From Mesorhizobium sp. YIM 152430 (lineage in GTDB: Bacteria; Pseudomonadota; Alphaproteobacteria; Rhizobiales; Rhizobiaceae), in contig NZ_JARGES010000020.1 in NCBI RefSeq assembly GCF_029210365.1, forward strand, positions 186,001-250,000: 64,000 nt of DNA, given 5' to 3'. Each line of letters begins with the position of its first letter. Within the stretch, counting starts at the first letter, position 1. The notes beneath the pieces were generated by a model. It saw only the letters and a program-made list of their open reading frames with translations, made no database searches and was not told the origin of the DNA. Below, piece by piece: positions 1 through 64,000 of the stretch. The translations under genes were made by a program, and so were the position numbers.

Positions 1-1341
1 CTCGCCGCCCGAAAGCACGCGGCATTTCTTCTCGATCTCGTCGCCGGAAAAGCCGAAGCAGCCGGCAAGCGCGCGCAGCGGCGCCTGTCCCGCCTGCGGG
101 AAGGCATCCTCCAGTGATTGCAACACCGTGCGCTCGCCTTCGAGCAGTTCCATCGCGTGTTGGGCGAAATAGCCCATCTTGACGCTTGGCCCGCGCGCGA
201 CCGAGCCATTGTCCGGATCGGCCGTGCCGGTGACGAGCTTCAGGAGCGTCGACTTGCCGGCCCCGTTGATGCCCATCACGCACCAGCGCTCGCGCCGGCG
301 CACCTGGAAGTCGAGCCCGTCATAGATGGTCCGGCTGCCATAGCTCTTGGAGACGTTCTTCAAGGTCGCCACGTCCTCGCCCGAGCGCGGCGCCGGCTGG
401 AACTCGAAACGCACCGTCTGGCGGCGTTTCGGCGGCTCGACCTTGTCGATCTTGTCGAGCTTCTTCACCCGGCTCTGCACCTGCGCGGCGTGGGAAGCGC
501 GCGCCTTGAAGCGCTCGATGAAGGCGATCTCCTTGGCCAGCATCGCCTGCTGGCGCTCGAACTGCGCCTGCTGCTGCGCATCGGTCAGCGCGCGCTGCTC
601 CTGATAGAAGGCGTAGTCGCCCGAATAGGAGGTCAGCGAACCGGCGTCGATCTCGACGATCTTGGTGACGATCCGGTTCATGAATTCGCGGTCGTGCGAT
701 GTCATCAACAGCGCGCCGTCGAAGCCCTGCAAAAAGGCTTCCAGCCAGATCAGGCTTTCGAGGTCGAGATGGTTGCTCGGCTCGTCGAGCAGCATCACGT
801 CGGGCCGCATCAATAGAATCTTGGCGAGTGCGACGCGCATCTTCCAGCCGCCCGAAAGCTTGCCGACGTCGCCGTCCATCATCTCCTGGCTGAAGCCCAG
901 CCCGGCAAGAACCTCGCGCGCCCGCCCGTCGAGCGCGTAGCCGTCGAGTTCGTCGAACCTTCCCTGCACCTCGCCATAGCGCGTGATGATCTCATCCATC
1001 TCGTCGGCCCGGTCGGGGTCGCCCATGGCGGCCTCGAGTTGCGCCATCTCGGCGGCGAGCGCGCTCACCGGCCCGACGCCGTCGATCACTTCGGCCACCG
1101 CGCTCTTGCCGGCCATGTCGCCGACATCCTGGCTGAAATAGCCGATGGTCACGCCGCGATCGAACGCAACCTGTCCCTCGTCGGGCTGTTCCTCACCGGT
1201 GATCATGCGAAAGAGCGTCGTCTTGCCGGCGCCGTTCGGTCCGACGAGACCGATCTTCTCGCCCTTCTGGAGCGCGGCCGACGCCTCGATGAAGACGATC
1301 TGCTTGCCGTTCTGCTTGCTGATATTCTCGAGACGTATCAT
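1..1341 (-). CDS. ABC-F family ATPase, 3' end outside window
   Basis: Soluble ABC-F protein with two ATP-binding domains and no membrane segment. Family members act on the ribosome (EttA/YheS/Uup type) in translation control or stalling relief. The 447 visible residues show Walker A GPNGAGKTT (34-42), signature LSGGW (162-166) and Walker B/D-loop LLDEPSNHLD (184-193). A charged Gln/Lys/Arg-rich linker (about 240-310) follows, then a second Walker A GINGAGKST (357-365). The sequence stops exactly at the second signature LSGGE (443-447), so the last Walker B and C-terminal tail are missing only because the window ends. The ATG at 1341 begins a typical ABC-F N-terminus (MIRLENIS). Which subfamily it belongs to, and so its exact role, cannot be settled from this part. 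Confidence 0.9.
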   Translation of the reverse strand, partial: MIRLENISKQNGKQIVFIEASAALQKGEKIGLVGPNGAGKTTLFRMITGEEQPDEGQVAFDRGVTIGYFSQDVGDMAGKSAVAEVIDGVGPVSALAAEMAQLEAAMGDPDRADEMDEIITRYGEVQGRFDELDGYALDGRAREVLAGLGFSQEMMDGDVGKLSGGWKMRVALAKILLMRPDVMLLDEPSNHLDLESLIWLEAFLQGFDGALLMTSHDREFMNRIVTKIVEIDAGSLTSYSGDYAFYQEQRALTDAQQQAQFERQQAMLAKEIAFIERFKARASHAAQVQSRVKKLDKIDKVEPPKRRQTVRFEFQPAPRSGEDVATLKNVSKSYGSRTIYDGLDFQVRRRERWCVMGINGAGKSTLLKLVTGTADPDNGSVARGPSVKMGYFAQHAMELLEGERTVLQSLEDAFPQAGQAPLRALAGCFGFSGDEIEKKCRVLSGGE

Positions 1342-1414
1342 TCCGGGGAAACCTTGCGCACGCTGGAGCGCGGCAGATACGCGATTGGGATCGCGCGCGA
1401 AAGGGCGGGCGGCA

Positions 1415-2371
1415 CTATGGCGCAGCGACGAACGCCTGGAGTTGCCGTCGCACCACATCGATGAAGGCAAGCGGCTGGTCGACCATGACATGGTGCGCGG
1501 CGTTCACGATCACGGTCTTCGGCGCCGATGCCGCCGCGCACAACCCATCCAGATGCTCCAGATCGTCCGAATTGTAGAGCACCGAACTGGCTCCGAGCAC
1601 CAATGCCACCGGCACTTTCGAATGGGCGAACATCGCATCGAAATCATGCTTGCGGTTTCCGCGTCGCCAATGGCGTGGGTCGAACCGCCACGTCCACCCG
1701 CCCTCGACCTGTTTGAGTCCATGCCGGGCGATGTGGTCGGCGATGAAGAGATTTTCGCAGGGCTGCTCGGGCGCGAAGCGAAAGCGCGCGAGCGCTTCGG
1801 CAAGGCTCGGATAGACCCGGTGGATGCGATAGGCTTCGGGATCGGTCGACTTGCGCGCCGCCCGCGTCGCCTCGGAAAAGAGCGGCGGGTCGACGATCAC
1901 CATCCCGGCAAGCCTGTCGGCCATCCGGTCGACCAGGCGAAGCGCCGGCAGCGAGCCGAAGGAATGCGCGACGATGACGGGCTTTTGCGCAGCGTCGAAC
2001 ACGCCCGCAGCCTCGCCCGCCGCGACCGCCTCGTCGACATGCTGGTCGATCGAATAGTCCTCGCGCCAGTCCGAACGTCCCATGCCGGACCATGACATCG
2101 CCGCGACGCGGAAGCGGTCGGCAAAGAATGGCGCGATGAAATCCCACCAGTCGGCATGGGCCCCGTTGCCATGCAGGAAGAGCAATCCGCGCTCGCCCCG
2201 CGCACCCCAAGCCAGCGTCTCGATCGCCGCTCCGTCCACCGTCACGGCGCTGCGTTCCGGCATGGCGGCAAGCGCATTGGCGAACCAGACCGGCGCGGAC
2301 GGTTCCTCGCCTGAAAAGGGTGCAAGCAGCGTCGCGCGGGCGCGGCGGGTGGAGGGGGCGGCATCTGTCAT
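1415..2371 (-). CDS. alpha/beta hydrolase
   Basis: Predicted serine hydrolase of 318 residues with the alpha/beta-hydrolase fold; the substrate is unknown. Visible motifs are an oxyanion-type HGNG loop (67-70), the nucleophile elbow AHSFGS with Ser137, and a C-terminal NAAHHVMVDQP segment whose His (293 or 294) would complete the triad. I see no signal peptide, so it is probably cytoplasmic. The frame stays open 16 codons upstream. I chose the ATG at 2371 because GGAAGGAAGG sits just before it and the extra residues look unlike a protein start. The gene follows the ABC-F gene on the same strand and is divergent from the TRAP operon. Confidence 0.85.
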   Translation of the reverse strand: MTDAAPSTRRARATLLAPFSGEEPSAPVWFANALAAMPERSAVTVDGAAIETLAWGARGERGLLFLHGNGAHADWWDFIAPFFADRFRVAAMSWSGMGRSDWREDYSIDQHVDEAVAAGEAAGVFDAAQKPVIVAHSFGSLPALRLVDRMADRLAGMVIVDPPLFSEATRAARKSTDPEAYRIHRVYPSLAEALARFRFAPEQPCENLFIADHIARHGLKQVEGGWTWRFDPRHWRRGNRKHDFDAMFAHSKVPVALVLGASSVLYNSDDLEHLDGLCAAASAPKTVIVNAAHHVMVDQPLAFIDVVRRQLQAFVAAP

Positions 2372-2483
2372 CTGCTTCCTTCCTTCCAGCCGGCGCAGGT
2401 TTTGGCAAGGGAGCGACATGCCCCTTCAGGTTGCAAAATGTCCGATCGCGGCAGCCGAAGGGCGAGAAGGGCCGCCTTCCGGC

Positions 2484-2511
2484 TTGACTTGTCGCACCGG
2501 GGGGTTATCGA
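2484..2511 (+). promoter_or_regulatory. candidate sigma70-type promoter of the TRAP-TAXI operon
   Basis: TTGACT (2484-2489) and TATCGA (2506-2511) are separated by 16 bases, about 60 bases before the binding-protein gene. This resembles the rhizobial CTTGAC-type promoter, but it is found by eye only and the -10 box is weak. Confidence 0.4.
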
Positions 2512-2573
2512 ACAGGTCTCGTCACTTGAGATAACATCTCGGCAAGAACAGAACATTTCAGGGAGGAATGCCC

Positions 2574-3536
2574 ATGCTCAATCGTCCGTCCAAGACCCTC
2601 GCGCGCCTCGTCGGTGCTTCGCTCGTCATCGGCGTTGCCGTGACCGGCGCCAAGGCGCAGGAATTCATCAACGTTCTCACCGGCGGCACCTCGGGCGTCT
2701 ATTATCCGCTCGGCGTCGCGCTGTCGGAAATCTACGGCGACGGCATCGAAGGCTCGCGCACGCAGGTCCAGGCCACCAAGGCGTCGGTCGAAAATCTCAA
2801 CCTGTTGCAGCAGGGCCGTGGCGAGATCGGCTTTTCGCTGGGCGATTCGCTCGTCATGGGCTGGGAAGGCGACGAGGAAGCCGGCTTCCGCGAGCCGCTG
2901 ACCAAGCTGCGCCGCATCGCCGCCATCTATCCGAACTACATCCAGCTCGTCGCGACCGCCGACAGCGGCATCACGACGCTCGAGGATCTGCGCGGCAAGA
3001 CGCTGTCGGTCGGCGCGCCGGCCTCGGGCACCGAGCTCAACACCCGCGCCATTCTCGCAGCCGCCGACATGACCTATCAGGATCTCGGCCAGGTGCAGTA
3101 CCTGCCCTTCGCCGAATCGGTCGAGCTGATGAAGAACCGCCAGTTAAACGCCACGCTGCAATCCGCCGGCCTCGGCGTTGCCTCGATCCAGGATCTGGCG
3201 ACCACCAATCCGACGACCATCGTCGAAATCCCGGCCGATCTGGTCGAGTCGATCGGCGCGCCCTATGCGCCCGGCGTCATCCCGGCCGGCACCTATAACG
3301 GCCAGGACGAGGACGTGCAGACCGCGACCGTCATCAACTACCTCGTCACCCACGAGGACGTCTCCGAAGAGACCGCCTACCAGATGACGAAGCTTCTCTA
3401 CGAGAACCTCGACCGAATGGTCTCCTCGCACTCGGCCGCCTCGGCCATCGCGCTGGAAAATGCGGTCGACGAGAACCCGGTGCCGCTGCACCCCGGCGCC
3501 GAGCGTTATTACCGCGAGCAGGGCCTGATCCAGTAA
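2574..3536 (+). CDS. TAXI-family TRAP transporter solute-binding protein
   Basis: Periplasmic binding protein that captures a ligand for the fused TRAP permease encoded next. TAXI proteins are usually linked to dicarboxylates or glutamate-like acids, but the ligand cannot be read here. An N-terminal hydrophobic stretch ends in AKA|QE, a likely signal peptidase I site. The mature protein opens with the family hallmark FINVLTGGTSGVYYPLG, and a typical LSVGAPASGTELN segment lies further in. About 320 residues is the normal TAXI length. Two ATGs are possible, at 2568 and 2574. GGGAGG ends at 2566, almost touching the first ATG but correctly spaced for the second, so I chose 2574. First gene of a three-gene operon. 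Confidence 0.93.
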   Translation: MLNRPSKTLARLVGASLVIGVAVTGAKAQEFINVLTGGTSGVYYPLGVALSEIYGDGIEGSRTQVQATKASVENLNLLQQGRGEIGFSLGDSLVMGWEGDEEAGFREPLTKLRRIAAIYPNYIQLVATADSGITTLEDLRGKTLSVGAPASGTELNTRAILAAADMTYQDLGQVQYLPFAESVELMKNRQLNATLQSAGLGVASIQDLATTNPTTIVEIPADLVESIGAPYAPGVIPAGTYNGQDEDVQTATVINYLVTHEDVSEETAYQMTKLLYENLDRMVSSHSAASAIALENAVDENPVPLHPGAERYYREQGLIQ

Positions 3537-3576
3537 GGATCGCGCGCTCGCGCTAGGAACCGGACTTGATGCATCC

Positions 3577-3608
3577 GTTGGCGGGCACCGGCCCGCCGGC
3601 GGATTTTT
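3577..3608 (+). promoter_or_regulatory. stem-loop with T-run between binding protein and permease
   Basis: GGCGGGC (3580-3586) and GCCCGCC (3591-3597) form a 7-bp stem with a 4-base loop. Five T residues follow at 3604-3608, separated from the stem by six bases. In the 115-base gap inside the operon it could attenuate or stabilise transcripts so that the binding protein is made in excess of the permease. Confidence 0.45.
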
Positions 3609-3651
3609 CGATGGAGCAGGCGCACCGCCTGCATGGGGAGAGGTCGCCCAA

Positions 3652-5814
3652 ATGACGAAGAACACCGAACTGGCCGGCGGCGAAGCCGAAAAAAGGCTCG
3701 GCGATGCACCGATGACAGCGGCCGCCGAGACCACGCCCGCCGCTCCCGCCGATCCCGAGCACGGTCTTCCGTCGGGCTTCGGCATCGGGCTTGCCGGCAC
3801 GGTCGTCTTCGGCATCGCCATCGCCTTTTCCGTGTTCCAGCTCTGGGTTGCCGCGTTCCATGCCATTCCAAGCCAGGTCGTACGCTCGATGCATGTCGGC
3901 TTCGTCCTGCTTCTCGGCTTCACGCTGATCGCCAATCTCACCGGCGGCAGCATCGTCAAGAAGACGATCCTGTGGGCCATGGGCATCGTCGGCTTCTGCA
4001 TCGGTGGCTACTACTGGGTTTTCTACAATGACTTGATCCTGCGCGAGGGCGGCTTCCTCCTGACGCAGGATTTGATCGTCGGCGGCTTGCTGATCGTCCT
4101 CGTCTTCGAGGCCACCCGGCGCCTCATGGGCGCGGCGCTGCCGATCATCGCCGGCATCTTCTTGCTCTACGGTCTCTTCGGCGAATATGCGCCGGGCGTC
4201 CTTGCGCATCGCGGCTATGACTGGGATCAGGTGATCGGCCAGCTCAGCTTCGGCACCGAGGGCATCTACGGCACGCCCGTCTATGTATCGTCGAGCTACA
4301 TCTTCCTGTTCATCCTGTTCGGATCGTTCCTCGAACGCGCCGGCATGATCAAGCTCTTCACCGACGTTTCGCTCGGCATGGTCGGCCACACCAAGGGCGG
4401 TCCGGCCAAGGTCGCCGTCGTCTCTTCGGCCTTCATGGGCACGATCTCGGGTTCGGGCGTGGCGAATGTCGTAACCACCGGCCAGTTCACCATCCCGCTG
4501 ATGAAGCGCTTCGGCTACAAGCCCGCCTTTGCCGGCGGCGTCGAGGCGGTTTCGTCCATGGGTGGGCAGATCATGCCGCCGGTCATGGGCGCGGTCGCCT
4601 TCATCATGGCCGAGACGCTGAACATCCCCTATGCGCAGGTTGTCATCGCGGCGATCATTCCCGCCGCCCTCTACTTCTTTTCCGCTTTCTGGATGGTGCA
4701 TCTGGAAGCCGGCAAACGCGGTCTAGTGGGAATGCGCAAGGACCAGACACCGAGCGCGCTCGGCGCGCTCAAGGCCGGCTGGTATCTGCTCATTCCGCTC
4801 GGCGTCCTCGTCTATCTGCTGTTCACCGGCTTCACGCCGCTCTTCGCCGGCACGATGGGCCTTGCGCTCACCGCGGTCCTGATCCTCGGCGGCGCCATCG
4901 CCCGCGGCCTTCCGAACCAGGCGATCCGCTATCTCTACTGGGTGCTGCTCGGCCTCGTCTGCGCCTCCTTCTTCCGTTACGGCGTCAACGTCATCATCTG
5001 GACGATCGCGGCGCTCGTCCTGGTCAACTTCTTCGTCAAGGGCGGCCGCGAAACGCTCATCGTCTCGCGCAACGCGCTTGCCGACGGCGCCAAGAACGCG
5101 CTCCCCGTGGCGATTGCCTGCGCCATGGTCGGCGTCATCATCGGCGTTCTCAGCCTCACCGGCTCGGCGTCCACCTTCGCTTCCTTCATCGTGCGCATCG
5201 GCGAGCAGAGCCTCTTCGCCTCGCTGGTGCTGACCATGCTGACCTGCCTCGTTCTCGGCATGGGCATCCCCACGATCCCCAACTACATCATCACCTCCTC
5301 GATCGCCGGCCCGGCCCTCCTCGAACTCGGCGTGCCGCTGCTGGTCAGCCATATGTTCGTGTTCTATTTCGGCATTCTCGCCGACCTGACGCCGCCGGTG
5401 GCGCTCGCCGCCTTCGCGGCTGCGCCGATCGCCAAGGAATCGGGCATGAGGATCGGTATGCAGGCGGTCAAAATCGCGCTGGCCGGCTTCGTCATTCCGT
5501 TCATGGCGGTTTATACGCCCGCATTGATGATGCAGTCCGGCGGGCCGCTTGACGCCGCCATCGGCTTCTGGCCCGCGGTCGTCTACATCCTCTTCAAGGC
5601 CCTCTTCTCGATCACGCTATGGGGCGCGGCCGCGATCGGCTTCCTGCTTGTTCCGCTGAACTGGTTCGAACGGATCTGGGCGATGGTCGCTGCCTTCACC
5701 ATGGTCCTCGCCCTGCCCCTCACCGACGAGATCGGCTTTGCGCTGGGCTTCGCCCTTGTCGGCTTCCACTGGTGGCGCGCGCGCGCCGCACGCAACGCTG
5801 CGTCGGCGGCATGA
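3652..5814 (+). CDS. TRAP transporter fused permease (4TM/12TM, TAXI type)
   Basis: Inner-membrane secondary transporter of 720 residues in which the small (DctQ-like, 4 TM) and large (DctM-like, 12+ TM) TRAP subunits are fused, the usual form for TAXI systems. Substrate entry is driven by an ion gradient with the periplasmic binding protein. After about 40 hydrophilic residues the chain is almost continuously hydrophobic. DctM-type signatures are visible, such as STFMGTISGSGVANVVTTG-like residues (here SAFMGTISGSGVANVV), GGQIMPPVMG, and GMGIPTIPNYI near residue 540. The ATG at 3652 has GGGGAGAGG upstream. Its stop overlaps the start of the DUF1850 gene (ATGA), so the two are translationally coupled. 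Confidence 0.95.
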   Translation: MTKNTELAGGEAEKRLGDAPMTAAAETTPAAPADPEHGLPSGFGIGLAGTVVFGIAIAFSVFQLWVAAFHAIPSQVVRSMHVGFVLLLGFTLIANLTGGSIVKKTILWAMGIVGFCIGGYYWVFYNDLILREGGFLLTQDLIVGGLLIVLVFEATRRLMGAALPIIAGIFLLYGLFGEYAPGVLAHRGYDWDQVIGQLSFGTEGIYGTPVYVSSSYIFLFILFGSFLERAGMIKLFTDVSLGMVGHTKGGPAKVAVVSSAFMGTISGSGVANVVTTGQFTIPLMKRFGYKPAFAGGVEAVSSMGGQIMPPVMGAVAFIMAETLNIPYAQVVIAAIIPAALYFFSAFWMVHLEAGKRGLVGMRKDQTPSALGALKAGWYLLIPLGVLVYLLFTGFTPLFAGTMGLALTAVLILGGAIARGLPNQAIRYLYWVLLGLVCASFFRYGVNVIIWTIAALVLVNFFVKGGRETLIVSRNALADGAKNALPVAIACAMVGVIIGVLSLTGSASTFASFIVRIGEQSLFASLVLTMLTCLVLGMGIPTIPNYIITSSIAGPALLELGVPLLVSHMFVFYFGILADLTPPVALAAFAAAPIAKESGMRIGMQAVKIALAGFVIPFMAVYTPALMMQSGGPLDAAIGFWPAVVYILFKALFSITLWGAAAIGFLLVPLNWFERIWAMVAAFTMVLALPLTDEIGFALGFALVGFHWWRARAARNAASAA

Positions 5815-6197
5815 ATCTGTGCGTCGAGGCTGCGGGAACGATCGTCGCTCTGGCGCTGCAAAGCTTCACGCTGTCCTGGGATCACTCGGTCGAAAGGATC
5901 GAATGGTCCGAGCGCTGGACAATCCGTCCGCAGGGTCTTGTTCTGGAAGAGGCCATTGTCCGGGGAACGGGCGCCGGGATGGAGATTCCCGAGGGAGCGG
6001 TTCTGAAGGACGGCGCCTGGCGCTACCGGCCGAGCCTGCCCGCCCTGCCCGAACTTCTCCTGTCAGACGCCGGACGAGGAACCGACTGGACGCTTTGCGA
6101 CGGAGAGGGGCGCTGCCGTCGGCTTTCCGATCTGGTGCCTGCCGCGGGAGAGGTCGTCCGCCTGTCGCCATGCGACCGCGCCGAAAGCCAGCCTTGA
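5811..6197 (+). CDS. DUF1850 protein of the TRAP-TAXI operon
   Basis: Small protein of 128 residues matching the DUF1850 pattern: a short hydrophobic N-terminus, the core SVERIEWSERW, a GAGMEIPEGAVL segment, and Cys residues around LCDGEGRCRRLSDL plus a late SPC. DUF1850 genes are found repeatedly next to TAXI-type TRAP transporters, where they are thought to be accessory envelope proteins; no biochemical role is established. The start overlaps the permease stop as ATGA. The end is clear, followed by a 79-base gap before the next gene. It is easily missed because a longer frame runs through it from upstream. Confidence 0.8.
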   Translation: MNLCVEAAGTIVALALQSFTLSWDHSVERIEWSERWTIRPQGLVLEEAIVRGTGAGMEIPEGAVLKDGAWRYRPSLPALPELLLSDAGRGTDWTLCDGEGRCRRLSDLVPAAGEVVRLSPCDRAESQP

Positions 6198-6276
6198 CCG
6201 CCTCGCCAAAACAATGCCTTGCTGACGGCAGCAATATCAGCGACTGCGCGATTGCAGGCAGGTCGACGGAATTCCA

Positions 6277-7464
6277 GTGAACGAGCATCCCCCGCAACGC
6301 CCATCGAACGAACCACGCTGGCTCGGGCCGACGAGTTCGGGTCGGGTCGCGCTCGTGCCGCCCTTGTCGGCGGCGCGCTGGCTGCTGGTGCTCGTCGTTG
6401 CGGCCGGCATCTATTTCTTCCATGGATTTCTCGTCCCGGTCCTTGCGGCGCTCGTCATCGGATTTGCGAGTTGGCCGCTCTACAGCCGCCTGCGACACCG
6501 CCTCGGCAATTCCAACATTCTGGCGGCAACGCTCGCCATCATCCTGATTGTCGCCTTTCTCGTCGTGCCCATCATCATGGCCATCAGCTATGCGGCCAAC
6601 GAGATGCGGGAATGGTTCTTCTGGGCGGTCGAGGCGAACCGAACCGGCAGTCCGACACCGGACTGGATGGCCGCCTTGCCGGCGGTCGGCTCCTGGATCG
6701 ACGAGCAATGGGTGCGTTATATCGGCCATCCCGGCGCGATCGGCGAACTGGTTCAGCTCGTTTCGGGCGCCAATATCGGCAATATCTATCGCGCCGCCCT
6801 GGCTGCCGGGGGCGGGCTGTTCGAGCTGTTCCTCAATCTTCTTTTCATGCTGATCGCGCTGTTCTTCATCTACAAGGACGGCGAGCGCTTCGTCGGGCAG
6901 GTCGACCGGATCGGCGAACGCATCCTGCCGACTCGCTGGAGCCGCATCTCCCGCGTCGTTCCGGCCACCATCTCCTCGACGGTCACCGGCATGACGCTGA
7001 TCGCCATCGGCGAAGGCATCGTGCTCGGCATCGCCTACTGGATCGCCGGAGCGCCCTCGCCCGTCACGCTCGGCGTGATCACCGGCGTCATGGCCCTCAT
7101 TCCCGGCGGCGCGCCGCTTTCGTTCAGTCTGGTCTCGATCTATCTGATCGCCAGCGGCTCGCCATTTGCCGGCGTCGCACTGTGGATCTGGGGCTCGGTG
7201 GAACTGTTCATCGTCGACAAGACGTTGCGCCCCAAGCTCGTCGGCGGCCCGATCAAGCTGCCCTTCCTGCCGACCTTTTTCGGTCTTGTCGGCGGCGTCA
7301 AGACGATGGGTTTCGTCGGGCTTTTCATCGGCCCCGTGCTGATGGCGCTGCTTGTCGCGATCTGGCGCGAATGGGTCCGCGAACTGGAATTCACCGAACC
7401 TGTCGCCACAAACGTTCCGCCGGATTCGCCCCATACGACGCCGCCGGCCTCAAGTCTGGGCTGA
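6277..7464 (+). CDS. AI-2E family transporter (PerM-like)
   Basis: Membrane protein of 395 residues in the AI-2E exporter/PerM superfamily. A short basic N-terminus is followed by two closely spaced hydrophobic segments (about 35-75), another at about 87-107, a long soluble stretch containing amphipathic residues (about 110-175), and four or five C-terminal membrane segments. Conserved features include IYKDGERFVGQ and the PGGAPLSF region. Family members include autoinducer-2 exporters and Na+/H+ antiporters, so the substrate is open. The start is GTG at 6277 with weak upstream pairing. The gene converges on an MFS gene only six bases away, so the two may share a termination region. Confidence 0.85.
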   Translation: MNEHPPQRPSNEPRWLGPTSSGRVALVPPLSAARWLLVLVVAAGIYFFHGFLVPVLAALVIGFASWPLYSRLRHRLGNSNILAATLAIILIVAFLVVPIIMAISYAANEMREWFFWAVEANRTGSPTPDWMAALPAVGSWIDEQWVRYIGHPGAIGELVQLVSGANIGNIYRAALAAGGGLFELFLNLLFMLIALFFIYKDGERFVGQVDRIGERILPTRWSRISRVVPATISSTVTGMTLIAIGEGIVLGIAYWIAGAPSPVTLGVITGVMALIPGGAPLSFSLVSIYLIASGSPFAGVALWIWGSVELFIVDKTLRPKLVGGPIKLPFLPTFFGLVGGVKTMGFVGLFIGPVLMALLVAIWREWVRELEFTEPVATNVPPDSPHTTPPASSLG

Positions 7465-7470
7465 GACGTT

Positions 7471-8772
7471 TCAGTCGACGGCGTCAGCCGCCACGCTCGA
7501 CGCGGCACGGTGGAAGAAAAACGCGCCGACAAGCGGAAAAACCAGCGCCGTCATCAGCGCATAGCGCAGCGATTGGCCATTGGCCTCGTCGAGTCCTTGT
7601 GCGATGAACGCATCGCTGACGATCCCGACCAGCGCCGGCGCAACGCCATAGGCGACGAGGGAGGACGCCAGCACCGCGAGCGCCACCATCGTGCCGCGGA
7701 GGGAAGCGTCCGCAACCGCCATGATGCAGGCGAGCGACGGTCCGAAGCTGGTGCCGGCGATGAGGAAGGCGAAGAACAGGATCGTATAGGCCGCGGATGC
7801 GCTTCCGGCGAGGTAGAAGGCAGCCAGCAGGGGGACCGACAGCACTGTGGCGAGCGCGGGCCACCAGAACTCCCAAAGCCTGTTGCGCTTACGCAGCGTG
7901 TTGACGATCACGCCTCCGGCCAGCGTCCCGATCACCAGGCCGACGCCAAGGCTCGCACCGCCATAGGTTCCCACTTCGGCCGCGCTGGCACCGTGCGCGC
8001 GCTGGAGAAATGCCGGTATCCAGTTGGCGACACCGACCGTCACCAGAACGAGGGGTGTTCCGGCCAGGAGGTTGCGCGCCGTGCGTATTTCGAGGAGATG
8101 CCGGATCGCCTGCGACCAGGGAAGCTGCGCCGAAACCAGCTTGTCGAACGCACCGCGCTTCGGCTCGCGGCCGAGGAAAAAGACCAGCGGCGCAACGATC
8201 AGGCCGGGTATCGCGAAAATAACGAACGTCGTCCGCCAGCCATAGGCTTCGGCGAGATGTCCGCCGACGACAAGGCCGATGAACGTTCCAAGCGTGCCGA
8301 CGCCGGCGAAGATCGACAGTGCCAATGCCCGGCGTTCCGGCGGGAAGTAATCGGCGATGATGGACTGGCCGCAGGGCGCGCAGCCCGAAACTCCGAGGCC
8401 CACCATCGCGCGCGCGGCAAACATGTGACCAAAGCTCGCCGCAGCGCCGCAAAGCGCCGACGCCATGCTCCAGAAGGCAAGTGCGCCCGAGATCAGCCGG
8501 ACGCGGTTGCGCGTGTCCGCCAGCCGTCCCATGACGAGACCGAAGCCGCCATAGAGCACGGCGAAGGCTATGCCGCTGACGATCCCCATCTGCGTGTCGG
8601 ACAATGCCAGATCGACCTTTATCGCCTCGAGCATGACCGAAAACAGGACGCGGTCCATGAAGTTCATGAGATTGATGACGGCAAGCACGGCGAGCATCGC
8701 GTAGGCGACGTTCAGCCGCTGCGGTCGAGCCGCACCGGACCCTTGGTCGAGGTCGGCGGTAACCAGTGTCAT
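7471..8772 (-). CDS. MFS transporter (spinster/anion-cation-type)
   Basis: Major facilitator superfamily carrier of 433 residues with about 12 membrane segments. The N-terminal NFMDRVLFSVMLEAIKVDL and the loop-2/3 motif GRLADTRNRVRLI are typical of the spinster-like and organic-anion branches. The central loop is short, and PCGQSIIADYFPPERRALALS is the familiar helix-4/5 signature. The substrate is not predictable. The ATG at 8772 has GGGAGAG upstream. The gene is transcribed alone, with the ATP synthase terminator between it and atpC, and its 3' end faces the AI-2E transporter. Confidence 0.88.
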   Translation of the reverse strand: MTLVTADLDQGSGAARPQRLNVAYAMLAVLAVINLMNFMDRVLFSVMLEAIKVDLALSDTQMGIVSGIAFAVLYGGFGLVMGRLADTRNRVRLISGALAFWSMASALCGAAASFGHMFAARAMVGLGVSGCAPCGQSIIADYFPPERRALALSIFAGVGTLGTFIGLVVGGHLAEAYGWRTTFVIFAIPGLIVAPLVFFLGREPKRGAFDKLVSAQLPWSQAIRHLLEIRTARNLLAGTPLVLVTVGVANWIPAFLQRAHGASAAEVGTYGGASLGVGLVIGTLAGGVIVNTLRKRNRLWEFWWPALATVLSVPLLAAFYLAGSASAAYTILFFAFLIAGTSFGPSLACIMAVADASLRGTMVALAVLASSLVAYGVAPALVGIVSDAFIAQGLDEANGQSLRYALMTALVFPLVGAFFFHRAASSVAADAVD

Positions 8773-8896
8773 GTCGTCTCTCCCGTCCGGCGCCCCAGCC
8801 GGAGTGAAGCTCTCATGCCGCTTCTTTGCGAGCAGGCATCGAACAGACCAAGCCAGCGATGTTTTAAGGAACGCTGAATTGCCGGCGACAGATACG

Positions 8897-8921
8897 AAAA
8901 CGGCGGGCTTTCGCCCGCCGT
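8897..8921 (-). terminator. intrinsic terminator of the atp operon
   Basis: Read on the minus strand, ACGGCGGGC and GCCCGCCGT pair over 9 bp around a GAAA tetraloop (stem 8900-8908 with 8913-8921). TTTTCG follows directly. It lies about 45 bases after the atpC stop. Confidence 0.85.
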
Positions 8922-8966
8922 GGTCAATGTCCGGTTAAGGAAAGCCGGATCGGGGTCATCAACACT

Positions 8967-9365
8967 CTAGACGGCGTCCTGAAGGGTCGCGAGCTGTGCG
9001 ATGAGCTGTTCGGCTTTCGAGCGCTGATCGTCGTCCTTGGCGTCGTCGAGGTCCTCGCGCGCGTCCTGGATACGCCGCGCGATGTCATCCTTGTCGACAT
9101 CGGCCACGGCGATCGCCGATTCCGCCAGCAGGGTGCAGCCTTCCGGCACCACGTCGGCGAAGCCGCCGAACACGACATAGCGGTCCTCGCGGCCGCCGCC
9201 GAACTGGACGCGCACGACGCCCGGCTTGATCGTCGTCATCAACGGCGCATGGTTGGCCATGACCGTCAGTTCCCCCTCGGTGCCGGGAATGACGACAGCC
9301 TCGACCTCTTCGGAGACGAGCAGCCGCTCCGGCGAGACGAGTTCGAACTTGAAAGTTTGTGCCAT
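8967..9365 (-). CDS. atpC: F0F1 ATP synthase subunit epsilon
   Basis: Epsilon subunit of the F1 central stalk, 132 residues. It couples gamma rotation and can inhibit ATP hydrolysis. The N-terminal beta-sandwich begins FELVSPERLL and contains the conserved VVIPGTEGELTVMANHAPL. An Asp-rich C-terminal helical part follows (DDIARRIQDAREDLDDAKDDDQ). It is the last gene of the minus-strand F1 operon and is followed by a strong terminator. No good Shine-Dalgarno sequence is visible before the ATG, and a large hairpin of repeated heptamers lies just upstream in the mRNA. This could tune epsilon synthesis relative to beta. Confidence 0.96.
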   Translation of the reverse strand: MAQTFKFELVSPERLLVSEEVEAVVIPGTEGELTVMANHAPLMTTIKPGVVRVQFGGGREDRYVVFGGFADVVPEGCTLLAESAIAVADVDKDDIARRIQDAREDLDDAKDDDQRSKAEQLIAQLATLQDAV

Positions 9366-9375
9366 GTCAGTCCGA

Positions 9376-9476
9376 GTGAATGGTGAATGGTGAATGGTGA
9401 ATGGTCGCGACCATCACGCACTTCCCGCACTCACATTTCACTTCTCTCCGTTCACCATTCACCATTCACCATTCAC
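9376..9476. repeat. inverted arrays of a 7-base repeat in the atpD-atpC gap
   Basis: Four tandem GTGAATG units (9376-9403) face three perfect and one imperfect CATTCAC units (about 9450-9476). Positions 9376-9401 and 9451-9476 are exact reverse complements, giving a 26-bp perfect stem with a 49-base loop. The loop contains a 14-bp palindrome, ATGGTCGCGACCAT (9401-9414), which shares its first base with the left arm. The element occupies nearly all of the atpD-atpC gap. Confidence 0.9.
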
Positions 9477-9481
9477 TGCGA

Positions 9482-10963
<1,482 letters not shown>

Positions 10964-10991
10964 TCACGGCGCCCGAAAGGCGCCCGGTCGA

Positions 10992-11879
10992 TTACAGCGC
11001 TTCCGCGCCGGAAATGATTTCGATCAGTTCCTTGGTGATCTGCGCCTGGCGCTGACGGTTGTAGGTGATCGAAAGCTTGTTGATCATGTCGCCGGCATTG
11101 CGCGTGGCGTTGTCCATCGCGGTCATCTTGGCGCCCATTTCGCCGGCGGCGTTCTCGAGCAGCGCCCGGAACACCTGCACGGAAATGTTGCGCGGGATCA
11201 AGTCGCCGAGGATTTCGCTCGCATCCGGCTCGTATTCGTAGACCGCGTTGCCTCCGGCCTGGTCGTCCGAAGCTTCCGACGTCACCGGCGCCGAGGCGGG
11301 GATGATCTGCTGCGCGGTCGGGATCTGGCTGATCACCGACTTGAACTGCGAATAAAACAGCGTCGCAACGTCGAACTCGCCCTGACTGAAGAGCTGGATG
11401 ACCTTGCGCGCGATCTGGTCGGCATTGGCAAAGCCCACCTGCTTCACGTCGCGCAGTTCGATGCGCTCGATGATCAGATTGGCATGGTCGCGGCGAAGGA
11501 TGTCGTAGCCCTTCTTGCCGACGGTGATGATCTTGACCGTCTTGCCTTCGGAAAGGAGCTTGCGGACATGCTCCTTGGCGAGACGCGCGATCTGCGAATT
11601 GAAACCGCCGCAAAGCCCGCGCTCGGCGGTCGCGACGACGAGCAGATGCACGTCGTCCTTGCCGGTGCCCGCCATCAGCGCCGGCGCATCGGCGCCGTCG
11701 ACCGCGGCCGAGATGTTGGCCAGAACCGTCGCCATGCGCTCCGAATAGGGGCGCGCGGCCTCGGCGGCTTCCTGCGCGCGACGCAGCTTCGCCGCGGCGA
11801 CCATCTGCATCGCCTTGGTGATCTTCTGCGTCGCCTTGACCGAGGCGATGCGGTTACGAAGGTCTTTCAGTGAAGCCAT
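10992..11879 (-). CDS. atpG: F0F1 ATP synthase subunit gamma
   Basis: Gamma subunit, the rotating central shaft of F1, 295 residues. The N-terminal helix [24 protein letters not shown] and the C-terminal helix ([16 protein letters not shown] and beyond, ending in EIISGAEAL) are the conserved coiled-coil parts that insert into the alpha3-beta3 ring. Between them, [19 protein letters not shown] is typical. The family is usually about 285-295 residues. The gene is 30 bases downstream of atpA and 46 bases upstream of atpD on the same strand. Confidence 0.97.
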
Positions 11880-11909
11880 GCGGCAATCTCTGCTTTCTCG
11901 TCAAAAGCC

Positions 11910-13439
11910 TCAGGCGAACGACTTGGCGAACTTGTCGATTTCCGCCTTGAGCTTGCCGCGCAGGTCGTCGGACAGCGCCTTCTCCTTGCGGATCTGGTCG
12001 AGCACGTCCTTGCCTTCCGAGCGCATGTGCGACAACAGGCCCTGCTCGAACTTGCCGACATCGCCGAGCGCGATCTTGTCGAGATAGCCCTGCACGCCGG
12101 CAAAGATCACCGCGACCTGCTCTTCCGTCTTCAGCGGCGAGAATTGCGGCTGCTTCAGGAGTTCGGTCAGGCGCGCGCCGCGGTTCAAGAGGCGCTGCGT
12201 CGAGGCATCGAGATCCGAGCCGAACTGCGCGAACGCGGCCATCTCGCGATACTGGGCGAGTTCGCCCTTGATCGAGCCGGCAACCTGCTTCATCGCCTTG
12301 ATCTGCGCGGCCGAGCCGACGCGCGACACGGACAGGCCGACGTTCACGGCCGGGCGGATGCCCTGGAAGAAGAGGTTGGTCTCGAGGAAGATCTGGCCGT
12401 CGGTGATCGAGATCACGTTGGTCGGAATATAGGCCGAGACGTCATTGGCCTGCGTCTCGATGACCGGCAGCGCGGTCAGCGAGCCCGAGCCGAGTTCGTC
12501 ATTCATCTTCGCCGCGCGCTCGAGCAGGCGCGAATGCAGGTAGAAGACGTCGCCCGGATAGGCTTCGCGGCCGGGCGGACGGCGCAGCAAGAGCGACATC
12601 TGGCGGTAGGCGACGGCCTGCTTGGACAGATCGTCATAGGCGATCAGGGCGTGCTTGCCGCTGTCGCGGAAATATTCGGCCATGGTGCAGCCGGCGAACG
12701 GCGCCAGATACTGCATCGGCGCAGGATCGGAGGCCGTGGCGGCCACGATTATCGAATATTCGAGCGCGCCGCGCTCTTCGAGAACCTTGACGAGCTGCGC
12801 GACGGTCGAGCGCTTCTGGCCGATGGCGACGTAGACGCAGTAGAGCTTCTGGCTTTCGTCGTCGCCCTGGTTGAGCGACTTCTGGTTCAGGATCGTGTCG
12901 AGGATGATGGCGGTCTTGCCGGTCTGGCGATCGCCAATGATCAGTTCGCGCTGGCCGCGGCCGACCGGGATCAGCGCATCGATGGCCTTGAGGCCGGTCG
13001 ACATCGGCTCATGCACCGACTTGCGCGGGATGATGCCGGGCGCCTTGACGTCGACGCGCTTGCGCTCGATGCCCTCGATCGGGCCCTTGCCGTCGATCGG
13101 GTTGCCGAGCGCGTCGACGACGCGGCCGAGCAGGCCCGGACCGACCGGGACGTCCACGATCGCGCCGGTGCGCTTGACGGTGTCGCCTTCCTTGATGTCG
13201 CGGTCGGCGCCGAAGATGACGACGCCGACATTGTCGGCTTCGAGGTTGAGCGCCATGCCGCGGATGCCACCCGGAAACTCGACCATCTCGCCGGCCTGGA
13301 CGTTGTCGAGGCCGTAGACGCGCGCAATGCCGTCGCCGACGGAGAGAACCTGACCGACCTCGGAGACTTCGGCTTCACGGCCGAAATTCTTGATCTGGTC
13401 CTTGAGAATTGCGGAAATTTCCGCGGCGCGGATGTCCAT
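11910..13439 (-). CDS. atpA: F0F1 ATP synthase subunit alpha
   Basis: Non-catalytic nucleotide-binding alpha subunit, 509 residues, the expected length. It starts [16 protein letters not shown]. Walker A GDRQTGKT is at 169-176, followed by [15 protein letters not shown] and the signature with [17 protein letters not shown]. Its ATG at 13439 overlaps the atpH stop by one base (TGATG), which implies translational coupling in the F1 operon. Confidence 0.98.
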
Positions 13440-13999
13440 CAGCCGACCTCTTTCAGTGCAAGCTTGAGCGAATTGAGTTTAGTCTTGAGCGACGTGTCGA
13501 TCTGGCGCGAGCCCATCTTGACGACGAGACCGCCGAGCAATGAAGGGTCGACCGTGAGATTGACCGTCACGTCCTTGCCGGCAACGCTTTTCAGCGCCGC
13601 CTTGAGTTCCTTCTCCTGCGCCGCATCGAGCGCGTGTGCCGACGTCACGTCGGCGGAAACTTCGCCCCGCGCTTCGGCCGCGATCTGGCGGAAAGAGGCG
13701 ATGATGCCCGGCACGGCGAAGAGCCGGCGGTTCTGCGCGACGACGCGAAGGAAATTGCCGACGAGGCCCTTGATGCCGGCCTTGTCGAGAATCGCCGAAA
13801 TGGCGCGGAACTGGTCCTCGGCTGAGAAGACCGCGCTGGTGACGAGGCGCTGCAAATCGTCGCTCTCGTCGAGCATGGCGGCGAAGCGGCCGAGCTCTTT
13901 CTCGGTTTCGGCGACGGAATTGTCGTCCCGCGCCAGTTCGAACAGCGAGCGCGCATAGCGCTGCGAAACACCTGAGATCATCGAGCCAGACTGTGCCAC
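13439..13999 (-). CDS. atpH: F0F1 ATP synthase subunit delta
   Basis: Delta (OSCP-like) subunit of the peripheral stalk, 186 residues, linking F1 to the membrane sector. The N-terminal helical bundle [18 protein letters not shown] and the C-terminal [22 protein letters not shown] are characteristic. The start is a GTG at 13999 with GAAGAGA upstream; an in-frame ATG six codons later (13981) lacks a ribosome-binding site. First gene of atpHAGDC. The Fo genes (atpI, B, E, F) are absent here, as is normal for alphaproteobacteria, where they form a separate cluster. Confidence 0.96.
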
Positions 14000-14133
14000 G
14001 AGGTGCGTTTTCTCTTCATCTGGAAGGCAGCGAATTCGAGCACCGGTGCAATCGACCGGCTAAATCCCTGACCTCGTTGAAAATTTCCCCCGGACGAGCG
14101 ATCGAGCCGCCGCCCCGGTCAAAAGTCGATTGC

Positions 14134-14162
14134 CGTCTAGCACAGGCTTCCGGGACTCGCAA
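14134..14162 (-). promoter_or_regulatory. candidate promoter of the atp operon
   Basis: Minus-strand TTGCGA (14162-14157) and TAGACG (14139-14134) are separated by exactly 17 bases, about 135 bases before atpH. The spacing is good but the boxes are imperfect. This is a visual call. Confidence 0.35.
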
Positions 14163-14210
14163 CACGCCTTGCTGGGCGGTTTTTGGCCGTTTTGTCGCAG
14201 TTCGAAAGGA

Positions 14211-14606
14211 TCAACCGACGAAGCCGAGAGCGAAGGCGAGCGGCAGTGCGGCAAGCACGATCTCGATCGCCAGGACGACCCAGTTATAGGCCGTATTGCC
14301 CCGGTCTGAGAGCATGGAAACGATCCGCCCGAAGGCCGTCAACGCCCAGGAGGCGCCGAGCGTCAGATAGAGCAGCGGCTGGGCGAGCAGAATGCAGCAG
14401 AGCCCGACGCCCAGATAGAACCCCGACATCGTCGCCCGCGATTCGGCCACCGCTTCGGGGTGGTTTGGCACTGTTTGGAGCCGCAGCGCCTTCAGCGACA
14501 AGCGCGGCGCGAACAGCGTGACGAGCCCGAACAGGACCGTGATCGCCGCCGCCGACCACGCCAGCCATTCACCCTGCGAATACGGCCACGGAAATGCGAG
14601 TTCCAT
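14211..14606 (-). CDS. small four-helix membrane protein (DUF4345-like)
   Basis: Integral membrane protein of 131 residues with about four hydrophobic segments: near 17-34, 61-83, 84-100 and 108-130. Features include RATMSGFYLGVGLCCILLAQPLLYLTLG-like helices and the cytoplasmic GRIVSMLSDRGNT motif between helices 3 and 4. The pattern agrees with the DUF4345 family of alphaproteobacteria, whose function is unknown. It stands alone between the atp promoter and priA on the minus strand. The family assignment is from memory of the motif and is moderately sure. Confidence 0.65.
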   Translation of the reverse strand: MELAFPWPYSQGEWLAWSAAAITVLFGLVTLFAPRLSLKALRLQTVPNHPEAVAESRATMSGFYLGVGLCCILLAQPLLYLTLGASWALTAFGRIVSMLSDRGNTAYNWVVLAIEIVLAALPLAFALGFVG

Positions 14607-14663
14607 ACTTCGAAATCCCCTCGAGATTGTGGACCCCGCATACGCGGGCGGCCAACGATCTGT

Positions 14664-16859
14664 CTATAGAAAGCTCTGCGGATCGATGTCCACGTTCACC
14701 CGCACCGACCCGCGCTCCTTCGGCCCGGCGCCCAGCATCGCGCGGATATACCCCTGAATGTCGGCCTTGCGCTCGGCATGGACCAGCAGCCGGAAGCGAT
14801 GCCGCCCGGCGAGGAGCGCCAGCGGGGCTTCGGCCGGGCCGAGCACCATGATCTCGTTCGAGCGCACGGCCGCCTGCCGCAGCCCGCGTGCATGGCCTTC
14901 GGCCTCGGCCCGCGTCGCGGCACTGACGATGACGCCAGCGAGACGGCCGAAGGGCGGCAGGCGGCCGCGCTCGCGCTCCGCGACCTCGCGGTCGTAAAAC
15001 GCCTCCGCGTCGCCGGAGACGAGCGCGCGCATCACCGGATGGTCGGGCTGGTAGGTCTGCAACAGACCGACGCTCTTCTTGCCGGAGCGCCCCGCCCGGC
15101 CCGTCACCTGGCTGAGAAGCTGGAATGTCCGCTCGGCCGCGCGCGGGTCGCCATTGGCAAGCCCCAGATCCGCATCGACCACGCCGACCAGCGTCATGTT
15201 CGGAAAATTGTGTCCCTTGGCAACGAGTTGCGTGCCGATCACGATGTCCGCCTCGCCCTTGGCGATGGCCTCGAGTTCGAGCCGAAGCCGCTTCACCCCG
15301 CCCAGCATGTCCGAGGACAGAACGATCACACGGCTATCGGGAAAGTGCGAGACGATCTCCTCGGCGATCCGCTCCACACCCGGCCCGCACGGCACCAGAT
15401 GATCGAGCGTGCCGCAAGACGGGCAGGCTTCGGGCCGCGGTTCCGAATGCCCGCAATGATGGCACATCAACTGGCCGCGAAAGCGGTGTTCGACCAGCCA
15501 GCTCGAACAGGACGGGCACTGGAAGCGATGACCGCAGACGCGGCAGAGCGTCAGCGGCGCATAGCCGCGCCGGTTGAGGAAGAACAGCGCCTGCTCGCCA
15601 CGCTCCACCGTCGCGCGCGCTGCCGAAACGAGCACCGGCGAGATGAACCCGCCGCGTGCCGGGGGATGTTTTCGCATGTCGATCGCGCGGATGTCCGGCA
15701 GCGCCGCCTCGGCATAACGGCCCGACAGCACCTCCCGCGAATAGCGCCCCTGCCCCGCATTGACCCGGCTCTCGACCGAAGGCGTCGCCGAGGCGAGCAC
15801 GACGGGAAACTGCCCGATATGGCCGCGCACCACCGCCATGTCGCGGGCGTTGTAAAAGACGCGATCTTCCTGCTTGTAGGCGGGGTCGTGCTCCTCGTCG
15901 ACGACGATCAGTCCGAGGTCTCGGAACGGCAGGAACAGCGCCGAGCGCGCGCCGGCGACGACGCGCACGCGTCCCTCCGCCACCTGCCGCCAGACCCTTT
16001 CGCGCGTCCGCGGCGCAAGTTCGGAATGCCATTCGGCGGGCTTGGCGCCGAACCGGTCCTGGAAGCGCTCGAGAAACGCCGCCGTCAGCGCGATCTCCGG
16101 CACCAGCACGAGCACCTGACGCCCCGCCCGCACGGCTTCCGCAATCGCCTCGAAATAAACCTCCGTCTTGCCCGAGCCCGTCACGCCATCGATCAGTGTC
16201 GTCGAGAACCCGCCGCCCGCGACCTTGTCGCGCAAATTCTGCGCGGCACCCGCCTGCTCCGGCATCAACTTCGCCTGCGCATAGTCGGGGTCCGGCGCGG
16301 CGACCACCGGCCGCGGCGCGATCTGCGCTTCGTCGAAGACGCCCTGCGCCTTCAGCCCGTCGATCACCGTCAGCGACGTCCCGGCCGCGCGCGCCAGCCC
16401 CGAGCGCGTCCAGGCGAGCCCGTCGGACGCCATTTCGAGCACGCGCCGGCGCGCATCCGTCATACGGTCGGGCTCGGCGCCCGAAAGCACCAGCCCGTCG
16501 ATCATCGGCTCGGGATCGAACGCCGCCGGCGCCCGCAGCAGCATCCGCGCCACCATGCCGGGCGGTGAGAGTGTATACCCCGCGACCCAGTCGACGAAGC
16601 GTCGTAATTCCTCGCCGATCGGAGGGCAGTCGAACACATGGTCGATCGGCCGCAGCTTGCTTGGATCGACCGATCCCCCGTCGCCGTCCCACACGACCCC
16701 CGCAACCAGCCGCGGCCCGAGCGGCACGCGCACGATCGAGCCCGGCACCACCGCCATCCCGTCCGGCACGGCATAGGAATAGGCGCGCTCGGCCGGCATC
16801 GGCACGAGAACGGGCACGACCTTGCTTGGCGGGAAGAGGGAAGGCGAATCTTGGCTCAT
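14664..16859 (-). CDS. priA: primosomal protein N' (replication restart helicase PriA)
   Basis: 3'-to-5' DNA helicase that recognises abandoned replication forks and starts primosome reassembly; 731 residues, normal for the family. Visible are the N-terminal fork-binding domain (VPVLVPMPAERAYSYAVP), Walker A GVTGSGKT (225-232) and DEEH (321-324). Eight zinc-binding cysteines in CxxC pairs lie at about 439/442, 448/451, 466/469 and 479/482. A helicase C-terminal motif follows (TQLVAKGHNFPNMTLVGVVDAD). The frame is open 12 codons further upstream; I chose the ATG at 16859 because the family begins near there. It is divergent from the transaldolase gene. Confidence 0.95.
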   Translation of the reverse strand: MSQDSPSLFPPSKVVPVLVPMPAERAYSYAVPDGMAVVPGSIVRVPLGPRLVAGVVWDGDGGSVDPSKLRPIDHVFDCPPIGEELRRFVDWVAGYTLSPPGMVARMLLRAPAAFDPEPMIDGLVLSGAEPDRMTDARRRVLEMASDGLAWTRSGLARAAGTSLTVIDGLKAQGVFDEAQIAPRPVVAAPDPDYAQAKLMPEQAGAAQNLRDKVAGGGFSTTLIDGVTGSGKTEVYFEAIAEAVRAGRQVLVLVPEIALTAAFLERFQDRFGAKPAEWHSELAPRTRERVWRQVAEGRVRVVAGARSALFLPFRDLGLIVVDEEHDPAYKQEDRVFYNARDMAVVRGHIGQFPVVLASATPSVESRVNAGQGRYSREVLSGRYAEAALPDIRAIDMRKHPPARGGFISPVLVSAARATVERGEQALFFLNRRGYAPLTLCRVCGHRFQCPSCSSWLVEHRFRGQLMCHHCGHSEPRPEACPSCGTLDHLVPCGPGVERIAEEIVSHFPDSRVIVLSSDMLGGVKRLRLELEAIAKGEADIVIGTQLVAKGHNFPNMTLVGVVDADLGLANGDPRAAERTFQLLSQVTGRAGRSGKKSVGLLQTYQPDHPVMRALVSGDAEAFYDREVAERERGRLPPFGRLAGVIVSAATRAEAEGHARGLRQAAVRSNEIMVLGPAEAPLALLAGRHRFRLLVHAERKADIQGYIRAMLGAGPKERGSVRVNVDIDPQSFL

Positions 16860-16958
16860 CGGACGTGACCTTGCCCCGATCTTGCGGTAGTGCAAGTCCC
16901 AACCGCCGGCTTACGGACTTCCCATCCGCCGCCTGGCCGAAGCCTGAAGGAGACGCAC

Positions 16959-17612
16959 ATGAAATTCTTCGTCGATACGGCCGATGTCGCCGACATCCGC
17001 GAACTCAACGAATACGGCCTGCTCGACGGCGTGACGACCAACCCGTCGCTGATCCTGAAATCGGGCCGCAATATCAAGGAAGTCACCAAGGAAATCTGCG
17101 ACATCGTCGACGGCCCGGTTTCGGCCGAAGTCGCCGCCACCGACTATGCCGAGATGATGCGCGAGGCCGATGTCCTGTCCAAAATCGCCGACAATATCTG
17201 CATCAAGCTGCCACTGACGCTCGACGGCCTCAAGGCCTGCAAGGCGATCACCGGCGACGGCCGCCTCGTCAACGTCACGCTTTGCTTCTCGGCCAACCAG
17301 GCGCTGCTCGCCGCCAAGGCCGGCGCGACCTTCATCTCGCCCTTCATCGGCCGCATCGATGATATGGGCATCGACGGCATGGAGCTGATCTCCGAGATCA
17401 AGCAGATCTACACCAACTATGATTTCACGACCGAAATCCTCGCCGCCTCGATCCGCACGGTGAACCACGTCAAGCTCGCCGCGCTGATCGGCGCCGATGT
17501 CGCGACCGTGCCGCCGGCAACGCTGAAGGCGCTGGTCAAGCACCCGCTCACCGACAAGGGTCTCGAAGCCTTTCTCGCCGACTGGGCCAAGACCGGCCAG
17601 AAGATCGGCTGA
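16959..17612 (+). CDS. fsa: fructose-6-phosphate aldolase / transaldolase (TalC/Fsa type)
   Basis: Single-domain TIM-barrel enzyme of 217 residues in the short transaldolase family. It transfers dihydroxyacetone units between sugar phosphates, or cleaves fructose 6-phosphate, in pentose phosphate metabolism. Conserved residues are FVDTADV at the start, DGVTTNPSL (23-31), the Schiff-base Lys83 in NICIKLPLT, and the late SIRTVNHV. The ATG at 16959 is preceded by GAAGGAGA. A longer open frame upstream has no start support. A strong bidirectional terminator follows. Whether it acts as transaldolase or as fructose-6-phosphate aldolase cannot be decided from these motifs. Confidence 0.92.
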
Positions 17613-17634
17613 AGGTTCGGCCCGCCCGAATATG

Positions 17635-17663
17635 AAAAAACCCCGTTTCGCGCGGGGTTTTTT
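17635..17663. terminator. bidirectional intrinsic terminator
   Basis: Six A, CCCCG, a 7-base loop, CGGGG and six T: the stem pairs in both directions and gives a T-run on each strand. It serves fsa on the plus strand and the acyltransferase gene on the minus strand. Confidence 0.92.
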
Positions 17664-17667
17664 GCAT

Positions 17668-18564
17668 CTACCGCTGAAATTCCGCATCCGGATCGCGCGC
17701 CAGATCCTCGACCGTGTGCTTCTGCAAAAGCGCTGCGACCTCTACCGCGTCGCCGTGCAAAAGGTCAGGCGCGATCGGCTTGCCGACGGTGATCTCGAAG
17801 GGCCGGTTCTTCTTGTTCAAAAGTTCGTGGAAGACGGTCATGTCGCGCATCTCGGTCGAATATTTCGACAGAAAGTAGAACAGCCCCGAATTGCGCGCGG
17901 TGATGTGCGCCGGTACGACCGGCACGCTGTAGCGCCGCGCCAGCGCCACGAAGGAAGACTGCCAGGGCCGCTCCGTCAGCTTGTTCTGGGTCCAATAGGC
18001 GATGCGGCCGGACGGGAACAGCACCACGGCGCGGTCGTTTGCAAAGGCTTTGGCCGTCATTTCCAGCGTGTCGCGGCTCTTCGAATGGCTCTTCTCGCCC
18101 TGCCGCCATTCGACCGGAATGATGAGGTCGCGCAGACCCGCCGAAACGCGCAGCGCGTCCCGGTTGGCGAAGATCGAAAGATCGTTGCGCACCGGCTTCA
18201 TCAGCTCGTAGACGGCGATCCCGTCGGCAATTCCCGTCGGATGGCTCGGCGCGAGCACGAAGCCGCCGCTCTTGGGAATGTTGCCCAGACCCGTCACCGT
18301 GACGTCGAGCGCCAGCAGCTTCGACAGATAGTCGAAAGCCTCGATACCCGAGAGCGGCGCCATGTCGTTCGCCATCGAGACGGCGAGATCGTAGTCGAAA
18401 TAGCGATAGATCAGCGGCCGCAGCACCGGCCATGCGGGATTGCGCGACAGATGCGTGGCGCGTTCGGCGATGAGCTGGTCGACCACATGGTCGCGCGGCT
18501 TGGCCGAAGGCATCAGGTAACTGATGATCGAGGTGAGACTGTACGGCGCCTGCCGAAGATTCAT
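17668..18564 (-). CDS. lysophospholipid acyltransferase family protein
   Basis: Probable PlsC-superfamily acyltransferase of 298 residues that would transfer an acyl chain to a lysophospholipid or related lipid at the inner membrane. The candidate active-site block is SHPTGIADG (His108 to Asp114), which reads HX5D rather than the classical HX4D. A second block, LFPSGRIA, stands where FPEGTRS is expected. No clear transmembrane helix is seen, only an amphipathic N-terminus. I chose the ATG at 18564 because ACGGAG precedes it; the frame remains open to another ATG at 18615. It lies downstream of leuS-lptE on the minus strand, with a 16-bp palindrome in the gap. Substrate unknown. Confidence 0.75.
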   Translation of the reverse strand: MNLRQAPYSLTSIISYLMPSAKPRDHVVDQLIAERATHLSRNPAWPVLRPLIYRYFDYDLAVSMANDMAPLSGIEAFDYLSKLLALDVTVTGLGNIPKSGGFVLAPSHPTGIADGIAVYELMKPVRNDLSIFANRDALRVSAGLRDLIIPVEWRQGEKSHSKSRDTLEMTAKAFANDRAVVLFPSGRIAYWTQNKLTERPWQSSFVALARRYSVPVVPAHITARNSGLFYFLSKYSTEMRDMTVFHELLNKKNRPFEITVGKPIAPDLLHGDAVEVAALLQKHTVEDLARDPDAEFQR

Positions 18565-18617
18565 TCTGTGCACTCCGTCACGCGCCTTCATCGCCGAAGG
18601 GGATGACGTGGCCATGA

Positions 18618-18633
18618 CATTCTTGCAAGAATG
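18618..18633. promoter_or_regulatory. 16-bp perfect palindrome upstream of the acyltransferase gene
   Basis: CATTCTTGCAAGAATG is exactly self-complementary. It lies 54-69 bases before the chosen acyltransferase start, in the gap after lptE, where an operator would be expected. The cognate regulator is unknown. Confidence 0.4.
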
Positions 18634-18664
18634 GCTTTGGTAACAAAAAGTTCCTGATTATCAG

Positions 18665-19213
18665 CTAGCGTGTAGGTCGCCGGGAAATATCCTGGGCAAT
18701 CGCAAGGCGCACGAGTTCGGCTGCCTCGCGCGCCGCCCTGTTCTGCGCGTCGCGCGAAGCGCGCAGCGCCGCGAATTGCTGGCGCGAAACGTCATAGGCC
18801 GCCTGAGCCGATCGCGAACCGGCACCGATCCGGTTTCCGGTATCGTCAGTCAGCGTATAGGAGGCGGCAACCGTCACCAGCGACGCCGTCGGCTCCTCGT
18901 CGCGCCCGACCTGCACGGAGGCCGCCGCGGCATCCGAGACCGAAACGGCGAGTTGCGCCGTATAGCGCGCGGCGGACGGCTCGCCCGCACCGCCCGATAA
19001 CAGGAAGATCAAATGGTTCCGCACTTCCTGACTGACGCGGTCGCCGACCGGCGCGACCGCGACCGTGGCGAGTTCCGCACTCATCGGCGCGCCGCTCGCG
19101 GTCGTCCCGCCCGTTCCGTAGAGCGGCTGCACCGTGCAGCCCGCGGCGGCGGCAAGCGAAAGAGCCAGGCCGAGCCCTGCCAGCCGCAGCCGGTTCCGAT
19201 CAAGCAACGACAT
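18665..19213 (-). CDS. lptE: LPS assembly lipoprotein LptE
   Basis: Outer-membrane lipoprotein of 182 residues that pairs with LptD to insert lipopolysaccharide into the outer leaflet. A signal peptide ends in a lipobox (LAAAAGC, Cys26). The mature start TVQPLYG is typical of alphaproteobacterial LptE, and [22 protein letters not shown] matches the family core. Its start overlaps the end of leuS by 14 bases, the usual leuS-lptE arrangement, where holA often follows; here an acyltransferase gene follows instead. The assignment rests on the lipobox, length and neighbour. Confidence 0.88.
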
Positions 19214-21809
19214 TCACGATCCTCTGCGGCACGACGATGATCTTGCGCGGCGCCTTGCCTTCGAGCGCCTTTTGCACGGCGTCGAGGGCGAGCGCCGCCG
19301 CTTCGACGGCAGATTGGTCCGCGTCGCGCGCGATTGTCAAATCGCCGCGCTTCTTGCCGTTGACCTGAACCGGCAGGGTGATCTCGTCGTCGACGGTCAG
19401 CGCCGCATCGAATTTCGGCCAGGGCTGGTTTGCGACCATGCCGTCGCCGCCCAGCGCCGCCCAGCACTCCTCGGCCAGATGCGGCATCATCGGAGCCACC
19501 ATCACCACCAGCTTGTCCAAGGCGTCGCGCAGCGCCTTCTTGTCGGCATCGTTCGCCCTCGCCAGCGCCTGCACGCGCGGCGCCAGCGCATTGACCAGTT
19601 CGTAGAGCCGCGCCACCGCCTTGTTGAAGCTGAGGCGCTCGATGTCGGCGCCGACCGCCTTCACCGTCTTGTGCGCGAGCTTCGATATTGCAACGGCATC
19701 GCCTTCCCGCGCGGGCGCGCCCGCAACATCCTTCAGCACCTCCGAGGCTTCCGCCACCAGGCGCCAGACGCGCTGCACGAAGCGATGCGCGCCCTCGACG
19801 CCCGCTTCCGTCCAGATCACGTCGCGGTCCGGCGGCGAATCCGACAGCATGAACCAGCGGGCGGTATCCGCACCATAACTGGCGATGATGTCGTCGGGGT
19901 CGACCACGTTCTTCTTCGACTTCGACATCTTCTCGATCGAGCCGATCGCGATGTCCTCGCCGGTCGCGATCAGGCTGGCCCGCCGCTTTCCCTCGACTTC
20001 CTCCAGTTTCACTTCGGCCGGCGTCACCCAGCCCTTGGGGCCGCGATAGGTCTCGTGGACCACCATGCCTTGCGTGAACAGGCCCTCGAAAGGCTCCTCG
20101 ACGCTGTTTAGATGCCCCGTCGCCTTCATCGCGCGGGCGAAGAAGCGCGAATAGAGCAGATGCAGGATCGCGTGCTCGATGCCGCCGATATACTGGTTGA
20201 CCGGCAGCCAGCCATTCGGCCCGTCGACATGGGCGAGATCGGTCGGCTGATCCTCGTTCCACGGATCGGTGAAGCGAGCGAAATACCAGGAGGAATCGAC
20301 GAACGTGTCCATCGTGTCGGTGTCGCGCCGCGCTTGCTCGCCGCAATTCGGGCAGGCGACGTGTTTCCACGTCGGATGATGGTCGAGCGGGTTGCCAGGC
20401 TTGTCGAAAGACACCTCGTCTGGCAGACGCACCGGCAACTGATCGGCCGGCACCGGAACCGCGCCGCAGGTCTCGCAATGGACGACCGGGATCGGGCAGC
20501 CCCAGTAGCGCTGGCGCGAGATCAGCCAGTCGCGCAGGCGGAACCGCGTCACGCCCTTGCCGAAGCCCTTCGCCTCGAACCACGCGATCGTCCGTTCGAT
20601 TGCTTCCTCGCTCGTCGCCTCGCCGATCCCGGCGAAGTGATCGACATAGACGACACGCGCGTTCTTTTCGGGGATGAGGGCCTCGTCGCCGACTTCCGTC
20701 GTATCGTCCGGCAGGTGGAAGGCGTTGCGCACCGGCAAGCCGTATTTGCGCGCGAAGTCGAGATCGCGCTGATCGTGTGCGGGACAGCCGAAGACCGCGC
20801 CCGTGCCATATCCCATCAGCACGAAATTGCCGACCCAGACCGGCAGGTCGCGCTCCTCGGCCGGATGGCGAACGAAAAGTCCCGTATCGAACCCGAGCTT
20901 CTCGGCCTTTTCCAGCGCCTCTTCCGACGTCCCGATCCGGCGACACTCGGCGTTGAACGTGGCAAGAGCCTCGTTCCTTGCCTCCAGTTCCAGGGAAAGC
21001 GGATGATCGGGAGCGATCGCGATGAAGCTCGCGCCGTGCATCGTGTCAGGCCGTGTCGAGAAGCAGACGATCTCGTCAAGGCCGTAGCCGGGCTCCGTCA
21101 TCGGGAATGAAATCTCGATTCCGCGCGACCGCCCGATCCAGTTCGACTGCATCAGCTTGACCTTGTCTGGCCAGCGGGGAAGCGTATCGAGTCCGTCGAG
21201 CAGTTCCTGCGCCATCGAGGTGATCTTGAAGAACCACTGGGTCAAATCGCGCTGCTCGACCAGTGCGCCGGAGCGCCAGCCGCGCCCGTCGATCACCTGC
21301 TCGTTGGCGAGCACGGTCATGTCCTCGGGGTCCCAGTTGACCTTGGCGTTGCGGCGCTCGACAAGGCCGGCCTGCCAGAAGTCGAGGAACATCTTCTGCT
21401 GGTGCCTGTAGTAGCTCGGGTCGCAGGTCGCGAATTCGCGCGCCCAGTCGAGCGACAGGCCCATCGTCTTCAACTGGCCCTTCATCGTCTCGATATTGGC
21501 ATAGGTCCAGTCGCGCGGATTGACCTTGTTGTCGCGCGCGGCGTTCTCGGCCGGCAGGCCGAAGGCGTCCCAGCCCATCGGGTGCAGCACGTTGTATCCG
21601 GCCGCCCGCTTGTAGCGCGCCACCACGTCGCCCATCGCATAGTTGCGCACATGGCCCATATGGATGCGCCCCGACGGATAGGGGAACATCTCGAGGACGT
21701 AGTATTTCTCGCGCGGATCGTCGTTCTTCGTCGCGAAGAGCTGGGCCTCGTCCCAGGCCTTCTGCCATTTCGGTTCCGATGCGCGCGGATTGTATCGTTC
21801 GGTTGCCAT
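19200..21809 (-). CDS. leuS: leucyl-tRNA synthetase
   Basis: Class I aminoacyl-tRNA synthetase of 869 residues that attaches leucine to tRNA-Leu. The HIGH-type motif reads HMGH (50-53) within [13 protein letters not shown]. The KMSKS loop is intact near residue 620 (EKMSKSKKN). The editing domain (about 225-420) and zinc-binding-like cysteine pairs (CGAVP..., CPNCGEQ) are in place, and the C-terminal domain ends in [14 protein letters not shown]. The gene is complete and starts with ATG at 21809. It is co-transcribed with lptE and divergent from the PLP-binding protein gene. Confidence 0.97.
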
Positions 21810-21903
21810 GACCGCTTTTTTGCTTAAGTGGGACTGAAAAATCGTGCCGGACCTTCACCATGGTTTGGGACAAGCGTCAACACTCGCGGGGATGGCCGGA
21901 CGG

Positions 21904-22563
21904 ATGACGAATGCGGTGGAACGACTGGAAGAAGTCCGCGCGAAGATCGAACACGCCGCGCGCGATGCCAACCGCGCGGATGCGGTCACGCTCGTCGCCG
22001 TGTCAAAGACCTTCGACGCCGACGCAATCCGCCCCGTCCTCGATGCCGGCCAGCGCGTCTTCGGCGAAAACCGCGTGCAGGAAGCGCAAGGCAAATGGCC
22101 GGCCCTGCGCGCGGCTTATCCCGACCTCGAACTCCATCTGATCGGCCCGCTCCAGTCCAACAAGGCGAAGGAAGCCGTCGCCCTCTTCGACGTGATCGAG
22201 ACCATCGACCGCGAGAAGATCGCCGCCGAACTGGCAAAGGAGATGAAGCGGCAGGGCAAGCACCCGCGCCTCTACGTCCAGGTCAATACCGGCCTCGAAG
22301 ACCAGAAGGCCGGCATCGACCCGCGTGAAACCGTCGCCTTCGTCAAGCGCTGCCGCGAAACTCACGGCCTCGCCATCGAGGGGCTGATGGCGATCCCGCC
22401 CGCGGACGAAAACCCCGGCCCCCATTTCGCCCTCCTCGAAAAGCTCGCCCGCGAAGCCCGCGTCGAAAAGCTTTCCATGGGCATGTCCGGCGACTTTGAG
22501 ACCGCTATCCAGTTCGGCGCGACCTCGGTGCGCGTCGGTTCGGCAATCTTCGGGAGCCGGTAG
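21904..22563 (+). CDS. YggS-family pyridoxal 5'-phosphate homeostasis protein
   Basis: PLP-binding protein of 219 residues (YggS/PROSC/PLPBP family), a monomeric alanine-racemase-fold barrel that holds and distributes PLP without known catalysis. The PLP lysine is Lys35 in LVAVSKTF. Other family motifs are FGENRVQEA, HLIGPLQSNK, VQVNTGLEDQKAG and the end block LSMGMSGDFETAIQFGATSVRVG. The frame runs 20 codons further upstream, but alignment with family starts favours the ATG at 21904. It is divergent from leuS and converges closely on usg. Confidence 0.93.
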   Translation: MTNAVERLEEVRAKIEHAARDANRADAVTLVAVSKTFDADAIRPVLDAGQRVFGENRVQEAQGKWPALRAAYPDLELHLIGPLQSNKAKEAVALFDVIETIDREKIAAELAKEMKRQGKHPRLYVQVNTGLEDQKAGIDPRETVAFVKRCRETHGLAIEGLMAIPPADENPGPHFALLEKLAREARVEKLSMGMSGDFETAIQFGATSVRVGSAIFGSR

Positions 22564-22569
22564 GAGTCT

Positions 22570-22842
22570 TCAGTGAATCATCAATTCCCCGCTGACGTTC
22601 CTCCACTCGTTCGGCGAGATCAGCTTCTTGTGCGTGTAGCACACGGAATGAAGCGGTCCGTCGAGCTTTTCCCGCCAGAAGTCGAGAAAGCGGAATAATT
22701 CGGGGAATTTGGGCGCCAGATCGTAATGTTGCCAGATGAAAGTCTGTAGCAGGCCGGGATGGTCCGGCATCCGGTAGAGGATCTGCGCCGTGGTCATTCC
22801 ATAGCCCTGGAGCATCAGTTCCATTTCACTTGCACGTTGCAT
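22570..22842 (-). CDS. usg: Usg family protein
   Basis: Small protein of about 90 residues matching the Usg family, first noted as an open frame linked to tryptophan genes in alphaproteobacteria. The pattern ELMLQGYGMTTAQILYRMPD, HPGLLQTFIWQHYDLAPKFPEL and the later GPLHSV are characteristic. The function is not established. The frame is open to another ATG at 22896; the ATG at 22842 leaves the normal family length. Here it lies between the PLP-binding protein gene and acs rather than beside trp genes. Confidence 0.8.
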   Translation of the reverse strand: MQRASEMELMLQGYGMTTAQILYRMPDHPGLLQTFIWQHYDLAPKFPELFRFLDFWREKLDGPLHSVCYTHKKLISPNEWRNVSGELMIH

Positions 22843-22957
22843 GGTTCGCACCCCGCATTCGCTTATGAAGCGGGATGAGTGTGCGACTGCAATCATTAAC
22901 CGTCTACTGACGATGGTTCGACCTCAAGACAAATTTATCGCATTGAATCAGATGCTT

Positions 22958-22983
22958 GGCAGCACTCATCCCAAAGTGCTGCC
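22958..22983. promoter_or_regulatory. 9-bp stem-loop upstream of acs
   Basis: GGCAGCACT (22958-22966) and AGTGCTGCC (22975-22983) pair perfectly around an 8-base loop. No T-run follows on either strand, so a DNA-binding site or a 5' leader structure is likelier than a terminator. Confidence 0.35.
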
Positions 22984-23024
22984 GCGCTGCCCTTGCCTGC
23001 TTGCGGCGCACCCATCGTCTAATG

Positions 23025-23052
23025 TTGTGCCTGCGCCCCAAATGCTAATAAT
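23025..23052 (+). promoter_or_regulatory. weak candidate promoter of acs
   Basis: TTGTGC (23025-23030), a 16-base spacer and AATAAT (23047-23052) lie about 55 bases before the acs start, in the most AT-rich stretch of the gap. Confidence 0.3.
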
Positions 23053-23105
23053 GCCGCATCTTGAGCGGCCGCGCCCGCAACTCAAATCCGATCGGGAGGA
23101 ACTGC

Positions 23106-25061
23106 ATGTCCGAGGTGAAAGTCCATCGCGTCAAGCCGGAATGGAAGAAGCGTGCGCTGATCGACCGGGAAACCTACGAGAAATGGTACAGGGACAGCGT
23201 CAAGAACCCGGAGAAATTCTGGGACAAGCACGGCAAGCGGATCGACTGGTTCACGCCCTACACCAAGGTCAAGAACACCTCCTTCGACGGCAAGGTCTCG
23301 ATCAAGTGGTACGAGGACGGCCGCACCAACGTCTCCTACAACTGCATCGACCGCCATCTGAAGAAGCGCGGCGATCAGGTCGCCATCGTCTGGGAAGGCG
23401 ACAACCCGTATGACGACAGGAAGATCACCTATAACGAGCTTTACGCCCATGTCTGCCGGCTCGCCAACGTCCTGAAGGCGCGCGGCGTCAGGAAGGGCGA
23501 CCGCGTCACCATCTACATGCCGATGATCCCCGAGGCGGCCTACGCCATGCTTGCCTGCGCGCGGATCGGCGCGATCCATTCGGTCGTCTTCGGCGGCTTC
23601 TCGCCCGACGCGCTCGCCGGCCGCATCGTCGACTGCGAATCGACCTTCGTCATCACCGCCGACGAGGGCCTTCGCGGTGGCAAGACGATCCCGCTCAAGG
23701 AAAACACCGACAAGGCGATCGACATCGCGGCGAAGAACCACGTTACGGTGAAGAACGTGCTCGTCGTGCGCCGCACCGGCGGCAGGATCGGCTGGGCCGA
23801 GGGCCGCGACCTCTGGTATCACGACGAGGTCCGCGCGGCGAAACCGGACTGCAAGCCCGAAAAGATGAAGGCCGAAGACCCGCTCTTCATCCTCTACACC
23901 TCCGGCTCGACCGGCAAGCCGAAGGGCGTGCTCCACACCACCGGCGGCTATCTGGTCTACGCCTCGATGACGCATGAATACGTCTTCGACTATCACGAGG
24001 GTGACATCTACTGGTGTACGGCCGACGTCGGCTGGGTCACCGGCCACAGCTACATCGTCTACGGCCCGCTCGCCAATGGCGCGACGACGCTGATGTTCGA
24101 GGGCGTTCCGAACTATCCCAATGCCGGCCGCCTCTGGGAGGTCGTCGACAAGCACCAGGTCAACATTTTCTACACCGCCCCCACCGCCATCCGCGCCTTG
24201 ATGGGCGCGGGCGACGACCATGTGAAGCGCGCCTCGCGCAAGTCGCTGCGCCTCCTCGGCTCGGTCGGCGAGCCGATCAATCCGGAAGCGTGGGAGTGGT
24301 ATTACAACGTCGTCGGCGACAAGCGCTCGCCCATCGTCGATACATGGTGGCAGACCGAGACCGGCGGTATCCTGATCACGCCGCTTCCCGGCGCCATCGA
24401 CCTGAAGGCGGGCTCGGCGACGAAACCCTTCTTCGGCATCCAGCCGCAACTGGTCGACAATGAGGGCCAGGTGATCGAGGGCGCCGCCGACGGAAATCTG
24501 TGCATCACGGATTCTTGGCCCGGCCAGATGCGCACGGTCTATGGCGACCACGAGCGCTTCATCCAGACCTATTTCTCGACCTACAAGGGCAAATATTTCA
24601 CCGGCGACGGCTGCCGGCGCGATGCCGACGGCTATTACTGGATCACCGGCCGCGTCGACGACGTCCTCAACGTCTCCGGCCACCGCATGGGCACGGCCGA
24701 GGTCGAATCCGCGCTCGTCTCCCACGACAAGGTCTCGGAAGCCGCCGTCGTCGGTTATCCGCACGATCTGAAGGGCCAGGGCATCTATTGCTATGTCACG
24801 CTGATGGCCGGCGAGGAAGGCTCGGAGGATCTGAAAAAAGAACTCGTCGCCCATGTGAGAAAGGAGATCGGCCCGATTGCCTCGCCCGACAAGATCCAGT
24901 TCGCGCCTGGCCTGCCGAAGACGCGCTCCGGCAAGATCATGCGCCGCATCCTGCGCAAGATCGCCGAGGACGACTACGGCGCGCTCGGTGACACCTCGAC
25001 GCTCGCCGATCCCGCCGTCGTCGACGATCTGGTTTCCAACCGCCAGAACAAGAAGAAGTAG
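23106..25061 (+). CDS. acs: acetyl-CoA synthetase (AMP-forming)
   Basis: Makes acetyl-CoA from acetate, ATP and CoA through acetyl-AMP; cytoplasmic, 651 residues, matching the ~652-residue family. The ATP-binding loop [11 protein letters not shown] lies at 264-274. [10 protein letters not shown] and [20 protein letters not shown] are the adenylate-forming motifs. Near the C-terminus, TRSGK contains Lys610, the residue reversibly acetylated in Acs enzymes. GGGAGGAACTGC directly before the ATG at 23106 fixes the start against a longer open frame. It is expressed alone: divergent from usg, with a hairpin before the convergent purH. Confidence 0.97.
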
Positions 25062-25068
25062 GGATCGT

Positions 25069-25094
25069 GCGCCGCCTTTGATCGAAGGCGGCGC
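25069..25094. terminator. hairpin between convergent acs and purH
   Basis: GCGCCGCCTT and AAGGCGGCGC form a 10-bp perfect stem with a 6-base loop in the 39-base gap between the two stops. The T-run is weak, so termination efficiency is uncertain. Confidence 0.65.
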
Positions 25095-25100
25095 TTCCGA

Positions 25101-26717
25101 TCAATGCCGGAAATGGCGCATCCCGGTAAACACCATCGCAATCCCATGCGCGTCCGCCGCGGCGATCACTTCATCGTCGCGCATCGAGCCGCCCGGCTGG
25201 ATCACCGCCGTCGCGCCCGCTTCGATTGCCGCGATCAGCCCGTCGGCGAAGGGAAAGAACGCGTCCGATGCGACCACCGAGCCGATGGTCTTCGGCTCCG
25301 TCCAGCCGGCCATCTCGGCCGCGTCCAGAGCCTTGCGCACCGCGATGCGTGAGGAATCCACCCGGCTCATCTGCCCCGCGCCGATGCCGACCGTCGCGCC
25401 GTCGCGAGCGTAGACGATCGCGTTCGACTTCACATGTTTGGCGACCCGGAACGCAAAGCGCAGATCGGCCATTTCGGCACCTGACGGCGCACGCTTCGTC
25501 ACCACTTTCAGGTCGAGAGCGTCGACGACGCCATTGTCGCGCGACTGCACCAGCATCCCGCCCGCGACCGACTTGAACGCCAGACCCGCCGCGCGCGGGT
25601 CCGGCAACCCGCCTGTCACCAGCAGGCGCAGATTCTTCTTCGCCGCCACCAGCGCCGCCGCCTCGTCGGAAGCTTCCGGCGCGATGATGACTTCGGTGAA
25701 CGTCTTGACGATCTCCTCCGCCGCCTCGGCATCGAGCAGTCCGTTCAGCGCCACGATGCCGCCAAAGGCGGAGACCGGGTCGCATTCGAGGGCCTTCAGA
25801 TAGGCGTCCTTCAGCGTCCCGCCGGTGCTGACCCCGCACGGATTCGCGTGCTTGATGATCGCGACCGCCGCGCCCGCTTCCGGCGCGAATTCGCCGACCA
25901 GTTCGAACGCCGCGTCGGTGTCGTTGATGTTGTTGTAGGAAAGCTGCTTGCCCTGAAGCTGCCGCGCCGTCGCGACGCCCGGCCGCGCTTCGCCATTGAC
26001 GTAGAACGCCGCCTTCTGGTGCGGGTTCTCGCCATAGCGCATCACGCTTTCCAGCCTGCCCCCGAACGCGCGCGAGGCCGGCGCCTCGATCTCCAGCGCC
26101 TCGGCGAACCAACCCGAAATCGCCGCGTCATAGGAAGCGGTGCGGGCATATGCCTTTGCCGCCAGTTCCTGCCGGAAGCGATAGCCCGTCTCGCCGCCAT
26201 TCGCCTTCAGCGTCTCGACGAGACGGCCGTAGTCGGCGGGGTCGGTGACGGTCGTCACATAGGCGTGGTTCTTGGCCGCAGCGCGCACCATCGCCGGCCC
26301 GCCAATGTCGATATTCTCCACCGTCGCCGCATAGTCCCCGCCCGCGCGCCGCACCTCCTCGAACGGGTAGAGATTGATGATCGCGAGGTCGATCGGCCCA
26401 ATAGCATGTGCTTCCATCGCGGCCCTGTGCTCGGCGTCGTCGCGGATGGCCAGAAGCCCTCCATGCACGGATGGATGCAGCGTCTTCACGCGCCCGTCCA
26501 TGATCTCGGGAAAGCCGGTCAGGGCGGAAACGTCCTGCACCTTCAGCCCCGCTTCCGCAAGCGCCTTCGACGTCCCGCCCGTCGAGACGAGTTCGACCCC
26601 GAGCGCGGCGAGTTCGCGCGCCAGATCGACCAGCCCGGTTTTGTCTGAAACGGAAAGAAGCGCGCGGGCGACGCGCACGCGGTCGGGTGCGGGGATGTTC
26701 TTCGACGCGACGGCCAT
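25101..26717 (-). CDS. purH: bifunctional AICAR formyltransferase / IMP cyclohydrolase
   Basis: Catalyses the last two steps of IMP synthesis: formylation of AICAR and ring closure. The 538-residue length is standard. The N-terminal IMP cyclohydrolase domain carries [33 protein letters not shown]-type residues (MGS-like fold). The formyltransferase domain carries KHANPCG and the end block [14 protein letters not shown]...[14 protein letters not shown]. The ATG at 26717 has AAAGGACA upstream, which decides against the longer frame to 26780. It is last in a minus-strand run htpX-rsmB-heparinase-purH. Confidence 0.96.
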
Positions 26718-26837
26718 GGCGGATGTCCTTTGGGCAAAGGGGAGGTGCGCCCCGCCTATCACACATCGGCCGTGAATCAACCGGGGCCTTTGCTAAGTCG
26801 AGGTAGAACGCAACCGTGCGAGAAGACCGCGACAGGG

Positions 26838-28541
26838 CTACCCAGCCTTCTCCACCCGCGTAAACCGCCAGGCTACCTCCGGCAGAACCGACGGATCGAT
26901 CTCCACCAGGAGTTGCCGCGAGTGTCGCGGCCCGCCGATCGAGGCGAAGAACATCGATTCCTCCACCACCGGCGCGACGCCATCGACCTCGACGGTCCAG
27001 ATATCCGTCTCGTTCCCCTTGAGGACGAGTTGCCCGCGCTCGTTGCGGAAGACGCCGATATCGGGATGAAGATGAAACCTGATCTGCACCGTCATGCCCG
27101 GTCCCGGCCGCGCGACGCCGTTGCGGTCGGTGAAGAACCGGTCCGTGCCCTCGAAGACATCGCCGCCCGCCGCCAGCATCAGTTCCCGCTCATGCACGAT
27201 GCCGAAGCGCTGGACGTAGCCGTCATGGCTGGCCGAGACGCCCTGGATGCCGGGACTGTCGAACCGTTTTGCCCGCACCTTGCGGATCGGGCCGATCAGC
27301 GGCGAGCCGACCATTGCGCGCAGCCGGTTCGGCAGGTTGAAGCGCGCCGAGGAGGTCTCGTTCACGGTCGCCGTCGAATGCGCCGCCGTTGAACGTGACA
27401 ACAGCCGGAAATCCTCGGCGCCAAAACTGTCGACGCCGCAATTGACGATGAAATGATGACGCCCCGATGACATCTCGAAGGAGAGGCACCCCGCCTGCGC
27501 CTCGTGGCTGACATCTGGCGGCGGCGGAGCGCCGGTATCGGCGATGATCGTCGTGCCGCCCATCACCAGCCGGTCATAGCCGCCATGCGAGGCGTGCAGG
27601 ATCGGCGCGCCGCCGGTGTCGTCATGGTGCAGGATCGCCGCCACGCGGTCGTGGCTCGTCGCGCCCATGCCGTTGAAGCGCGCCAGAACCCCGTCCTGAT
27701 GCCGGAAGAAACGCAGCGCCGGCAGCATCCGCTCGATGGCGTTGATCAGCGCGTCCGGCGGTGCCTCGGCCTGGTTGAAGTAGGTCTGTCGCAACGGCAG
27801 CAGGTCGGCCAACAACTCCAGCACGGCCCCGGGATTGCGCGAGATGTGGACGCCGTCCGGCAGGATCTGCCGATCGAGTTCCAGCGCCAGCGCCTTCGAC
27901 GCCGCATGAAGCCGCGCCGGCGAGGAGGGCAGCGAGAGTGTCGCAAAGGCGATCGCGATACGCGCGCGCAGCCGCTCCTCGCCATCCGGCATCTCGCCGG
28001 CGACGGCGCGCAGGAAACGCATCTGCACGGCGAGCGATTTCAGGAACGCGCGGTAGAACTGGATGTCTGCGCCCGCGAGCACGATCGAGGAATGTTGCAG
28101 CCAGGCGATCAGCCGCTTGGCGACGGTCGCCGGCTCCCAGGCCGGACCGTTGATCCGCCTTCCGTGAATCGCGACCCAGTCGCAGACGAGCGCGCGGGCA
28201 TTGCCGGCGGCAAGGTTGGTTTCGGCGGCCCGCATGTGGCGCAGCCAGCGAAAGGCGTGCAGCGCCTCGAGCCATGTGGCCGGCGCACGTTCGGCGCGAA
28301 AGGGCGACGTTCCGCCCGTCGCAACGACGGCACCGGCGAGCGGAAACCGGCCGCGATAGAATTCCTGCGCCAGCGCGCCGTCGGCGAGCCGCAGATCCGG
28401 CGGCGCGATCAGGATGCGTTGCGGCGTGCGGCCGGAAAAGCGCCAGCGATAGAGCGGGCCCGAACGCAGGCGCCGGCGCGCGCGGCGCCATGCCTCGCTC
28501 GCCACGAAACCCCACAATTGGGGATCGTAGTTCAACGCCAT
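26838..28541 (-). CDS. heparinase II/III family protein
   Basis: Predicted polysaccharide-lyase-like protein of about 567 residues. The N-terminal half is an alpha/alpha-toroid type domain (RLIAWLQHSSIVLAG, ALELDRQILPDGVHISRNPG). The C-terminal half is the beta-sandwich heparinase II/III domain (HASHGGYDRLVMGGTTIIADTG, HHFIVNCG, HDGYVQRFGIVHER). No signal peptide is visible. The true substrate in alphaproteobacteria is unknown. I chose the ATG at 28541; GAGGAGG lies somewhat far upstream, and a TTG or a start at 28595 are alternatives. The gene sits between rsmB and purH, an arrangement I recall from other Rhizobiales. Confidence 0.82.
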   Translation of the reverse strand: MALNYDPQLWGFVASEAWRRARRRLRSGPLYRWRFSGRTPQRILIAPPDLRLADGALAQEFYRGRFPLAGAVVATGGTSPFRAERAPATWLEALHAFRWLRHMRAAETNLAAGNARALVCDWVAIHGRRINGPAWEPATVAKRLIAWLQHSSIVLAGADIQFYRAFLKSLAVQMRFLRAVAGEMPDGEERLRARIAIAFATLSLPSSPARLHAASKALALELDRQILPDGVHISRNPGAVLELLADLLPLRQTYFNQAEAPPDALINAIERMLPALRFFRHQDGVLARFNGMGATSHDRVAAILHHDDTGGAPILHASHGGYDRLVMGGTTIIADTGAPPPPDVSHEAQAGCLSFEMSSGRHHFIVNCGVDSFGAEDFRLLSRSTAAHSTATVNETSSARFNLPNRLRAMVGSPLIGPIRKVRAKRFDSPGIQGVSASHDGYVQRFGIVHERELMLAAGGDVFEGTDRFFTDRNGVARPGPGMTVQIRFHLHPDIGVFRNERGQLVLKGNETDIWTVEVDGVAPVVEESMFFASIGGPRHSRQLLVEIDPSVLPEVAWRFTRVEKAG

Positions 28542-28673
28542 TGCCAAGACCCCGACCTCCTCATCGCCGCTCCGCGATGCAGCCCCCGGCACCATCCCGG
28601 TGCCAAATCATCCTGCTGGCCGTCCTCAACTTGCACGAGCCGAGGTCTGGATGGATTTGGTCTGGGCGCGCCG

Positions 28674-28750
28674 AAAATGATGGGTTTCGAGAACCGGAGC
28701 GGAGTGGACATTAAGTCCACGAGCACCGGAAGCACAGAAAGTCGTCATTT
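28674..28750. other. nested inverted repeats, possible structured RNA or dispersed element
   Basis: In the 303-base gap between rsmB and the heparinase gene, AAATGA (28675-28680) pairs with TCATTT (28745-28750), CCGG (28694-28697) with CCGG (28726-28729), and GTGGAC (28704-28709) with GTCCAC (28715-28720) around ATTAA. Two more palindromes follow: GAATCA-TAGC-TGATTC (28786-28801) and CAAGTGCTTG (28801-28810). No gene is supported in this gap. Confidence 0.45.
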
Positions 28751-28844
28751 GCAGGCCGCTCAGGGCAAATCCAACAGACCTGGAGGAATCATAGCTGATT
28801 CAAGTGCTTGTGCGAAGGTCAAATGCGTTTCAAATTGGAACGGT

Positions 28845-30218
28845 TCATCTCTCGACCCGTAACCGTACGGCATAAAACCCGTCGAGACCGGCGCGCTTGG
28901 GGTCGGCGTCAGGCAGCCCGGCCGGTGTCGTGCGCACCGCGCCGTCGGCGTCGAGAAAGCTGTCGACGAAGGGAAATTCCCCCGCCGCAAACGCCACGCG
29001 CTCCAGCTTCCGGTTCTCTGCGAGCGCCTTCGCGATCATCGCCTCGCCCTCTTCGGGGTCGAGCGAGCAGTTGCAGAACAGGATCGTGCCGCCTGGCTTC
29101 ACCAGCGTCGCCGCATGGTCGAGCATCCGCCGTTGAAGGCCGGCGAGCCGCGCAACGTCCTCCGGCGTCTTCGTCCACAGAACGTCCGGATGCCGGCGGA
29201 TCGTCCCGGTCGAGGAGCACGGCGCGTCGAGCAGCACGGCGTCGTAGAGTTTGGCCGGCTTGTGCTCGAACAGGTCCGACACGACGATCTCGGCCTCGAG
29301 CTTCAGCCGCTCCAGATTGCCGGCAAGCCGCTTCGCCCGGTTCGGCACCTTCTCGATCGCGACGACGCTCGCTCCCGCCAGCGCGAGCTGCGCCGTCTTG
29401 CCGCCCGGCGCGGCGCAAATGTCGGCCACGCGCAGACCCGCAATGTCGCCCATCAGTCGCGCCGGCAAGGCGGCGGCCGCGTCCTGCACCCACCATTCGC
29501 CCTCGGCAAAGCCGGCAAGCTCGGAAACCGGCCCGTCGATGGAGGTCAGCCGCACAGAGCCCGTCGGCAACACGAAGCCGCCCAGCTTTTCGGCCCAACC
29601 TTCCGGATTCGACTTCACCGTCAGGTCGATCGCCGCCTCGTGGCGGTGCATGTCGAGGATCGCCCGCGCCTGATCCTGGCCATAGGCGGCTTCCAGCCGT
29701 TTCGCGAACCAGTCCGGCGCCTCCACCGTCTTCGCCAGCACGGCCGGCAGCGCGCGCTCCTTTCGTCGCCCGATCTCGCGCAGGATGGCGTTGACGAGGT
29801 TGGCGAAGCGGCGCGTGCGCGGATCGGCCTTGGCATGGGTCACGGCAAGGTCGACCGCCGCGCTGTCGGGAACGTCGAGGAACAGGAGTTGCGCCGCGCC
29901 GACATGGAGGATGTGGGTCAGCGCCGCCGCATTGGACGGCAATTTCCGGTCGAGCCGCGAATCGATCAGCGCCTGGATCGCCATGCGGTGCCTGAGCGCC
30001 GTCGTCAGGATCGCGCGCACCAGCCCGCGGTCGCGCGCATCGAGCGCGCGATATTGGGGGTGGCCGTGCTCGCCGTCCGTCAGTCCGTCGAGCGATGTCT
30101 TCGTGTCGATCACCGCCGCGAGAAGGCGCGCGGCGACGCGCCGGGCGAGAAGGCCCGGCGTCTCGTCATGGGTTTCGGTCTGCTGTGGCTTCCTGCGCGC
30201 GGCCTTCACAGCACTCAC
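28845..30218 (-). CDS. rsmB: 16S rRNA (cytosine-5) methyltransferase RsmB
   Basis: SAM-dependent enzyme that methylates cytosine 967 of 16S rRNA, about 457 residues. The N-terminal NusB-like RNA-binding domain ([15 protein letters not shown] onward) is followed by a Rossmann methyltransferase domain with the SAM loop [11 protein letters not shown]. Motif [12 protein letters not shown], and motif [14 protein letters not shown], carry the two conserved cysteines. The start is uncertain: I propose GTG at 30218, which overlaps the htpX stop (GTGA). The open frame continues far upstream but only through htpX antiframe sequence. Co-transcribed with htpX. Confidence 0.9.
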
Positions 30219-31138
30219 GACCACGGGCCTCGCGGGCCGGAGGGCGAATTGCCGCCCCACGGACCGCTGGCGGAGGTCGTCGCGGCCGCCGGCGGCGCGA
30301 ACTCGCCCTGCATCTTCATCAGCGCAGCGATGCGGTTTTGCGTGTCGGGATGGGTGGAGAAGAGATTGTCCATCTTCTCGCCCGACAGCGGGTTGATGAT
30401 GAACATATGCGCCGTCGCCGGGTTGCGCTCGGCATTGTCGTTGCGCAGGCGTCCCGCCGCAGTCGCGATCTTGTTCAGCGCCGAGGCCAGCGATTGAGGG
30501 TTGCCGCAAATCTCCGCGCCGCGCCGGTCGGCGGCATATTCGCGCGTCCGGCTGATCGCCATCTGCACCATCATCGCCGCCAGCGGCGCGACGATCATCG
30601 CCACCAGAACGCCGATGATGCCGAGCGGATTGTTGTTGTTGCCGCCGCGAAAGAAGAACGCGAAATTGGCCAGCATCGAGATCGCGCCGGCGATCGTGGC
30701 GGTGATCGTCATGGTCAGCGTGTCGCGGTTCTGAACATGCGCCAGTTCGTGCGCCATCACGCCCGCCACCTCGTCATAGGTCAGCCGGTCGAGAAGCCCC
30801 GTCGTCGCCGCGACGGCGGCGTTCTGCGGGTTGCGCCCGGTGGCGAACGCGTTCGGCTGGTCCTCGCGGATCAGATAGACCTTCGGCATCGGGAGTTGCG
30901 CCCGCGCGGCGAGGTCGCGCACCATGCCGTAATATTCGGGCGCCGACCGCTCGTCGACCTCGACGGCATTGTGCATCCGCAAGACCATCTTGTCGGAGTT
31001 CCAGTAGGAAAAGAGGTTCATCGCGGCGGCGACGAAGAAGGCGATCATCATGCCGCCCGAGCCGCCGATCAGATAGCCGACGCCCATGAAGAGCGCGGTC
31101 ATGAACGCCAGAAGCATGGCGGTGCGCATGATGTTCAT
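30215..31138 (-). CDS. htpX: membrane zinc metalloprotease HtpX
   Basis: Inner-membrane M48 protease of 307 residues involved in quality control of membrane proteins under envelope stress. Two N-terminal membrane helices (about 6-24 and 28-48) are followed by the zinc site [10 protein letters not shown]. Another hydrophobic pair follows near 150-185, then the third-ligand region [15 protein letters not shown]. The C-terminal tail is Gly/Pro/Ser-rich ([18 protein letters not shown]), as in other rhizobial copies. The ATG at 31138 is preceded by AGGACA. It is divergent from the SDHAF4 homologue with a 106-base shared upstream region. Confidence 0.95.
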
Positions 31139-31244
31139 CTCGTTGTCCTGTCCTCGTTCGTCGGGCGGTCGCAAAGCGCGTGAATGCGGCTTATATGATG
31201 GGAAGATCAAGCCCTTGTTTCAATATCGCAGCCTTGAAGACGCC

Positions 31245-31442
31245 ATGTCCGACCAAGCCGACGCCCCCACCCCCCGCCTTCTCACCGAAGCCGCCCACCG
31301 TGCGCTGGCAGAGGCCGAAGCGCGCCGGCGCGAATACGATGCCGCCGAGGCCGATCTGCCGGTCGAAAAAGGCGGCCGCGGCGGGCGCGATCCGGCCCGC
31401 TACGGCGACTGGGAAGTGAAAGGACGCGCAAGCGATTTCTAA
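31245..31442 (+). CDS. DUF1674 protein, succinate dehydrogenase assembly factor 4 homologue
   Basis: Protein of 65 residues ending in the DUF1674/SDHAF4 signature: PVEKGGRGGRDPARYGDWE followed by KGRASDF. The mitochondrial homologue helps assembly of the flavinylated SdhA subunit; a similar bacterial role is inferred. The ATG at 31245 lies just before the conserved part, and the longer frame upstream crosses the htpX promoter region. It is divergent from htpX and not near sdh genes in this window. Confidence 0.85.
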   Translation: MSDQADAPTPRLLTEAAHRALAEAEARRREYDAAEADLPVEKGGRGGRDPARYGDWEVKGRASDF

Positions 31443-31538
31443 TCTATCGCTTGCCGCACGAATTGCCGCACCGCGGGAGGAACAGCCGGACACGCCGCGA
31501 GTTAGACCCTGGACATCACACAGGGAAAGGGTTGCGGT

Positions 31539-32414
31539 ATGCTCATTCGTCTCGGCTACGAAATCGCGATCGGTTGCACGCAACCCACACCCTTGATCCT
31601 CTCGCTCGATCTCCACCCCGACCGCCGGGCCGACATTCGCTGGCAAAGCGGCGTCACCTCGCATCCGATGGTGCCGATGCGCACCTATGTCGACCAGTTC
31701 GGCAATCGCTGCCGCCGCCTCGTCGCGCCGCAGGGCGATTTCACCGTGCGCTACGACGCGGTCGTCGAGGATTCGGGCAAGCCCGACGTGGTCGCCGAGA
31801 ATGCCGGCGAGGTCCCCGTCGACCAGTTGCCGGCCGAAACGCTGGTCTACCTCCTCGGCAGCCGCTATTGCGAAACCGACCTGTTGACGCCGATCGCCTG
31901 GCAGTTGTTCGGCAACGTCCAACCGGGCTGGCAGCGCGTCCAGGCGATCTGCGACTTCGTCCACAACCGGATTTCGTTCAGCTACGGCTATGCCCGCGCC
32001 AGCCGCACCGCCGGTCAAGCTTATGAGGAGCGCGTCGGCGTGTGCCGCGACTTCGCCCATCTCGCCGTGACCCTCTGCCGCGCGATGAACATCCCGGCCC
32101 GCTACGCGACCGGCTATCTCGGCGACATCAACGTGCCCGTCGATCCCGCCCCGATGGACTTCTCCGCCTGGTTCGAGGTCTATCTCGACGGCGGCTGGTA
32201 CACGTTCGATGCCCGTCACAACGTTCCCCGCACCGGACGCGTCGTCCTCGCGCGCGGCCGCGACGCGACCGACGTGCCGATCGTCCACACCTTCGGCGCC
32301 CATCAACTCAACAAGTTCGAGGTCTGGACCTACGAGCAGAATTCCGAGCCGATGGCCGCCGAACTGCGCCGCGCGCCCCGCGCCGCCGACGCCCCGCTCA
32401 GCCTTTCCGCCTGA
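31539..32414 (+). CDS. transglutaminase-like family protein
   Basis: Cytoplasmic protein of 291 residues with a bacterial transglutaminase-like N-terminal region (about 1-110) and a papain-fold core. The nucleophile is in GVCRDFAHLAVTLCRA, and the Asp of the triad is probably in WYTFDARHN. At the place where HAWxEV usually supplies the catalytic His, the sequence reads FSAWFEVYL, with Ser instead of His. It may therefore be a subfamily that uses another residue, or be non-catalytic. Such proteins usually act as peptidases rather than cross-linkers. It precedes the nuclease gene on the same strand, and a large hairpin starts 22 bases after its stop. Confidence 0.85.
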   Translation: MLIRLGYEIAIGCTQPTPLILSLDLHPDRRADIRWQSGVTSHPMVPMRTYVDQFGNRCRRLVAPQGDFTVRYDAVVEDSGKPDVVAENAGEVPVDQLPAETLVYLLGSRYCETDLLTPIAWQLFGNVQPGWQRVQAICDFVHNRISFSYGYARASRTAGQAYEERVGVCRDFAHLAVTLCRAMNIPARYATGYLGDINVPVDPAPMDFSAWFEVYLDGGWYTFDARHNVPRTGRVVLARGRDATDVPIVHTFGAHQLNKFEVWTYEQNSEPMAAELRRAPRAADAPLSLSA

Positions 32415-32435
32415 ACCCCTTGCCAAATCGCCTGC

Positions 32436-32471
32436 AATAGGAATAAATGCCGTATGGCATTTATTCCTATT
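32436..32471 (+). promoter_or_regulatory. perfect 16-bp hairpin enclosing the nuclease start codon
   Basis: AATAGGAATAAATGCC (32436-32451) and its exact complement (32456-32471) flank the 4-base loop GTAT. The nuclease ATG occupies 32454-32456, at the edge of the loop. The only candidate Shine-Dalgarno bases (AGGA, 32439-32442) are buried in the stem. The AT-rich stem is unlike the surrounding sequence. It could act as a translational gate, a terminator for the upstream gene, or both. Confidence 0.75.
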
Positions 32472-32876
32472 TTGCTTCTGGCGTTTCTGACCCAGCCCGC
32501 TCATGCCGCCGAAGTCACCGGCCCCGTCCGAGCGAGCCTCGTGCGTGTCATCGACGGCGACACGGTCGAGGCCGACGTCCATGTCTGGCCGGGCCATACG
32601 GTGCGCGTGTCCGTCCGCCTGCGCGGCATCGACGCGCCGGAACTGCGGTCCCCGTGCGAGGCGGAAAAGGCGGCTGCGCTCCGCGCGCGCGACGTTCTTG
32701 CCGGCCTGCTCGTTTCCGGCGCCTTCCACATCCGCAATGTCGATGGCGACAAGTTCTTCGGTCGCGTCGTCGCCGACATCGAAACCCCCGAAGGCGAGGT
32801 TATCGCCGACCGGCTTTTGAACGCCGGCATCGTGCGCCCTTATGACGGCAAGGCCCGCGCGCCCTGGTGCGACTGA
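32454..32876 (+). CDS. secreted thermonuclease (SNase-like) family protein
   Basis: Exported nuclease-like protein of 140 residues. A short signal peptide (MAFIPILLLAFLTQPAHA|AE) is followed by one staphylococcal-nuclease-like domain: VIDGDTVEADV, RLRGIDAPEL, GDKFFGRVVADI and a late LLNAGIVRPYDG. The Asp/Arg/Glu catalytic positions appear kept (D in GDTV, R in RLRG, R in FGRV), but I did not align it. The role could be nucleic-acid scavenging or cell-envelope processing. The start codon lies in a 16-bp hairpin with the ribosome-binding site hidden, suggesting low or conditional translation. Confidence 0.85.
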   Translation: MAFIPILLLAFLTQPAHAAEVTGPVRASLVRVIDGDTVEADVHVWPGHTVRVSVRLRGIDAPELRSPCEAEKAAALRARDVLAGLLVSGAFHIRNVDGDKFFGRVVADIETPEGEVIADRLLNAGIVRPYDGKARAPWCD

Positions 32877-32944
32877 ACGAAAGACGGATGGCACGGCTTT
32901 CAAGCATTTCCGCGCGGTTCACTGGCACAGACGAAATAGGCAAT

Positions 32945-32976
32945 GAAAAAGGGCCGGTCTCGCCGACCGGCCCTTC
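32945..32976 (-). terminator. intrinsic terminator, strongest on the minus strand
   Basis: AAGGGCCGGTC and GACCGGCCCTT pair over 11 bp with a 5-base loop (32949-32959 with 32965-32975). Minus-strand reading gives a T-run right after the stem; on the plus strand only two T follow. It ends the transcript of the 22-codon gene and may also stop read-through from the nuclease gene. Confidence 0.8.
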
Positions 32977-33032
32977 CGTGTCTTTATCCGCAGCGCGGCA
33001 TCCGGGTCAGGCCCGGCCGCGCATCAACCCCG

Positions 33033-33101
33033 TCAGGAAGGCTGCTTCCCGAAAGGGCGATCCGCTCGGGCCACGCTACGGCTAACGATAACACTCGACA
33101 T
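33033..33101 (-). CDS. 22-residue small protein with extended Shine-Dalgarno sequence
   Basis: I do not recognise a named family. The peptide begins MSSVIVSRSVARADRP and ends FGKQPS. The case for a real gene is its signals. AAGGAGGTGATCC (minus strand, 33115-33103) complements the 16S rRNA 3' end over 13 bases, with AGGAGG seven bases before the ATG. A TTGTCA-N17-CACATT promoter lies about 40 bases further upstream, and a strong terminator lies about 60 bases after the stop. The peptide is basic (several Arg, one Lys) with no membrane segment. It lies 84 bases downstream of an MFS gene on the same strand. It could be a small functional protein, a leader peptide or part of a regulatory RNA. 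Confidence 0.6.
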   Translation of the reverse strand: MSSVIVSRSVARADRPFGKQPS

Positions 33102-33137
33102 CGGATCACCTCCTTCCAGTTCGTTGAACACAAGCCG

Positions 33138-33166
33138 AATGTGGGACACATCCGCCGCCATGACAA
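33138..33166 (-). promoter_or_regulatory. candidate promoter of the 22-codon gene
   Basis: Minus-strand TTGTCA (33166-33161) and CACATT (33143-33138) are separated by exactly 17 bases. This predicts a start near 33131 and a short leader of about 30 bases before the ATG at 33101. Confidence 0.45.
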
Positions 33167-33184
33167 GGGCCGGAAGGACGCCGC

Positions 33185-34579
33185 TCACGACCCGGTCGCC
33201 ATCGCCTCCCGGTGCCGGCTCTTCACGAAGGGCAGCAGCACCAGCCCGATGATGAAGAGCCCGATGATGGGCGTCACGCCGACGCGCTGCGCATCGACCG
33301 GCGACAGATCGAAGGCTTGCGAAGCGGCCCAGCCCGTCACGAGCGCGATCGAGAGCGGACCGATGAAGGTCGTCGCCTTGCCCGACAGCGCATAGAGGCC
33401 GAATGCTTCCGTGACCCGGTCCTTGTCGACCTGATCGACGAGAAGCGTGCGCGAGGCGGCCTGGATCGACCCGCCTGCCGCCCCGATGAGGCAGCCGGCG
33501 AAATAGAACACCAGCACCGGCAGGCCGCTGCCGTCCGCCACCGACATGAACAGCACCTGTGTCTGCGTCGTCGAGATGATGAGGGCGCAGCAGAGCACCA
33601 GTATCACCGCCGACCAGGCCACCACGATCTTCGGCCCGAAGCGCTGGTCCATGCGCCCGCCGACATAGGCGCCGATCGCGCCGGTGATGTTGGAAAGGAT
33701 GCCGAATATGCCGATCTGGATGATCGAAAGTCCCAGCACGCCCGCCGCATAGATGCCGCCGAAGGCATAGAGCGCGTTCAGCCCGTCGCGATAGAACATC
33801 GACGAGATCAGGAAGGAGAAATAGCTGCGCTCCGACGGCAACCGCTTCAATGTCTGCTTCAGCTTCGAAAGCCCGTCGCGCACAGCCCCCTTGATCGCCG
33901 GCCTGCGCATCACGTCGGGGGTGAACAGGAACATCGGGATGATGAAGACGAGATACCAGATCGCAGTCAGCGGCCCCGCCGCCCGGTCGCCCTCGCGCAT
34001 CGCGGGGTCGAGGCCGAGCACCGGCTCCAGCCCGATCAGCGTGCGTCCGCTCTCCGGCGAGGCCGACATGAAGCCGAGCACCATGATCAGCGAGATCAGC
34101 CCGCCGACATAGCCGAGTCCCCAGGCCGAACCCGAAAGCCGCCCGAGTTCGGAGCGGGGGACGAGCGACGGCATCATCGCATTGTTGAAGACGGCGGCAT
34201 ATTCCATGCCGAAAACCGCGACCGCGATGATCACCAGTATCCATGTCAGGTCGCTCATGCCGGGCGCTGCGAACCACAGCATCCAGCAGCCGACGATGCC
34301 GATGACGGAAAAGACCGCGATCCACGGCTTGCGCGGCCCGCTCGCATCGGCGATCGCGCCGAGAACCGGTGAGGAAAAGGCGATGAGCAGTCCGCCGATT
34401 CCCGTCGCATAGCCCCACAATTCCTGTCCCCGCGCCGCATCCGGCGCGACAGCGGCGGCGAAATAGGGCGCGAAGACGAAGGTGATGATCAGCGTGTGAA
34501 AGGGCTGCTGCGCCCAGTCGAAGAACATCCATCCCCAGATCGCGCGTTTCGACGCCCGCGCCTCGACAGTCCCGTCCAT
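33185..34579 (-). CDS. MFS transporter, UMF1/Atg22-like
   Basis: Membrane transporter of 464 residues, about 12 helices, resembling the UMF1/Atg22-like MFS branch, whose eukaryotic members export amino acids from vacuoles. Typical features are the N-terminal WGWMFFDWAQQPFHTLI, the loop motif GAIADASGPRKPWI, FNNAMMPSLVPRSELGRLSG and the second-half MLRQ-like loop region (GGRMDQRFGPKIVV). The substrate is not known. It starts 24 bases after the glutamate dehydrogenase stop on the same strand, so co-transcription is likely. That would fit amino-acid traffic, but the link is inferred. Confidence 0.85.
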   Translation of the reverse strand: MDGTVEARASKRAIWGWMFFDWAQQPFHTLIITFVFAPYFAAAVAPDAARGQELWGYATGIGGLLIAFSSPVLGAIADASGPRKPWIAVFSVIGIVGCWMLWFAAPGMSDLTWILVIIAVAVFGMEYAAVFNNAMMPSLVPRSELGRLSGSAWGLGYVGGLISLIMVLGFMSASPESGRTLIGLEPVLGLDPAMREGDRAAGPLTAIWYLVFIIPMFLFTPDVMRRPAIKGAVRDGLSKLKQTLKRLPSERSYFSFLISSMFYRDGLNALYAFGGIYAAGVLGLSIIQIGIFGILSNITGAIGAYVGGRMDQRFGPKIVVAWSAVILVLCCALIISTTQTQVLFMSVADGSGLPVLVFYFAGCLIGAAGGSIQAASRTLLVDQVDKDRVTEAFGLYALSGKATTFIGPLSIALVTGWAASQAFDLSPVDAQRVGVTPIIGLFIIGLVLLPFVKSRHREAMATGS

Positions 34580-34603
34580 ACCGCCCCCCCAATGTTCCTG
34601 CCC

Positions 34604-37600
34604 CTAGGGCGCAATGTCCGTCAGGTCCGACATCAGTCCTGCCGCGACCGTCAGCCGCGAAACGGTGATGTCGCCGCCTTCCGTCAGGCTTTGCAGCCGG
34701 TCGCGCGTGCGCGAAATCCGCATACCGCCCGCCTCGATCCAGGCTTCCACCGGCGCCTTCTCCTTCGGGAAAGCGCCGAGCGCGGCTGCCGCAATGCCCC
34801 GGCGCGCGGCGTTGATCTGGTCGGTCGCGCGCGCCAGCGCCAGCCCGTCATAATAATCGGACGGCGAAATCGACCGCGCGGCATCGGCGATGCGCCCGAT
34901 CCGGAACGCGTCGGTGACGGCGAAGAAGGCACGCGCGGCGGTTTCCAGTTCGGCCTCCGCCGTCTGCGCCACCAGCGCGATGTCGGGGATGAGTTCGGCG
35001 ACGTGAAGCTGGGTGATGCGCTCGGCGAGCTTCTGCGACACCCCGGCCTTGAGCAGGGCGGCGACCCGCTCCTCCTGCCTTTCCTGCGTGAAGGGCGGCA
35101 GCATCCGCGAAAGCTTCGGCTCCAGCGCCTTTCGCGCACCTTGCAGCCCGTCGATCTCGTCCCCGATCAGGTCCGACGTCAAGTCGTTCTTGAGGAACCA
35201 TGCGCTCGCCGAATGCACGAGGCGGCCGACCTGCTGGTAGAGTTCGAGTTGCGTCGCGCCGTCGATCTTCGCGTCGAGCGCGTCGATCTCGCCATAAAGG
35301 TCGGGCAGATCGAAACCGTCGCGCACGATCGCGAAGGCCGCGACGATCTCGGCCGCCGAGCGTCCCGTCAGATCCTGGAGCCGGCTGACGAAGGACGGCC
35401 CGCCGCGATTGATCGCCTCGTTGGCGAGCTGGGTCGCGATGATCTCGCGGCGCAGCCGGTGCGTCTTGATCGGCCCGGCGAACTTCTTGACCATCTTCTG
35501 CGGGAAATAATCGAGAAGATCGGCTTCGAGGTGCGGATCGTCGGGCACGCCGCTCGCCACGATGTCGTCGAAGAGCACGATCTTGGCATAGGCAAGCAGA
35601 ACGCCGATCTCGGCCCGCGTCAGCGGCGCTCCGCGCACTTCGCGCTCGGCCATTGCCGCGGTCGACGGCAGCACCTCGACGTCGCGGTCGAGCAGGCCGC
35701 GCCCTTCCAGCGCCTCCATGAAGCGTTCCTGATAGCCGAGATCGGCCGCCCCGCGCAGCGCGGTCAGCGAGATCGCCAGCGACTGCCGGTAATTGTTGGC
35801 GAGCACCAGGTTCGCCACTTCGTCCGTCATATCGGCGAGAAGCTTGTCGCGGTTCGGCCGCGTCAGGTCGCCGGCGCGCATCGCCGAGGCGAGTGCGATC
35901 TTGATGTTGACCTCGACGTCGGACGAATTGACGCCGGCCGAATTGTCGATCGCATCCGAATTGCAGCGCCCGCCATTCATCCCGTATTCGATGCGCGCGC
36001 GCTGCGTGACGCCGAGATTGGCGCCCTCGCCAATCACCTTCGCGCCGACCTGTTTTGCCGTGATGCGCAGCGTGTCGTTGGCCTTGTCACCGACATCGGC
36101 ATTGCTCTCGGCCTCGGCCCGCACATAGGTCCCGATGCCGCCGAACCATAAGAGGTCGACCTTCGCCATCAGGATCGCGCGCATGATCTCGACCGGCGTC
36201 GCCGTCGTCGAGGAAAGGCCGATCGCGTCCGCCGCCGCCTTGGAAAGCTCGATCGACTTCTGGCTGCGTGAGACGATGATGCCGCCTTCGGAAAGCTTGG
36301 AGCGGTCGTAGTCCTGCCAGCTCGACTGGCCCTTCTCGAAGAGCCGCTGCCGTTCCTTGAAGGACGACGCCGGATCCGGGTCGGGATCGATGAAGATGTC
36401 CCGATGGTCGAACGCCGCGATCAGTCGCGTCGCCTTGGAAAGCAGCATCCCGTTGCCGAACACGTCGCCCGACATGTCGCCGACGCCGGTCACGGTGAAG
36501 GGTTCGGTCTGAATGTCGCGGTTCATCTCGCGGAAATGCCGCTTCACCGCCTCCCACGCGCCGCGCGCGGTGATGCCCATCTTCTTGTGATCGTAGCCGG
36601 CCGACCCGCCAGAGGCGAAGGCGTCGTCGAGCCAGAAGCCGTGCGCCTGGCTGATCGCGTTCGCCGTGTCGGAAAAGGTCGCCGTGCCCTTGTCGGCCGC
36701 GACGACGAAATACGGATCGTCCCCGTCCTGCCGCACCAGGTTGGTCGGCGGCACCACGTCCTCGCCCTCGATATTGTCGGTGACGGAAAGGAGCGAGGTG
36801 ATGAAGTTGACATAGGCTTTTTTCCCCGCCTCGAAGATATCGCCGCGCGATCCGCCGACCGGCAATTGCTTCGGGTAGAATCCGCCCTTGGCGCCGACAG
36901 GCACGATGACGGCATTCTTCACCTGCTGTGCCTTGACGAGGCCAAGCACTTCGGTGCGGTAATCCTGCGCCCGGTCCGACCAGCGCAGCCCGCCGCGCGC
37001 CACCGCGCCGAAGCGCAGGTGGACGCCCTCGACCTCCGGCCCGTAGACGAAGATCTCGCGCCAGGGACGCGGCGCGGGAAGACCGCGCACCGCGCGCGAA
37101 TCGAGCTTCAGCGCCAGAGACACGCCGTCCTTGTCGGGCGCGTAGAAATTGGTCCGCAGCGTCGACTGGATGAGGTTCAGATAGCGCCGGATGACGGCGT
37201 CATCGTCGATCTGGGGCACCGATTCCAAAGCCGTTTCGATCGATTCCGCCGCTTTTTGAGCTGAAACTTCGCTGTTTTCAGCTCGTTCCGGGTCGAAACG
37301 GGCCGAAAAAAGCGCAATCAGATGGCCTGCGATGGCGGGATAACGGTTCAGGACCGAGGCGACGAACTCCTGGTTCTGTGGAATCCCGGCCTGCTGGAGA
37401 TAGCGGCCATAGGCCCGCAGAAGGCCGATGTTCCGCGCTGTCAGCCCCGCCGTCTGGACGAGCCCGGCATAGGAATCATTGTCGCTCTCGCCATTCCAGA
37501 CCGACAGGAACACGTCGGCCAGAAGCGCCCCGCCGTCTGTCAGGTCGATCTCGGCCCCGGAGCCGCTTTCGAGTTCCATGTCGTGTAAAAAGACCGGCTT

Positions 37601-39376
37601 CGAACCGTTCCGGGCGATTTCGAAAGTGCGCTCCGAGATGACCCGGAAACCCATGTTTTCCAGGAGCGGCACCCGCTTCGACAGCGCCACCGGCTCGCCC
37701 TGGTGGTAGATTTTCAGCCTGGCATGGGCGGCCGTCTCCGGCGCCTCGCGATAGAAGTCGATCGCTATCGGATTGTCGTCGTCGATCCCGGAAATGACGC
37801 CCGCATCGCGCATCGCGACGGCGGCGGAGAAGCTGTTGCGGTAGGTCTGATCGAAACCGGCGGCGAGCGCGGCGAGCTTGGGGTCGGCAAGGTTTTCCGT
37901 CACCTCCTCGCGCAGCGCGTCGTCCCAGGTCCGCACGATGTCGCGAATCCCGGCCTCGAGCTCGGCGCTGTCGACCTTCGGCGTCTTGCCGCCGGAGCGG
38001 CCGATGATGAAATGGACGCGGGCGAGCGAGCCTTCGGGGAAGGCCGGATAGTAGGCGGAAAGACGCCCGTCGAACGCCTTGACCAGATACTGGCCGATCC
38101 GCTCGCGCACCTCGGAATCGTAGCGGTCGCGCGGCACGTAGACGATGGCCGAGACGAAGCGGTCGAACTGGTCGACGCGGTAGAGCGCGCGAACGCGCGG
38201 CCGCTCGCCCAGCGCCAGGATCGCCTCGGCGTGCTTGCGCAGAACCGGCACGGAAATCTGGAAAAGCTCGTCGCGCGGATAGGATTCCAGCACGTTGATC
38301 AGCGCCTTGCCCGAATGGTCGGACGGATCGAAGCCGGATTTCTCGATCACCGCCTGTGCCTTGGAGCGCAGATAGGGGATCTTCATCACCGAACGCGTGT
38401 AGGCGGTCGAGGTGAAGAGCCCGACGATGCGCAACTCGCCGAGAAGCTTGCCCTTCTGGTCGAAGGTCTTGACGCCGATATAGTCGAGATAGATGCGCCG
38501 GTGGACGACCGACTTGGCATTGGCCTTGGTGACCAGCAGCGCCTCGGGCCCGTGCAGGAAGGCGCGGATTTCGGGCGTTGTGGTGACCGGCTCGCCGCCG
38601 CGCCGCAAGACCCGAACCTCATCGCTGGAAAGGATGCCGAGCCCGCCCTTGGGCGAGCGTTCCAGCGTGCCGCTTTCCGCGCCGCCCGAATAGCGCAGTT
38701 CGCGCATTCCCAAAAAGGTGAAATTGTCGTCGCGCAGCCATTCGAGAAAGGCGATGGCTTCGCCGACCTGCGCCTTGTCGATCGGCACCGGCTGGTAGCG
38801 ATATTCGGTGATCGCCTGGTCGAGGCGGGCGAGCATCGGCCGCCAGTTCGAGACCGAGAGCTTGACCTGGTCGAGAACCCGTTCGAGTCCGCGCTTCAGC
38901 GCCTCGCATTCCTCAGGGGTCAGTTTCGGGACATGAACGTGGATGATCGACACGCGGTCGGTCGCATCGTCGCCCTTGGCGCTGCCTGCTTCGCCGAGAA
39001 GCTCCGCGACACCCTTCTTTTCGTGCCGCACCAGCACGACCGGATGAAGCACCAGGGACGCCTCGCCGGTCTGTTCGGTGATTTCGGCCAGAACCGAATC
39101 GAACAGGAACGGCATGTTGTCGTTGATGACGGTGATCGCGGTGACGGCCCGGCCCTGCCGCTCGATCTCGCCTTCATTGTCGAAGACGATCAGGCTGTCG
39201 CCGCGCTTGTGGTTCTTCAACGCCCGATAGGCAAGCGCACCTGCGGTCGCGAAGGCTTCGGTCGTATAGGATGCGCGATCTTCCTCCGGCGCCCGCGCCC
39301 TGAAAAATCCGGCAAGCTTTTCGGCGCCCGCCTCGGTTTTCACTTTCGATGCGGTTGCGGTCTTGCGCACGGCCAT
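34604..39376 (-). CDS. gdhB: NAD-specific glutamate dehydrogenase, large (~180 kDa) type
   Basis: Very large NAD-dependent glutamate dehydrogenase (about 1590 residues) that oxidises glutamate to 2-oxoglutarate and ammonium in amino-acid catabolism. The long N-terminal half holds ACT-like regulatory regions. The catalytic core around residues 790-1040 shows VHLRFGAVARGGLRWSDR, PVGAKGGFYPKQLP, VVPPTNLVRQDGDDPYFVVAADKG-like residues and GDMSGDVFGNGML. GGIGTYVRAEAESNADVGDKAND marks the dinucleotide side. An extended helical C-terminus follows. The ATG at 39376 has GGGGAGA upstream; the frame is open eight codons more. It is divergent from an AhpD-like gene. The symbol varies between genomes. Confidence 0.94.
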   Translation of the reverse strand: MAVRKTATASKVKTEAGAEKLAGFFRARAPEEDRASYTTEAFATAGALAYRALKNHKRGDSLIVFDNEGEIERQGRAVTAITVINDNMPFLFDSVLAEITEQTGEASLVLHPVVLVRHEKKGVAELLGEAGSAKGDDATDRVSIIHVHVPKLTPEECEALKRGLERVLDQVKLSVSNWRPMLARLDQAITEYRYQPVPIDKAQVGEAIAFLEWLRDDNFTFLGMRELRYSGGAESGTLERSPKGGLGILSSDEVRVLRRGGEPVTTTPEIRAFLHGPEALLVTKANAKSVVHRRIYLDYIGVKTFDQKGKLLGELRIVGLFTSTAYTRSVMKIPYLRSKAQAVIEKSGFDPSDHSGKALINVLESYPRDELFQISVPVLRKHAEAILALGERPRVRALYRVDQFDRFVSAIVYVPRDRYDSEVRERIGQYLVKAFDGRLSAYYPAFPEGSLARVHFIIGRSGGKTPKVDSAELEAGIRDIVRTWDDALREEVTENLADPKLAALAAGFDQTYRNSFSAAVAMRDAGVISGIDDDNPIAIDFYREAPETAAHARLKIYHQGEPVALSKRVPLLENMGFRVISERTFEIARNGSKPVFLHDMELESGSGAEIDLTDGGALLADVFLSVWNGESDNDSYAGLVQTAGLTARNIGLLRAYGRYLQQAGIPQNQEFVASVLNRYPAIAGHLIALFSARFDPERAENSEVSAQKAAESIETALESVPQIDDDAVIRRYLNLIQSTLRTNFYAPDKDGVSLALKLDSRAVRGLPAPRPWREIFVYGPEVEGVHLRFGAVARGGLRWSDRAQDYRTEVLGLVKAQQVKNAVIVPVGAKGGFYPKQLPVGGSRGDIFEAGKKAYVNFITSLLSVTDNIEGEDVVPPTNLVRQDGDDPYFVVAADKGTATFSDTANAISQAHGFWLDDAFASGGSAGYDHKKMGITARGAWEAVKRHFREMNRDIQTEPFTVTGVGDMSGDVFGNGMLLSKATRLIAAFDHRDIFIDPDPDPASSFKERQRLFEKGQSSWQDYDRSKLSEGGIIVSRSQKSIELSKAAADAIGLSSTTATPVEIMRAILMAKVDLLWFGGIGTYVRAEAESNADVGDKANDTLRITAKQVGAKVIGEGANLGVTQRARIEYGMNGGRCNSDAIDNSAGVNSSDVEVNIKIALASAMRAGDLTRPNRDKLLADMTDEVANLVLANNYRQSLAISLTALRGAADLGYQERFMEALEGRGLLDRDVEVLPSTAAMAEREVRGAPLTRAEIGVLLAYAKIVLFDDIVASGVPDDPHLEADLLDYFPQKMVKKFAGPIKTHRLRREIIATQLANEAINRGGPSFVSRLQDLTGRSAAEIVAAFAIVRDGFDLPDLYGEIDALDAKIDGATQLELYQQVGRLVHSASAWFLKNDLTSDLIGDEIDGLQGARKALEPKLSRMLPPFTQERQEERVAALLKAGVSQKLAERITQLHVAELIPDIALVAQTAEAELETAARAFFAVTDAFRIGRIADAARSISPSDYYDGLALARATDQINAARRGIAAAALGAFPKEKAPVEAWIEAGGMRISRTRDRLQSLTEGGDITVSRLTVAAGLMSDLTDIAP

Positions 39377-39508
39377 GGGCGGCGATCTCCCCGATTTCAT
39401 CCCGTTTTTCTTTCGACACTAGAACATCCGCCGGGAAAGTGGCACCGGTTTCACGAAAATGAGCGACGCTGCGTCAGTTACAGACAAGTTTGAAAGGGAG
39501 ATGACGGC

Positions 39509-40072
39509 ATGAGCGAGCGGGTCACGGCACTGAACATCGAACATCCCGAATTGTCGGACGGCACGAAAGCCTATTTCGCCAAATGCGAGGAGAAGCTGGG
39601 GCTGGTCCCGAACGTCCTCAAGTCCTATGCCTTCGACGAGAAGAAGCTGCGCGCCTTCACCGACATGTACAACGATCTGATGCTCGGCGATTCGGGTCTT
39701 TCCAAGCTCGACCGCGAGATGATCGCGGTCGCCGTCTCGTCGGTGAACCACTGCTACTATTGCCTGACCGCGCATGGCGCTGCGGTGCGCCAGCTTTCCG
39801 GCGATCCCAAGCTCGGCGAGATGATGGCGATGAACTACCGCGCGGCGGACCTGTCGGCGAAACAGAAGGCGATGCTGGATTTCGCCGTCAAGCTGACCGA
39901 GAGTCCTGACAAGATCGAGGAAGCCGACCGCAAGGGCCTGCGCGATGCGGGCTTTTCGGATCGCGACATCTTCGACATCGCCTCGACGGTGGGGTTCTAC
40001 AACATGTCGAACCGGGTCGCCGCGGCGATCGACATGCGCCCGAACGACGAATACCACGCGATGGCGCGGTAG
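39509..40072 (+). CDS. peroxidase-related enzyme, AhpD/carboxymuconolactone decarboxylase-like
   Basis: Helical protein of 187 residues in the AhpD-like superfamily, with a redox CxxC and downstream His in VNHCYYCLTAHGAAV. The start SERVTALNIEHPELSDGTKAYFAKCEEKLG and the GLVPNVLKSYAFDEKKL segment match the uncharacterised peroxidase-related subfamily. A role as thiol-dependent peroxidase is inferred from the motif only. GGGAGATGACGGC precedes the ATG at 39509. It is divergent from glutamate dehydrogenase and converges on gpsA with four bases between the genes. Confidence 0.88.
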   Translation: MSERVTALNIEHPELSDGTKAYFAKCEEKLGLVPNVLKSYAFDEKKLRAFTDMYNDLMLGDSGLSKLDREMIAVAVSSVNHCYYCLTAHGAAVRQLSGDPKLGEMMAMNYRAADLSAKQKAMLDFAVKLTESPDKIEEADRKGLRDAGFSDRDIFDIASTVGFYNMSNRVAAAIDMRPNDEYHAMAR

Positions 40073-40076
40073 GCGC

Positions 40077-41060
40077 CTACTCCGCCTCGCTCTTCAGCGG
40101 CCGGGCCAGAAGCCCTGCCGCCGCGTCCTGCATGGTGATGTGTCCGTCGATCAGTTCGGCGGTCGCCTCGATGATCGGCGCGTCGATGCCGCGCGTCCGG
40201 GCGATCTCAAGCGCGATGCCGGCAGTCGCCGCGCCTTCCGCCAGCGCCAGCCCCTCGCGCGGCTTGCCTGCACCGAGCGCCATGCCATAGGCGAAGTTGC
40301 GCGATTGCGCAGAACCGCAGGTGAGGAGGAGATCGCCGAGCCCGGACAGCCCCATCAGTGTTTCGGGTCGCGCCCCGAACGCCGCGCCGATGCGGCGCAA
40401 TTCGACGAAGCCGCGCGTGATCGTGGCCGCCTGCGCGCTCGCGCCGAGCCCCGCGCCCGACACCGCGCCGGCGGCGATGGCGAGAACGTTCTTCAACGCC
40501 CCGCCGATCTCGACGCCGACGAGATCGGCGGTGGAATAGCAGCGGAAGGCCGGCGCGGAAAACAGTTCGGCGAGCGCGAAGGCTTGGTCTTCGTCTTCGC
40601 AGGCGATGGTGACCGCCGTCGGCAGGCCGCGCACCACGTCGGTCGCAAAGCTCGGGCCGGACAGCGCGGCAATCGGCGAGACGGGCAGAAGGTCGGTGGC
40701 GATCTCGGAAACCAGACTCCCGGTCGCGCGCTCGATGCCCTTGGCGGCCAGCACCAGCGGCACGCCCGGCGCGATACCGGGAGCAGCTTCAGACAGCACC
40801 TCCCGCGTCGCCTGCGTCGGGATGACGCTCAGGATCGCGTCAACGCCGCGAAGCGTCGCGCCGAGATCGGTCGAGGCGACCAGCCCCTCGTCGAGCATGA
40901 CGCCCGGCAGATAGCGTGGATTTTCGCGCCGCTCGTTGATCGCCGCGACCGTTTCCGCGTCGCGCGCCCAAAGACGCGCCGCGTGGCCGGCGCGGATCAT
41001 GGTGACGGCCAGCGCCGTGCCCCACGCCCCGCCGCCGAGAATCGCGATTTTCGCGCTCAT
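40077..41060 (-). CDS. gpsA: glycerol-3-phosphate dehydrogenase [NAD(P)+]
   Basis: Reduces dihydroxyacetone phosphate to sn-glycerol 3-phosphate, the backbone for phospholipids; 327 residues. The Rossmann motif GGGAWG is at 9-14. AAKGIE and [10 protein letters not shown] lie in the middle, [18 protein letters not shown] holds the conserved active-site lysine, and [13 protein letters not shown] is near the end. Its ATG overlaps the tsaD stop (ATGA), so the two are translationally coupled, a common pair in alphaproteobacteria. A longer open frame runs backward through tsaD but is not a gene. Confidence 0.96.
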
Positions 41061-42130
41061 GCCTTGGCTCCCCTCTTGCCCGAACCGATGACCGGCGCGG
41101 CGCCGCCGTCGAGCGGCCAGCGCGAGCGGGGGGCGAGCGTCATCGCATCCTCGCCCTCGATGCCTGCGGCGAGACGTTCCAGCCCCGCCCAGGCGATCAT
41201 CGCCGCATTGTCGGTGCAAAGCGCCAGCGGCGGCGCGATCAGCCGGAAGCCGGCGGCAGCGCAGGAGTCCTCCAGCGCGGCGCGGATCGCCTTGTTTGCC
41301 GCCACGCCGCCGGCGACGACCAGCACGCGTTCCTCGACCGCGGGAAAAGCGGTGAGAGCCTTGCCGAGCCGCTCCTGAAGCGTCTCGACGATGGCCTGCT
41401 GGAACGAGGCGCAGATGTCGGCGACGTCCTGGTCGGAAAGCGGCGCGATGGAATTGGCCGCCTGCCGAACGGCCGTCTTGAGGCCGGAAAACGAAAAATC
41501 CGGGCGCGCCTCGCCGCGCAGCGGGCGTGGGAAGGCAAAGCGCCTTGCATTGCCGCGCGCCGCCCATTCCTCGACGCTCGGGCCGCCCGGATAGGGCAGG
41601 CCGAGCAGCTTCGCCGTCTTGTCGAACGCCTCGCCAAGCGCGTCGTCGATGGTCGAGCCGAGCCGGCGATAGTCGCCTACGCCACGCACCTCGACGATCT
41701 GCGTGTGGCCACCGGAGACCAGCAGCAGGAGGTAGGGAAAGGCGACGTCCTCGACGAGGCGCGCGGTGAGCGCATGGCCTTCGAGATGGTTGACCGCGAC
41801 GAGCGGCACGCCGGACGCGGCCGACAGCGCCTTCGCCGTCATCAGCCCGACGATCAACCCGCCGATCAGCCCCGGCCCGGCAGTGACGGCGATGGCGTCG
41901 AGATCAGAAAGCTTGGCGCCCGCCTCGCCGAGCGCCGCCTCGATGACGCCGTCGACGGCCTCGACATGGGCGCGCGCGGCAATCTCCGGCACGACGCCGC
42001 CAAAGGCCGCGTGGTCTTCGATCTGGCTGAGAACGATGTTGGACAGGATGCGCGGCGCCCCGTCCGGCGCGCGCGCGACCACCGCCGCCGCCGTCTCGTC
42101 GCAGCTCGTTTCGATGCCCAGCACGCGCAT
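41057..42130 (-). CDS. tsaD: tRNA N6-threonylcarbamoyladenosine transferase TsaD
   Basis: Universal enzyme that, with TsaB and TsaE, adds the threonylcarbamoyl group to A37 of ANN-decoding tRNAs; 357 residues. The start [18 protein letters not shown] fits the family. The metal-binding histidines are in NHLEGHA (His115 and His119). [13 protein letters not shown] and [11 protein letters not shown] are intact. The open frame continues 17 codons upstream, but [13 protein letters not shown] is the universal N-terminus. Divergent from hemC with a 91-base shared region. Confidence 0.96.
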
Positions 42131-42221
42131 ATCGTCGCTACGATCCCTGAAATCGGCCATTCGGTTGCGGCACATGGCCATCCTGCTTTAGGAAGTGGCG
42201 ACCTATCACGGACGGCCATTG

Positions 42222-43151
42222 ATGCAAACAGACCTGTTGAGGATCGGAACGCGCGGCAGCGCGCTGGCGCTGGCCCAGGCGGAAGAGACCCGCGCGCGCC
42301 TGATGGCCGCGCACGGCCTGCCGCTGGAGGCGTTCGAGATCGTCGTCATCTCGACCTCCGGCGACCGCATCCAGGACCGTCCGCTGTCCGAAGCCGGCGG
42401 CAAGGGGCTCTTCACCAGGGAGATCGAGGAAGCGCTTCTGTCGGGCGCCATCGACATCGCCGTCCATTCGTCAAAGGACATGCCGACCATCCTGCCGGAC
42501 GGGCTGGAACTCTCTTCGTTCCTCGAACGCGAGGACGTGCGCGACGCCTATATCGGCCGTGTGGCGGAGCGACTTCTGGACCTGCCCGAAAACGCCGTCA
42601 TCGGCTCTTCTTCGCTGCGCCGGCAGGCGCTGATCCGCCGCCAGCGGCCCGACATCGACGTTGTGCTCTATCGCGGCAACGTGCAGACGCGGCTTCGCAA
42701 GCTGGAGGAAGGCATCGTGGACGCGACGCTTCTGGCCAATGCCGGGCTGAAGCGGCTCGGGCTCGCCCATGTCGTCACCGAACTTCTGCCGGTCGAGACC
42801 TTCCCGCCCGCACCGGGACAGGGCGCGATCTGCATCGAAAGCCGCATCGGTGACGCGCGGATCGGCGACCTGCTCGGCCCGATCGGGCATCGCGCGACCA
42901 CCGAGGCGCTGACCTGCGAGCGCGCCTTTCTGGCGGCGCTCGACGGCTCCTGCCGCACGCCGCTCGCCGGCCATGCCCTGATCGACGGCGACGCCCTTTC
43001 CTTCTTCGGCATGATCCTGTCGCCGGACGGCCGGCAGGTTCACGAAATCCGCGTGGAAGGCCGCGCAGGCGATGCTGCGGCGATCGGTGCGAACGCCGGG
43101 GCGGAGATCCGCGACCGCGCCGGCCCCGCCTTCTTCGAAAGCTGGGCCTGA
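42222..43151 (+). CDS. hemC: porphobilinogen deaminase (hydroxymethylbilane synthase)
   Basis: Condenses four porphobilinogens into hydroxymethylbilane in tetrapyrrole synthesis; 309 residues. The start is [28 protein letters not shown] and GSSSLRRQA are substrate-binding blocks. Cys244 in [12 protein letters not shown] is the dipyrromethane cofactor attachment site. The ATG at 42222 is family-consistent; the longer frame from 42195 is less likely. hemD follows after one base, so coupled translation is expected. Confidence 0.97.
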
Positions 43152-43152
43152 G

Positions 43153-43863
43153 ATGCGCCGGCGCGTGCTGGTGACCCGGCCCGAGCCCGGCGCCTCGGCC
43201 ACCGCCGCGCGGCTCCTCCAGCTCGGCTTCGTGCCGGTCGTCCTGCCCCTGACCGAGATCGTGCCCGTGGAACCGGCGACCGTGCCCGAAGGGATCGATA
43301 TCGTCGTTGCGACGAGCGCCAATGCGTTTCGCCACGCGCCGAAAGTCCTGATGGACAGGCTGCGTGACCTGCCGCTCCATGTGGTCGGCGTCAAGACCGC
43401 CGCGGCGGCGGGGCGTGCGGTCGGTTTCGTCGCGCCCGATGCGAAGACACTGGCGCATGGGCTTTCCGACCGCCTTGGCGCGCGGTCGCATGTGCTGCAC
43501 CTGACCGGCCGCGTGCGCCGGCCGGACCTGAAGCGGATATTCGAGAAGGCCGGACATTTCGTCACCGAAATCGAGCTCTACGACACCCGCCCGGTTGAAC
43601 TGCCGCTAGGTGAAATCGGAACCAAAATGGGGCCTGAGCCGTTATGGGCTGCATTGGTCTATTCGCAGCGCGGGGGCGAAATCCTGAGCGGGGTCGTTGC
43701 CGAGGCGCATTCCAGCTTTGAGTCCACGATTTTCGTCTGTATTTCCGCCGCGGCGGCAACGGGGCTGCGAGGCCGGAAAACGGCCCTCGCCGCAACGCCT
43801 GACGAACCGGCCATGCTGGCAAGGCTCGTCGAACGGGATCAGCGCGCGGCCACATCTGGGTAA
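43153..43863 (+). CDS. hemD: uroporphyrinogen-III synthase
   Basis: Closes and inverts the last ring of hydroxymethylbilane to give uroporphyrinogen III; 236 residues, two-lobed fold. HemD sequences diverge widely, and the call rests on the start RRRVLVTRPEPGASATAARL, the block VVATSANAFRH, a VVGVKTAAAAGRAVGF segment and the late CISAAAATGLRG, together with the position one base after hemC. The ATG at 43153 fits; a longer frame starts inside hemC. Confidence 0.93.
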   Translation: MRRRVLVTRPEPGASATAARLLQLGFVPVVLPLTEIVPVEPATVPEGIDIVVATSANAFRHAPKVLMDRLRDLPLHVVGVKTAAAAGRAVGFVAPDAKTLAHGLSDRLGARSHVLHLTGRVRRPDLKRIFEKAGHFVTEIELYDTRPVELPLGEIGTKMGPEPLWAALVYSQRGGEILSGVVAEAHSSFESTIFVCISAAAATGLRGRKTALAATPDEPAMLARLVERDQRAATSG

Positions 43864-43896
43864 GTGGCCGCATCTGGGCAATTGAAGGGGAGTGGC

Positions 43897-45234
43897 ATGT
43901 CGAAGACGCCGAGATCACGCTATTCGGAGCCGAAGAAGGCCGGATCGACCATCGACATCGACCCGAAGGACGTGACGCGTCTCGACGACAAGGCGGCCAA
44001 GCCCGGCACGTCGGAGGAAAATGTCAGCGACATCACCGACCCCGCGGCGATCGGGGCCGGCAAGGTGGCGGCAACCGTTGAAGCCAAGCCGGAACCGGCG
44101 AAGGACGTAAGTCCGAAGGCCGCCAGGGTCGAGCCTGCCAAAATCGAAAAGGCATCGGCGAGCAAGGCCGACGACACCGCGAAATCTCCTCCCAGGGCCG
44201 ATGCTAAGCCGGCGACGCCGTCGGCCTTCGCAACGACGCAGGCATCCTCCACGCGCCCGGCCGCGGCGCAGGTCGAGGCGAAGCGCGGCGGCAGCGCCTT
44301 GATGGGCGGCATCGTCGGCGGCCTGATCGTGCTGGCGCTCGGCGCCGGGCTGCAAGCCGCCGGCATCTGGCCCGGTGCGCAGAGCGGCGATGACGGGCAG
44401 GTTGCTGCCTCGCAGGCCGAGATCCAAACCCTGCGCGGCGAGATCGCCACCGCCGGCGCCGCCGAAGACGTCGCCGCTCTTCGGTCCGAGATCGAGGAAC
44501 TGCGCACGGCCTCCGCCGACACTTCGGCAACCGAGGACCGGCTCGCAGCGCTCGAACAGGCGATCGCCGCCGTCAGCGACGCGCCGGATGCCGAAGCGGC
44601 CTTGGCGGAGGTCGAGCAACAGCTTGCGAGCGCCGGGGAGGCGTCGACGCAGAACGCTTCGCGACTCGATGCCATGGAACAGGCGCTTGGCGATGTCGAA
44701 ACCCGTCTGGTCGAACTCGAGAACAGCGGCGCGGAGCGCGTCATCGCGGCTTCCGCGCTGAAATCCGCGATCGACCGCGGCGCGCCCTTCATGACCGAAC
44801 TCGAGACCTATGCCGGCCTCGATGCCGAGGCGGCGGAGGTCGGCGACTTGCGCGACTTCGCCGCCGACGGTGTCGCGACGCGCGCCGAGATCGCCGAAGA
44901 GGCCGGTCAGGCCGCGCAGGCGATGGTTACGGCTTCTGCCTCTGCCGGCGTTGACGAGAATGCCGGCCTCATGGACCGCCTGTCGGCCAGCGCCCGCTCG
45001 CTGGTCCAGGTCCGTCCGGTGGGCATGGCCGAGGGCGAGGATGTCGGCGCGAAGGTCGCACGGCTCGAAGCCTTGGTGCGGGCGGACGATTATGAGCGTG
45101 CGATCGCCGAATATGACGGCCTGCCCGAGAACGTTCAGGCCGCCGGCGCGGACTTCATGGCCAAGGTGCGCGCCCGCCATGCCGCCGACCAGTTGATCGA
45201 CCGCGCTCTGACCACCGCGCTCCAGCGCAGCTGA
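43897..45234 (+). CDS. mitofilin-domain (Mic60-like) inner membrane protein
   Basis: Inner-membrane protein of 445 residues: an N-terminal Pro/Ala/Lys-rich cytoplasmic segment (about 1-130), one membrane helix (about 134-158) and a long Glu/Ala-rich coiled coil (about 165-290). A C-terminal helical domain follows (VIAASALKSAIDRGAPFMTELETYAGL, YDGLPENVQ), matching alphaproteobacterial mitofilin. These proteins are ancestral relatives of mitochondrial Mic60, which shapes cristae, and Mic60-like proteins have been linked to intracytoplasmic membranes. AAGGGGAG precedes the ATG at 43897. Gene order hemCD-mitofilin-hemY is typical of the class. Confidence 0.88.
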   Translation: MSKTPRSRYSEPKKAGSTIDIDPKDVTRLDDKAAKPGTSEENVSDITDPAAIGAGKVAATVEAKPEPAKDVSPKAARVEPAKIEKASASKADDTAKSPPRADAKPATPSAFATTQASSTRPAAAQVEAKRGGSALMGGIVGGLIVLALGAGLQAAGIWPGAQSGDDGQVAASQAEIQTLRGEIATAGAAEDVAALRSEIEELRTASADTSATEDRLAALEQAIAAVSDAPDAEAALAEVEQQLASAGEASTQNASRLDAMEQALGDVETRLVELENSGAERVIAASALKSAIDRGAPFMTELETYAGLDAEAAEVGDLRDFAADGVATRAEIAEEAGQAAQAMVTASASAGVDENAGLMDRLSASARSLVQVRPVGMAEGEDVGAKVARLEALVRADDYERAIAEYDGLPENVQAAGADFMAKVRARHAADQLIDRALTTALQRS

Positions 45235-45248
45235 GGGGACGACATATC

Positions 45249-47072
45249 ATGATCCGCATTCTGTTCTTTCTCGTTCCCGTCTTCATCCTCGGCTTCGCCT
45301 TCGCCTGGCTCGCCGACCGGCCGGGCGATCTGACGCTGACCTTCGGCGGCTATCAGATGCAGGTGAGCCTGCTGGTGGCGGCGATCCTGATCACCGCCGT
45401 CGTCGCCGCCGTGATGATCCTCTGGTGGCTGATCAAGGCGATCGTCACCAGCCCGCACACGATCTCCCGCCATTTCCGAAACCGCCGCCGCGATCAGGGC
45501 TATCAGGCGCTGTCCATGGGCATGATCGCGGCGGGCGCCGGCGATCCGGCGCTGGCGCGACGCAAGAAAAAGGAGGCGCTGAAGCTCCTTTCTTCCGACC
45601 AAGAGCCGCTCGTTCATCTCCTCGACGCGCAGGCTTCGCTGCTCGAAGGCGACCATCCCACCGCGCGGCAGAAATTCGAGGCGATGCTCGACAAGCCCGA
45701 GATGAAGCTTCTCGGCCTGCGCGGCCTTTATCTGGAGGCCGAGCGCGTCGGCGACCGTCAGGCCGCGCGCCATTATGCCGAGCGCGCCGTGGAGACCGCG
45801 CCGCAGCTTGCCTGGGCGTCCGGCGCGGCGCTGGAGGAAAAGTCCGAGGCCGGCGACTGGGATGCCGCGCTGCGCCTCGTCGACACGCAGAAATCGACGC
45901 AGCAGATCGACCGCGAGACGGCAGAGCGCCGCAAAGCGGTGCTGCTAACGGCCAAGGCGATGGAACTGCTCGACGCCGAACCGGTGCAGGCCAAGAACGC
46001 CGCGCTGGAAGCGCATCGCCTCGCGCCCGATCTCGTACCGGCCGCCGTCACCGCCGCCAAGGCGCTCTTCCGTCTCGACGATCTGCGCAAGGGCGCCAAG
46101 ATCCTCGAATCCGGCTGGAAGCGCAACGCACATCCCGAAATCGCCGAAGCCTATGTCAATGCGCGCCTCGGCGATTCGACGCTCGACCGCCTGACGCGGG
46201 CGAAGAAATTGCAGGCGCTGAAGCAGAACAACCCGGAATCCGCGCTGACAGTCGCCCGCGCCGCGCTTGCTTCGGGTGACTACAAGCTCGCCCGTACGCA
46301 GGCGGAGGCCGCGATCCGGCAGGAGCCGCGCGAAGGCGCCTACCTGCTTCTCGCCGACATCGAGGAAGCGGAGACCGGCGATCAGGGCCGCGTGCGCCAG
46401 TGGCTGGGCAAGGCCGTGCGCGCGCCGCGCGATCCGGTCTGGATCGCGGACGGCTATGTCTCCGAGCGCTGGGCGCCGATGTCGCCGGTCACCGGACGGC
46501 TCGACGCCTTCGAATGGCGCGCACCGGTCGAACGGCTCGGCCAGGTCATCGAGGCGGGGGACGAAGCGCTCGCGATCACCCCGACCCTGCCCGCCCCGAT
46601 CGAGCACGAAGAGCACCGGGCTTCCGATCGGGCGGTCGTTGCCGCCGAGCCGGATGAGGTCGAGGACATCATCGTCGAAGAGCCGATGAAAACCGCGCCC
46701 GAGCCGACACGGGAATCCGAAAGGAAACCGGCGCAGGCCGAGGCCCCGATGACGGTTCCCGAACCTGCCGCCAGGGTCGAGCCCGACCCGGCCCTCGAAC
46801 CGAAGCTGTCCGAAAAGGCCACCGAAAAGCCGGCACCCAGACCCGAACCGTCCCGCCCCGTCGCCGCAAACGACGCCAAGGCCCCGGCTGCCGTCGTGCC
46901 GCTTGCCCCGAAACCGGCTCCAGCCGCGGCCGAGCCCGCAGCGTCCGCTCCGCTGGACGCCGAACTGACCGAGGACGACACCGATCGGCCGGCAAAGATG
47001 CCGATCCCCGATGATCCGGGCGTGGAGGAAGGCGAAAAGCCGGTCGCGGAAAGCCGGTTCAAACTGTTCTGA
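45249..47072 (+). CDS. hemY: HemY-like protein with TPR region and acidic/proline tail
   Basis: Inner-membrane protein of 607 residues. Two membrane helices (about 3-21 and 38-62) are followed by the HemY N-terminal domain and tetratricopeptide-like repeats. RRDQGYQALSMGMIAAGAGDPALARR and the block GLYLEAERVGDRQAARHYAERAV are characteristic. From about residue 450 the sequence becomes a low-complexity Pro/Ala/Glu-rich tail ending in RFKLF. HemY is genetically linked to haem synthesis but is not itself a proven enzyme (distinct from Gram-positive HemY oxidase). It starts 14 bases after the mitofilin gene in the same operon. Confidence 0.9.
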   Translation: MIRILFFLVPVFILGFAFAWLADRPGDLTLTFGGYQMQVSLLVAAILITAVVAAVMILWWLIKAIVTSPHTISRHFRNRRRDQGYQALSMGMIAAGAGDPALARRKKKEALKLLSSDQEPLVHLLDAQASLLEGDHPTARQKFEAMLDKPEMKLLGLRGLYLEAERVGDRQAARHYAERAVETAPQLAWASGAALEEKSEAGDWDAALRLVDTQKSTQQIDRETAERRKAVLLTAKAMELLDAEPVQAKNAALEAHRLAPDLVPAAVTAAKALFRLDDLRKGAKILESGWKRNAHPEIAEAYVNARLGDSTLDRLTRAKKLQALKQNNPESALTVARAALASGDYKLARTQAEAAIRQEPREGAYLLLADIEEAETGDQGRVRQWLGKAVRAPRDPVWIADGYVSERWAPMSPVTGRLDAFEWRAPVERLGQVIEAGDEALAITPTLPAPIEHEEHRASDRAVVAAEPDEVEDIIVEEPMKTAPEPTRESERKPAQAEAPMTVPEPAARVEPDPALEPKLSEKATEKPAPRPEPSRPVAANDAKAPAAVVPLAPKPAPAAAEPAASAPLDAELTEDDTDRPAKMPIPDDPGVEEGEKPVAESRFKLF

Positions 47073-47232
47073 GGTCTGCGTGGGATTGTTGGTGGTTGTT
47101 TCTCGAAGGGTCCCACCCGGTCCTGACACCCAAGTCGTTGCCCGCATATTGGCCTTTGCCCCAGCCTTGCGTTAAATGAAGGCAATCGGGCACGATTCGC
47201 TGGTTGTGCCGCAAGGAACCTGACGCCGCCTC

Positions 47233-47703
47233 ATGCTCGATCGCCTGCTTTCGCTTTTTCGTGACATCCCCGCCGGCCGCGATGCCGACCGGTCCGACGA
47301 TCCCCGCGTGGCCGTCGCCGCGCTGATGTACCACATCATCGATGCGGACGGCGTGCGTGAAGCGGGCGAGGCGGAGGCACTGCGGCGGACCATCGCTGAT
47401 GCCTACAAGCTTTCCGGCAACGAGCTCGACCGCGTCCTTGTCGCTGGCGAGACCGCCGAGCGCGACGCGGTCGACCTTTATGCCTTCACCAGCGTCATCA
47501 ACCGCCATCTCGACCAGCCCGCGCGACAGGAACTGATCTCGCTCCTGTGGGAGATGGTCTATGCCGATGGCGAGCGCCACGAGTTGGAGGACAATATCGT
47601 CTGGCGCGTTTCCGAACTCGTCGGCATCGACGGACCGGACCGTGTCGCATTGCGCCAGCGCATTGCCGAACGCTTGCAAGCCAGGGACGAAAACGACGGA
47701 TAG
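47233..47703 (+). CDS. TerB-family protein
   Basis: Cytoplasmic all-helical protein of 156 residues with the TerB/tellurite-resistance-B-like domain: VAVAALMYHIIDADGVREAGEAEALRR and LLWEMVYADGERHELEDNIVWRVSELVGI, the two acidic helix-loop blocks thought to bind metal ions. The family is linked genetically to tellurite resistance and stress, but stand-alone copies like this are widespread and their job is unknown. It is 160 bases after hemY and four bases before the glutamine amidotransferase gene, so those two are probably co-transcribed. Confidence 0.87.
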   Translation: MLDRLLSLFRDIPAGRDADRSDDPRVAVAALMYHIIDADGVREAGEAEALRRTIADAYKLSGNELDRVLVAGETAERDAVDLYAFTSVINRHLDQPARQELISLLWEMVYADGERHELEDNIVWRVSELVGIDGPDRVALRQRIAERLQARDENDG

Positions 47704-47707
47704 ACGG

Positions 47708-48493
47708 ATGCTGCACGAACCGATCTCGAAAGCCGCGACCCATCATGGAAAGCAGATCCTGATCGTCCTGCATCAGGAGCATTCGAGCCCCGGCCGCGTC
47801 GGACAATTGCTCGCAGCCGACGGCTACCATCTCGACATTCGCCGCCCGCCCATGGGCGACGCCCTGCCCGAAACGCTCGCCGACCATGCCGGCGCGGTCA
47901 TCTTCGGCGGGCCGATGAGCGCCAACGACCCCGACGAATTCGTCAAGCACGAGACCGACTGGATCTCGGTGCCGCTGCGCGAGGACAAGCCGTTCCTGGG
48001 CATCTGCCTCGGCGCGCAGATGCTGGTCAATCATCTCGGCGGCAAGGTCGGCGGCCGCGACGACGGTCATGTCGAGATCGGCTGGTATCCGATCGAGGCG
48101 ACGGACGAGGCGCGCGCCATGCCGCTCGACTGGCCCTCCATGGTCTACCAGTTCCACCGCGAGGGGTTTTCGCTGCCCTCGGGCGCGACGCTTCTGGCCA
48201 CCGCCGAATCCTATCCCAACCAGGCCTTCCGCTATGCGCGGAATGCCTGGGGCATCCAGTTCCATGCCGAACTGACGCGCGTGATGATGCACAAATGGGT
48301 GGTGAAGGGCGCGCACCGCTTCGTCCTGCCCGGCGCGCAGCAGGGCCGCGACCATCTGCATGGCCGCATGTTGTGGGATGTGAAGCTCAAGGCGTGGCTC
48401 GACTGCTTCCTGAAACTGATCTTCGACCGCGAGGCGTTCGAACGTTCAAGCGCGCCCGCCGAGACACCGGGCCTTGCGCGGTTCGGGAAGTAG
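47708..48493 (+). CDS. class I glutamine amidotransferase-like protein
   Basis: Stand-alone class I amidotransferase-like protein of 261 residues. The nucleophile elbow is LGICLGAQM with Cys100. His186 and Glu188 in WGIQFHAEL complete the triad. HQEHSSPGRVGQLLAADGY near the start resembles the GMP-synthase-like amidotransferases often annotated in rhizobia, which may hydrolyse glutamine or gamma-glutamyl compounds. No partner synthetase is adjacent. The ATG at 47708 follows the terB stop after four bases; a longer frame begins inside terB. Confidence 0.88.
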   Translation: MLHEPISKAATHHGKQILIVLHQEHSSPGRVGQLLAADGYHLDIRRPPMGDALPETLADHAGAVIFGGPMSANDPDEFVKHETDWISVPLREDKPFLGICLGAQMLVNHLGGKVGGRDDGHVEIGWYPIEATDEARAMPLDWPSMVYQFHREGFSLPSGATLLATAESYPNQAFRYARNAWGIQFHAELTRVMMHKWVVKGAHRFVLPGAQQGRDHLHGRMLWDVKLKAWLDCFLKLIFDREAFERSSAPAETPGLARFGK

Positions 48494-48682
48494 CCAGACC
48501 CCAAAGCCCCGCGACCCCGATCGCACGGCATCACCGCCGGAAGCATCGCATCCAGCTTGCCTCGGCATCGCTGGTGCCAGATGCACTGGCGCGCGACGGC
48601 CCAGGATTTGCGCGTCATGGTGCCATGCAACCTATCGGCATCCACAAGGTTTTGCTCATGCAACCAGAAGGGACGAGTATCG

Positions 48683-49762
48683 ATGGACGAGACGGGCGTG
48701 GCGATGGCGCGTGGGCGGGATGCACAATGGCCATCGGCCATTCCGGCGCAGGGCTGGAAGGACATAGGATGGCGGGTATGGACGAACGTCAATGCCCATC
48801 GGGTCATGCTGATCGCCGCCGGCGTCACCTTCTACCTGCTTCTGGCGCTGTTCCCGGCGCTGGCCGCCTTCGTCTCGCTCTACGGTTTCGTCGCCGATCC
48901 GGTGACCGTCGGGGACCACATCTCGTTTCTAGGCGGATTACTGCCGTCGGCGTCGCTCGACCTCATCCACGCCCAGCTTGAGGCGCTTGCCGAACAGCGG
49001 CCCGAAGCGTTGAGCTTCGGTTTCGTTCTCGGCTTTCTGATCGCGCTATGGAGCGCCAATAACGGCATCAAGTCTATGTTCGAGGCGATGAACGTCGCGA
49101 ACCAGGAAGATGAGAAGCGCTCCTTCGTCCGGCTGAACCTGATCTCGTTCTGCTTCACGCTCGGCGCGATGTTTCTCGCCATCGCCTTCATCTTCACGGT
49201 CGGCGTGGTTCCAGCGATCCTCGCCTTGCTGCACCTCGACGATTTCGGTCCGGTGCTGATCGCCGCGCTGCGCTGGCCCGTCATGCTCCTCATCATCGTG
49301 ACCGGCATCTCGCTGCTCTACCGGTTTGGCCCGAGCCGCGAACAGGCCAAATGGCGCTGGCTGTCCTGGGGCGCCTGCTTCGCCTCGGTGGTCTGGATCG
49401 TCACCTCGCTCGGCTTCTCGTTCTATCTGCAGAACTTCGCCGACTACAACGCCACCTACGGTTCGCTGGGCGCGGTGGTCGGCTTCATGATGTGGACGTG
49501 GATTTCCGCGATGATCGTCATCGTCGGCGCCGAGATCAATGCCGAAATGGAACACCAGACCGCGCGCGATACGACGACCGGCGCCGACCTGCCGATGGGC
49601 GCGCGCGGCGCGACCATGGCGGACACGCTCGGCAAGACGGCCGAAACGTTCGATCCGGCAGAACAAGCGAAAGGCGAAACCGCCGGCAAGGGCCATGTCG
49701 GCGTTCTGGCCGCAGCCGCGATCATCATGATGGCCGTCCCGGTCCTGCATCGCATCCGCTGA
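48683..49762 (+). CDS. YihY/virulence factor BrkB family membrane protein
   Basis: Integral membrane protein of 359 residues with six central helices. The YihY pattern is clear: AAGVTFYLLLALFPALAAFVSLYG in helix 1, ALWSANNGIKSMFEAMNVA, FGPSREQAKWRWLSWGACFASVVW and FMMWTWISAMIVIVGAEINAEMEHQ. One further hydrophobic segment ends the protein (VGVLAAAAIIMMAVPVL). The function is unsettled despite the old name ribonuclease BN. The ATG at 48683 has GGGACGAG upstream. The 189 bases before it contain nothing I can name. It converges on iolB. Confidence 0.88.
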   Translation: MDETGVAMARGRDAQWPSAIPAQGWKDIGWRVWTNVNAHRVMLIAAGVTFYLLLALFPALAAFVSLYGFVADPVTVGDHISFLGGLLPSASLDLIHAQLEALAEQRPEALSFGFVLGFLIALWSANNGIKSMFEAMNVANQEDEKRSFVRLNLISFCFTLGAMFLAIAFIFTVGVVPAILALLHLDDFGPVLIAALRWPVMLLIIVTGISLLYRFGPSREQAKWRWLSWGACFASVVWIVTSLGFSFYLQNFADYNATYGSLGAVVGFMMWTWISAMIVIVGAEINAEMEHQTARDTTTGADLPMGARGATMADTLGKTAETFDPAEQAKGETAGKGHVGVLAAAAIIMMAVPVLHRIR

Positions 49763-49782
49763 GAACGTTCACAGGACGTCCG

Positions 49783-50607
49783 TCATCGCGAAGTCGCAGC
49801 GCCTGCGTCGCGCTGCGCGATCCAGTCATGTTCGGGATGGTTTTCGAAGCGCCATTTGCGCAGCGGCCCGGCCATGACGTTGAGATAATACATGTCGTAG
49901 CCGTAGGGCGCGCCGCATGGATGGTGGCCTTTGGGCACCAGCACCAGATCGCCGTCCTTGACCGTCATGGTTTCGTCGAGTGCGCCGTCGTCGGTGAAGA
50001 CGCGCTGGAAACCGAACCCTTGGGGCGGGTCGAGGCGGTGGTAATAGGTTTCTTCCAGATAGGTCATGCGGGGGAAATCGTCCTCGTCATGCCGGTGCGG
50101 CGGATAGGACGACCAGTTGCCGGCCGGCGTGAAGACTTCCGTGACGAGCAGCGAATCCGCCACATCGCGCTCTTCCATCGCGATCGGATGGATGAAGCGC
50201 GTATTGGCGCCCTTGCCACGCGTGACCTTCCCGATGCCGGCCGGACCGATGATCTGCGCGCGTCTGCCGCCTTTGGATGGCGCGGAGCAGACGGCAAGGG
50301 TGAGCGTCGTCGTCGCGATTGCTTTCCACGGCGTTCCGGGCGGCACGTAGAGGCAATGGGGCGGCGTCTGGTCGAACACGCTCAGCCGCTCGCCCATCTC
50401 GCCGAAAAATTCCCCGCCGGCCTCGATCCTTGCCTTGCCCTCGACGAGGACGAGGATCGCCTCGCGCCCTTCCATCAGGCCCTGCGCGTCCTCGCCCGCT
50501 TCGAGCCGGTAAAGGTCGAAGCCGACATAGGACCATCCGGCATCCTGCGGCGTCAGCCCATGGACGCGGCCATGCTTTCCGGTCTGCTTGCGCAAAAGGT
50601 CGGCCAT
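49783..50607 (-). CDS. iolB: 5-deoxy-glucuronate isomerase
   Basis: Isomerises 5-deoxy-D-glucuronate to 2-deoxy-5-keto-D-gluconate in myo-inositol catabolism; 274 residues, bicupin fold. Metal-binding residues are visible in SSYPPHRHDEDDFPRMTYLEETYYHR, and VLVPKGHHPCGAPYGYDMYYLNVMAGP is a strong IolB signature near the C-terminus. The start at 50607 is the ATG in GTGATG, where the preceding TGA ends iolE; AGAGG lies upstream. Last gene of the minus-strand iolC-D-E-B run. Confidence 0.95.
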   Translation of the reverse strand: MADLLRKQTGKHGRVHGLTPQDAGWSYVGFDLYRLEAGEDAQGLMEGREAILVLVEGKARIEAGGEFFGEMGERLSVFDQTPPHCLYVPPGTPWKAIATTTLTLAVCSAPSKGGRRAQIIGPAGIGKVTRGKGANTRFIHPIAMEERDVADSLLVTEVFTPAGNWSSYPPHRHDEDDFPRMTYLEETYYHRLDPPQGFGFQRVFTDDGALDETMTVKDGDLVLVPKGHHPCGAPYGYDMYYLNVMAGPLRKWRFENHPEHDWIAQRDAGAATSR

Positions 50608-51515
50608 CACGCCTCTCCCTGTCGGTCGAGCCCGGCTTCGCGCGCCATTTTCCGCAGCGCCTTCAGACCCATCGATTGATAATGGACGGGATCGCGCTGG
50701 TCGGGGTCCTGTTCGGCCTCGATGACCAGCCAGCCCGAATATTCGTGGCGCGCGGCTATTTCCAGAACCGGCGCGAAATCGACGCCGCCTTCTCTGTCGC
50801 CCGGAACGGTGAAGACGCCTGCCCGCACGCCTTCGAGGAAGGAAAGGCGTTCGGTGCGCACACGGCTCATGATGTCGGGCCGCACATTCTTGCAGTGGAT
50901 ATGACCGACGCGGTCCATGTAGCGGGCCGCCAGGTCCGCCGGATCGGCGCCGCCGAAAAAGGCGTGTCCGGTATCGAGCAGGAGCCGGGTCGCCGGTCCG
51001 GTCGAGGCCATGAAGGCGTCGATCTGCGGCCCGGTCTCGACCACCGTTCCCATATGGTGATGATAGACGAGCGGCAGGCCCTCGCCGGCGGTGAAGGCTG
51101 CGAACAGCTCCATCTTTTCGCCGAAGCGCTTCATCTCATCGTCGCTCAGGGCCGGACTGTCGGCGAGAGGCGTGGCGGCGGCTCCGTGAATGGCGTTCGA
51201 CGTTTCGGCCGCGATGAAGATTGTCGCACCTGCGCGCTGGACCATGTCGAGATGCGCGCGGGCAGCCGCGATCTCGGCTTCCACGCTGCGCACCAGAAGA
51301 TGCGTGGAATACCAGCCGCCGACGAAACGCAGGCCGTGCGCGCCGAGCGTCGCCTTCAGCGCGTCGCCCGCGTCGGGCATCTTGTGCCCCTTCTCGATGC
51401 CGTCGAAGCCGATCGCGGCGGCCTGTTCGAGGCATGTTTCGAGCGGGATCGCGGCGCCGAGGGACCGATCGTCGTCATTCGACCAGGCGATGGGGTTGGT
51501 TCCATAAAGGATCAT
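50607..51515 (-). CDS. iolE: myo-inosose-2 dehydratase
   Basis: Removes water from scyllo-inosose to give a trihydroxycyclohexadione-type product; 302 residues, xylose-isomerase-like TIM barrel. Conserved parts are the start [50 protein letters not shown] and [12 protein letters not shown] with the metal-binding His/Asp/Glu positions. Its ATG at 51515 overlaps the iolD stop (ATGA), and its stop overlaps the iolB start, so translation is coupled on both sides. Confidence 0.95.
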
Positions 51516-53353
51516 GCGTGTCGGTCCGTTCGCTGATTTCTGCGTGCGCCGTCATAGGCTTTGCGGGCGTCGACGACCTGTTCGCGCTCCGAGACCTCGG
51601 GCACCGCCACGTCCCACCATGCGCCGCCGGCCTCGGTGGTCCGCATCGGGTCCGTGTCGATGACGATGACGCTGGTGCCCGTGGCGGCACGGGCGCGCGC
51701 CATCGCCTGTTCGAGCCCCGCCAGATCGGCAACCTTCTCGGCAATCGCGCCCATCGAGGCCGCGTGCGCCGCGAAATCGATGGCCGATGGGACCACATGC
51801 GTGGCGGTATCGAGCAGATTGTTGAAGCTCTCGCCGCCCGAGGCGATCTGCAACCGGTTGATGCAGCCATAGCCGCGATTGTCGAGCAGCACGACGATGA
51901 GCTTTTGACCGAGCATGACCGACGTGGCGAGTTCGGAATTCATCATCATGTAGCTGCCGTCGCCGACCACGACGACGACTTCGCGGTCGGGCCGCGCCAT
52001 CTTGACGCCGAGCCCGCCGGCGATCTCGTAGCCCATGCACGAGAAGCCGTATTCGACATGGTATCCACCGGGGCGGCTAGCGCGCCAAAGCTTGTGCAAC
52101 TCGCCCGGAAGCCCGCCCGCCGCGCAGACGACGATCGCATCGTCATCGACGCTGCGCTGAACCGCGCCGATCACCTGCGCATCGGAGGGAAGCGCATTTT
52201 GCGTCTCGCCGCCGGCCGCCGTCACGGCATCGACGGCCGCGTTCCACTCGGTCGTCAGACGCGCATCATGTGCCGGCGCGCGGTGGTCGCCGAGCGCGCC
52301 CCCAAGCGCTTCAAGCGTGACGCGCGCATCGCCGACGACCGTCAGCGCCATGTGCTTGGCGGCATCATATGCTGCGACGTTGATCGTCAGGAGGCGGCAG
52401 TCCGGGTTGCGGAACAGGGCCCAGGAGCCGGTGGTGAAATCCTGCAATCGGGTGCCCACCGCGATGACGAGATCGGCGTCCGCCGCGATCGCATTGGCAG
52501 CAGAACTGCCGGTGACGCCGAGCGAGCCGAGATTGAGCGCGTGATCCCAGGGCAGTGCGGATTTCCCGGCCTGCGTTTCGGCAACGGGAATGCGATGGGT
52601 CTCGGCAAAATCGCACAAGGCGTCGCTCGCCAGCGAAAAATGAACGCCTCCGCCCGCGACGATCAGCGGCTTCTTCGCCGAGCGGATCGCGGCCGCGGCA
52701 GAATCGAGTTCCCGAGGATCGGGTGGCGGCCTGCGGACGGTCCAGACGCGCGGCGTAAAGAAGCTTTCGGGGTAGTCGAACGCTTCGGCCTGCGTGTCCT
52801 GGCAGAAGGCCAGCGTGACCGGACCGCAGTCCGCCGGGTCGGTCATCACGCGAAAGGCGCGTGGAAGGGCCGTGAGCAGATGTTCGGGCCGCCAGATGCG
52901 GTCGAAATAGCGGCTGACCGGTCGGAACGCGTCATTGGCCGAGACGGTGCCGTCGCCGAAATCCTCGATCTGCTGGAGAACGGGATCGGGCGCCCGGTTG
53001 GCGAAGACGTCGCCCGGCACGAACAGCACCGGCAGCCTGTTCACATGGGCGAGCGCTGCCGCCGTCACCATGTTCAACGCACCGGGGCCGATGGAACTCG
53101 TCACCATCATCGCCCGCCGGCGGTTCAGCGTCTTGGCATGGGCGATGGCCGCGTGTGCCATGCTCTGCTCGTTGTGGCCGCGCCAGGTCGGCAAACGCTC
53201 CTGCGCGCCGTGCAGCGCCTCGCCCAGCCCGGCTACATTGCCATGGCCGAAAATCGCCCAGACGCCTGAAAGGAACGGAACGCCGTCCTCGTTGAGCTGG
53301 TTGGCGCAATAGCGCACCATGGCCTGCGCGGCGGTGAGTCGGATCGTGGTCAT
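51512..53353 (-). CDS. iolD: 3D-(3,5/4)-trihydroxycyclohexane-1,2-dione hydrolase
   Basis: Thiamine-diphosphate enzyme of 613 residues that opens the ring of the inositol-derived dione to 5-deoxyglucuronate. The three acetolactate-synthase-like domains are in order. The N-terminal PYR domain contains the catalytic Glu region ([18 protein letters not shown]). The middle domain has [13 protein letters not shown]. The PP domain has the metal/ThDP motif [17 protein letters not shown] and [10 protein letters not shown]. The ATG at 53353 starts [15 protein letters not shown] and overlaps the iolC stop (ATGA). The longer open frame upstream lies within iolC and is not coding. Confidence 0.95.
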
Positions 53354-55243
53354 GCGGCATCGTCCCTGGCGTTGCGGGCCTCGTCCCAGGATTGGGCGAG
53401 TGCGCGATAGCGCGCGCTCATGTCGGCGACGGCTTCGTCCTCCGTCAAGGCGCCGGAGAACCATCCGCGCGCGGCATCGCCGAATATGGAGCGGCCGACG
53501 GCAAAACCCTTCACGAGATCGAACCGGGCGGCGCGCCGGAACGCCTCGGTGAGCTGCGGCTGCGGCGCATCGAGGCCGAGAACGACGATGCCGCGCGTAT
53601 GCGGATCGTGGGCTTCGATGGCCGTGACCACATTCGTCCACGCGCGCCCGCTCGTCATCGGTTCGAGTTTCCACCAGTCGGGATAAATGCTGCGCTCGTA
53701 GATCTTCTCGACGATGCGCGCGGTCGTCATGTCATCCACCGGTCCCACCTTGGACGGGATGACTTCAAGCAGGAATTCCAGATCGTTGCGGCGCGCGGAT
53801 TCGGCCAGCCGGGCGATCGTGTCGAGTTGGTCGCTCCACATCGTCTCGTCGTCGTCGGGATGGCAGAAGCACAGCGCCTTGACGACATGGTCGCGCGGCC
53901 ATTCACCGAGCGACCCGCCCCAGTCCGCGCCAAGCTCGGCTTCGAGCCGCAACGGCCGCGAGCCGGGCTTTTCGACCGGCCTTCCGATCCACAGACCGCT
54001 TCCGGCGGCTGCATGGAGCGCGCGGCGGCCCAGCCGGTCGTCGCACAGGATGCCATAGCCGTGACGGCCATCGGCCACCAGAAGCGCGGCTTGCAGGCAA
54101 AGCTCTTTGAACCGGCCGATGCGCTTTGCGTCCGCGCCGTCCATCGCTTCCAGTTGCGCGCGGTGGTCGAAGGCGAAGACCCGCATGTCGGGCCAGTCGC
54201 CGCGCCGGTTGGTCGACCAGTGGATCTGTTCGAGGTCGCGGTCGTGACGCAGCGCAGGGGTCACGATTCCGCGCTTCAGGAAGAACGCGAGCTCCTGCGC
54301 CGAGGGATAGGCGGGCGTGCAGCCATGGCGCGAGACGGCGAGCGCGCCGCAGGCATTGGCATATTCGAGCGCGACCGGCCATGCCGCGTCTTCCAGCCAA
54401 CCCTTGAGAAGGCCGGACATGAAGCCGTCGCCGGCGCCAAGCACGTTGAAGACTTCGATCTGGAAGGCAGGGCCGGCCTCGCCCTCGTCGAGCGCCGGTG
54501 AAGGCGGCCGCCCCCATCGGCCCACGCTTGGCGATCAGCGTCGCGTTCGTGATGGCGCGCACGGCCCTCAGCGCTTCGATCGTGTCCGTCGAGCCGCCGG
54601 CAATGTGGAATTCTTCCTCCGTTCCGACGATCAGGTCGAACAGCGGCAGATGGGACTGGAGCTTGGCCGTCACCGCCCGCGAGGCGATGAAGCGGCTTTC
54701 GCCCGCATCGTGCCCGGCAAGTCCCCACAGATTGGGCCGGTAGTCGATGTCGAGCGCGGTGCGCGCGCCGTTCTCGCGGGCAAGGCGCAGCGCCTTCAGC
54801 ACCGCCGCCTCGGTGCGCGGATGGGACAGGTGCGTGCCGGTCGCCACCACCGCGCGCGCCTCGCCAATGAAGGCGGGATCGATGTCGGTTCCGTCTAGCG
54901 CCATGTCGGCGCAGTTCTCGCGATAAAAGATCAGCGGGAAGGTATCCTCGTCGCGGATGCCGAGGATGACGAGCGCGGTAAGGCGTTCGGGATCGGTGAC
55001 GACGCCGCGCGTGTCGACGCCTTCGGCGGCGAGCTGCTCGCGGATGAAGCGGCCCATATGCTCGTTGCCGACACGCGTGATGACGGCCGATTTCAACCCG
55101 AGCCGCGCCGCGCCGCAGGCCATGTTGGTGGGCGAGCCGCCGATATACTTGCGCAGCGAGCGCATGTCTTCCAGCCGCCCGCCGACCTGCGTGCCGTAAA
55201 GATCGACCGAGGACCGCCCGATGGTGATGACGTCGAGGCTCAT
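53350..55243 (-). pseudogene. iolC: iolC-DUF2090 fusion (5-dehydro-2-deoxygluconokinase plus aldolase-like domain), frameshifted
   Basis: Normally one protein of about 630 residues: a PfkB kinase that phosphorylates 2-deoxy-5-keto-gluconate, fused to a DUF2090 domain annotated as the following phospho-aldolase (IolJ-like step). The first frame, from ATG 55243, has IGGSPTNMACGAARLG and continues to KRGPMGAAAFTG. It then loses homology at about 54495. The rest continues in the next frame with ALDEGEAGPAFQIEVFNVLGAGDGF and the whole DUF2090 part (QIHWSTNRRGDWPDMRVFAFDHR) to 53350. The kinase catalytic Asp in GAGDG is on the far side of the break, so neither half alone should work. No second-half start with good signals was seen. 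This may be a true mutation or a sequencing/assembly error. Confidence 0.8.
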
Positions 55244-56013
55244 ACGGTTCCCCCGAGCGAGCCTTCCAGTTCAGCCATTTCCTGCCCGCCCGCCATCAAA
55301 TCCTGCAATTCCTCCGCGCTGATCTCGCCACGTGCTGCGGTGCCCAGCGTCTTGCCGCGATTGAGCACGGTGAAGCGATTGCCGACCGCCATGGCGTGGC
55401 GGACATTGTGGGTGATGAAGACGACCCCGATGCCCTGCTTGCGCACCCGGTCGATGGTCGCAAGCACGTTCGAGGTCTGGCGCACGCCGAGCGCCGAGGT
55501 CGGCTCGTCGAGGATCAGGACCTTGGCGCCGAAATGAACCGCGCGCGCGATCGCGACCGTCTGGCGCTCGCCGCCCGACAAGGTGCCTACGGCCTGTTCG
55601 GGCTCGCGCAGATTGATGCCCATGCGGCGCATTTCCTCCATCGTGACCCGGTTCGCGGTCTCGAAATCGATCAGTTTCAGCGGTCCGAACCTGCGGACCG
55701 GTTCGCGGCCCATCCAGAAATTGCGCGTGACCGACATCAGCGGGATCATCGCCAGATCCTGGTAGACGGTCGCGATGCCCGCTTCCATCGCGTCGCGCGG
55801 GCTCTCGAAGACGACCTCCCTGCCCTCGACGAGCATCTTGCCGGACGAGGGCTTGTGGACGCCCGACATGGTCTTGATGAAGGTCGACTTGCCAGCGCCG
55901 TTGTCACCCAGAAGGCAGTGACATTCGCCGGCCTCAACGTCGAAGGACACGCCGCCCAGCGCGATCACCGCGCCGAAATGCTTTTCGATGTCACGCATCT
56001 CGATCAGCGACAT
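55240..56013 (-). CDS. sugar (inositol) ABC transporter ATP-binding protein
   Basis: Single-domain ATPase of 257 residues that powers the adjacent sugar-type permease. It has Walker [13 protein letters not shown]-loop [22 protein letters not shown], signature [14 protein letters not shown] and Walker [12 protein letters not shown], then a switch His in ITHNVRH. Many sugar ABC systems (Rbs, Xyl) have a double ATPase; this half-length form is like the FrcA type. The ATG at 56013 follows a TTG and overlaps the permease stop. Its own stop overlaps the iolC start (ATGA). Inositol as substrate is inferred from operon context. Confidence 0.92.
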
Positions 56014-57119
56014 CAACGTTCTCCCGTGATCATCCGGCGGATGAAGGTGTTCATGATGACGGCGAGGATCAGGATCGTGCCGAGGAAGACGCGGAAGAGC
56101 GAGCTTTCGGCTCCGGCAAAGAACAGGCCCTGCTGGACGACCCCGAAAATGAGGGCGCCGAGCGCCGCGCCCACGACGGAGCCGTAGCCGCCGGTCAGAA
56201 GCGCCCCGCCGATGACGACGCAGATGATCGCCTCGAATTCCTTCAGCAATCCGCGGTCAGCCGCCGCCGAGCCGAACTCCATGACCTGGCATGTCGCGAA
56301 CACGGTCGCGCAGAATGCGGTGAACATGAACATCAGGATCTTCACCCGGTCGACCGGCACGCCGACATAACGCGCGGCCTGCGCATCGCCGCCGGCGGCA
56401 TAGATCCAGTTGCCGAAGCGGGTCCGCGTCAACAGCACATGCGCGAAGATCATCAATCCGATGGCCCAGACGATCAGCATGGGGATGCCGTCGATGATCG
56501 GCTGGCCGCTGCGTGCGCCGCGATCGTAGGTCGCGATCAGATTCGCATCGGCCAGCCAGACGAACAGGCTGCCGAGAATCTTGCCGCCGAACAGCCAGGC
56601 GAGCCAGTCGCCCTGCGCCGCTTCGCCGACGCCGCCGATGATCGTCTGGCGCGTGGTCAGGATCGAAAGCCAGATCGTCAGGCCGCGCAGGATGTAGAGA
56701 AAGGCAAGCGTGACGATGAAGCTCGGCAGTCCGGTGCGGATGACGAGCCAGCCATTGAGCGCGCCGATGGCAAGCGCAACAGTGAACGCGCACAGGATCG
56801 CGATCCACACCGGCCAGCCCCACTGCACCGACACGATGGCGATGACCGTTCCGGCAAAGCCGATCATCGAGCCGACCGAAAGGTCGAACTCGCCTGCGAT
56901 CATCAAGAGGCACGCGCCGACCGCGATGATGGCGAACTGCGCAGAAACCAGCGTCCAGTTCATCACGCCCTGCGCCGCGAACATGCCGGAATCGCTGGCG
57001 ATGAGCAGAAAGAAGACGAAGACGAGGATCGTCCCGCAGATCGCGCCGAGTTCGGGGCGGATCATGGCTCGGCGCAAGCCCGAGACGGACTTGATGCGTT
57101 CGTCGGTGGTGGCCGTCAT
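56013..57119 (-). CDS. sugar (inositol) ABC transporter permease
   Basis: Inner-membrane permease of 368 residues in the RbsC/BPD_transp_2 family, with about nine or ten hydrophobic segments. The coupling motif region is [42 protein letters not shown] and [29 protein letters not shown] are typical of sugar permeases. The ATG at 57119 has GGGGGACCC just upstream; a start at 57146 is open but has less support. It follows the binding protein gene after 70 bases containing a stem-loop. Confidence 0.92.
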
Positions 57120-57151
57120 GGCGGGTCCCCCGGATGGTTTGCGCAAGGAAG

Positions 57152-57175
57152 GAGGGCGGCGCGCGGGCCGCCCTT
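57152..57175 (-). promoter_or_regulatory. stem-loop between binding-protein and permease genes
   Basis: GGGCGGC (57154-57160) and GCCGCCC (57167-57173) pair over 7 bp around 6 bases, extendable by one A-T pair. It has no T-run on the minus strand, so transcript stabilisation or partial attenuation after the binding protein is likelier than full termination. Confidence 0.45.
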
Positions 57176-57189
57176 AAGGCACGGGACGG

Positions 57190-58131
57190 CTAGCGGAACT
57201 CGCCGGCCAGCGCCTCGACCTGCTCGATATTGTCCGCCGTGATGAAGCCGGGACCGGAATTGATGTTGTTGCCCGGCATCACGCCATAGCGCGCGTAGTT
57301 CGTCAGCAGGACGACCGGCATGTAGCCTTGCAGGAAAGGCTGCTGGTCGATCGCGAAATCGATGATGTCGTCCTTGATCGCCTGCGAAATCTCGCCCGAC
57401 AGATCGAAGGTGGCAAAGAAGATCTCGCCCTCGAGCCCCGCATCCTGCACCGCGCGAATGGTGGGATGCGCGGAGTTCGGCCCGAGCGTCAGGATCGCGG
57501 ACGTATCGGGATTGGTGCTCAGATAGGCGGCGACCTTGTTCTGGACTTCGGACGGGTCGAGGCCGGAATCGATCATCTGGCTGCCAAGCTCGACGCCCAG
57601 CGCATCGGCGAACCCCTGGCAGCGCTCGACCGAGGCGGGATTGGTGATGTAGTGATTGACGCACAGGAACGAAGTCGCGCCCGCTTCCTTGGCGCGCAGT
57701 CCGGCAGCGTGGCCGGCATCGAATTCCGGCTGGCCGACATGCATCATGGCGCCGAGTTCGGCGGACTGTTCCTGCGTGCCCGAATTGATGGTGATGACCG
57801 GAATGCCCTGATCGACGGCGTCGCGGATGGGACCCGACAGCACGTCGAAATCGGCGATGGTGACGATGATCCCGTCGGGGCCGGCCGCCGTCGCCTGCTG
57901 GACGATGCGCGCCATGTCGGCCAGATCGCCCGTCGGCGGATTGCGATAGTCGACGCGCACGTCCATCTGCTCGCCGGCCACGGCGATGGCGTTCTTGATC
58001 GTGTTCCACCAGCTATCGGAATCGGGCGCGTGGCTGATGAGCACGAACTGCTCGTCGGCAGCCATGGCCGGCGCCGATATCGTTCCGAGTCCCGCCGCCA
58101 TCGCGAAGGCGGCAATCACTGTCCTGGACAT
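57190..58131 (-). CDS. sugar (inositol) ABC transporter substrate-binding protein
   Basis: Periplasmic binding protein of 313 residues, ribose-binding (Peripla_BP_4) type. The signal peptide ends APAMA|ADE. The mature domain starts QFVLISHAPDSDSWWNTIKNAI and shows QQATAAGPDGIIVTIADFDVL, IPVITINSGTQ and ATFDLSGEISQAIKDDIIDFAIDQQPFLQGY. The ATG at 58131 is preceded by GGGAGAG, against a longer frame crossing the promoter. It is the first gene of the transport and catabolic operon, with a palindromic operator 60 bases upstream. Myo-inositol as ligand is inferred from the iol genes. Confidence 0.92.
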   Translation of the reverse strand: MSRTVIAAFAMAAGLGTISAPAMAADEQFVLISHAPDSDSWWNTIKNAIAVAGEQMDVRVDYRNPPTGDLADMARIVQQATAAGPDGIIVTIADFDVLSGPIRDAVDQGIPVITINSGTQEQSAELGAMMHVGQPEFDAGHAAGLRAKEAGATSFLCVNHYITNPASVERCQGFADALGVELGSQMIDSGLDPSEVQNKVAAYLSTNPDTSAILTLGPNSAHPTIRAVQDAGLEGEIFFATFDLSGEISQAIKDDIIDFAIDQQPFLQGYMPVVLLTNYARYGVMPGNNINSGPGFITADNIEQVEALAGEFR

Positions 58132-58190
58132 TGTCTCTCTCCCTGAGATGCGTGCTGCCGGGCGAGACACCTCCATGGTCAAGCCGGTAA

Positions 58191-58204
58191 ATGGAATATT
58201 CCAT
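58191..58204. promoter_or_regulatory. candidate IolR operator upstream of the transport operon
   Basis: ATGGAATATTCCAT is a perfect 14-bp palindrome 60-73 bases before the binding-protein start. It shares the half-site GGAAT with the second site at 59102-59115, although the spacing between half-sites is shorter (GGAA-N2-TTCC). Confidence 0.6.
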
Positions 58205-58237
58205 CCATTTGAGAGCCAATGCAAGTCAATTTTTCCA

Positions 58238-59047
58238 TTAGCTGCGACGGGCGCCGATGGCGACGACGAGTGTCGTTGCGAGCGAGAGCGTGGCCGACAA
58301 CGCGCGAAAGGCGCCGACGTCGATCTCGCTGACGCAAAGCGCGGTGACGTCGAGGCGGCGAAGCGGGCTTGCCAGCGTATCCGTGATCGCGATGACGGGA
58401 ATGCCGCGCTCGCGGGCATAGGTCGCCAGTTCCACGGTCGCCGGCGTGTAGGGCGCGAAGGTGATCGCGACCATGGCGTCGCCGGTGACGAGGGCGTGGC
58501 GCGCGTCGATATGCCCGACCGCGCCGTGCAGCATGGCCGGCACCTCCATTTTTTCTAGCGCGTAGGCCATGTAGGACGCGACCGGAAATGCGCGTCGGAA
58601 GCCGACCAGATGGATCGTGCGCGCCGCCGCCAATGTTTCGACGGCGGCCTCCAAAGCCTTGCTGTCCAAGGAGGTCGCGAGATTTTCCAGGGAGTGCCGC
58701 CCCGCCTCGACGAACTCGGCCAGAAGTGCGGAGGGGCTGTCCTGCCCCTGTTCATGCAGGGCCCTTATGCGTGTCGGATAATCGGGCCAGCGCGGCGCAT
58801 GGGCATCGCGAAACAGGCGCTGCATTCCCGAAAAACCCTTGAACCCCATGATCTGGCAAAAGCGCACGAAAGCCGATGGCGGCACGCCGGCGGCCGAGGA
58901 CAGTTCGGCGACCGTGGAAACTGCAATGCGCTCGGGATTGGACGCCACGAAATCGGCGCACTGGCGCAGGCGCTTGGGCAGCGTATCGGCGATATCGCCG
59001 AGACGCAGATGGAAGGTTTCGATCGTGGTCGGTGGCAAGGCATCCAT
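58238..59047 (-). CDS. iolR: RpiR-family transcriptional regulator, likely IolR
   Basis: Transcription factor of 269 residues: an N-terminal RpiR-type helix-turn-helix (about 20-90, with STVAELSSAAGVPPSAFVRFCQIMGFKGF) and a C-terminal SIS sugar-phosphate-binding domain (VGFRRAFPVASYMAYALEKM, AITFAPYTPATVELATYARERGIPVIAITD). In rhizobia the inositol repressor IolR is of this type. I chose the ATG at 59047 because GAGG sits correctly before it. Also, a TTGACA box for the divergent genes at 59067 would otherwise fall inside the coding region. The ATG at 59092 is the alternative. Palindromes on both sides fit autoregulation and control of both units. Confidence 0.82.
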   Translation of the reverse strand: MDALPPTTIETFHLRLGDIADTLPKRLRQCADFVASNPERIAVSTVAELSSAAGVPPSAFVRFCQIMGFKGFSGMQRLFRDAHAPRWPDYPTRIRALHEQGQDSPSALLAEFVEAGRHSLENLATSLDSKALEAAVETLAAARTIHLVGFRRAFPVASYMAYALEKMEVPAMLHGAVGHIDARHALVTGDAMVAITFAPYTPATVELATYARERGIPVIAITDTLASPLRRLDVTALCVSEIDVGAFRALSATLSLATTLVVAIGARRS

Positions 59048-59066
59048 GCCGTCATCCTCAACGCGC

Positions 59067-59095
59067 TTGACAGCCGCCGGTTCGGCGGACATGTA
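59067..59095 (+). promoter_or_regulatory. candidate promoter for the divergent dehydrogenase genes
   Basis: A consensus TTGACA (59067-59072), a 17-base spacer and CATGTA (59090-59095) predict a transcript start near 59102. This falls inside the GGAA-N6-TTCC palindrome, the position expected for repression. Confidence 0.45.
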
Positions 59096-59101
59096 TGTTT
59101 T

Positions 59102-59115
59102 GGAATAAATATTCC
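59102..59115. promoter_or_regulatory. candidate IolR operator between iolR and the dehydrogenase genes
   Basis: GGAATAAATATTCC is an inverted repeat with exact GGAA-N6-TTCC spacing. That is the motif I recall being reported for Sinorhizobium meliloti IolR. It lies at the predicted start point of the divergent plus-strand transcript and upstream of iolR. Confidence 0.65.
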
Positions 59116-59177
59116 ATTTCGACAAGTCGCGGAGAGGTGCGCCGTCGAAATTGTGGCAAGCCCGAGGAGTGTTGCCG

Positions 59178-60329
59178 ATGGCGCGGATGCGCGGCGAAGC
59201 GGACCCGACCCGCACGTTGGGAGTGGGCCTGATCGGGACCGGTTTCATGGGCAAGTGCCATGCGCTCGCCTATCGCAACGCGAATGCGGTGCTTGGCGGA
59301 TTGCCGCCGGTCCGCCTCGAACTTCTGTGCGACGTGCCCGACGAAAAGGCGACCCGCATGGCCGAACAGTTCGGTTTCGCCCGCGCCACGGACGACTGGC
59401 GCGCGCTGGTGCGCGACGACGCGGTCGATATCGTCTGCATCACCACGCCGAACAGGATGCATCACGAGATGGCGCTGGCGGCGATGGCGGCCGGCAAGCA
59501 CGTCCATTGCGAAAAGCCGCTGGCGCTGACGCTCGCGCAGGCCGAGGAGATGGCGCAGGTCGCGCAGGATGCCGGCGTGCATACGATGGTCGGCTACAAT
59601 TACATCCACAACCCCGCCTTCACCCATGCGAAGCGCCTGGTCGAGGCTGGCGAAATCGGCCGCATCGTGCATGTGCGCGGCTGGGTCGACGAGGACTATC
59701 AGGCCGATCCCGACCTTCCCTGGACCTGGCGCGCGGCCGTCGCCGAGGCCGGTCTCGGTGCGCTCGGTGACCTGGGCTGCCATCTGGTCAGCATGGTCTG
59801 CCGTCTTGCCGGGCCGATCGACAGCCTGATCGCGGACATGGCGACCGTCCACGAGACGCGCCCGCTCGCCGAGGGCGCCGGCAGGCAGGCGGTCGAGAAC
59901 GAGGATCTGGCGAGCGCGCTGGTGCGGTTTGCAGGCGGGGCGACCGGCGTGCTGGCGATTTCGCGCAGCGCCTGGGGTCGCAAGAACAGGCTCGGCTTCG
60001 AAATCCACGGCACAAAAGGCCTGATCGTCTTCGATCAGGAGCGCATGAACGAACTGATGCTTTATCGCAATGCCGGCGACAAGGCGCTCCAGGGGTTCAC
60101 CACGATCCTGACGGGGCCGGAGCACGCCCCTTTCGGCGCCTTCGTGCCGGCTGCCGGCCATCAGATCGGCATGAACGATCTGAAGATCATCGAAGCCGGC
60201 GCATTCCTCGCCGAAATTGCCGGCGGACCGCGTGCGGGCCCCGATTTCAAGGAGGCGCTCGTCTTCGAGCGCGTCATCCATGCCATTGCAGACGCGGCGC
60301 GCAGCGACGCCCGCATCCATCTCGCCTGA
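59178..60329 (+). CDS. Gfo/Idh/MocA family oxidoreductase, inositol-locus type
   Basis: NAD(P)-dependent dehydrogenase-like protein of 383 residues. The Rossmann motif GLIGTGFMGKCHALAY is near the start. The active-site block EKPLALT (C-terminal to VHC) has the conserved Lys, and GALGDLGCHLVSMVCRLAGPI has the catalytic Asp/His pair. The C-terminal alpha/beta domain is complete. It differs from classical IolG in length and motif, so it may act on another inositol isomer, a keto-inositol or an inositol derivative. GAGGAG precedes the ATG at 59178. First gene of the divergent unit, 11 bases before iolG. Confidence 0.87.
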   Translation: MARMRGEADPTRTLGVGLIGTGFMGKCHALAYRNANAVLGGLPPVRLELLCDVPDEKATRMAEQFGFARATDDWRALVRDDAVDIVCITTPNRMHHEMALAAMAAGKHVHCEKPLALTLAQAEEMAQVAQDAGVHTMVGYNYIHNPAFTHAKRLVEAGEIGRIVHVRGWVDEDYQADPDLPWTWRAAVAEAGLGALGDLGCHLVSMVCRLAGPIDSLIADMATVHETRPLAEGAGRQAVENEDLASALVRFAGGATGVLAISRSAWGRKNRLGFEIHGTKGLIVFDQERMNELMLYRNAGDKALQGFTTILTGPEHAPFGAFVPAAGHQIGMNDLKIIEAGAFLAEIAGGPRAGPDFKEALVFERVIHAIADAARSDARIHLA

Positions 60330-60340
60330 GGAGAATCTTC

Positions 60341-61345
60341 ATGTCCATCCGGTTTGCCGTGCTCGGTGCGGGACGCATCGGCAAGGTCCATGCAAAGGCT
60401 GTCAGCGGCGATCCCGACGCGCATCTGGTCGCCGTCGCCGACGCCATGCCGCAAGCCGCGGATGCGCTTGCCACGCTTTGGGGCGCGCAGGTTCGTTCGG
60501 TCGATGAAATCCTGGCCGCAGACGATATCGACGCCGTCGTCATCTGCACGCCGACCGACACCCACGCCGACCTGATCGAACGCTTCGCGCGCGCCGGCAA
60601 GGCCATCTTCTGCGAAAAGCCGGTCGATCTGGCGATGGATCGCGTGCGCGCCTGCCTGGACGTGGTCGAGGCCGAAGGCGCCGTCCTGATGGTGGGCTTC
60701 AATCGCCGCTTCGATCCGCATTTCCAGGCGGTGAAGGCGCAGATCGATGCGGGCGCGATCGGCACCGTGGAAATGGTGACCATCACCTCGCGCGATCCCG
60801 GCGCCCCGCCGGCGAGCTACATTCTGTCGTCCGGCGGCATCTTCAAGGACATGACGATCCACGATTTCGACATGGCGCGGTTCCTTCTGGGCGAGGAGCC
60901 GGCCTGGGTCAGTGCGTCGGCCGCTTCCCTCGTCGATCCCGCGATCGGGGAGCTTGGCGATTATGACAGCGCCAGCGTCATCCTGACGACGGCGAGCGGT
61001 CGCCAATGCGTCATCTCCAATTCGCGCCGCGCGACCTATGGCTACGACCAGCGCATCGAAGTGCTGGGCGCGAAGGGCATGATCGCGGCCGAAAACCAGC
61101 GTCCGGTCTCGATCGAGATCGCGGACGAACGGGGCTTCACGCGGCCGCCGCTGCACGATTTCTTCATGACGCGCTACACGCAAGCCTATGCCGCCGAGAT
61201 CGCAAGCTTCATCGCCGCGATCCGCGACGGCACACAGCCTCGACCCTCGGGCCGGGACGGGCTTGCGGCGCTCGCGATTGCGGAAGCGGCCCTGCGGTCC
61301 GTCAAGGAGCGGCGGGCCGTGGAGGTGGACGAAATTCTCCGCTGA
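60341..61345 (+). CDS. iolG: inositol 2-dehydrogenase
   Basis: NAD-dependent enzyme of 334 residues that oxidises myo-inositol to scyllo-inosose, the first catabolic step. The start is VLGAGRIGKVHAKAV. FCEKPVDL holds the conserved Lys, FNRRFDPHF follows, and GGIFKDMTIHDFDMARFLLGEEP has the catalytic Asp/His. TYGYDQRIEVLGAKGM is typical of IolG/IdhA. GAGGAGAATCTTC precedes the ATG. It follows another Gfo/Idh/MocA gene and completes, with the minus-strand genes, the path from inositol except iolA. Confidence 0.93.
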   Translation: MSIRFAVLGAGRIGKVHAKAVSGDPDAHLVAVADAMPQAADALATLWGAQVRSVDEILAADDIDAVVICTPTDTHADLIERFARAGKAIFCEKPVDLAMDRVRACLDVVEAEGAVLMVGFNRRFDPHFQAVKAQIDAGAIGTVEMVTITSRDPGAPPASYILSSGGIFKDMTIHDFDMARFLLGEEPAWVSASAASLVDPAIGELGDYDSASVILTTASGRQCVISNSRRATYGYDQRIEVLGAKGMIAAENQRPVSIEIADERGFTRPPLHDFFMTRYTQAYAAEIASFIAAIRDGTQPRPSGRDGLAALAIAEAALRSVKERRAVEVDEILR

Positions 61346-61405
61346 TACGCGATATCGTCTGTCACTGCCCGATTCGCCCCCTCGTCCCCGGACGTCCTCC
61401 TTTCA

Positions 61406-63433
61406 TCACGCAGCGGCAGCGCGCCTGTTCTGGATGAACGTCACCACCAGGGTCGGCAGGGCAATCAGGAGCGCGATCCCCGCTATTTCAACATTGGACA
61501 GCCCGAGACTTTGAACGCCCGGCGCGGCCAACGCCAGCCCAGCCAGCGCGAGCATGATCCTCATCGCGTAGCCCGGCGCTCCTTCTTGGATCGTCCCCAG
61601 ACCGGCGATGTATCCCTGGGCGGCGGAGCCGATGAAATGGACGCCGACGAGGGCAGTGACGAAGACCGCGCCGACTTCGAGTGGCGTACCCTGCCCGATG
61701 AGCGCGGGATTGAGGACGAAGAAGAACGGAACGACGTAGATCACGCTGCCCAGAACGCAGGCGGATGCCGCCGCCTTCATCGGGCTGACCCCGGCGATGG
61801 TCGCCGCCGCGAAGGCACCGAGCGCGACCGGCGGCGTGATGAAGGAAACCATGCCCCAATAGAGGATGAAAAGATGCACGGCCAGCGGGTCGAGACCCGA
61901 CTGCACCAGGGCCGGAGCCAGGACGATTGCAAGGAAGATGTAGCAGGCGGTGACCGTCATGCCCATGCCGAAGATGAACGCTGTCGCGGCGCCCATGATC
62001 AGGAGAGTCAGCGTTCCGTCGCCGGCGATAAAGACGAGATCGTTGACCAGCGTGCCGGCGAGGCCGGTCGCGGAAAACGCCCCGACGATCATGCCGACAG
62101 CCAAAAGCAGCGCCACGAGCTCCGCAAGGGCGCGCCCGATCGAGACGAGCAGGTCGGCAAAGCCGCTGACGGACAGACGGGTCGACGGCCAGATCTGGTT
62201 GATGATCAAGAGCAGTGCCGTCGCATAGAACGGTGCCAGCGTCTCCTGCCGCAGGCCGATCATCACGAAGATCAGAACCCCGAAGACCGCGATATATTGC
62301 CAGCCCTCGGCGAAGGTTTGCCTGAACGTCGGCAGTTCGCTTCTGGGAATGCCCTTGAGGTTGCGCTTGGCGGCATAGGCGTCGAGTTGGACGAACAGCG
62401 CGAAGTAGAAGAGCACCGACGGGATGATGGCGGCAATGGCGATTTCGACATAGGGCCGCCCCAGGAAAGAAGCCATGATGAAGGCGGTCGTTCCCATCAC
62501 CGGAGGCATCAAGGTGCCCCCCGTCGAGGCGCAGGCTTCGGTTCCGGCCGCATAGCGGGCGGAAAACCCGGCGCGCTTCATGGCGGGAATTGTCACCACG
62601 CCTGTCGTGAGCACATTGGAAATGACGCTGCCCGACATCGAGCCCATGAAGCCGGAAGCGAAGATCGCGACCTTCGCCGCGCCGCCGCGAAACCGGCCGA
62701 CGAGCGCGAGCGCAAGATTGTTGAAGAACCTGCCGCCGCCGGTGAACTGAAGGGCGGCCCCGAACACGATGAAGCCGATGACGAGTTGCCCGAAGGCCCG
62801 CATCGGGATGCCGAACGAACTTTCCGACGAGATCACATGGAATGCGATCGTTTCGTTGAGCGGCGAGGGAAATCCGGAGATCGGGCCCGGCATCTTGTCG
62901 GCGACGACCGGATAGAGCGAGAACAAAAGGACCAGCACGAAGATGATGATTCCGCCGGTTCGGCGAGCGCCCTCGAGGATGAGCGCCCACAGAACGAAGC
63001 TCAGATAGGTCGCAAGCGGCGGCGCACCATACTCCCAGCCTTGTAGAAGGCTCGTATGGGCGGTGTATGCGAAATATCCTGACACGCCCGCGCTGGCACC
63101 GGCCAGGATGAAATCGTACCAGGGGATCCGGTGGCTCGGCGCGCCTGCGAATGCCGGAAACGCAATGAACGTCATGGCCAGGAAGATGCCGGACAGAATG
63201 TACAGATATTGCGGATCGAGGATTGTGACGGGCAACAGGCGAAGGTTGAAAAGCTGGTTGACGGCCAGCGCGATCGCCGCAAGCGTCGCAACGGCCAGCA
63301 CCCAGCGCATCGATCCGGGCAGGAGACGATGGCGCAGTTCCTGGGCGATTTCGTCTTTTGCATGGTCCTGCAGGACCGCCGTTTCCGTGGGAGACGCACT
63401 CTTGGCGCCTCCCGTGACATGCTGACCGGTCAT
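61406..63433 (-). CDS. TRAP transporter fused permease (TAXI type), second system
   Basis: Fused small/large TRAP permease of 675 residues, the second such gene in the window. It is shorter than the copy at 3652 and clearly divergent. An N-terminal DctQ-like part with about four or five helices is followed by DctM motifs: ASGFMGSMSGSVISNVLTTGVV, CASTGGTLMPPVMGTTAFIMA and GMGMTVTACYIFLA. Substrate unknown. The ATG at 63433 has only a weak GGGAA upstream. The gene follows its binding-protein gene after 70 bases with a 9-bp stem-loop. No DUF1850 gene follows; the 60 bases after its stop hold nothing I can name. Confidence 0.93.
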   Translation of the reverse strand: MTGQHVTGGAKSASPTETAVLQDHAKDEIAQELRHRLLPGSMRWVLAVATLAAIALAVNQLFNLRLLPVTILDPQYLYILSGIFLAMTFIAFPAFAGAPSHRIPWYDFILAGASAGVSGYFAYTAHTSLLQGWEYGAPPLATYLSFVLWALILEGARRTGGIIIFVLVLLFSLYPVVADKMPGPISGFPSPLNETIAFHVISSESSFGIPMRAFGQLVIGFIVFGAALQFTGGGRFFNNLALALVGRFRGGAAKVAIFASGFMGSMSGSVISNVLTTGVVTIPAMKRAGFSARYAAGTEACASTGGTLMPPVMGTTAFIMASFLGRPYVEIAIAAIIPSVLFYFALFVQLDAYAAKRNLKGIPRSELPTFRQTFAEGWQYIAVFGVLIFVMIGLRQETLAPFYATALLLIINQIWPSTRLSVSGFADLLVSIGRALAELVALLLAVGMIVGAFSATGLAGTLVNDLVFIAGDGTLTLLIMGAATAFIFGMGMTVTACYIFLAIVLAPALVQSGLDPLAVHLFILYWGMVSFITPPVALGAFAAATIAGVSPMKAAASACVLGSVIYVVPFFFVLNPALIGQGTPLEVGAVFVTALVGVHFIGSAAQGYIAGLGTIQEGAPGYAMRIMLALAGLALAAPGVQSLGLSNVEIAGIALLIALPTLVVTFIQNRRAAAA

Positions 63434-63462
63434 CGCAGGGTTCCCGTGCTGGAAGCGGACAG

Positions 63463-63486
63463 GCGGCGGCCCGCGCAGGCCGCCGC
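63463..63486 (-). promoter_or_regulatory. 9-bp stem-loop between TAXI binding-protein and permease genes
   Basis: GCGGCGGCC (63463-63471) and GGCCGCCGC (63478-63486) pair perfectly around a 6-base loop in the 70-base gap. It is analogous in place to the stem-loops at 3577 and 57152. Confidence 0.45.
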
Positions 63487-63503
63487 ACTCGTTGGCCGCT
63501 CGA

Positions 63504-64000
63504 CTAGTTGAAGACCACGCTCAGCCCGGCCTCTTCCAGCTTCCGGGCGCGCAGTTCCATCCAGCGTGTCTCGAAATCCGCTTCCGCGACCTCCTCGCCC
63601 TGCATTTCCTCCCATGCCGCGGCCAGAACGCCCTGCCGCTCGATCAGGGCCTCGTTGTGCGCGTCATGCTCTTCGGTCCACACGCCCGCCTCGCGGAAAT
63701 ACTCCACAGCACCTTCGTGATAGGGCACAGCCCAGGCAAACACCTGGTTGTCGAGAGCCCAGCCGTTGATCCCCGGCGCGCTGTCCTGATAGACCGGATA
63801 GAGTTCGACCATCGCTTTCGTCATGTTGTAGACGAGATTTGTGTCCTGCTCGGCATAGGTCGTGAGCACCGGGTAGGGATAGGTCGCCGCCTCGTTGACA
63901 TTGTCCGGACCCATCGCCGCGCCTTCGGTGCCGTCATTGGGGATGAAGAACGGTGCCCGCTCCTGGAGTCGTTGCCAGCCTTCCGTGTCGTCATGCGGCA
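63504..64000 (-). CDS. TAXI-family TRAP solute-binding protein, 5' part outside window
   Basis: C-terminal 165 residues of a periplasmic TAXI binding protein that feeds the adjacent fused permease. The visible part includes FFIPNDGTEGAAMGPDNVNE, YPYPVLTTYAEQDTNLVYNMTKAMVELYP, and NQVFAWAVPYHEGAVEYFREAGVW followed by a long helical tail (EEMQGEEVAEADFETRWMELRARKLEEAG). The block VPYHEGAV(E)YF is a recognisable TAXI C-terminal motif. The frame is open to the window edge, so signal peptide and ligand-binding N-terminal half are not seen. Confidence 0.9.
   Translation of the reverse strand, partial: PHDDTEGWQRLQERAPFFIPNDGTEGAAMGPDNVNEAATYPYPVLTTYAEQDTNLVYNMTKAMVELYPVYQDSAPGINGWALDNQVFAWAVPYHEGAVEYFREAGVWTEEHDAHNEALIERQGVLAAAWEEMQGEEVAEADFETRWMELRARKLEEAGLSVVFN

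Follow-up and report, generated by a model that had tools for sequence, protein, structure and literature searches.

A candidate class-wide RNA gene of the Alphaproteobacteria combining a conserved short reading frame, a drifting peptide and a covarying closing helix

Genes of a few tens of codons tend to escape protein gene callers because of their size. A candidate of this kind lies in Mesorhizobium sp. YIM 152430, on the minus strand of the 64,000-nucleotide stretch of DNA analysed here and hereafter referred to as the window (contig NZ_JARGES010000020.1, positions 186,001 to 250,000). An initial annotation, made from the sequence alone, described there a 22-codon frame with unusually good expression signals and proposed a highly translated micro-protein, a leader peptide or a dual-function RNA. 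This locus raises the question of whether the short frame belongs to a real gene and, if so, whether its peptide, a neighbouring gene or the passage of ribosomes along its RNA accounts for what is conserved.

Layout, distribution and transcription unit

The main signals of the initial annotation, a Shine-Dalgarno (SD) sequence with 13 bases complementary to the 3' end of 16S rRNA, a 22-codon frame and a hairpin followed by a T-run, were all recovered. The element comprises the following features:

33138..33166, minus strand: promoter-like site TTGTCA-N17-CACATT, read directly (TTGTCA at 33166-33161, CACATT at 33143-33138)
33116..33131, minus strand: 5' leader with TTCAAC, read from the sequence, and a putative RNA start near 33131
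33103..33115, minus strand: extended SD AAGGAGGTGATCC, with a complementarity of 13 bases to the 3' end of 16S rRNA
33033..33101, minus strand: 22-codon frame MSSVIVSRSVARADRPFGKQPS, ATG at 33101, stop ending at 33033
33087..33094, minus strand: 5' strand of the putative consensus helix P1, in codons 3-5, from covariation across loci with pre-terminator bases
32978..32988, minus strand: 3' strand of the putative consensus helix P1, directly before the terminator
33070..33081, minus strand: 5' strand of a predicted 12-pair helix above P1, partner at about 32988-32999, in the minimum-free-energy and centroid folds
33036..33050, minus strand: predicted stem-loop GGGAAG-CAGC-CUUCC adjoining the stop codon, pair probability 0.96-1.0
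32946..32977, minus strand: intrinsic terminator, 13-pair hairpin plus five T, end at about 32946
32950..33125, minus strand: sub-threshold full-length match to RF01867 (CC2171), 39.6 bits

An SD such as AAGGAGGTGATCC is complementary to the 3' end of 16S rRNA. In the window, this 13-mer has a single match without mismatch and three matches at up to two mismatches, versus 1.14 expected. The word AAGGAGGTGATCYNRTG occurs once in the 3.83-Mb genome, a single copy that rules out a repeat element.

Searches at increasing taxonomic distance retrieved the element or its start site in a large number of genomes. A blastn search with a 175-base query matched 29 of 61 genomes, including its own, two of the 29 (L026 and L030) matching another stretch. 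At the level of the order, a 24-mer spanning the SD, the start codon and the two codons after it, one mismatch being tolerated, was found in 75 of 297 genomes with one match each, and the reversed pattern matched none of the same 297. The exact word AAGGAGGTGATCYNRTG was found in 54 of 289 genomes of the class, always as a single match, nine of the 54 being judged doubtful or belonging to other genes. In a sample of the phylum, 48 of 86 genomes within the class carried it versus 6 of 213 beyond the class, as counted from the rows, and the loci of 12 class genomes (L278-L287, L294-L297; 13 places) were inspected. One class genome of this sample (L296) has a second match, located ahead of a long frame, and the six matches beyond the class all precede longer genes, with frames of 141-293 codons. 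In four genomes beyond the class (L288-L291), the SD-start word lies ahead of similar genes of 292-293 codons. From their translations, we presume that these genes resemble beta subunits of 2-oxoacid:ferredoxin oxidoreductases. In L155 and L079 the SD word leads into frames of 56-57 codons with a signal-like N-terminus, which resemble small exported proteins and fall outside the micro-gene pattern.

Within the family, the standard form was found in 145 of 247 genomes and a form with one extra SD base in 35 of 247; neither pattern matched in the 12 genomes of 1-2 Mb of this sample. Positive genomes include, over 27 records, the genera Aureimonas, Aurantimonas, Jiella, Fulvimarina, Consotaella and Mangrovicella, one of the 27 being assigned to Rhizobiaceae without a genus. 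In the class, the size of the positive genomes ranges from 1.4 Mb, in AT-rich genomes (L088-L090), to 6-8 Mb.

The comparative counts given below rest mainly on 202 loci, consisting of 150 loci minus nine dropped by eye (L061, L062, L068, L079, L136, L139, L144, L149 and L155, with frames of 25, 25, 39, 57, 27, 27, 32, 22 and 56 aa, all among the 54 class genomes with AAGGAGGTGATCYNRTG), plus 69 loci minus seven duplicates and L216, whose match lies inside a gene; L278-L297 are outside this set. As the loci were mostly picked by SD-plus-start patterns, they do not allow the conservation of the SD and start to be measured; the 24-mer and family patterns (one mismatch allowed) prescribed TC at codon 2, as did the script that extracted the 69 loci, whereas the exact AAGGAGGTGATCYNRTG search of the class left this codon free. 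A lack of conservation of the frame and SD in related genomes had been named beforehand as what would speak against the initial annotation, and the comparison with relatives revealed no such lack.

The promoter proposed by the initial annotation is present as a sequence and is not accepted by a simple sigma-70 scan, which found 0 promoters at the TTGTCA-N17-CACATT site. Of 201 related loci, 152 have a TTG beginning 50-52 bases ahead of the SD, a recurring position that supports the -35 box. A -10-like box lies 16-18 bases further on in 184 of 201 loci, a weaker evidence since it was placed by best fit. In the leader (201 loci), conservation reaches 0.80 for A at -9, 0.81 for A at -5 and 0.80/0.92 for GA at -2/-1. 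After the frame, a strong terminator (hairpin energy under -15 kcal/mol and five or more T among 8 bases) was found in 181 of the 202 loci, versus 2 of 202 shuffled sequences. The silent promoter scan is the point that would favour a chance or artefactual origin of the element, as a good-looking SD in an intergenic gap. This explanation is contradicted by the class-wide recurrence, the shuffled controls and the covariation described below, and is hardly credible.

In the window, the element is preceded on the same strand by a gene for an MFS/Atg22-like transporter and followed by a convergent nuclease-like gene. The window's MFS gene is upstream of the element in 5 of 202 loci, all from the genus of the window's organism; the window's nuclease-like and transglutaminase-like genes each occur on the downstream side in 5 of 202 loci and are invariably encoded on the opposite strand. 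When loci were linked by any homologous ORF lying on the same side, they formed 82 groups upstream (the largest of 47 and 32 loci) and 84 downstream (the largest of 41 and 33). The gene context is partly common within lineages and differs between lineages, which speaks against the leader of one fixed gene. The element was rejected as a leader of the MFS or nuclease-like gene, these neighbours each recurring in 5 of 202 loci. The leader peptide suggested initially, or an attenuator, is not supported for the same reason, together with the lack of a conserved downstream gene in the same orientation and the convergent orientation of the next gene in the window. An earlier neighbour test by ORF length alone (263 clusters, largest of 21; downstream ORF on the same strand in 82, on the opposite strand in 107 and absent in 13 of the 202 loci) missed real neighbours of the window's locus and is not relied on.

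Two observations concern the immediate surroundings of the element. The terminator search also recognises the hairpin on the plus strand (32949-32975), where it could serve the convergent nuclease-like gene, and in L060 an FMN riboswitch (RF00050, 102.8 bits; L060:1764-1918, plus strand) directly follows the micro-gene.

Relation to the CC2171 family and to known systems

Searched against Rfam at curated cut-offs, the whole window gave no match. A permissive search aligned the element with RF01867 over model positions 1-159 of 159, with 39.6 bits (E 3.1e-7) versus a gathering score of 75. All of the 14 related loci compared with this model also matched it over positions 1-159, with 28.8-47.4 bits and E from 5.6e-7 to 0.022. 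Among 61 genomes, 41 matched RF01867 at E<=0.1, one of them above the cut-off and at least one by chance (L216, inside a gene). Four of 14 control genomes matched at E<=0.1, Caulobacter vibrioides and three unrelated ones, and one of these four, presumably Caulobacter, scored above the cut-off. The RF01867 consensus reads AAAGGAGGUGAUCC-A-GUG-UCU-CAU-UGU-CAU, a start site as in the VSHCH-type loci found here, so that the RNA typed by Rfam as an sRNA carries the start site too. The window's element resembles RF01867 in that it aligns over the full length, from the SD and the start region to the terminator hairpin, including the bases of the putative closing helix; it differs in falling below the cut-off, and in that RF01867 is classified by Rfam among the sRNA genes. 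On these comparisons the putative RNA family is identified with the CC2171 family of Rfam, wider than Rfam draws it. The initial statement that the peptide matches no family stands for proteins, as none of four peptides matched Pfam or NCBIfam at E<=1, and falls for the RNA given the sub-threshold full-length match to RF01867. A weak match to RF02503 on the plus strand was discarded, since it spans the terminator hairpin and T run only.

Mesorhizobium huakuii is taken here as a member of the bacterial family of the window's organism, and the 2008 survey of Caulobacter sRNAs (Landt 2008) as the source of CC2171. RNA-seq of M. huakuii revealed a 215-base transcript, MH_s33, annotated as RF01867 (PMC5596092), which likens it to the window's element; the parts of that article covered here describe no reading frame or mechanism. 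In the Rfam 15 paper, RF01867 gains one covarying pair (PMC11701678). Within the portions of the literature covered by the search, RF01867 appeared in these two sources only, as a table row in the Rfam 15 paper, and one of six SD-plus-start words was found, in a paper on 16S processing. Ribosome profiling of Caulobacter described intergenic ncRNA regions as untranslated with the exception of two earlier ncRNAs, whose names are absent from the part of the text covered (PMC4117421). Among translated small RNAs, rnTrpL/peTrpL of S. meliloti is, in the available part of PMC10117765, similar to the window's element in being a small RNA with a short frame, in its case of 14 codons and translated, and dissimilar in being a leaderless tryptophan attenuator.

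Reading frame and encoded peptide

In 198 of the 202 loci the first in-frame stop falls at 18-30 codons, with a mean of 24.2 and an sd of 2.5, and in none of them does it precede codon 15. Shuffling the bodies of the same loci left a mean of about 42 with a stop in this range and a maximum of 59 (200 shuffles). Among the non-redundant loci, 74 of 76 have their stop at 18-30 codons versus 15.8 when shuffled (maximum 28), and the other two frames stop there in 19 and 16 of the 202 loci. Frames in this range account for 203 of 211 when the nine doubtful loci are retained and for 46 of 53 when the loci of the AAGGAGGTGATCYNRTG class search are taken alone. Where the pattern left codon 2 free, 46 of 53 loci have TCN there; over a wider set it is found in 141 of 150 loci, several of the search patterns having favoured TC. 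The comparison shows, at the sequence level, a recurring promoter-like box, a terminator, an extended SD, a start followed mostly by a Ser-TCN codon and a frame of 24 +/- 2.5 codons.

The shortest member seen (L297:1054, plus strand) has only 14 codons and belongs to a 6.9-Mb genome from another family of the order. Three loci from two families (L140, L141 and L164) have an 18-codon frame and, between the frame and the terminator, a stretch resembling the 16S 3' end (GATCCCACCTCCTTA in L140).

The constancy of the stop bears on the idea of a pure 30S decoy, in which the RNA would mimic an ideal start site and hold small subunits, elongation being irrelevant, as 6S RNA holds RNA polymerase. A long SD word present once per positive class genome fits such a decoy, as does the closing helix from codon 3, presumably near the mouth of the mRNA channel. 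A decoy would, however, need no stop at 18-30 codons, and the extra SD base in 35 of 247 family genomes should weaken its SD. We regard it as highly improbable.

Contrasting with the constancy of the frame, the peptide drifts. Over 457 locus pairs, 72-97% identical and not independent of each other, pN/pS was 1.63 for codons 3-5 (the P1 strand), 0.99 for codons 6-17 and 1.01 from codon 18 to the end; the value of 0.04 for codon 2 is partly due to construction, most loci having been chosen with TC there. In codons 6-16 of 21 rhizobial sequences, position 2 varies like position 3 (0.91 versus 0.86 bits). RNA structure may constrain synonymous sites and account in part for a pN/pS near 1. The comparison shows a frame kept under selection, and an amino-acid sequence beyond codon 5 without visible constraint; the conserved micro-protein of the initial annotation is not borne out by the ratios beyond codon 5. 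Its description of the peptide as basic is correct for the window's copy and does not extend to the family, where charge is local and the pI of the peptides of the 69 inspected family loci varies from 4.05 to 12.0.

A functional micro-protein, i.e. a peptide of 20-29 residues (MSS...QP...) acting in the cell and for which the RNA would be the small mRNA, would account for the fixed frame length and for the QP motif present near the peptide end and in-frame in many lineages. This motif coincides with a CARC-type stem-loop, found in 153 of the 202 loci and distributed over the three frames relative to the start in 137, 10 and 6 cases, and its overlap with a stem-loop read in other frames in some lineages weakens the argument. 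Family members with the extra SD base encode peptides of 23-24 aa, several with a pI of 4.05-4.7. Comparable values are reported for SEP1 of S. meliloti, which has 23 aa, a pI of 4.18 and a conservation in Rhizobiaceae (PMC10117765). According to the part of that source covered here, SEP1 has the top translation efficiency of 54 high-confidence non-annotated small ORFs and was detected by a Western signal and one peptide-spectrum match in mass spectrometry (PMC10117765). SEP1 fits the 23-24 aa members in length, acidity, family range and translation efficiency, a likeness of description and not of sequence, so that its membership in the RF01867-like family is plausible, and its high translation would favour a micro-protein. 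Together with the pN/pS of about 1 beyond codon 5, the rhizobial middle codons, in which position 2 is as variable as position 3, argue against a functional peptide, which we consider decidedly unlikely.

What remains of the initial annotation is a real, conserved and stand-alone micro-gene with a translated appearance, the dual-function RNA being one of the options it had listed. The comparative data depict a putative RNA of about 160-210 bases, mostly single-copy and independently transcribed, distributed across the Alphaproteobacteria, and the window's element would be its copy of this class-wide RNA gene.

RNA folding and a possible role of ribosome passage

The RNA from 33131 to 32945 is predicted to fold at -98.9 kcal/mol (z -5.2), none of 200 shuffled sequences folding as well. 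Across loci, codons 3-5 can pair with the pre-terminator bases through changing sequences, such as AGUGAU/AUCAC, AAUGAG/CUCAU, CAUUGUC/GACAAUG, CAUGGU/ACCAUG and an AU-rich form in the 1.4-Mb genomes. In an alignment whose two halves were aligned independently, three of the top four column pairs by mutual information lie on one antidiagonal (ORF columns 12, 8 and 10 with columns 24, 28 and 26), the third rank being held by a pair off this antidiagonal (ORF 6 with column 28). The excess on the P1 diagonal was 0.80, whereas no diagonal exceeded 0.45 when the rows were permuted 1000 times. This calculation used 76 non-redundant loci, filtered for redundancy from an alignment of 201 loci whose terminators were accepted under a less strict criterion, one that 34 of 202 shuffled sequences satisfy as well. 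The pairing energies rest on a stricter terminator search, successful in 100 of 141 loci; 14 of these were taken out by eye, and in the resulting 86 loci the P1 strands pair with their own partners at -9.46 versus -6.81 +/- 0.24 kcal/mol with permuted ones. Relatedness is ignored in these permutations, which do not give exact probabilities. When partners were swapped locus by locus, a median of 0.16 of the foreign partners paired equally well or better, and 23% of the loci were at or below 0.05. In the isolated fold of the window's copy the lower P1 pairs have probabilities of about 0.002 or less; the 12-pair helix above P1 and the stem-loop adjoining the stop are firmly predicted. Taken over the loci, the putative helix P1 between codons 3-5 and the pre-terminator bases covaries, and the comparison shows this predicted helix enclosing the body of the RNA, starting at codon 3, together with a stem-loop next to the stop.

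A second type of complementarity concerns the SD itself. In 143 loci, the downstream bases complement their own SD above shuffled sequences (mean z -1.05), 24% of the loci being at p<=0.05. Of the 28 loci with a GGAAGG SD, 26 carry CCTTCC near the stop and none carries CCTCC, whereas among 170 loci with a GGAGG SD, just 12 carry CCTCC and 14 CCTTCC. From this distribution, the anti-SD stretches are taken as an addition of some lineages. SD sequestration as the main mechanism was set aside, its enrichment being uneven between lineages, and in the predicted fold of the window the SD is unpaired with the CGGAUCGCC stretch (p 0).

These stretches are relevant to a dual-function RNA, combining a base-pairing sRNA with a translated frame, in which the part acting in trans would be the pre-terminator strand of P1 or CCUCC/CCUUCC, exposed by ribosomes. 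Terminators with a T run are typical of Hfq-type sRNAs, and the presence of one here is in favour of this hypothesis, as are the downstream complementarity to the SD and the match between GGAAGG and CCTTCC. The latter change may nevertheless have occurred just once, within a part of the family, and the small share of GGAGG loci with either stretch also counts against the hypothesis. We regard a dual function as unlikely; among the rivals of our favoured reading it comes first, ahead of the micro-protein and the pure 30S decoy.

We favour the reading of a translated, structured and stand-alone RNA, for which the entry and transit of ribosomes matter more than the peptide and which switches with ribosome occupancy, and would give it an even chance of being correct. 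The RNA would really be translated, its peptide being a by-product. A ribosome starting at the strong SD would open P1 at codon 3, then run about 24 codons through the folded body, opening the stem-loop, and termination would place it beside that stem-loop. In the absence of ribosomes the body would close again, which would give two states, one closed and free of ribosomes, the other open and occupied by them. The RNA could in this way report how readily 30S subunits initiate, and the signal might be passed on via the opened RNA, by its stability, its processing or its pairing with other RNAs. Besides the conservation, the kept frame, the drifting peptide, the covariation of P1 and the changing neighbours, the MH_s33 transcript of M. 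huakuii counts in favour of this reading (PMC5596092). Several points oppose it: the lower P1 pairs are unfavoured in the own fold of the window's copy, the swap test is modest per locus (median 0.16), the neutral pN/pS may owe something to RNA structure and comes from pairs that are not independent, the family is an sRNA in the Rfam classification, and the part covered of the Caulobacter profiling study calls intergenic ncRNA regions untranslated, with two exceptions (PMC4117421).

The closest parallel for such a logic is the model proposed by the authors of a study on the leader of a DUF1127 gene in S. meliloti, to which the putative mechanism is similar by analogy (PMC12218461). In the part of that study covered here, translation of a short upstream ORF sets the state of the RNA, the ribosome-binding site can pair with early codons and a sensing of ribosome availability is proposed (PMC12218461). 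This upstream ORF lies in the leader of its downstream gene, in contrast to the window's element, which ends at a terminator of its own and is followed by a convergent gene.

It is conceivable, although we hold this extension to be rather doubtful, that the selected product is ribosome passage itself, with the start, frame length and stop kept class-wide and the peptide neutral, the RNA acting as a stand-alone ribosome-availability sensor. To our knowledge, there is no named precedent for a stand-alone sensor RNA of this kind.

An RNA filed as non-coding appears to be built for translation and not for its peptide. It would offer a testable case of a small gene whose function is the act of translation, for which Caulobacter, Sinorhizobium and Mesorhizobium are tractable hosts.
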